From Ktedonobacteraceae bacterium (lineage in GTDB: Bacteria; Chloroflexota; Ktedonobacteria; Ktedonobacterales; Ktedonobacteraceae), in the NCBI GenBank assembly GCA_014896635.1, contig JADBKA010000081.1:1-20195 (forward strand): a stretch of DNA of 20,195 bases. Reading direction: 5' to 3'. Below the pieces are notes generated by a model that ran no database searches, was not told the DNA's origin, and saw only the letters and a list, made by a program, of their open reading frames with translations. The translations under genes were made by a program, and so were the position numbers. The first letter of the stretch is position 1. Each line of letters opens with the position of its first letter. Below are positions 1-20,195 of this stretch, piece after piece.

Positions 1-60
1 CGGTGGAGTCCAGAGGTAATTACAAGCCTCCGCTCAGAGAGCGGAGGTCGTTGACTCTGG
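1..60 (+). promoter_or_regulatory. Structured leader upstream of proS, possible 3' end of a T-box riboswitch
   Basis: A perfect 9-bp hairpin (CCTCCGCTC, loop AGA, GAGCGGAGG) lies at 27-47. It sits inside an outer 6-bp stem pairing CCAGAG (10-15) with CTCTGG (55-60). The sequence GGTGGAGTCC at 2-11 resembles the T-box antiterminator bulge (consensus GGTGGNACC), and AGAGG (12-16) could compete for CCTC in the main hairpin, as in T-box antiterminator/terminator switching. Position ahead of an aminoacyl-tRNA synthetase gene fits. Against it: the main hairpin has no T-run after it, the specifier loop would lie outside the window, and TGGA would pair with a tRNA end carrying discriminator U, whereas tRNA-Pro usually has A. 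The hairpin is plain to see; the T-box label is a guess. Confidence 0.3.
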
Positions 61-112
61 TAGCAAGCACAGGAACTCGCAGGACTTCTAAATACCTTAT
101 CGGGAGAAGTGT

Positions 113-1564
113 ATGGCTGAAGAGACGAAATTTGTAGAAGAGATTACTGACCAGGAAGACAATTTTTCGCAGTGGTATAACCAGGTTGTGCGTAAGGCTG
201 AGCTGGCCGATTACGCGCCGGTGCGCGGCTGTATGATCATTCGTCCCTATGGCTATGCCATCTGGGAGAATATGCAGCATCTGCTCGATGCGCGCTTCAA
301 AGAGACCGGCGTGGTCAACGCTTACTTCCCGCTGCTCATCCCGCGCAGTTTTCTTGAGCGTGAGGCAGAGCACGTCGAAGGCTTCGCACCAGAAGTGGCC
401 TGGGTGACACGTGGCGGCGGCGAGGAACTGGAGGAACCGCTGGCGATTCGCCCGACCAGCGAGACGATCATCGGCTATAGCTACGCACGCTGGATACAGA
501 GCTACCGCGACCTGCCTCTGCTGATCAACCTGTGGAACAACGTCATGCGCTGGGAGAAGCGTACGGTCCTGTTCCTGCGTACAGCAGAGTTTCTCTGGCA
601 GGAGGGCCATACCGCTCATCGCTCCGCCGAAGAGGCCGAGGAGCGCACACGTATGATGCTGGAAGTCTATCGTGCGTTCGTTGAGGAGGACCTGGCTATT
701 CCGGTCCTGACCGGGCGCAAGAGCGAGAACGAGAAATTTGCCGGAGCACTGCGCACCTACTCGATTGAGTCGCTGATGCGCGATGGCAAGGCGCTACAAT
801 CAGGCACCAGTCACAACCTCGGTACGAACTTTGCAAAGGGCTTCGATATCCAGTTTCTCGATGCTGACGGACAACGCAAGTATTGCCACACTACGAGCTG
901 GGGACTGAGCACGCGCATGGTCGGCGGCATCATCATGGTACACGGTGACAGCTCCGGCCTGATCCTGCCGCCACGCATCGCACCGTACCAGACGGTGATC
1001 GTGCCAATCTGGCGCAAAGATGCCGATAAAGCTGTCGTGAGCGCGCTGATCGAGCGTGTGGAGAAAATGCTCAAAGGCAAGGTGCGCTTCAAGACTGACT
1101 GGAGCGAGAACACGCCGGGCTGGAAATACAACGAATGGGAGCTGCGTGGCGTACCGGTACGCATGGAGATCGGGCCGCGCGACGTGCAGAATAACAGCGT
1201 CATGCTGGTGCGCCGCGACACCCGCGCGAAAGAGTCGGTTCCCGTCGAAGCTCTGGAGACACGCCTGCCTGCGCTGCTGGAAACGGTGCAGCATGATCTC
1301 TACCAGAGGGCGCTGGAGTTCCGCGAACAGAATACGCATTACACCGAAAGCTACGACGAGTTCAAAAAGATCATCGCTGAAAAACGCGGCTTCGTGCGTG
1401 TGAAATGGGCTGAGGACAGTGCTGCCGAGCTGGCGATCAAAGAGGAGACAAAAGCGACGCTGCGCGTCATCCCGTTCGATCAGCCGGAAGGCAGCGTCCA
1501 GGGCAAATGCATTTATACCGGCAAACCGGCTACCTGCGAAGCCATCTTCGCCCGCGCTTACTAA
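113..1564 (+). CDS. proS: Proline--tRNA ligase, archaeal/eukaryote-like type (ProS type 3)
   Basis: Class II aminoacyl-tRNA synthetase that charges tRNA-Pro with proline in the cytoplasm. The 483-residue length fits the short type without an internal editing domain. Visible landmarks are RPTSET (113-118), the motif 2 region MRWEKR followed by EFLWQEGHTAH (159-169), the GTSHNLGTNFAKGFDI block, YCHTTSWG, the motif 3 region HGDSSGLILPPRIAP, then an anticodon-binding domain and the type-3 C-terminal domain ending FARAY with a terminal Tyr. The C-terminal domain keeps only two Cys (KCIYTGKPATC), so the four-Cys zinc site of some relatives is probably absent. The ATG follows GGGAG at a 6-nt spacing. 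A second, unrelated-type ProRS gene starts 18 nt downstream, which is unusual. Confidence 0.95.
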   Translation: MAEETKFVEEITDQEDNFSQWYNQVVRKAELADYAPVRGCMIIRPYGYAIWENMQHLLDARFKETGVVNAYFPLLIPRSFLEREAEHVEGFAPEVAWVTRGGGEELEEPLAIRPTSETIIGYSYARWIQSYRDLPLLINLWNNVMRWEKRTVLFLRTAEFLWQEGHTAHRSAEEAEERTRMMLEVYRAFVEEDLAIPVLTGRKSENEKFAGALRTYSIESLMRDGKALQSGTSHNLGTNFAKGFDIQFLDADGQRKYCHTTSWGLSTRMVGGIIMVHGDSSGLILPPRIAPYQTVIVPIWRKDADKAVVSALIERVEKMLKGKVRFKTDWSENTPGWKYNEWELRGVPVRMEIGPRDVQNNSVMLVRRDTRAKESVPVEALETRLPALLETVQHDLYQRALEFREQNTHYTESYDEFKKIIAEKRGFVRVKWAEDSAAELAIKEETKATLRVIPFDQPEGSVQGKCIYTGKPATCEAIFARAY

Positions 1565-1582
1565 CCGAAAGGAAAACCGGCC

Positions 1583-3322
1583 ATGCGAGTTTCACGCCTG
1601 TTGACCACAACGTTGCGTGCGGCGCCGCGTGAAGGAGAGAGCGCAAACTACGATCTGCTGGTGCGAGCTGGCTTCATTCGCCAGCTCACAACTGGCGTCT
1701 ACAGTTTTCTACCTCTGGGGACGCGAGTGCTGCATAAAATCGCGCAGATTATCCGCGAGGAGATGAATAGAATCGGTGGACTGGAAGTGCTGATGCCCGT
1801 ACTTCAGCCGCTTGACCTCTGGGAGAAGCCGCCTGCCGATGGTGGCCCAGCCCGCGCGGAAACTGTCGATGTGCTGTTTCATGTCACAGACCGCCGCGCG
1901 CGCAGACTGGTGCTCGCTCCAACGCATGAAGAAGTTGTGACGCTGCTGGCAAAAGAATTCGTGCGCAGCTACCGTGATCTGCCACAGCGACTCTACCAGA
2001 TCCAGGTCAAAGTGCGAGACGAACTACGTCCACGCGGCGGCCTGCTGCGCACACGCGAATTCATGATGAAGGATCTCTACAGCTTCGATGCCGACGAGGA
2101 AGGGCTGGATGCCAGCTATCGCGCCATCTCCTCAGCCTACCAGGCCATCTTCACGCGCTGCGGTTTGCGTTTCATCGTTGTCGAAGCTGACAGCGGAGCC
2201 ATCGGCGGCAAAGACTCACAGGAATTCCTCGCCCTCACCGATGCCGGCGAGGATGACGCGCTGGTCTGTGACTCCTGCGGCTATGCAGCCAATCGTGAAA
2301 AGGCTGAATTTATGCGCGGCGAACAACCAGACGAACCGGCAGCCGCGCTGGAAGAAGTGTATACACCCGGCTGTATGTCGATCAGCGACCTGGCGGCTTT
2401 TCTGCATATCCCCACGTCAAAAACCATCAAGGCCGTCTGCTATAGCGCCGGGAGCCGGCTCATCCTGGTTGTGGTGCGCGGTGACCTGGAAGTCAACGAG
2501 GTTAAACTGGCAAACGCGCTCTCCCAGGCCGGTGTGCGCGTAACTGACCTGCACCTGGCAACACCTGAAGAGTTGGGCGGAGCGAAGATCATCGCCGGCT
2601 ATACCTCGCCACTCAACAAAAGCGCGGATCTCCTGATCCTTGCCGACATCTCGCTGCGCCAGGGCAATAACTTTGTGGCAGGCGCGGACCGGGCCGATTA
2701 TCATAGAAAGAACGTCAATTATCCACGCGATTTCCGCGTGGACACCTGGGGAGATATTGCTTCCGCTTATGATGGCGCAACGTGCGCTCGCTGCGGCAGC
2801 GTGCTACGCATGGTACGTGGCAGCGAACTGGCTCACATCTTCAAGCTTGGCACGCGCTATAGCGAGCCGTTTGAGGCAACCTACCTCGATGCGGAAGGGA
2901 TGACGCGACCATTGCAGATGGGCTGTTATGGCATCGGCATCGGGCGCGTGATGGGAGCCGTTGTTGAGCAGAACCATGATGAGAAAGGGCTTATCTGGCC
3001 GCCTGCTATCTCTCCCTATCACGTCATGCTGGTTGGCCTGGACCTGGAGAAAGAAGAGATCAGAACCACCGCCGAACAACTCTATACTGGTCTTCTTACG
3101 GCAGGCATCGAGGTGTTGTTCGATGATCGCGCCGAATCCGCCGGCGTCAAGTTCAATGACGCGGACCTGCTCGGTCTGCCGTTGCGCGCAGTGGTGAGCA
3201 AACGCTCGCTGAAAAATGGCGGCGTGGAACTGAAGCGGCGTACGCAGGGCGAGAGCCGTATCGTCTCGCCGTCACAAGCTATCCAGGCAATACAAGAAGA
3301 AATAATAAATCTTTCTATATAA
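1583..3322 (+). CDS. proS: Proline--tRNA ligase, bacterial type with INS editing domain (ProS type 1)
   Basis: Bacterial-type prolyl-tRNA synthetase, 579 residues, close to the usual 565-580. The catalytic core shows APTHEE (112-117), TREFMMKDLYSFD (157-169) and the motif 3 sequence GCYGIGIGR (448-456). Between motifs 2 and 3 lies the YbaK-like INS domain (about 224-407), which in this family hydrolyses Ala-tRNA-Pro. It keeps Lys280 in SKTIK, apparently equivalent to the essential E. coli Lys279, and a GxxxP loop (GYTSP). Two CxxC pairs (229/232 and 401/404) bracket the insertion and could bind a metal; that is inference. The C-terminal anticodon-binding domain is complete. It follows the type-3 proS by 18 nt with AAAGGA upstream of ATG, so the two are probably cotranscribed. 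Confidence 0.95.
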   Translation: MRVSRLLTTTLRAAPREGESANYDLLVRAGFIRQLTTGVYSFLPLGTRVLHKIAQIIREEMNRIGGLEVLMPVLQPLDLWEKPPADGGPARAETVDVLFHVTDRRARRLVLAPTHEEVVTLLAKEFVRSYRDLPQRLYQIQVKVRDELRPRGGLLRTREFMMKDLYSFDADEEGLDASYRAISSAYQAIFTRCGLRFIVVEADSGAIGGKDSQEFLALTDAGEDDALVCDSCGYAANREKAEFMRGEQPDEPAAALEEVYTPGCMSISDLAAFLHIPTSKTIKAVCYSAGSRLILVVVRGDLEVNEVKLANALSQAGVRVTDLHLATPEELGGAKIIAGYTSPLNKSADLLILADISLRQGNNFVAGADRADYHRKNVNYPRDFRVDTWGDIASAYDGATCARCGSVLRMVRGSELAHIFKLGTRYSEPFEATYLDAEGMTRPLQMGCYGIGIGRVMGAVVEQNHDEKGLIWPPAISPYHVMLVGLDLEKEEIRTTAEQLYTGLLTAGIEVLFDDRAESAGVKFNDADLLGLPLRAVVSKRSLKNGGVELKRRTQGESRIVSPSQAIQAIQEEIINLSI

Positions 3323-3361
3323 GATAATTGGGAAGATTCCGAGAGGAAGAAAGGTCAGGAA

Positions 3362-3901
3362 ATGATCAGTAGAAGAGAGGCAGCAATACTGATGGCTACC
3401 GAAACAGCGCAAACCGAAACAGAACAGGCTGATGTGACCATACGCGAGGCCCGCGTAGAGGATTGTGACGGGATTGCGGCGATCCTGCATGCACTGGGCT
3501 GGTTTGAGCATATCAACAGACAACCTGTTGCCCAGACTCAGGTGCAGATTGCCGCACGTATTGCCCGCTGCCAGATCGAAAAAACTCATACGATACTGGT
3601 TGCTGAAAGCAAGCCGCATGGCGTGGTTGGCTATGTCGCCGTTCACTGGTTCCCTAACCTGGCATTTGGCCATGACGGCTATGTTTCCGAGCTGTTTCTC
3701 CATCCTGCTATGACAGACCGAGGGATCGGTGGCCGCCTGCTTGATGCTGTCAGCGAGTACGCACGCAAGCGAGGTTGTACTCGCCTCACACTGATGAATC
3801 GGCGTACCCGCGAATCGTATCAGCGCGGTTTCTACGCCAAGCATGGCTGGCATGAAGTATCGGATGCCGCATTCTTCACGCTTCCTCTGCCGCGAGGCTA
3901 A
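3362..3901 (+). CDS. GNAT family N-acetyltransferase
   Basis: Protein of 179 residues with a single GNAT fold (about 25-175). The acetyl-CoA pyrophosphate-binding motif RGIGGRLL is at 120-127, following the strand YVSELFLHP, and the C-terminal FYAKHGWHEV strand is typical. The substrate cannot be read from sequence. The ILHALGWF segment near the N-terminus recurs in many uncharacterised GNATs. The ATG chosen follows AGGTCAGGA closely; an alternative ATG at 3392 would remove ten residues and still leave a whole domain. It lies 39 nt after proS and 2 nt before argJ, so it is probably translated with argJ. A link to arginine synthesis (acetylglutamate supply) is possible from position, but the sequence does not look specifically ArgA-like. 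Confidence 0.85.
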   Translation: MISRREAAILMATETAQTETEQADVTIREARVEDCDGIAAILHALGWFEHINRQPVAQTQVQIAARIARCQIEKTHTILVAESKPHGVVGYVAVHWFPNLAFGHDGYVSELFLHPAMTDRGIGGRLLDAVSEYARKRGCTRLTLMNRRTRESYQRGFYAKHGWHEVSDAAFFTLPLPRG

Positions 3902-3903
3902 AA

Positions 3904-5067
3904 ATGCAAAAACTTTCTTGTTATCCACGCGGATTTCTCTCCTGTGTCAAAAACATCGGCATCAAGGATGACACGCTCGACTTTGCCGTTATCGTCTCAG
4001 AGGTACCGGCATCTGCTGCTGCCATGTTCACACAGAGCCGTTTCTGTGGCGCGGCTATCCTGGTCGGACGAGAGCACGTTGCCGATGGGCGCTTGCAAGC
4101 GTTTGTGATTAACAGCAAAAACGCCAACGTTGCCACCGGTGAGCAGGGCCTTGCTGCTGTTCATGCCATCATCGGGCGTGTGGCAGCGGAACTGGATATA
4201 GCCGCCGGTGACATTTTGCTCTCGTCAACTGGCGTCATTGGACGCCAGTTGCCGGTAGAGAAGATGCTCAGGGCTATTGAGGGCATTGGCGGCGAACTGC
4301 GCGAAGGTGAGCTTGAATTATGCGCGCAGGCCATCATGACCACTGACACCTATCCCAAGATTCGCGCCTGCAAGATTGGTGATGCTATGCTCGTCGGTAT
4401 GGCGAAAGGATCGGGCATGATCGAACCCAACATGGCAACCATGCTCAGCTACTTCGTCACCGATGCGCGAATTGCGCCCGGTCTGCTCAAGCAGTTCCTC
4501 AAAGAGGCGGTTGACCTCTCCTTCAACATGGTCAGCGTCGATGGTGACACAAGCACCAGCGATACTGTTGCCATCATGGCGAATGGCCTGGCCGGCGAGG
4601 TCGATCTTGACGAATTTCGCCGGGCGCTTACAGCAATGGCCATCGAGCTGGCGAAAGAGATCGCCAGGGATGGCGAAGGCGCGACAAAATTGCTCGAAGT
4701 TGTCGTCGAGCAGGCAGGCAGCTTTGCTCAGGCGAAGCGCGTTGCTAAAGCGATTGTCAACTCGCCGCTCGTCAAGACTGCGATCTTCGGCGCTGATCCA
4801 AACTGGGGACGTGTGGCAATGGCGATTGGCAAATGTGAGGAGCAGACCGAGATCGTGCCGGAAAACGTCACGATTGCCTTTGGCGATCTACCCGTCTACA
4901 AAGGGGGGGCGCTGGGAGAGGAGAATCTGGAGCAGTTAACGGCTTATCTGCGCAATAAAGAGGTGACGATTCGCGTGGCGCTTGGCCTGGGAGAAGCGCA
5001 CGCCACCGTCTGGGGCTGCGACCTCTCCTACGAATACGTCAGGATCAACGGTGAATATACAACATGA
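3904..5067 (+). CDS. argJ: Glutamate N-acetyltransferase / amino-acid acetyltransferase ArgJ
   Basis: Ornithine acetyltransferase of arginine biosynthesis. It moves the acetyl group from N-acetylornithine to glutamate and in some bacteria also uses acetyl-CoA. The 387-residue precursor has the autoprocessing site KGSGMIEPNMATML, which would be cut before Thr179 to give alpha and beta chains with Thr179 as nucleophile. The oxyanion Thr-Gly pair is at 109-110 in SSTGVIG. The C-terminus, CDLSYEYVRINGEYTT, is the normal family ending. The usual NSGNANA motif reads NSKNANV here (70-76), a departure from the commonest form. No other arginine genes are in the window. Whether it is mono- or bifunctional cannot be decided. 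The start lies 2 nt after the GNAT stop, with GAGG in the end of that gene as ribosome site. Confidence 0.95.
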   Translation: MQKLSCYPRGFLSCVKNIGIKDDTLDFAVIVSEVPASAAAMFTQSRFCGAAILVGREHVADGRLQAFVINSKNANVATGEQGLAAVHAIIGRVAAELDIAAGDILLSSTGVIGRQLPVEKMLRAIEGIGGELREGELELCAQAIMTTDTYPKIRACKIGDAMLVGMAKGSGMIEPNMATMLSYFVTDARIAPGLLKQFLKEAVDLSFNMVSVDGDTSTSDTVAIMANGLAGEVDLDEFRRALTAMAIELAKEIARDGEGATKLLEVVVEQAGSFAQAKRVAKAIVNSPLVKTAIFGADPNWGRVAMAIGKCEEQTEIVPENVTIAFGDLPVYKGGALGEENLEQLTAYLRNKEVTIRVALGLGEAHATVWGCDLSYEYVRINGEYTT

Positions 5068-5071
5068 GCAG

Positions 5072-5905
5072 CTACTTCACAATGATGACGATGGGCAGGG
5101 GTGTGAGCGCATCGACGGAGACCTTTTTATCTTTTCCTCGTACATAGAGGCCGGTCGAGGCCCCGCCATCAAGGTTGAGAGCGCTTTGTAAGGAAAGGTC
5201 GGAAGCTACCAGCAGATCCGCCAGCTCGTCGAGCGAGAAGGATTGTGCGGGACTGACGATAAAGAGCAGGCGGCCCTGCTTATCCATCGCAGCGACGCTA
5301 CGGCGCTGGCTGGCCGCATTAGAGTCAAACTGTGTGCGTTTGCCGTCGAGCATGAGCATGGGCGAGGACTGCGTGGCCTGCTGGAGCCGGTCAAGGGAAG
5401 CTTTATAGGGCTGCTGGCGCAGAGAGCGCAGGGTGACATGATTCTGGCTATCGACAGCGAGCATGCCACCAAAGCCCTGGTAGGATGTGCCGGTGACAGT
5501 GCCATCCGAGACCAGCAGCCCGGTGGGTCTGTTGTTTTTGTCGAAATAGCCACCATTGATGATCACGCGCGCCTGTGCCTGGTTCATCCACTCACTCATC
5601 GTCAGCGGCTTATCGGGCTGGTAGCCGATACTGATATGCACCTGGCGCAGATCGAGGCGCGTGATAATCACGGTATCCTCGTTTTTGCCCGCGCTTTTCC
5701 AGTATTCCGCGCGAATCTCCACGCCCGGCGCGACCTGCGCCCAGGCATTGAGCGGCGCGTCCAGCCCCGGCATTGTCGGCGTTGAACCAGACGAGACAAC
5801 AGGCGTGCCATTGACGGTGACTTCCGAGAGCAGATTACAGGCTATGAGTGAACTGGCGAGGAAACAGAGCAGAAAAAAGACTGGCAACCGATGTTTTGCT
5901 GGCAT
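5072..5905 (-). CDS. Exported lipoprotein with phosphodiester glycosidase (NAGPA-like) domain
   Basis: Protein of 277 residues starting at the ATG at 5905; the longer frame begins at a TTG lying one base from the ribosome site GAGAGG, which is too close. A lipoprotein signal peptide ends in LIAC with the lipidated Cys at 23, so the protein should be anchored on the outside of the membrane. The rest is a NAGPA-type domain (DUF2233/PF09992): NGGYFD (117-122), RRSVAAMD (from 201) and NLDGGAST (244-251) are its conserved blocks. Family members remove GlcNAc from phosphodiester-linked sugars or act on cell-wall glycans; the substrate here is unknown. It follows murT-gatD by about 67 nt on the same strand. 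Its 3' end faces argJ with only 4 nt between the stop codons. Confidence 0.85.
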   Translation of the reverse strand: MPAKHRLPVFFLLCFLASSLIACNLLSEVTVNGTPVVSSGSTPTMPGLDAPLNAWAQVAPGVEIRAEYWKSAGKNEDTVIITRLDLRQVHISIGYQPDKPLTMSEWMNQAQARVIINGGYFDKNNRPTGLLVSDGTVTGTSYQGFGGMLAVDSQNHVTLRSLRQQPYKASLDRLQQATQSSPMLMLDGKRTQFDSNAASQRRSVAAMDKQGRLLFIVSPAQSFSLDELADLLVASDLSLQSALNLDGGASTGLYVRGKDKKVSVDALTPLPIVIIVK

Positions 5906-5972
5906 AACATGCAATCCTCTCGTTACACAACACTTTCCAATTAGCCCATGATACAGATACTCTTACGGCCTT

Positions 5973-6794
5973 TCAACGTCTCCAGGGAGTTGCCTCGATA
6001 GCTGACACGGTACCTTTGAACTCCATTGCCAGTTTCAGCGCGGCCTGGTGGGCGGCATTTTCTGTCGCGTCGTCGAGTGGCGACAATGTAATCTTACCAT
6101 AGCGGCGCTCAAGCGCGCGCTGGATCAGCAGATCGGTGAAGCGTGGATTTTTTGGCAGAATCGGGCCGTGCATATAAGTGCCAAAGACGTTCTTGTAAAT
6201 CGCGCCTTCGTAGCCATCTTTCCCGTTATTGCCCCAGCCGGCCAGCACCTTACCAAGCGGCCTGGCCTGAGGGCCGAGATACGTGCGCCCGCTATGGTTT
6301 TCATAGCCGACCAGCACCAGCTTGCCCGTCTCTGGAAACTCGGTTTCGAGCGCCATATGCGTCATGAAGCGGGTACTGCCACCCTCGGTATAGAGGTCGA
6401 GCAGTCCTACGCCTTTGAGTTCGGGTCCCTGGAAAGGTTTGTAGTAGTGGCCCAGGAGCTGGTAGCCAGCACAGACGCTAAGAAAGACCGTACCGCCCTC
6501 GGCAGCCTCACGCAGCGAAGCCGCTTTCGTCTGGATATCCTTCGCCGCCACCTCCATCTCGCGGTCCGCTGCGCCGTGCAGCAGAATCAGATCGTAGCGC
6601 GTGAAATCCGGCGTCTGCTTGACATAAATCGGCTCGACTTCAATGGGGATGCCGCGCCACTGGCAGCGTTTCTCGATGGAGAAGAGGTTGCCCCGGTCGG
6701 CGGCCACGCTCATCAGCGTCGGATAGAGATGGCCGATGCGCAGGACCATTGCGCCATTTGTCCCGTTTGTGCCATTGCTCATCAGTTTGTTCAT
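5973..6794 (-). CDS. gatD: Lipid II isoglutaminyl synthase, glutamine amidotransferase subunit GatD
   Basis: Class I (CobB/CobQ-like) glutaminase that releases ammonia for MurT, which amidates the alpha-carboxyl of D-Glu in lipid II to D-isoglutamine. The protein has 273 residues. The nucleophile is Cys108 in FLSVCAGYQLLG and the catalytic His is 209 in GTYMHGPILPKNP. The N-terminus carries a low-complexity NGT repeat (residues 7-14) ahead of the real domain start at about VLRIGHLYP; Met16 is an alternative start. The chosen ATG has GGAGGAG/AGGA in and around the murT stop codon, with 6 nt between the genes, so the two are translationally coupled. The pair marks a monoderm-type cell wall with amidated peptidoglycan. 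Confidence 0.92.
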   Translation of the reverse strand: MNKLMSNGTNGTNGAMVLRIGHLYPTLMSVAADRGNLFSIEKRCQWRGIPIEVEPIYVKQTPDFTRYDLILLHGAADREMEVAAKDIQTKAASLREAAEGGTVFLSVCAGYQLLGHYYKPFQGPELKGVGLLDLYTEGGSTRFMTHMALETEFPETGKLVLVGYENHSGRTYLGPQARPLGKVLAGWGNNGKDGYEGAIYKNVFGTYMHGPILPKNPRFTDLLIQRALERRYGKITLSPLDDATENAAHQAALKLAMEFKGTVSAIEATPWRR

Positions 6795-6800
6795 ATGTTC

Positions 6801-8324
6801 CTACTCCTCCCAGAAGTGCCTGACCCAGCCACGTTTCTGCATAATTCTACGCAGTTCATGTGTCGGAGTGTAGCCGCTCATAATGTAGAGAGTGCCGCCG
6901 GGTTCGACATGACTGAGCGCGGCGTCCAGAGCCTCTTCGCGTTCGTGAATAATCGAGAACCTGTTGATCGGCAATCCGGCATATTTCAGGCGCATAGCGA
7001 TCTCTTCGGGCTTATTGCCACTGCATACGACATCAAGAATATCGGGAACCATCTCTTCGATATCCACATCCCATAGCCAGGCGAAATCCTCGCCATCCAC
7101 AGCAGTATGGCTCATTGCCATCAGGAAGTGTTTCTTGCCGGGGTGTTGGGCGATCAGGCGCAGCATTAGATTGAACGAGGTGGGATTCTTGACGAAAGTG
7201 AGGTAGATGGTTTTATCGCCGGCCTCAATTTTTTCGAGGCGGCCAAAAGCCGGGCGAATGCTACTCAGAGCCGCCTGTACCTTCTCCATGTCGAAGCCAG
7301 CCGCCATGGCTGCGCCAATAGCTGCGGCAGCATTGTAGACATTGTGCAGGCCCGGCAGCGGGATCATGAGTTGCATCTCGCCATGTGGCGTACGCAGCGT
7401 GACATGTGTCGGGCCAGCGCCGTCTTCTGCCAGGCGAATCGAAGTCGCGGCAATATCCAGTGTGGGCAGCGTATAGCCGCAGGTCGGGCAGCGATAGATG
7501 CCCAGGTGGGACATATAAGCCACTTTGTATTCGAGATCGCTATTACAATGGATACAGCGAATGATGTCCGCCGACTGCTCCGGGACGGGTGTGCCAACGT
7601 CGGTTGTTTCCAGGCCAAAGAAGAGGCGACGCGCCTTCGCATTAGCGCCGAAGTTGGCAACCTGTGGATCATTACCGTTGAGCAGAATCGTCGCCGAGTC
7701 CGGCAGATCTTCCAGCATCTTGTTCAAAGCATTGGCGACCGAGTACAGCTCGCCGTAGCGATCCAGTTGATCACGGAAGATGTTGGTGATCACCACCACA
7801 TCGGGCTGAATCTCCGGGACGGCCAGGGGAATCGTCCCCTCGTCGATCTCAAAGAGCAGCACATCGCTATCGAGCTGGCCGAAGATGTTGGCGAAATTGA
7901 CGGCGACCGAGGTCACGCCTTGCAGCAGGTTGGAACCTGTGCGGTTCTGCGAGACGCGCTGACCGCTGGCATCGGCGATAGCCGCCGTCATGCGCGCCGT
8001 TGTTGTTTTGCCGTTGCTGCCGGTGATCACGATTTTTTTCGCCTTGCTGGCGCCAACTACCAGTTTGAGTACATTGGGGTCGATCCGCCGCGCGATCATG
8101 CCCGGCAGACTGGTGCCGCCGCCGATGCGGAAAAAGCGGCCCGACGCCCCGGCCAGCTTGCCTGCGGAGATGGCGACGGCCAGGCGCGCGCGTCCCAATG
8201 GTGAGGGGGTGGGAACGGCTGCCTGCGCGGTGGCAACAGAGGGAGCCGGTTCCTGCGGCTGTGTCAGCAGCGTTCCAGGTTTCTTGTCTGTATCCTGTTC
8301 GGCTTTTGTATTTTCTGTTAACAT
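6801..8324 (-). CDS. murT: Lipid II isoglutaminyl synthase, Mur-ligase subunit MurT
   Basis: ATP-dependent Mur-ligase-like subunit that activates D-Glu of lipid II and uses GatD-derived ammonia. The protein has 507 residues with the ATG at 8324 (AGAAGAG 6 nt upstream); the frame is open to a TTG at 8354 but that has no ribosome site. The P-loop TGSNGKTTT is at about 101-109. A Cys4 zinc ribbon (CIHC...CPTC, about 257-282) is inserted in the central domain, as in known MurT. The C-terminal DUF1727 domain has DGEDFAWLWD (about 410-419), the region holding the conserved Asp thought to complete the active site. A Pro/Gln/Ala-rich extension of about 45 residues precedes the core and explains why it is longer than Staphylococcus MurT. 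Confidence 0.93.
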   Translation of the reverse strand: MLTENTKAEQDTDKKPGTLLTQPQEPAPSVATAQAAVPTPSPLGRARLAVAISAGKLAGASGRFFRIGGGTSLPGMIARRIDPNVLKLVVGASKAKKIVITGSNGKTTTARMTAAIADASGQRVSQNRTGSNLLQGVTSVAVNFANIFGQLDSDVLLFEIDEGTIPLAVPEIQPDVVVITNIFRDQLDRYGELYSVANALNKMLEDLPDSATILLNGNDPQVANFGANAKARRLFFGLETTDVGTPVPEQSADIIRCIHCNSDLEYKVAYMSHLGIYRCPTCGYTLPTLDIAATSIRLAEDGAGPTHVTLRTPHGEMQLMIPLPGLHNVYNAAAAIGAAMAAGFDMEKVQAALSSIRPAFGRLEKIEAGDKTIYLTFVKNPTSFNLMLRLIAQHPGKKHFLMAMSHTAVDGEDFAWLWDVDIEEMVPDILDVVCSGNKPEEIAMRLKYAGLPINRFSIIHEREEALDAALSHVEPGGTLYIMSGYTPTHELRRIMQKRGWVRHFWEE

Positions 8325-8377
8325 AAGACACTCTTCTATCCGGGCAAATTTCAAAAAGTCTTCTCAAAATCGTTTGC

Positions 8378-8406
8378 AGTATAACAAATCTGATCAGGAA
8401 AGTACA
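8378..8406 (-). promoter_or_regulatory. Candidate promoter of murT-gatD
   Basis: On the minus strand a TATACT -10 box lies at 8383-8378. A 17-nt spacer separates it from TGTACT (8406-8401), a weak -35 match (3 of 6). The leader to the murT ATG would be about 45 nt. The region is AT-rich compared with its surroundings. Confidence 0.45.
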
Positions 8407-8420
8407 GCCGCGTAGCACGA

Positions 8421-8428
8421 TCCTACTG
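8421..8428. repeat. Left target-site duplication of the MITE
   Basis: TCCTACTG, repeated exactly at 8573-8580. The identity extends to the 11 bases GATCCTACTGT when bases shared with the element ends are counted (8419-8429 and 8571-8581). Confidence 0.8.
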
Positions 8429-8572
8429 TCAGGGCTTTTCAGTGTACCCGAATTCCCTGTTTTGCTGCCTTCGGCGGCGAAGAGGGGAGAGAGGGGCGAG
8501 GACACCTCGCACTGCGCACGGGGGCTACCGCCCCCTTGACCCCCGTCTTTCTCGAAAACTAAAAAGCCCTGA
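8429..8572. mobile_element. MITE-like element with terminal inverted repeats and target-site duplications
   Basis: Terminal inverted repeats TCAGGGCTTTTCAGT (8429-8443) and the reverse complement of ACTAAAAAGCCCTGA (8558-8572) match at 14 of 15 positions. The element is flanked by direct repeats TCCTACTG at 8421-8428 and 8573-8580. If the ends are read as CAGGG...CCCTG (8430-8571), the duplication becomes the 10-bp ATCCTACTGT. The GC-rich interior has no plausible gene but has strong hairpins: GCGAGG/CCTCGC (8496-8510) and GGGGGC/GCCCCC (8520-8535). Length 142-144 bp. The CAGGG ends and 8-10 bp duplication recall the ISAs1 family, but the parent element is not in the window and this assignment is tentative. 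Confidence 0.8.
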
Positions 8573-8580
8573 TCCTACTG
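8573..8580. repeat. Right target-site duplication of the MITE
   Basis: TCCTACTG, the second copy of the duplication. It ends 9 nt before the -35 box of the grpE promoter, so the insertion displaced everything upstream of that promoter without breaking it. Confidence 0.8.
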
Positions 8581-8588
8581 TACAAAAA

Positions 8589-8609
8589 CTTGACAGGGCA
8601 AGGCTCAAA
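8589..8609 (+). promoter_or_regulatory. Candidate HAIR operator for HspR
   Basis: The actinobacterial HAIR consensus is CTTGAGT-N7-ACTCAAG. Here CTTGACA-GGGCAAG-GCTCAAA matches 10 of 14 defined bases, and the TTGA/TCAA half-sites (8590-8593 and 8605-8608) have exactly the HAIR spacing of 11. It overlaps the -35 and spacer of the grpE promoter, so bound HspR would block RNA polymerase. Part of the left half-site is also the -35 box, so some similarity comes for free. The HspR gene at the end of the same operon supports the reading. Confidence 0.55.
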
Positions 8610-8618
8610 GTTTATACT
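8590..8618 (+). promoter_or_regulatory. Sigma-70-type promoter of grpE-dnaJ-hspR
   Basis: Perfect -35 TTGACA (8590-8595), 17-nt spacer, and -10 TATACT (8613-8618, 5 of 6 to consensus). The transcript would start near 8625, giving a leader of about 60 nt before grpE. This is one of the strongest promoter matches in the window and fits a heat-shock operon that is held down by a repressor. Confidence 0.8.
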
Positions 8619-8686
8619 GTAATGGCAATAAACCTTCCGCCGATACTTCAGCATGATTCATCAATAGATCAGGAGAAAAACATCGT

Positions 8687-9319
8687 ATGGACGAGTCTCA
8701 GGAGAAATTCCCAGAGCAGCAGAATTCCATGACAGAACCGCCCAGCCAGGTCTCTCAGCAAGAGCAGCAGAGCGGGCAGAGCGGGCAGGAGCAGCCGGCT
8801 GCACAGCCTCAATCGGTAGTGTCAGCGGAAGCTGCACGTATAGCCGAGCTAGAAGCGCAACTGGCCCAGGCGCGCCAGGAAGCGATGGAGAACTGGAATA
8901 AATACCTGCGCGAGCGGGCCGAGATGGAGAACTTCCGTAAGCGCCAGGAGCGCTATTCAGCGGAACGCATACAGCAGCAGAAAAAAGCGTTACTGAGCAA
9001 ATTACTCGACGTAATGGATAACGTTGAGCGTGCTCTCTCTTATCAGGAGACACTGGATAAACAGGAGTTGCAGCAGGTACTGCGCATGTTCCAGTGGCAA
9101 TTGAACGAGGTACTGCGCAACGAAGGGCTTGCACCGGTCTCAACCGTAGGTGAAGTTTTTAACCCCTACTTGCATGAAGCGATAGAGGCTGTCGAGAACA
9201 GTGACCAGCCAGAAGGGACGATTGTCGAAGAGGTGCGCAAAGGCTATACGCTTGGCAACGAGACACTACGGCCAGCCCGCGTCAAAGTCAGCCTGGGGAG
9301 CGGAAGCGCCAGTAAATAG
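8687..9319 (+). CDS. grpE: Nucleotide exchange factor GrpE
   Basis: Cochaperone that drives ADP release from DnaK. The 210-residue protein begins with a Gln/Ser/Glu-rich disordered tail of about 45 residues, followed by a long coiled coil (about 46-110, with [18 protein letters not shown] and [13 protein letters not shown]). The C-terminal beta domain holds the GrpE signature, [12 protein letters not shown] then [26 protein letters not shown]. The ATG lies 11 nt after AGGAG, a rather long spacing. It is first in the grpE-dnaJ-hspR operon. dnaK, usually ahead of grpE in HspR-controlled operons, is not in the window, so the set seems split from it. Confidence 0.95.
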
Positions 9320-9396
9320 TGGACAGCGCCGGGGCAGCGGGTTTGTGCATTGCCGCGTCTGCGCTGTCTTGTTACAGCACGAAAAAGGGCTGGGAT

Positions 9397-10398
9397 ATGG
9401 ATTACAAAGATTACTATAAAATACTCGGTGTTGCTCGCGGAGCCGGCACCGACGAGATCAAGAAAGCATTTCGCAAGCTGGCACGCAAATACCATCCCGA
9501 CGTCAACCCCGGCGACAGAAAAGCGGAAGAGAAATTCAAAGAGATCAACGAAGCTTACGAAGTGCTTTCTGATCCTGATAAGCGCCGCAAGTATGATACT
9601 CTCGGTCCCAACTGGCAGGAACAGTTTTCCGGTGCGGGCCGGCGTACCTATCAATACAGCGGCCAGGGTGCTCCGTTTGGCTTTGAACCCGGCAGTGGCT
9701 TCTCCGATTTCTTTGAAGTGCTTTTCGGCAGAGGGGCGCCTTCGGCAGGAAGCTCGCGCATGCGCAGTGATATGCGCAGGCGGGCCGGGGATAACATTGA
9801 GCAGCCGGTAGAGGTCACCCTGCAAGAAGCGTATGTTGGCGGCTCGCGCACTTTTAATATTCAGTCAACGGAGGAATGCTCTCTATGCAGAGGTACAGGT
9901 GAAACTGGCGGCAGAACCTGTACAAACTGCGGGGGGCAGGGCATTCTGCCGCGCAACAAACGCATCCAGGTAAAAATTCCTGCTGGTGTTGATAACGGCT
10001 CGAAGATTCGCGTCGCCGGTGAAGGCCAGCCCGGCATCGGTGGTGGACCGCGTGGTGACCTCTACCTGGTCATCAGCGTCAGGCCGGACGCGCAGTTTGA
10101 GCGTAAAGGCGATGACCTCTACACGGATGTCAAAGTAGAGCTGGTAACAGCCATGCTCGGTGGCGAGGCACTTGTGCCGACCCCCGATGGGCGGAAATTG
10201 ATGTTGACCATTCCTCCTGAAACCCAGAATGACAGCACTTTCCGCCTGGTCGGTAAAGGGATGCCCAGGCTGCGTGGAGAAGGCCGGGGCAACCTGTATG
10301 TTCGCGTCAAAGTGATGCTGCCGATGCATCTTTCCGCTGAAGAACGCGCGCTCTTCGCGCAACTTGCCCGCAGCCGGGGAGTTGAAGTTCACACATAG
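9397..10398 (+). CDS. dnaJ: Chaperone DnaJ with a half-size zinc region
   Basis: Hsp40 cochaperone that stimulates DnaK ATPase, 333 residues from the ATG at 9397. The open frame reaches back to a GTG at 9319 overlapping the grpE stop, but those 26 codons do not look like a DnaJ N-terminus. The J domain (1-70) has HPD at 33-35. A Gly/Phe-rich linker follows. The zinc region has only two CxxCxGxG-type repeats (Cys 161/164 and 175/178) where classical DnaJ has four, so it can bind one zinc at most. The C-terminal substrate-binding domains (about 180-330) are complete. It is thus intermediate between DnaJ and CbpA. Confidence 0.92.
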
Positions 10399-10419
10399 CC
10401 ACGAAAGGAGAGTCGCATC

Positions 10420-10794
10420 ATGCCTGAGAGAAGCGATGGCGCTTGGTACATCATCAGTGTCGCGGCGCAAAAAGCCGATGTGCATGAGCAGACCTTGCGT
10501 CATTACGAGCGCCTGGGACTGATTTCACCTGCCCGTAAGGGTACCAGTCCCCACAGCCCGCGCCTCTATTCAGACCGCGATATCGAGCGCGTCATCCATA
10601 TTCGCAGCCTGATGCGTGACCTGGGTGTGAACCTGGCCGGGGTAGAGACTATTCTCCACATGAAAGATCGCATGGAACAGCTCCAGGAAGAACTGAGCGC
10701 GAGATACAGGAGATGCGCGTACAGCATGAATCGGAACTGCGCCGACTCAAAGATATTATTGAGCGTTTACAGCGCGGTTCCTCTTCTCAGGTGA
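10420..10794 (+). CDS. hspR: HspR-like MerR-family heat-shock repressor, frameshifted near the C-terminus
   Basis: As read, 124 residues. The N-terminal winged-helix MerR domain (about 9-78) has the HspR pattern: YIISVAAQKADVHEQTLRHY, RLGLISPARK, RLYSDRDIERV and LGVNLAGVETIL. HspR binds HAIR sites and uses DnaK as corepressor. After MEQLQEEL (ending near 10695) the frame turns into Arg/Cys-rich sequence unlike the family. The -1 frame from 10695 continues a convincing coiled coil and acidic tail to a TGA at 10865. Adding one G after CTG (10693-10695) would restore LERE and a protein of 148 residues, a normal HspR length. This is either a sequencing or assembly error or a real recent mutation. 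Start: ATG after AAAGGAG, 21 nt after dnaJ. Confidence 0.85.
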   Translation: MPERSDGAWYIISVAAQKADVHEQTLRHYERLGLISPARKGTSPHSPRLYSDRDIERVIHIRSLMRDLGVNLAGVETILHMKDRMEQLQEELSARYRRCAYSMNRNCADSKILLSVYSAVPLLR

Positions 10795-10865
10795 TCGAAC
10801 TGGAGCAACCTGTGCCGGAGAAAGACCCCGACACAGAGAACAGAGAGGAACAGGCGAGAAAATGA
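10695..10865 (+). other. Displaced C-terminal part of hspR in the -1 frame
   Basis: In the frame starting GAG at 10695 the translation begins EREIQEMRVQHESELRRLKD and ends EQARK followed by TGA (10863-10865). It is charged and coiled-coil-like, with an acidic tail, and joins naturally to the MEQLQEEL end of the MerR region. There is no start codon with a ribosome site at its head. No obvious slippery heptamer (X XXY YYZ) lies at the junction, so programmed frameshifting is not favoured. Confidence 0.75.
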
Positions 10866-10896
10866 GGGATTAACACTCATTTCCTCACCTGTTTTT
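10860..10896. terminator. Weak hairpin terminator between hspR and sdhB
   Basis: AAATGAG (10860-10866) pairs with CTCATTT (10876-10882) across a 9-nt loop. On the plus strand TTTTT follows after an 8-nt gap, and on the minus strand the stem runs into TTTTC. The stem is AT-rich and the plus-strand spacing is poor. It overlaps the restored hspR stop codon. It is the only candidate in this 30-nt convergent gap. Confidence 0.35.
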
Positions 10897-11605
10897 ATTG
10901 TGCTTTTTCTGGTCCGCCGTATACGATAGCGCGTTTCACCTGCTCGATCAGATCGGTGACAGGAATGCCGCGCGGGCAGGCATCCGTGCAGTTAAAGATC
11001 GTGCGGCAGCGCCAGACGCCGTCGCGCCGACCCAGGATTGCCAGACGCTCGGCAGCGCCCTGGTCCCGGCTATCGAAGATAAAGCGGTGAGCGTTGACGA
11101 TAGAGGCCGGACCAACCCAGTCTGGATTCCCCCAGATGGACGGGCAGGACCCGGTACAGGCGCCGCACAGGATGCACTTTGTTCCCTCATCATACAGTGC
11201 GCGCTGAGCCGGAGTTTGCAGGCGCTCGGTGCCAGGCTCGTTATCGTAGGTGATCAGGTACGGCTTGACCGACTTATACTTCTCAAAGAAGCCTTCCATA
11301 TCAACAACCAGGTCTTTAATCACGGGGAAGCCTAGCATCGGCTCAATCGTCACCTTCTCACCCACATCGCGGACCAGCACCTTGCAGGCCAGGCGATTAC
11401 GCCCATTGATGCGCATGGCGTCGGAGCCACACACGCCGTGTGCGCAGGAACGGCGGTAGGTCAGCGTGCCGTCCTGCGTCCATTTAATCGTATTCAGGGC
11501 ATCCAGCAGACGATCTATTGGATCGGCCTCAACGGGATATTCGGCCCAGTATGGCTTGCTATCCTTCTCAGGATCGAAGCGCTTGATGCGTACAGTAATT
11601 TTCAT
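10895..11605 (-). CDS. sdhB: Succinate dehydrogenase iron-sulfur subunit
   Basis: SdhB, 236 residues, carries electrons from the flavin in SdhA to the quinone site through three clusters. The [2Fe-2S] ligands are Cys54, Cys59, Asp62 and Cys74; the Asp is as in E. coli SdhB. Cys144, 147, 150 and 210 should hold the [4Fe-4S] cluster, and Cys154, 200 and 206 the [3Fe-4S] cluster (motifs CILCGACTGSCP and CRTIFNCTDACP). The length is normal. The ATG overlaps the sdhA stop by one base (TAATG), so translation is coupled. It is last in sdhC-D-A-B. Confidence 0.96.
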   Translation of the reverse strand: MKITVRIKRFDPEKDSKPYWAEYPVEADPIDRLLDALNTIKWTQDGTLTYRRSCAHGVCGSDAMRINGRNRLACKVLVRDVGEKVTIEPMLGFPVIKDLVVDMEGFFEKYKSVKPYLITYDNEPGTERLQTPAQRALYDEGTKCILCGACTGSCPSIWGNPDWVGPASIVNAHRFIFDSRDQGAAERLAILGRRDGVWRCRTIFNCTDACPRGIPVTDLIEQVKRAIVYGGPEKAQ

Positions 11606-13341
11606 TAATACTTGCGCTCCTTTGGTTTGAAAATGGGATCGTCTATCAGAATCACATCTTTATAATCCAGGCGCACATCATGCGCTTTCGTACCTTTATA
11701 GGCGAGGGTATGTTTGAGCCAGTTCACATCGTCGCGCTTCTGGTAATCGAGGCGGAAGTGTGCGCCCCGGCTCTCTTTGCGGGCCAGCGCACCGTGAATC
11801 GTCGCTTCGGCACAATCGAGCAGGAAGCCCAGCTCGATAGTCTCAACCAGGTCGGTATTGAAGCACTTTCCTTTGTCCTGTAATTGTACTCTCTGATAGG
11901 CGTCCTGTAAACCGTCCAGTGTATCGAGAGCGCGATGCAGTCCTTGCTCGTCTCGTTCGACGAAGACGTACTCCATCATAATGTTCTGCAACTCGGCGCG
12001 GATATGCGCTGCCGAGACGCCCCCCTTTGAAGTGAGGAGATGATCGACCAGCTCACGTGCCTGCGCTTCTGGTTCGGGTGGCAGCGGCACATGGTCGTTC
12101 TCCTGAATGAAGCGAGCCATATGTTTGCCGCCGCGCCGGCCAAACACGATCAGGTCAACCAGCGAGTTTGTCCCCAGGCGATTGGCGCCGTGAACGGAGA
12201 CACAGGCTACTTCACCAGCGGCATAGAAACCGGGCAGCGGCGTCCACTGGGAGTCGATCACTACGCGGGCATCGACATCGGTCGGGATACCACCCATCGC
12301 GTAGTGCGCTGTTGGCTGAATGGGAACTGGCTCGGTAATCGGCTCGACACCGAGATAGTTGCGTGCGAAATCGGTGATATCGGGGAGCTTTTCGGCAATC
12401 TTCTTTGCACCCAGGTGCCGCACGTCGAGAAAGACATAATCTTTGCCATCGACGCCGCGTCCTTCTTTGATCTCCTGCATGATGCAGCGCGAGACGATGT
12501 CGCGCGGCGCCAGGTCTTTGAGCGTCGGCATGTAGCGTTCCATAAAGTATTCGCCTTTGCCGTTGAGCAACTTACCGCCTTCGCCGCGCGCGGCCTCGCT
12601 GAGCAGCACACCGACCTTATAGATGCCCGTCGGGTGAAACTGGTACATCTCCATATCTTGCAGAGGAATACCGCGCCGGTAGGCAATCGACATGCCATCA
12701 CCCATGCAGGCAAAAGCATTACTGGTCACGCGCCAGGCGCGGCCATAGCCGCCGGTGGCAAAAAGCACCGCCTTCGCATGGAAGGTATGAATCTCGCCTG
12801 TACGAATCTCCAGCGCCACCACGCCGCAGGCGCGTCCCTCGTTGAGCAGCAGGTCGAGCACAAGATACTCGTTGAAGAAGCGCACCTGGTTCTTAATGGC
12901 GTTCTGGTACATCGTCTGGAGAATCATATGGCCGGTGCGGTCGGCGGCGTAGCAAGAGCGCATCACCGGACCCTCCCCATAGTTGCGCGTGTGGCCGCCG
13001 AAGCGGCGCTGGTCAATCCGCCCGTCGTCAGTACGGTTGAAGGGCAGGCCGCGATGCTCCAGTTCGAGCACTGCATCGATTGCCTCGCGCGCCAGGATCT
13101 CCGCCGCCGGCTGGTCAACCAGGTAGTCGCCACCTTTGACGGTATCATACATGTGCCATTTCCAGTGGTCTTCCTCTTTGTTGCCGAGCGCGGCAGCCAC
13201 CCCGCCCTGAGCGGCGCCGGTATGCGAGCGTGTCGGGTAGACCTTCGTCAGCACTGCAACACTGGCATCGGGAAGCTGCATAGCGGCCATCAGGCCAGCT
13301 CCCCCTGAACCGACGATGACAACATCAAATTTATAATACAT
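11605..13341 (-). CDS. sdhA: Succinate dehydrogenase flavoprotein subunit
   Basis: SdhA, 578 residues, oxidises succinate to fumarate with covalent FAD. The Rossmann motif GSGGAGL (11-17) is followed by RSHTGAAQGG with His40 as the FAD-linked residue. Substrate-site blocks are visible: QFHPTGI, EAARGEGGKLLN, TAHYAMGG and GANRLGTNSLVDLIVFGRR. The C-terminal domain with RGAHFRLDYQKRDD is complete. GAGGG precedes the ATG. It lies 15 nt after sdhD. SdhA works at the cytoplasmic face of the membrane with SdhB. Confidence 0.97.
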   Translation of the reverse strand: MYYKFDVVIVGSGGAGLMAAMQLPDASVAVLTKVYPTRSHTGAAQGGVAAALGNKEEDHWKWHMYDTVKGGDYLVDQPAAEILAREAIDAVLELEHRGLPFNRTDDGRIDQRRFGGHTRNYGEGPVMRSCYAADRTGHMILQTMYQNAIKNQVRFFNEYLVLDLLLNEGRACGVVALEIRTGEIHTFHAKAVLFATGGYGRAWRVTSNAFACMGDGMSIAYRRGIPLQDMEMYQFHPTGIYKVGVLLSEAARGEGGKLLNGKGEYFMERYMPTLKDLAPRDIVSRCIMQEIKEGRGVDGKDYVFLDVRHLGAKKIAEKLPDITDFARNYLGVEPITEPVPIQPTAHYAMGGIPTDVDARVVIDSQWTPLPGFYAAGEVACVSVHGANRLGTNSLVDLIVFGRRGGKHMARFIQENDHVPLPPEPEAQARELVDHLLTSKGGVSAAHIRAELQNIMMEYVFVERDEQGLHRALDTLDGLQDAYQRVQLQDKGKCFNTDLVETIELGFLLDCAEATIHGALARKESRGAHFRLDYQKRDDVNWLKHTLAYKGTKAHDVRLDYKDVILIDDPIFKPKERKY

Positions 13342-13356
13342 GGTAAAATTCCCTCA

Positions 13357-13788
13357 CTACTGGCATTTTACTGCACTGCCAGGAGCCACTAAAGGACCAA
13401 GATCACCCGTGTGCTGGAAGGTGATCAGCGTAATTGTACCGAGCATGAAAAATACCAGCAACAGTACCCCTGCTGTCGAGAGCAGCACAAAGCGCGCACG
13501 TGGACCCCGCACATAGTCGTCGATCACCACACGCAGCCCGTTCATACCGTGCGTCAGGCCCAGCGTCAGCAGCACCCAGTCGAAGAGCCGCCAGAACGGA
13601 TTGTCGTAGCGCAAGGCGACAAAACGAAACGTCGTGCATGCGACATCGTTAGTCACATGCATGATAAGCAGGTGAATGATCACGAGAAAAATCAAAACTA
13701 CTCCCGAAATGCGGAAGAAGTACCAGGAAAATGTCTCGAAGCCACCGCTGCTAGGACGCGGACCAACCCCGGATGAAATTCGCAACAT
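13357..13788 (-). CDS. sdhD: Succinate dehydrogenase membrane anchor subunit
   Basis: A 143-residue protein with three hydrophobic segments (about 27-46, 67-90 and 100-123). FFRISGVVLIF and HLLIMH resemble the SdhC/SdhD fold, and LTHGMNGLRVVIDDY (His80) is the typical second-helix motif with a candidate haem ligand. His39 and His44 are other candidates. It anchors SdhAB and forms part of the quinone site with the upstream subunit. The SdhD name rests on order and similarity; anchor subunits diverge quickly. AAAGGA lies about 9 nt before the ATG. Confidence 0.85.
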   Translation of the reverse strand: MLRISSGVGPRPSSGGFETFSWYFFRISGVVLIFLVIIHLLIMHVTNDVACTTFRFVALRYDNPFWRLFDWVLLTLGLTHGMNGLRVVIDDYVRGPRARFVLLSTAGVLLLVFFMLGTITLITFQHTGDLGPLVAPGSAVKCQ

Positions 13789-13874
13789 AAATATCGTTCC
13801 TTTCTACAGGCAGAATTCGCGCTGCCTTTTTTCTCCTGTTTCCAGCCGGTTTTCCCGGCGCAGGTCAGTGTTAG

Positions 13875-14279
13875 TCAGTGGCCAGCACCCGCCAGCTTCG
13901 TGACAGGCTCAATGAACCACAGCGCCACGCCCCCCAGTTTCGGCAGCAGGACAATGTAAGCAAAGGGGATAAAGGCCAGGATTGTCACTATCATCACTGC
14001 CGCAAACATAGCTTTCTGGTAGAGTACCCCTTTTTTCCAGAAATCAATCAATATGATGCGCACGCCGTTCAGCGCATGATAGAGCGCAGCAGCAATCAGG
14101 GCCAGAGACAGAAGGCGGGCGATGATGCTATCGAAAAAGGCTATCCCGGCGTTGTAAATAGGTGGGCCGAAACTCAGCAGCGAGATATCAACGATGTGGA
14201 TAAGCAGAAAGAGGAGCAATGCCAGTCCTGTGACACGGTGAAAAAGCCAGGACCACATCCCCGATTGACCCTTGTACAT
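13875..14279 (-). CDS. sdhC: Succinate dehydrogenase cytochrome b subunit
   Basis: A 134-residue membrane protein with three helices (about 16-36, 52-72 and 90-113). WSWLFHRVTGLALLLF at the start of helix 1 is the SdhC signature, and LYHALNGVRIILIDFW with His68 is the usual haem-ligand region. His28 lies in helix 1. The start was set at the ATG at 14279 because GAGGGAAAC precedes it and MYKGQSGMWSW matches the usual N-terminus; the frame also opens at an ATG at 14366, giving 29 extra residues of non-family sequence. First gene of the sdh operon. Confidence 0.88.
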   Translation of the reverse strand: MYKGQSGMWSWLFHRVTGLALLLFLLIHIVDISLLSFGPPIYNAGIAFFDSIIARLLSLALIAAALYHALNGVRIILIDFWKKGVLYQKAMFAAVMIVTILAFIPFAYIVLLPKLGGVALWFIEPVTKLAGAGH

Positions 14280-14435
14280 GTTTCCCTCGATTCCGGGGGG
14301 ACCGGTAAAGGGCGTGAGGCAGAAAAATAGATAGAATGATCGACATACACAACCGCATTTTCGCATCGACGCCCGCTGCTACCGAACACCCCCTTGTGTA
14401 GACCTGATTTTGTGATGCTATGTATGCACCCCTTT

Positions 14436-14464
14436 ATTATACTGCAAGGTAAGTGATGACGCAA
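14436..14464 (-). promoter_or_regulatory. Candidate promoter of the sdhCDAB operon
   Basis: On the minus strand a perfect TATAAT (14441-14436) lies 17 nt downstream of TTGCGT (14464-14459), which matches three of six -35 bases. The transcript would start about 150 nt before sdhC, leaving a long untranslated leader in which no known riboswitch was recognised. Confidence 0.55.
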
Positions 14465-14479
14465 AGAGGCAAGACGAAG

Positions 14480-14512
14480 AAGCCCGGTAGGGCTTTCGGC
14501 CTTACCGGGCTT
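14480..14512 (-). terminator. Hairpin terminator after the phosphoesterase gene
   Basis: AAGCCCGGTAGGG (14480-14492) and CCTTACCGGGCTT (14500-14512) form a 13-bp stem with one G-T wobble and a 7-nt loop. On the minus strand the stem is followed by the T-rich CTTCGTCTTGCCTC. It lies 38 nt past the stop of the gene at 14551 and just upstream of the sdh promoter, insulating the two units. Confidence 0.75.
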
Positions 14513-14550
14513 CCTACTCGCGGAAGAAGAAGCTTCCTGAACTTTACCTA

Positions 14551-15927
14551 TCAGGATGCAGCTTGCGGCAGCGCGTTGCGCAAATCGTTCACTTTCGCAT
14601 CGCGTGATCCTAGATCCTTCAAACCCCAACGTACTTCAATAGTGCGCAGGATCGAAGTCGTATCATACGTCGTGTGATCAATGGCGTGCTGCTTTGCAAA
14701 AGGTGAAATGATAATAGTGGGTACGCGCGTCCCCGGACCCCAGCGATCACCAGTCGGCGGCGCCACGTGATCCCAGCGTCCGCCATTCTCGTCATACGTG
14801 ATGATAATGGCAGTGTCTTTCCAGTATTGACTGTTCTGCACCTGCTGCACCAGGTCAGCAATGTGCTGCTGGCCAGCCAGCAGATTCGCATAGCCCGGAT
14901 GTTCGTTATCCTTCCCCAGTGGTTTCACGAAGGAGACGGCGGGCAGGTTTCCGTTTTTCAAGGCGCTGATAAAGTCCTGCTCATCTTTGAGATGCTCTGT
15001 TTTCGCCGGCTTGCCATCGGCATAGTTTGCGAAGAATGCAAGCGGCTGGTGATGAAACTGGAATAGCTTATCGGGATGGCCGGCGAGCGCATCATTCCAG
15101 CCGCCGGAATACCAGGCCCAGGAGATGTTCTTCTCGCTCAGCCGGTCTCCGATATTCGGCATGGTCTGCAAAGGCACCAGCGTCTCAGGTTTGGCAAAGG
15201 TCGGGTGCGGGGTATTGACGGTGAATGAGGTATTGACAACGTAGCCGTCGGGAGTGACCTGGCCGTCTTTGATCATCTTGCCGTTGCTATCAAGCTTGGC
15301 TACCATGCTTGCCGGCGCGTTCGGGAATGTCGGTGTGCAGGCGCAGACAAGCCAGAAATGGTTGAGGAACGAACCACCGAAAGCCGCGTGGAAGAAGTGG
15401 TCGGCCATCGTATACTGCTGGGCCAGCTTGCCCTCTGGCAGATTCGTCGCGTCATAATAGCTCATGACCAGGCCAGCGGCATCGCTCCATGCCACAAATT
15501 TGTCCATCTTGCCCCCGTCGATCTGGTACTGCTGCTGGTAGAAACGATGCACGAGATCGCCGGTCGTTGCACCGGGAGGGACATACTTTGCGGCATCAAA
15601 AGGTTTGACGGGCAAATCGGCTGGAAAGCGTGAGTCGGGCTTACCATTGTTCAACGGTTGCGGCAGAGTCTTATAGGGTTTGCCATCCCTGTCTACCTGC
15701 TGCAAAGATGTTGGATCGGCATTGCTGATGCCGTCCGCGCCGGGAAACAGCCCGTACAGGCTATCAAAGCTCCAGTTCTCCTGGTACAGGATAATAAAAT
15801 GATTGATTTTGCCAAAGGGATTGGCCGCAGGTGTCGTATTCTGATTTGATGCGGCAGAGCTGGAAGCGCAGCCCGCCAGCAGACCACAGATAATGAAAAG
15901 GCTCAGTACAACTGAACGAAAACGCAT
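14551..15927 (-). CDS. Phosphoesterase-family lipoprotein (phospholipase C / acid phosphatase type)
   Basis: Protein of 458 residues. The signal peptide ends in LAGC with lipidated Cys20, followed by a Ser/Ala/Asn-rich linker, so it should sit on the outer face of the membrane. The catalytic domain belongs to the phosphoesterase family PF04185, which includes phospholipase C and AcpA-type acid phosphatases. The metal-binding N-terminal motif is ENWSFDSLYG (50-59, commonly ENRSFD) and the C-terminal metal site is TYDENGGRWDHVAPP (about residue 375-390). The substrate (phospholipid or soluble phosphate ester) cannot be told apart by sequence alone. It is monocistronic by layout, with its own terminator and a 468-nt region upstream. 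Confidence 0.88.
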   Translation of the reverse strand: MRFRSVVLSLFIICGLLAGCASSSAASNQNTTPAANPFGKINHFIILYQENWSFDSLYGLFPGADGISNADPTSLQQVDRDGKPYKTLPQPLNNGKPDSRFPADLPVKPFDAAKYVPPGATTGDLVHRFYQQQYQIDGGKMDKFVAWSDAAGLVMSYYDATNLPEGKLAQQYTMADHFFHAAFGGSFLNHFWLVCACTPTFPNAPASMVAKLDSNGKMIKDGQVTPDGYVVNTSFTVNTPHPTFAKPETLVPLQTMPNIGDRLSEKNISWAWYSGGWNDALAGHPDKLFQFHHQPLAFFANYADGKPAKTEHLKDEQDFISALKNGNLPAVSFVKPLGKDNEHPGYANLLAGQQHIADLVQQVQNSQYWKDTAIIITYDENGGRWDHVAPPTGDRWGPGTRVPTIIISPFAKQHAIDHTTYDTTSILRTIEVRWGLKDLGSRDAKVNDLRNALPQAAS

Positions 15928-16018
15928 GGTTACTTCCTTCCATCAAACAGATAAGAGGCTAAAATAACCGACTCCGGGACCCTGCATGAGTACCTACTAT
16001 GATTAAAAGCGTTTAATG

Positions 16019-16036
16019 TTATCACAGCATTATCAC
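16019..16036. repeat. Tandem heptamer TTATCAC in the phosphoesterase/sigma intergenic region
   Basis: TTATCAC occurs at 16019-16025 and 16030-16036, start points 11 bp apart, about one helical turn. It lies about 90 nt upstream of the phosphoesterase start and 55 nt upstream of the plus-strand promoter. Such spacing suits a direct-repeat operator, but no regulator is known. The rest of 15928-16088 is AT-rich and shows no gene. Confidence 0.35.
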
Positions 16037-16088
16037 AAAGATATCTTTTTGTTAAAGCTGTCGGAAGACGAGAAAAGGCGAATCGGCC

Positions 16089-16117
16089 TTGAAATTTGCT
16101 CCTGTAACAGGTATAAT
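16089..16117 (+). promoter_or_regulatory. Sigma-70-type promoter of the sigma factor/Rieske operon
   Basis: TTGAAA (16089-16094), 17-nt spacer, perfect TATAAT (16112-16117). The start would be near 16124, giving a leader of about 270 nt that contains the whole 111-bp palindrome at 16168-16278. Being a housekeeping-type promoter, it suggests that the operon is not solely self-activated by its own sigma factor. Confidence 0.7.
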
Positions 16118-16167
16118 AGGTGATACAGAGCCTGATAAGGAATTAAAAATCTCAGAAAACATCTTCC

Positions 16168-16278
16168 AGGTGGGTTGTGTTTCGCCCCTGCCATCGTTAG
16201 AGTGGCTGGCAAAACCGGACAGGTTTAAAACAAAAGACCTTCCTGATTCTGGCAGGGGTGTGCAAGCACAACCCACCT
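16168..16278. repeat. 111-bp imperfect palindrome, MITE-like or attenuator hairpin
   Basis: AGGTGGGTTGTG (16168-16179) is the exact inverse of CACAACCCACCT (16267-16278), and CCCCTGCC (16185-16192) is the inverse of GGCAGGGG (16251-16258). The arms are 25 and 28 bp and differ only in a short middle (TTTCG against TGTGCAAG). The 58-nt centre is not complementary, apart from a small AAACC/GGTTT hairpin. No target-site duplication was found. TTTCTTCTT follows the right arm, so in RNA this could also act as a leader hairpin with partial terminator character. Confidence 0.7.
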
Positions 16279-16395
16279 TTCTTCTTCCCCTGTAACCATT
16301 CCCCGTAATAATATTTGCCAGGGAGAATTCTTCTCGGTTCAACCCGCTTGCCAGCGGTGAGACACAGATCGAAGAATCCCGGCGGGGAGAGCGTT

Positions 16396-17004
16396 GTGAG
16401 CACAGCATGCACCGGAAATACCGATGATACAGGGCCGGAGAAAGCTGTAGAGCAATACGGAAAACAGAAGAGTCAAAAGCAGCAGAATAAGCTGGATACG
16501 CAAGAATTACAAACGTTCTATGAGGAACATCTTGCCCTGATTTATCGCTATATTTATAGCCGCGTGGGCAACCGCGAAGAAGCCGAGGATTTGACGTCTC
16601 AGACGTTCATTAAAGCTGTACGCAATATGGACCATGAGCGCAGCCCGCAGAGCATGCAGAAATGGCTTTTTCAGGTGGCACGAACCACTGTCGCCGATTA
16701 CTGGCGCGCCTATTATCGCGTCCCGGTCAGCTCGCTTGAAGAGTTGCTTGATTCTGGCTGGGAAGGCCCGCTAGAGGAGCGGTCCGTGTCCATAACCACC
16801 GCGCCTGAAGAACAGGTACAGCGTATTTTATCAGCTCTGCCTGAACATTATCGTGAAGTGCTTATCTGTCGTTTTTTGCTCAACTTGTCTATCAAAGACA
16901 CAGCGAAACGCATGGGCCTGACGGAAGCAAACGTCAAGGTGCTACAGTTTCGCGCACTCAAGCGCGCTGCTGAACTGGAGACACTGATTGTGGAGCCCCG
17001 GTAA
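16396..17004 (+). CDS. ECF-type RNA polymerase sigma factor
   Basis: A 202-residue protein from GTG at 16396, chosen because GGGGAG lies 6 nt upstream; the frame opens at a TTG at 16315 without a good site. Sigma region 2 (about 38-103) reads FYEEHLALIYRYIYSRV, then AEDLTSQTFIKAV, then the region 2.4 part WLFQVARTTVADYWR. Region 4 (about 140-191) reads LSALPEHYREVLICRFL, then SIKDTAKRMGLTEANVKVLQFRALKRA, a normal helix-turn-helix. Regions 1 and 3 are missing, as expected of ECF factors. The 35-residue N-terminal tail is polar. The next gene encodes a membrane protein with a long cytoplasmic part that could be its regulator; this is inferred from position. Confidence 0.9.
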   Translation: MSTACTGNTDDTGPEKAVEQYGKQKSQKQQNKLDTQELQTFYEEHLALIYRYIYSRVGNREEAEDLTSQTFIKAVRNMDHERSPQSMQKWLFQVARTTVADYWRAYYRVPVSSLEELLDSGWEGPLEERSVSITTAPEEQVQRILSALPEHYREVLICRFLLNLSIKDTAKRMGLTEANVKVLQFRALKRAAELETLIVEPR

Positions 17005-17054
17005 AGTAGAGCGACGGAGTGGAAGAAGGACGACTATCACAGCGGAGAAAGGCT

Positions 17055-17972
17055 ATGCCAGGCGAAGACCAGGAACGCTTTGAGGATTATCTGGAACTGG
17101 AACGCTACATCGAAGGATTGCAGAAGGGGGAGGGAGTGCATCCACCGGAGAATCTGACGCCTGCGCAGGCTCGTATCTACCGCATGGCGGCGCTGTTCCA
17201 TGCGACTTCATCACAGGCTGGCATACCACGCCTACAGTTCGTCGAAGCTCTGCGTGATCGCCTGCTGGCGATGGAAGAGCATGAGCCATCCCTGCCAGAA
17301 CACAATCAACAGGATGGGCCGTCAGAAACCGCGTCTGTTGCGCGTAGTGAGATGCCAGGACCGGGAGAGCAGGCAATGACTGCTGTGCATGAGACGGGAG
17401 AGGTTGAGGAACAGCGGTCTCACACACGCAGAAATGCGCGTTTCTTCTCACGGCGCTCGCTACTGGCAGGGGGCGCGGTTGCGGCGGCTTCACTGGCAGC
17501 CGGAGCGGGCCTGGGCGCGGCTCTCACTTCGGCGCAGCATTCCACGTCGAATGGCAGCAATCCAGGCGTGTCATATGGGACGGTCTATCAATCGACGCCG
17601 CTGGTGCCGGGTGGTCCTGGGGGCATTCCCACAACCTGGCACTTTGTGACAACCGTTGCACAACTGGGTAGTCGAGCGGTACAGTTCACCGCCGATGCCA
17701 TCATTGGATATGTTATACTGAAAGATAGTGACGAGCCGGGAGAGAAAGAAGAGATCATTGCCCTCTCTGCGGCCTGTACGCATATGGGCTGTATTGTGCA
17801 GTGGCAGGAGAGTGACCGAAGTTTCCACTGTCCCTGTCATGGTGGCCTGTTCGATGCCTATGGCCGGCCATCCGCTAAAGGACGGATGCGTTACCTGGCT
17901 GCGTTGCCGCGCTTGAACGTGAAAGTTGAGAATGGCAATATTTATGTCGAGGTGCCAAAAATCGATTCATGA
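17055..17972 (+). CDS. Tat-anchored Rieske [2Fe-2S] protein with long cytoplasmic N-terminal region
   Basis: A 305-residue protein (ATG at 17055 with GGAG 7 nt upstream; a GTG at 17019 adds 12 residues). Residues 1-125 are soluble: a helical block (FEDYLELERYIEGLQ, LTPAQARIYRMAALF, LQFVEALRDRLL) and an acidic linker. A twin-arginine motif, SRRSLLAGG (about 132-140), starts a hydrophobic Ala/Gly/Leu segment that should serve as signal-anchor. The exported C-terminal Rieske domain has CTHMGC (241-246) and CPCHGG (259-264): Cys241, His243, Cys259 and His262 bind the cluster, and Cys246 and Cys261 should form the disulfide. No cytochrome b gene is nearby. The N-terminal block has no Cys and no zinc anti-sigma motif, yet its position after a sigma gene suggests a regulatory role. 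Confidence 0.88.
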   Translation: MPGEDQERFEDYLELERYIEGLQKGEGVHPPENLTPAQARIYRMAALFHATSSQAGIPRLQFVEALRDRLLAMEEHEPSLPEHNQQDGPSETASVARSEMPGPGEQAMTAVHETGEVEEQRSHTRRNARFFSRRSLLAGGAVAAASLAAGAGLGAALTSAQHSTSNGSNPGVSYGTVYQSTPLVPGGPGGIPTTWHFVTTVAQLGSRAVQFTADAIIGYVILKDSDEPGEKEEIIALSAACTHMGCIVQWQESDRSFHCPCHGGLFDAYGRPSAKGRMRYLAALPRLNVKVENGNIYVEVPKIDS

Positions 17973-18400
17973 GACGACGACTGCTGATCCTGGCGCTGGG
18001 CGTCGGTTTCTTGATCATCACAACCTGGCTTGCCACTATGCTGAACGAGGTCATCCCGTATCGCTCCACTACCCACATCCAGACAGCGCAGGCTGGCCCT
18101 TACCAGATCACTCTCCAGGTTGATCCTAACCCGCCATTGCCCACACAGCCTGCGGTCCTCACCTTGCGTGTTGCTCGCAGTAGTTCGCAACAACCCGTCA
18201 CACAGGCCCGTGTCACGCTGGACAGCAGCATGGAGACGATGGATATGAGCAACGAGCACGCCGAGGCGCAGCTACTCCCCGACGGCACCTACCAGGCCCG
18301 GGTCCAGTTCTCCATGAGTGGTCCCTGGCAGGTGCGCGTCTCTGTTGTCGAGAGCGGCCAGCAAGTCCAGCACGTTGTGTTTGAGATCACGGCGCAGTGA
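17969..18400 (+). CDS. Membrane-anchored YtkA/FixH-like protein
   Basis: A 143-residue protein with one N-terminal membrane segment (about 4-26, LLILALGVGFLIITTWLATML) and an exported beta-sandwich-like domain. The pattern ARVTLDSSMETMDMSNEHAE, then LLPDGTYQARVQFSMSGPWQVRV, resembles the YtkA-like domain (PF13115) and the related FixH group, often found near copper-handling or cytochrome oxidase genes. The Met/His-rich stretch METMDMSNEH (about 88-97) could bind copper; this is inference. The start codon overlaps the Rieske stop (ATGA), so the two are translationally coupled and probably act together outside the membrane. Confidence 0.75.
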   Translation: MRRRLLILALGVGFLIITTWLATMLNEVIPYRSTTHIQTAQAGPYQITLQVDPNPPLPTQPAVLTLRVARSSSQQPVTQARVTLDSSMETMDMSNEHAEAQLLPDGTYQARVQFSMSGPWQVRVSVVESGQQVQHVVFEITAQ

Positions 18401-18501
18401 AACACTGCTTTAACTTGCCATCCCAGGCGCCGGTTATGCTGCTTTTCTCTGCCTGTAACGATTACTCCCACAATATACCATATCTGGAATGAAAATGGAA
18501 G

Positions 18502-19443
18502 CTATGCTTGTTCCAATGTCTCCTTTACCACTGCGGTAAGAGCCTTGATAAAAAGCGGATCGGTATTGAGCGATTCGGTGCGGGCAAACTGGATGTCATG
18601 CGCTTCGGCCTGTTCGCGTGCGGCGATTTCGATGTCATAGAGAATTTCGAGATGGTCGGCCAGGAACTGAACAGGAGCGATCAATACGTGAGTCTTGCCC
18701 GCCTGTTTCAGTTCTGGCATGATATCGGCAAAATCGGGTTTGAGCCATTCGCCGGGCGTATGGCCGGCGCTTTGATAACAGAACGTCCAGCGGTCCTCAG
18801 GTAGGCCGGCCAGCCCGGCAACGGCAGAGGCTGTCTCCTTGAGATCGTCGATATAATCCGGTTCCTTCTCGACCACGTGTTTTGGCATGCTATGTGCCGT
18901 CAGCAATACCGGCACGTGCTCGCGCACATCTGGGGGAAAGCGGTCTAGCGCTTCCTGTACGCGCTTCGCCAGCGCCTGCAAGAAATACGGCTGCATATGC
19001 CAGTCGGTAGCGATCTTGAGTTGCAAATCGTCTCGATGCAGGTCTGCCACGGCATCTTCCAGAGTGCGAACGTAGCCCTTCATAATGATCGGCGAATACT
19101 GGGGGGACATAATGATGCCAACCAGCGTATCGGCCTCGGCAGCGACTTCCGGGGTGACATCGGCGATGAATGGCGGCGAAAAGCGCATGCCCGCTGCAAC
19201 GCGATAAGCGGTGCTATTATGACTTTCGCGGTTCAGTTCACTCTGCAAAGCTTCAGCCTGCTCGCGCGTGATGCGCAGCAGCGGTGAGCCGCCGATCAGA
19301 GCATAACGTCGCTGGAATTCGGCGATGATCTCTGGCGAAGCTTCGCGGCCTCCATAGACATGTTTGAGATACACATGCACATCGTCCAGCGTCGCTGGCG
19401 ACCCGTAGGTCATGAGCATTACACCGATATGTCTCTCCGTCAT
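18502..19443 (-). CDS. hemH: Ferrochelatase (coproporphyrin-type HemH/CpfC)
   Basis: Inserts Fe(II) into a porphyrin in haem synthesis. The 313-residue length and lack of a C-terminal extension fit the soluble Firmicute/Actinobacteria-type enzyme, which uses coproporphyrin III. The catalytic His184 lies in LLTAHSMP and the partner Glu266 in FLADHLEILYDIEI, matching His183 and Glu264 of Bacillus subtilis. GGSPLLRITREQA and MSPQYSP are further conserved blocks. GAGGGAG lies 6 nt before the ATG. It follows hemE by 48 nt. No hemY or hemQ is in the window, so the coproporphyrin route is inferred from sequence type only. Confidence 0.93.
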   Translation of the reverse strand: MTERHIGVMLMTYGSPATLDDVHVYLKHVYGGREASPEIIAEFQRRYALIGGSPLLRITREQAEALQSELNRESHNSTAYRVAAGMRFSPPFIADVTPEVAAEADTLVGIIMSPQYSPIIMKGYVRTLEDAVADLHRDDLQLKIATDWHMQPYFLQALAKRVQEALDRFPPDVREHVPVLLTAHSMPKHVVEKEPDYIDDLKETASAVAGLAGLPEDRWTFCYQSAGHTPGEWLKPDFADIMPELKQAGKTHVLIAPVQFLADHLEILYDIEIAAREQAEAHDIQFARTESLNTDPLFIKALTAVVKETLEQA

Positions 19444-19491
19444 GGATAACTCCCTCTTTTCAGGTTATTGTTTCACGCAAAGTTTTCCCCA

Positions 19492-20195
19492 TTATCGCAC
19501 AGTTGCTTCATGGACGGCATCAACCAGGCGGCGTAGCAGACCAGGATCGGCATCTTTGGCAACGGCATGCCCGAAGTTAAAAATGTGGCCGGGACGGTTG
19601 GCCGCGCGACGTACTATATCGCGCATGCCCGCTTCGATGACGGGCCACTCCGTGAGCATAAGCGCCGGATCGAGGTTGCCCTGGATTCCTCGTGTATAGC
19701 CAATGCGCTGCCAGGCTTCATCGAGGTTTACGCGCCAGTCAACGCTGATGATATCTCCGCCGGCTTCGACCATTGCTTCCAGCAGAGCGGCAGTATGCGT
19801 GCCGAAGTGAATGGTGGGAACGCCTGTTTGCTTTACGGCTTCAAAGACACGGCGCGTGTAGGACTGAGCGAAACGGCGATACACGGCGGGACTGAGCATC
19901 CCTACCCAGCTATCGAAGAGCTGAACAGCATCGACGCCGGCGCGCACCTGGGCGACGAGGTAATCGGCAATCACTTGTGTGATCTTTTCCATCAGAGCGT
20001 GCCACAGTGCCGGCTGGCCATACATCATCGCTCTGGCCGTATGATAATCGCGCGAAGGATGTCCCTCAATCATATAGCAGGCCAGCGTGAACGGTGCGCC
20101 AGCAATGCCGATGATAGCCTGTTTGCCTTCTACTTCGCGGCGAATCAGGCGGATGCTCTCCATCACAAAAGGTGCGATCTCCTCAGCGGACGGTG
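19492..20195 (-). CDS. hemE: Uroporphyrinogen decarboxylase, 5' part cut by window edge
   Basis: Decarboxylates the four acetate groups of uroporphyrinogen III to give coproporphyrinogen III. The frame is open through the window end; the first readable residues are SAEEIAPFVMESIRLIRR. The GTG at 20166 is internal and not the start, since UroD proteins have about 345 residues and roughly 110 N-terminal ones lie beyond the edge. Visible family blocks are GIAGAPFTLACYMIEG, LFDSWVGMLSPAVYRRF, IHFGTHTAALLEAM, DIISVDWRV, RGIQGNLDPALM and HIFNFGHAV. The missing N-terminus would hold the substrate-binding Arg and Asp residues. It leads into hemH 48 nt later. Confidence 0.93.
   Translation of the reverse strand, partial: PSAEEIAPFVMESIRLIRREVEGKQAIIGIAGAPFTLACYMIEGHPSRDYHTARAMMYGQPALWHALMEKITQVIADYLVAQVRAGVDAVQLFDSWVGMLSPAVYRRFAQSYTRRVFEAVKQTGVPTIHFGTHTAALLEAMVEAGGDIISVDWRVNLDEAWQRIGYTRGIQGNLDPALMLTEWPVIEAGMRDIVRRAANRPGHIFNFGHAVAKDADPGLLRRLVDAVHEATVR

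Follow-up and report, generated by a model that had tools for sequence, protein, structure and literature searches.

Rieske clusters are familiar from electron transfer, and the locus analyzed here raises the question of why a gene for a Rieske protein should lie directly behind a gene for an ECF sigma factor. The window, that is, the whole stretch of DNA analyzed, covers 20,195 nucleotides of contig JADBKA010000081.1 from a Ktedonobacteraceae bacterium. The first-pass annotation had described an ECF sigma gene, then a Rieske gene, then an overlapping gene for a YtkA-like protein, and all three open reading frames were present, each with a Pfam match. We think it likely that this operon encodes an ECF sigma factor together with a transmembrane Rieske anti-sigma factor, that a change in the cluster frees the sigma factor, and that a shared motif marks its regulon.

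The operon and its recurrence

The sigma gene (16396..17004, forward strand, as are all features located below) was recognized from its open reading frame and from Pfam, NCBIfam and PDB matches, and encodes 202 residues from a GTG start that was our choice. Pfam matched regions 2 and 4 only (Sigma70_r2, 48 bits; r4_2, 50 bits), that is, sigma2 and sigma4 domains without sigma3, as in ECF sigma factors. With 120.6 bits against the top NCBIfam family, TIGR02952 (BldN family), whose cut-off is 206, the sigma factor is by sequence BldN-like, not BldN. Its closest PDB match was chain A of 6dxo, from the RsbN-BldN complex.

The Rieske gene (17055..17972, 305 residues) was defined by open reading frame, Pfam and alignment, in which relatives open at the Met of ATG 17055 and not at GTG 17019. 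The ytkA-like gene (17969..18400, 143 residues), whose ATG overlaps the Rieske stop codon, matched PF13115 at 52.7 bits, above cut-off, and bears an M-x-x-M-x-M motif that is shown in 19 related loci. A terminator-like hairpin at 18394..18408 may end the operon; it is a weak scan match, and four such hairpins were found against 2.3 expected. Upstream, a consensus scan gave a sigma70-like promoter match, TTGAAA-17-TATAAT (16089..16117, 11/12), in a region (15900-18700) that holds three such sites against 1.8 expected. The first base of this match, 16089, is also where the feature had been made to start in the first-pass annotation. Scans of the window for Rfam families (at gathering scores) and for tRNAs gave no matches.

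A survey of gene neighbourhoods showed that the co-occurrence of sigma and Rieske genes extends to other genomes. The sigma gene was directly upstream of the Rieske gene in all 39 usable Ktedonobacteria loci, from 38 genomes, and outside this class the two were adjacent in 29/34 loci chosen by their sigma gene, with gaps of -17 to 0 nt (-4 in 15/29), so that the genes nearly always overlap. The pairing is not accidental. An N-domain match was absent in 8/47 Ktedonobacteria genomes, and five Ktedonobacteria sigma copies with room downstream had no Rieske gene there (L168, L169 and L171, with L172 and L173 as distant paralogues). One locus, L093, holds a second Rieske gene with a different sigma gene 500 nt downstream of it; we set this Rieske gene aside as unrelated, its architecture being different and the N-domain absent by eye. 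The YtkA-like gene, which had been proposed as a partner in sensing, was present in 20/39 Ktedonobacteria loci and in none of L148-L187 (40 loci, each at most 4.2 kb). On these counts we rejected YtkA as an essential partner; it is optional in the operon.

The Rieske protein and its two domains

With the start at ATG 17055, about 130 residues precede the Tat-like twin arginine (residues 133-134), where the first-pass annotation had given an inner region of 125 residues; only residues 1-75 of this part are conserved, and residues 76-131 form a variable linker. Among 32 aligned sequences, 21/75 columns were invariant in the N-domain, none in the linker and 22/116 in the Rieske part, and S132, R133 and R134 were invariant as well. 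AF2 predicted three helices for residues 1-75 of the window protein (17055..17279), which we propose to be an RsbN-type domain on the basis of conservation, hhalign and AF2. The linker (17280..17447) is probably disordered, with pLDDT of 46-50 for the block of residues 81-130. The twin arginine and hydrophobic anchor that follow (SRRSLLAGGAVAAASLAAGAGLG..., 17448..17534) were recognized by sequence and alignment; AF2 confidence is low in this region, and its placement in the membrane is inferred from sequence.

The Rieske [2Fe-2S] domain (17631..17957) was assigned by Pfam, alignment, structure matches and AF2; PF00355 scored 35.9 bits, above cut-off, and matched the C-terminal part alone. The C-x-H and C-x-x-H ligands and the disulfide cysteines (C246, C261) are all present in the window protein, the predicted ligand codons being C241 (17775), H243 (17781), C259 (17829) and H262 (17838). 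Both ligand histidines were kept in 38/39 Ktedonobacteria proteins and in 26/29 others. In 4/68 proteins Asp replaces the first histidine (CTDxGC), so that their cluster may be modified or missing. Six loci with a variant ligand motif, CTHM[AS]C in five and CTDMGC in one, all carry a Rieske gene.

The first-pass annotation had further suggested that the inner region binds the sigma factor as an anti-sigma domain of a new type, lacking a zinc motif. The zinc anti-sigma motif Hx3Cx2C is indeed absent from the inner domain, residues 1-75 of the window protein having no Cys. The N-domain had no Pfam match, and single-sequence and profile searches against PDB sequences gave nothing significant and did not bring up RsbN. 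When 36 Rieske N-domains were aligned by hhalign with 17 RsbN-type N-domains, the match reached a probability of 93 (P 3e-7) over 40 columns that span helices 2-3 only; a control against the sigma profile gave 0.2. These data suggest that the domain is related, over helices 2-3, to RsbN-type (class III) anti-sigma domains, and the notion of a wholly new type is not upheld. The sigma factor and N-domain of a relative, modeled by AF2 as one chain, gave a pTM of 0.74, with N-domain blocks at 81-92 and a compact sigma factor; this implies that the N-domain packs on its sigma factor, in a model whose covalent linker can itself favour contact. Among the 50 matches listed for each structure search with the joined model, most were sigma factors, and a few were PhyR-type or other chains that bind DNA; by VIA-align these searches tested residues 1-170 and the remainder barely. 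Because the sigma-Rieske pairing, the RsbN relation and the predicted packing agree, the anti-sigma role suggested for the N-domain is well supported by computation.

As had been noted, the protein is not part of an ordinary bc complex. Pfam scans of the main open reading frames found no bc-complex cytochrome b in the window, and none was found near any sigma-Rieske pair, many of the surveyed genomes being drafts in which a neighbour past the contig end could be missed. Cytochrome b was present away from the pair in 46/47 Ktedonobacteria genomes, and in the four checked it had its own Rieske gene within 2 kb. With no cytochrome b found beside the pair, and hence none beside the N-domain, we rejected a bc-complex subunit. 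At least 6 of 120 relatives listed bear the name 'ubiquinol-cytochrome c reductase iron-sulfur subunit', and such a name would be wrong for them. The window also holds Sdh_cyt Pfam matches, which are part of an opposite-strand sdh operon. The Rieske proteins of bc1, b6f and arsenite oxidase (QcrA, PetC, AioB) have the fold and ligands in common with this one, which differs in its extra N-domain and in having no cytochrome b found nearby. The bc1 motif is CPCHGS-x-Y, a motif that affects potential, where this protein has CPCHGG/A-x-F.

A shared motif and the proposed switch

A conserved motif, TGTAACC-N6-CGTA, lies 5' of the sigma gene at 16291..16307; GTAAC-N6/7-CGTA matched once in the window against 0.07 expected by chance. 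It emerged from a follow-up to a spaced-pair scan for classical -35/-10 elements, in which the best pair occurred in 4/32 and nothing rose above shuffles (maxima 3-4). The motif preceded the sigma gene in 31/31 non-redundant Ktedonobacteria loci and, in strict form, in 20/34 loci outside the class, and among nine loci where no Rieske gene follows the sigma gene, seven lacked even a looser form. In a PWM of 61 sites, all positions outside the motif held at most 0.35 bits. Some further sites precede genes for secreted cupredoxins, Lipoprotein_15 proteins and ferritin-like proteins; most sites outside sigma operons had no recognizable target of those kinds, and GTAAC-N6-CGTA variant sites had none by eye. 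It is plausible that these genes form a regulon, and such a set of extracytoplasmic proteins, cupredoxins among them, would fit redox or copper sensing.

Pairing, N-domain homology, predicted packing, cluster ligands and the shared motif are computed features, and from them we infer the topology, inhibition, signal, release and reading of the motif by the sigma factor as follows. The cytoplasmic three-helix domain (residues 1-75) would clamp the sigma factor and would be joined, through the flexible linker and then a Tat anchor that stays uncleaved, to the Rieske domain, which would fold in the cytoplasm and then be exported. If the cluster were oxidized, reduced, lost, or attacked by copper or oxidants, the change would alter the protein or expose it to proteolysis, and so release the sigma factor. 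The freed factor would raise its own operon, which in roughly half the Ktedonobacteria loci includes the YtkA-like protein, and genes behind TGTAACC-N6-CGTA, those for secreted cupredoxins, for Lipoprotein_15 proteins and for ferritin-like proteins exported by Tat.

The motif could instead be the site of a different regulator, with the sigma factor using other promoters, and we take this to be a serious contender, though we lean slightly against it. ECF promoter elements are usually about 16 nt apart and the half-sites here only 6-7 nt, too close for an ordinary -35/-10 promoter and about one helical turn short for sigma2 and sigma4, and therefore another regulator may bind; in L308 and L309, HTH-regulator-like genes were seen by eye close to the sigma locus. 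However, GTAAC and CGTA resemble ECF elements (the -35 of BldN is CGTAAC), and the counts above, of loci with the motif and of unpaired loci lacking it, also speak against a different regulator. It is doubtful that both parts of a wider reading hold together, namely that the Rieske cluster is an outer sensor in many Chloroflexota and that the sigma factor reads TGTAACC-N6/7-CGTA as a compressed promoter, whose spacer falls about one helical turn short of that in ordinary ECF promoters, before the cupredoxin, Lipoprotein_15 and ferritin-like genes.

Alternatively, the protein might be a plain electron carrier that hands electrons on outside the cell, cupredoxins being one possible acceptor, with a sigma factor that merely adjusts expression and an N-domain that docks elsewhere. 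Its Rieske domain is intact and near PetC and AioB structures, and possible partners (cupredoxins and, by eye, reductase-like genes) lie nearby in some genomes. This reading is improbable given that one sigma subfamily is paired with the protein in many Chloroflexota, in overlapping genes, and that the N-domain resembles anti-sigma domains and packs on sigma in the model; carrying electrons and inhibiting sigma are not mutually exclusive. A checkpoint of biogenesis, in which the anti-sigma factor reports its own cluster insertion or Tat export and not outside redox or copper, seems only marginally less improbable. A cofactor protein exported by Tat could lend itself naturally to reporting Fe-S supply and Tat capacity, and the Asp variants suggest that in some cases redox cycling may be dispensable; yet the recognizable putative regulon consists of extracytoplasmic copper and redox proteins, and no isc, suf or tat gene was noticed in passing among the targets looked at.

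Relation to known systems

No paper on a Rieske anti-sigma factor was found in listings of open-licence PMC papers, three papers that mention both terms being unrelated by title. An existing ECF group may already describe the sigma-Rieske pair; one Chloroflexi group, ECF271, is given as of unknown regulation in an excerpt of PMC8999054. If the proposed switch is real, a Rieske cluster as the outer sensor of a sigma/anti-sigma pair would give cells a novel means of sensing redox poise across a membrane, and copper and redox proteins could be turned on in response to the redox or copper state of the surroundings. The system may explain how extracellular copper and redox proteins are controlled in many Chloroflexota, and with its sigma factor, inhibitor, motif and target set all defined, it is open to tests in laboratory hosts.

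Membrane-bound zinc or class I anti-sigma factors combine an inner inhibitor with an outer sensor, according to excerpts of PMC7406223. The proposed system has this logic in common with the RseA, RskA and RsiW type, from which its N-domain differs in having neither a zinc motif nor a Pfam match. RshA and RsmA are cytoplasmic and carry the cluster on the sigma-binding protein itself, whereas the cluster here belongs to a Rieske domain predicted to lie across the membrane from the sigma factor. An iron-sulfur cluster in an anti-sigma factor, as proposed here, is common to both: excerpts describe RshA as binding [2Fe-2S] (PMC3427169) and RsmA as having [2Fe-2S] (PMC8346170).

BldN/RsbN of Streptomyces (class III, PDB 6dxo) is among the closest parallels, since the sigma factor is BldN-like too and the partner gene, just downstream, likewise encodes an N-terminal domain and then a hydrophobic stretch. 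In the account of PMC7406223, which exchanges the two names BldN and RsbN, sigma4 is bound by helices 1 and 2 of the inhibitor and sigma2 by helix 3. Three helices are predicted here as well, with likeness by sequence in helices 2-3 only. In the RsbN-type partners that were scanned (four, three of them above cut-off), the outer part is DUF5667, and in its place the protein described here has a Rieske [2Fe-2S] domain.

Conserved pairing of an ECF sigma gene with a Rieske gene

All three genes that the first-pass annotation had described were present as open reading frames on the forward strand: the ECF sigma gene (16396-17004), the Rieske gene (17055-17972) and a ytkA-like gene, which starts at an ATG overlapping the stop codon of the Rieske gene. 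The alignment of relatives of the Rieske protein begins at the Met of 17055. Close relatives with names came mostly from Ktedonobacteria (Chloroflexota), and one contig (L019; L-numbers denote loci from other genomes or contigs) was labelled Proteobacteria. The opposite-strand neighbours were ordinary, with an acid phosphatase gene and sdh genes upstream and hemH and hemE downstream. The latter two (18502-20166) converge on the operon, an arrangement also seen in L004, L007 and L008.

We ran a profile of the Rieske protein's N-terminal domain only (the N-domain; 15 rows) against 47 Ktedonobacteria genomes and obtained 41 matches, in 39 of the genomes. Two were dropped, L127, which is cut by a contig end, and L140, a chance match of 18 bits, leaving 39 usable loci from 38 genomes. 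A sigma gene lay directly upstream in every one of them (gap -47 to 149 nt, longest frame taken), and the Rieske part was always present, its ligand motif being C-x-H-x-G-C in 33 loci, CTHM[AS]C in 5 and CTDMGC in 1 (L110). These counts indicate constancy of the pairing, not independence, as such proteins were the ones used to build the profile. A YtkA-like gene came next in 20/39 loci; within the class, the earlier idea of a sigma-Rieske-YtkA association held for the first two genes and only in part for the third. Six sigma copies inside the class (L168-L173) were Rieske-less downstream; L170 sits where its contig ends, and two of the others (L172, L173) are distant paralogues. In L168 and L171, from two Ktedonobacteria genomes, a sigma gene close to that of the pair was followed by a large ATPase-like gene, as judged by eye.

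Loci outside the class that are chosen by their sigma factor are an independent test of the pairing. The sigma profile (A4) was run on a sample of 301 Chloroflexota genomes, with ten candidates scored per genome, and 98 genomes had a match at 1e-30. Class members scored about 245-325 bits, except partial or paralogous copies, and the next score down was 198 bits. We took 34 loci, with scores of about 123-197 bits, from about 77 among the matches listed outside the class. A complete Rieske frame followed the sigma gene in 29 of these 34, confirming that the two genes co-occur in other genomes. Each of the 29 frames had a short N-terminal domain and most had a twin-arginine anchor; with start codons set by rule, the gap between sigma stop and Rieske start was -17 to 0 nt, with 15/29 at -4. 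Among the 34 loci, the Rieske gene was frameshifted in L157, no Rieske gene was found downstream in L153 and L166, and in L178 and L186 the N-terminal part was followed by DUF5667 (under cut-off in L178) instead of Rieske.

Cytochrome b (PF00033) was found in 46/47 class genomes. In the contigs seen, many of them from drafts, it either sat on a different contig from the pair or was separated from it by 2.4 Mb or more, which agrees with the earlier view that this is not an ordinary bc complex. In four class genomes, a Rieske gene of its own lay within 2 kb of the cytochrome b gene. For the contigs seen, a bc subunit identity of the paired Rieske protein was rejected on this distance and these separate Rieske genes; some relatives are nevertheless named ubiquinol-cytochrome c reductase subunit or QcrA in databases.

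A putative RsbN-type anti-sigma domain

Conservation among 32 sequences divided the Rieske protein into three parts: residues 1-75 (the N-domain, 17055-17279) with 21 invariant columns (M1, Q6, R8 ... F62, L66, L70), residues 76-131 (the linker) with zero, and residues 190-305 with 22, which include every ligand of the cluster as well as the disulfide cysteines. For the window protein, AF2 (pTM 0.49, alignment of 45 rows) predicted three helices in the N-domain (9-23, 36-52 and 60-75) and a Rieske fold with pLDDT mostly >90; the linker had low confidence and the membrane anchor was modelled poorly. Foldseek neighbours of the Rieske part were the Chlorobaculum Rieske protein, PetC3 and arsenite oxidase AioB. 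Ser and Tyr near bc1 Rieske clusters increase their potential. The window motif, CPCHGGLF, is without both, suggesting that its cluster has a lower potential than the bc1 type. In 4/68 Rieske proteins (L110, L159, L180, L185) Asp replaces the first His ligand (CTDxGC); these are natural variants in which the rest of the motif is as usual.

Residues 1-82 had no Pfam match even at E 10, and PDB sequence searches with the N-domain gave nothing significant. The best PDB match of the window sigma factor was BldN of the RsbN complex (6dxo). We sought BldN-like genes in 119 genomes of Streptomyces' phylum, of which 17 had a match; their downstream partners mostly consisted of an N-terminal part and a hydrophobic stretch, with DUF5667 in four scanned proteins (3/4 over cut-off). 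By hhalign, 36 Rieske N-domains (A11) matched 17 RsbN-type N-domains (A10) over helices 2-3 with a probability of 93 (P 3e-7), versus 0.2 for a control alignment of the Rieske N-domain profile with the sigma profile. Given this match and the low control, the N-domain is best called RsbN-type on sequence grounds, with the reservation that helix 1 lies outside the alignment. The relation favors the anti-sigma role that had been proposed for the inner region, and the suggestion of a new type has to be softened to a type that is not wholly new. Sigma partners made of an N-terminal part and DUF5667 or a similar outer part were observed in L178, L186 and L202-L217. The N-domain seems, as far as sequences tell, to be combined with varied outer domains.

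Where the sigma stop and Rieske start share a reading frame, as they do in some loci, the two proteins can be read as one chain. We modelled the pair of L003 (identity to the window: sigma 80%, N-domain 64%) with AF2, using 48 rows, five joined and the others unpaired sigma or Rieske sequences. The joined chain of 262 residues had a mean pLDDT of 81.5 and a pTM of 0.74; the inter-protein linker was mostly <50 and the N-domain blocks (191-260) were at 81-92. By our own estimate, pTM would be ~0.3 for three independently placed domains and ~0.5 with two packed. Because 0.74 exceeds both, sigma2, sigma4 and the N-domain appear mutually fixed in the model, suggesting, for this relative read as one chain, that the N-domain may pack on the sigma factor as the first-pass annotation anticipated. 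The last third of the N-domain gained definition with sigma, its blocks reaching 81, 92 and 86 versus 61, 76 and 66 in roughly corresponding blocks alone, a comparison of different sequences and alignments (L003 chain and window protein). The sigma part of the model was compact, with an rmsd of about 20-25 Å to whole RNAP-bound ECF sigma chains, 10-16 Å to anti-sigma-bound ECF chains with both domains aligned (4nqw 9.9, 6dxo 13.0, 1or7 15.9, 6in7 16.4) and 5.8 Å to FliA with FlgM.

The upstream motif and its putative regulon

GTAAC was present in 42/42 class regions upstream of the sigma gene (shuffles expect 10.9 ± 2.7), and GTAAC-N6/7-[CT]GTA in 31/31 class loci after removal of 11 near-duplicates. 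Outside the class, 20/34 sigma upstream regions had GTAAC-N6/7-CGTA and 30/34 had at least GTAAC. The copy upstream of the window sigma gene, TGTAACCATTCCCCGTA (16291-16307), was the sole match in the window. No other position exceeded 0.35 bits in 61 pattern-picked sites, and 7/9 Rieske-less sigma loci were without even a looser match. We take the half-sites to resemble ECF elements, AAC at -35 and CGTA at -10, as well as CGTAAC, the -35 element of BldN. The usual ECF -35/-10 separation is about 16 nt, and the half-sites are only 6-7 nt apart; either the motif is bound by another regulator or the sigma factor uses an unusual promoter. Two HTH-regulator-like genes, alike, were seen by eye near the sigma-Rieske locus of L308 (6140-6901) and L309 (8418-9152), and their products are candidate alternative binders. 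Upstream of the motif sits a 15-nt inverted repeat (16168-16182 and 16264-16278; arms AGGTGGGTTGTGTTT and AAGCACAACCCACCT, 81 nt between). This stretch (16168-16278) had no Rfam match, and the pattern CAGGGGTGTGNAAGC from it recurs in L003 and L004, where it likewise lies upstream of sigma.

The motif is rare, as YGTAACC-N6-CGTA occurred 36 times in nine class genomes versus 128 times for the reversed control. Thirty sites had a locus, and their targets were read. Five of these sites lie before a sigma gene belonging to a pair and four before a Lipoprotein_15 gene (L220, L225, L226 and L246, the last adjoining a pair). Single sites precede genes for a cupredoxin-like lipoprotein (L234; NCBIfam halocyanin and plastocyanin under cut-off), a TIGR03118 protein (L244), a DUF7475-like protein (L237, under cut-off), PALP (L229) and, at 303 nt, a dehydrogenase (L224); the others had no clear target or lay inside long frames. 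In 18 other Chloroflexota genomes there were 50 sites versus 33 for the control, and 24 of 30 loci taken were readable. Their targets included cupredoxin (L249, L258), Lipoprotein_15 (L267), ferritin-like (L276; L277 under cut-off), NHL (L269), DUF1800 (L251) and MMPL (L257) genes and the sigma gene itself (L260); the remaining targets were absent, without a Pfam match or outside the scan. The TIGR03118 (L244) and NHL-repeat (L269) proteins behind the motif are possibly part of the regulon.

In three genomes (L308-L310), motif-bearing cupredoxin, Lipoprotein_15 or ferritin-like genes lay within about 10 kb of the sigma-Rieske locus (some by eye). Motif aside, cupredoxin genes were near the pair in L179, L182 and L183, and Lipoprotein_15 genes in L016, L156, L158 and L182 (Pfam) and L018, L157 and L184 (phmmer). 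Evidence against the regulon came from the variant GTAAC-N6-CGTA, which gave 43 sites in eight class genomes versus 169 for the control; in 29 of the 30 loci fetched, inspection by eye revealed the pair itself only, and neither a cupredoxin nor a Lipoprotein_15 gene was seen. As a control we took eight class genomes in which the N-domain profile had no match; they contained eight sites, seven without such a target. The exception (L313 of genome G021) had a cupredoxin-like gene at the site, by eye; the pair may be missing from this draft or have diverged.

Proposed mechanism and known systems

We propose that the inner N-domain would clamp the sigma factor, that the outer Rieske domain would answer redox or copper, and that the freed sigma factor would induce extracytoplasmic copper and redox proteins. 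Computation gave the protein architecture, the gene pairing, the N-domain homology, the predicted packing and the motif with its neighbours; sigma inhibition, the signal, sigma release and reading of the motif by sigma are what we infer. This mode of action would be like that of other membrane-bound anti-sigma factors. RshA (PMC3427169) and RsmA (PMC8346170) are described as anti-sigma factors with a [2Fe-2S] cluster. No report of a Rieske anti-sigma factor was among the matches listed in open-licence PMC searches. Unlike the window protein as proposed here, RshA and RsmA are presumably neither Rieske nor transmembrane proteins. By sequence, the Rieske-linked N-domain is near RsbN, from which the window protein would differ in its outer Rieske sensor.
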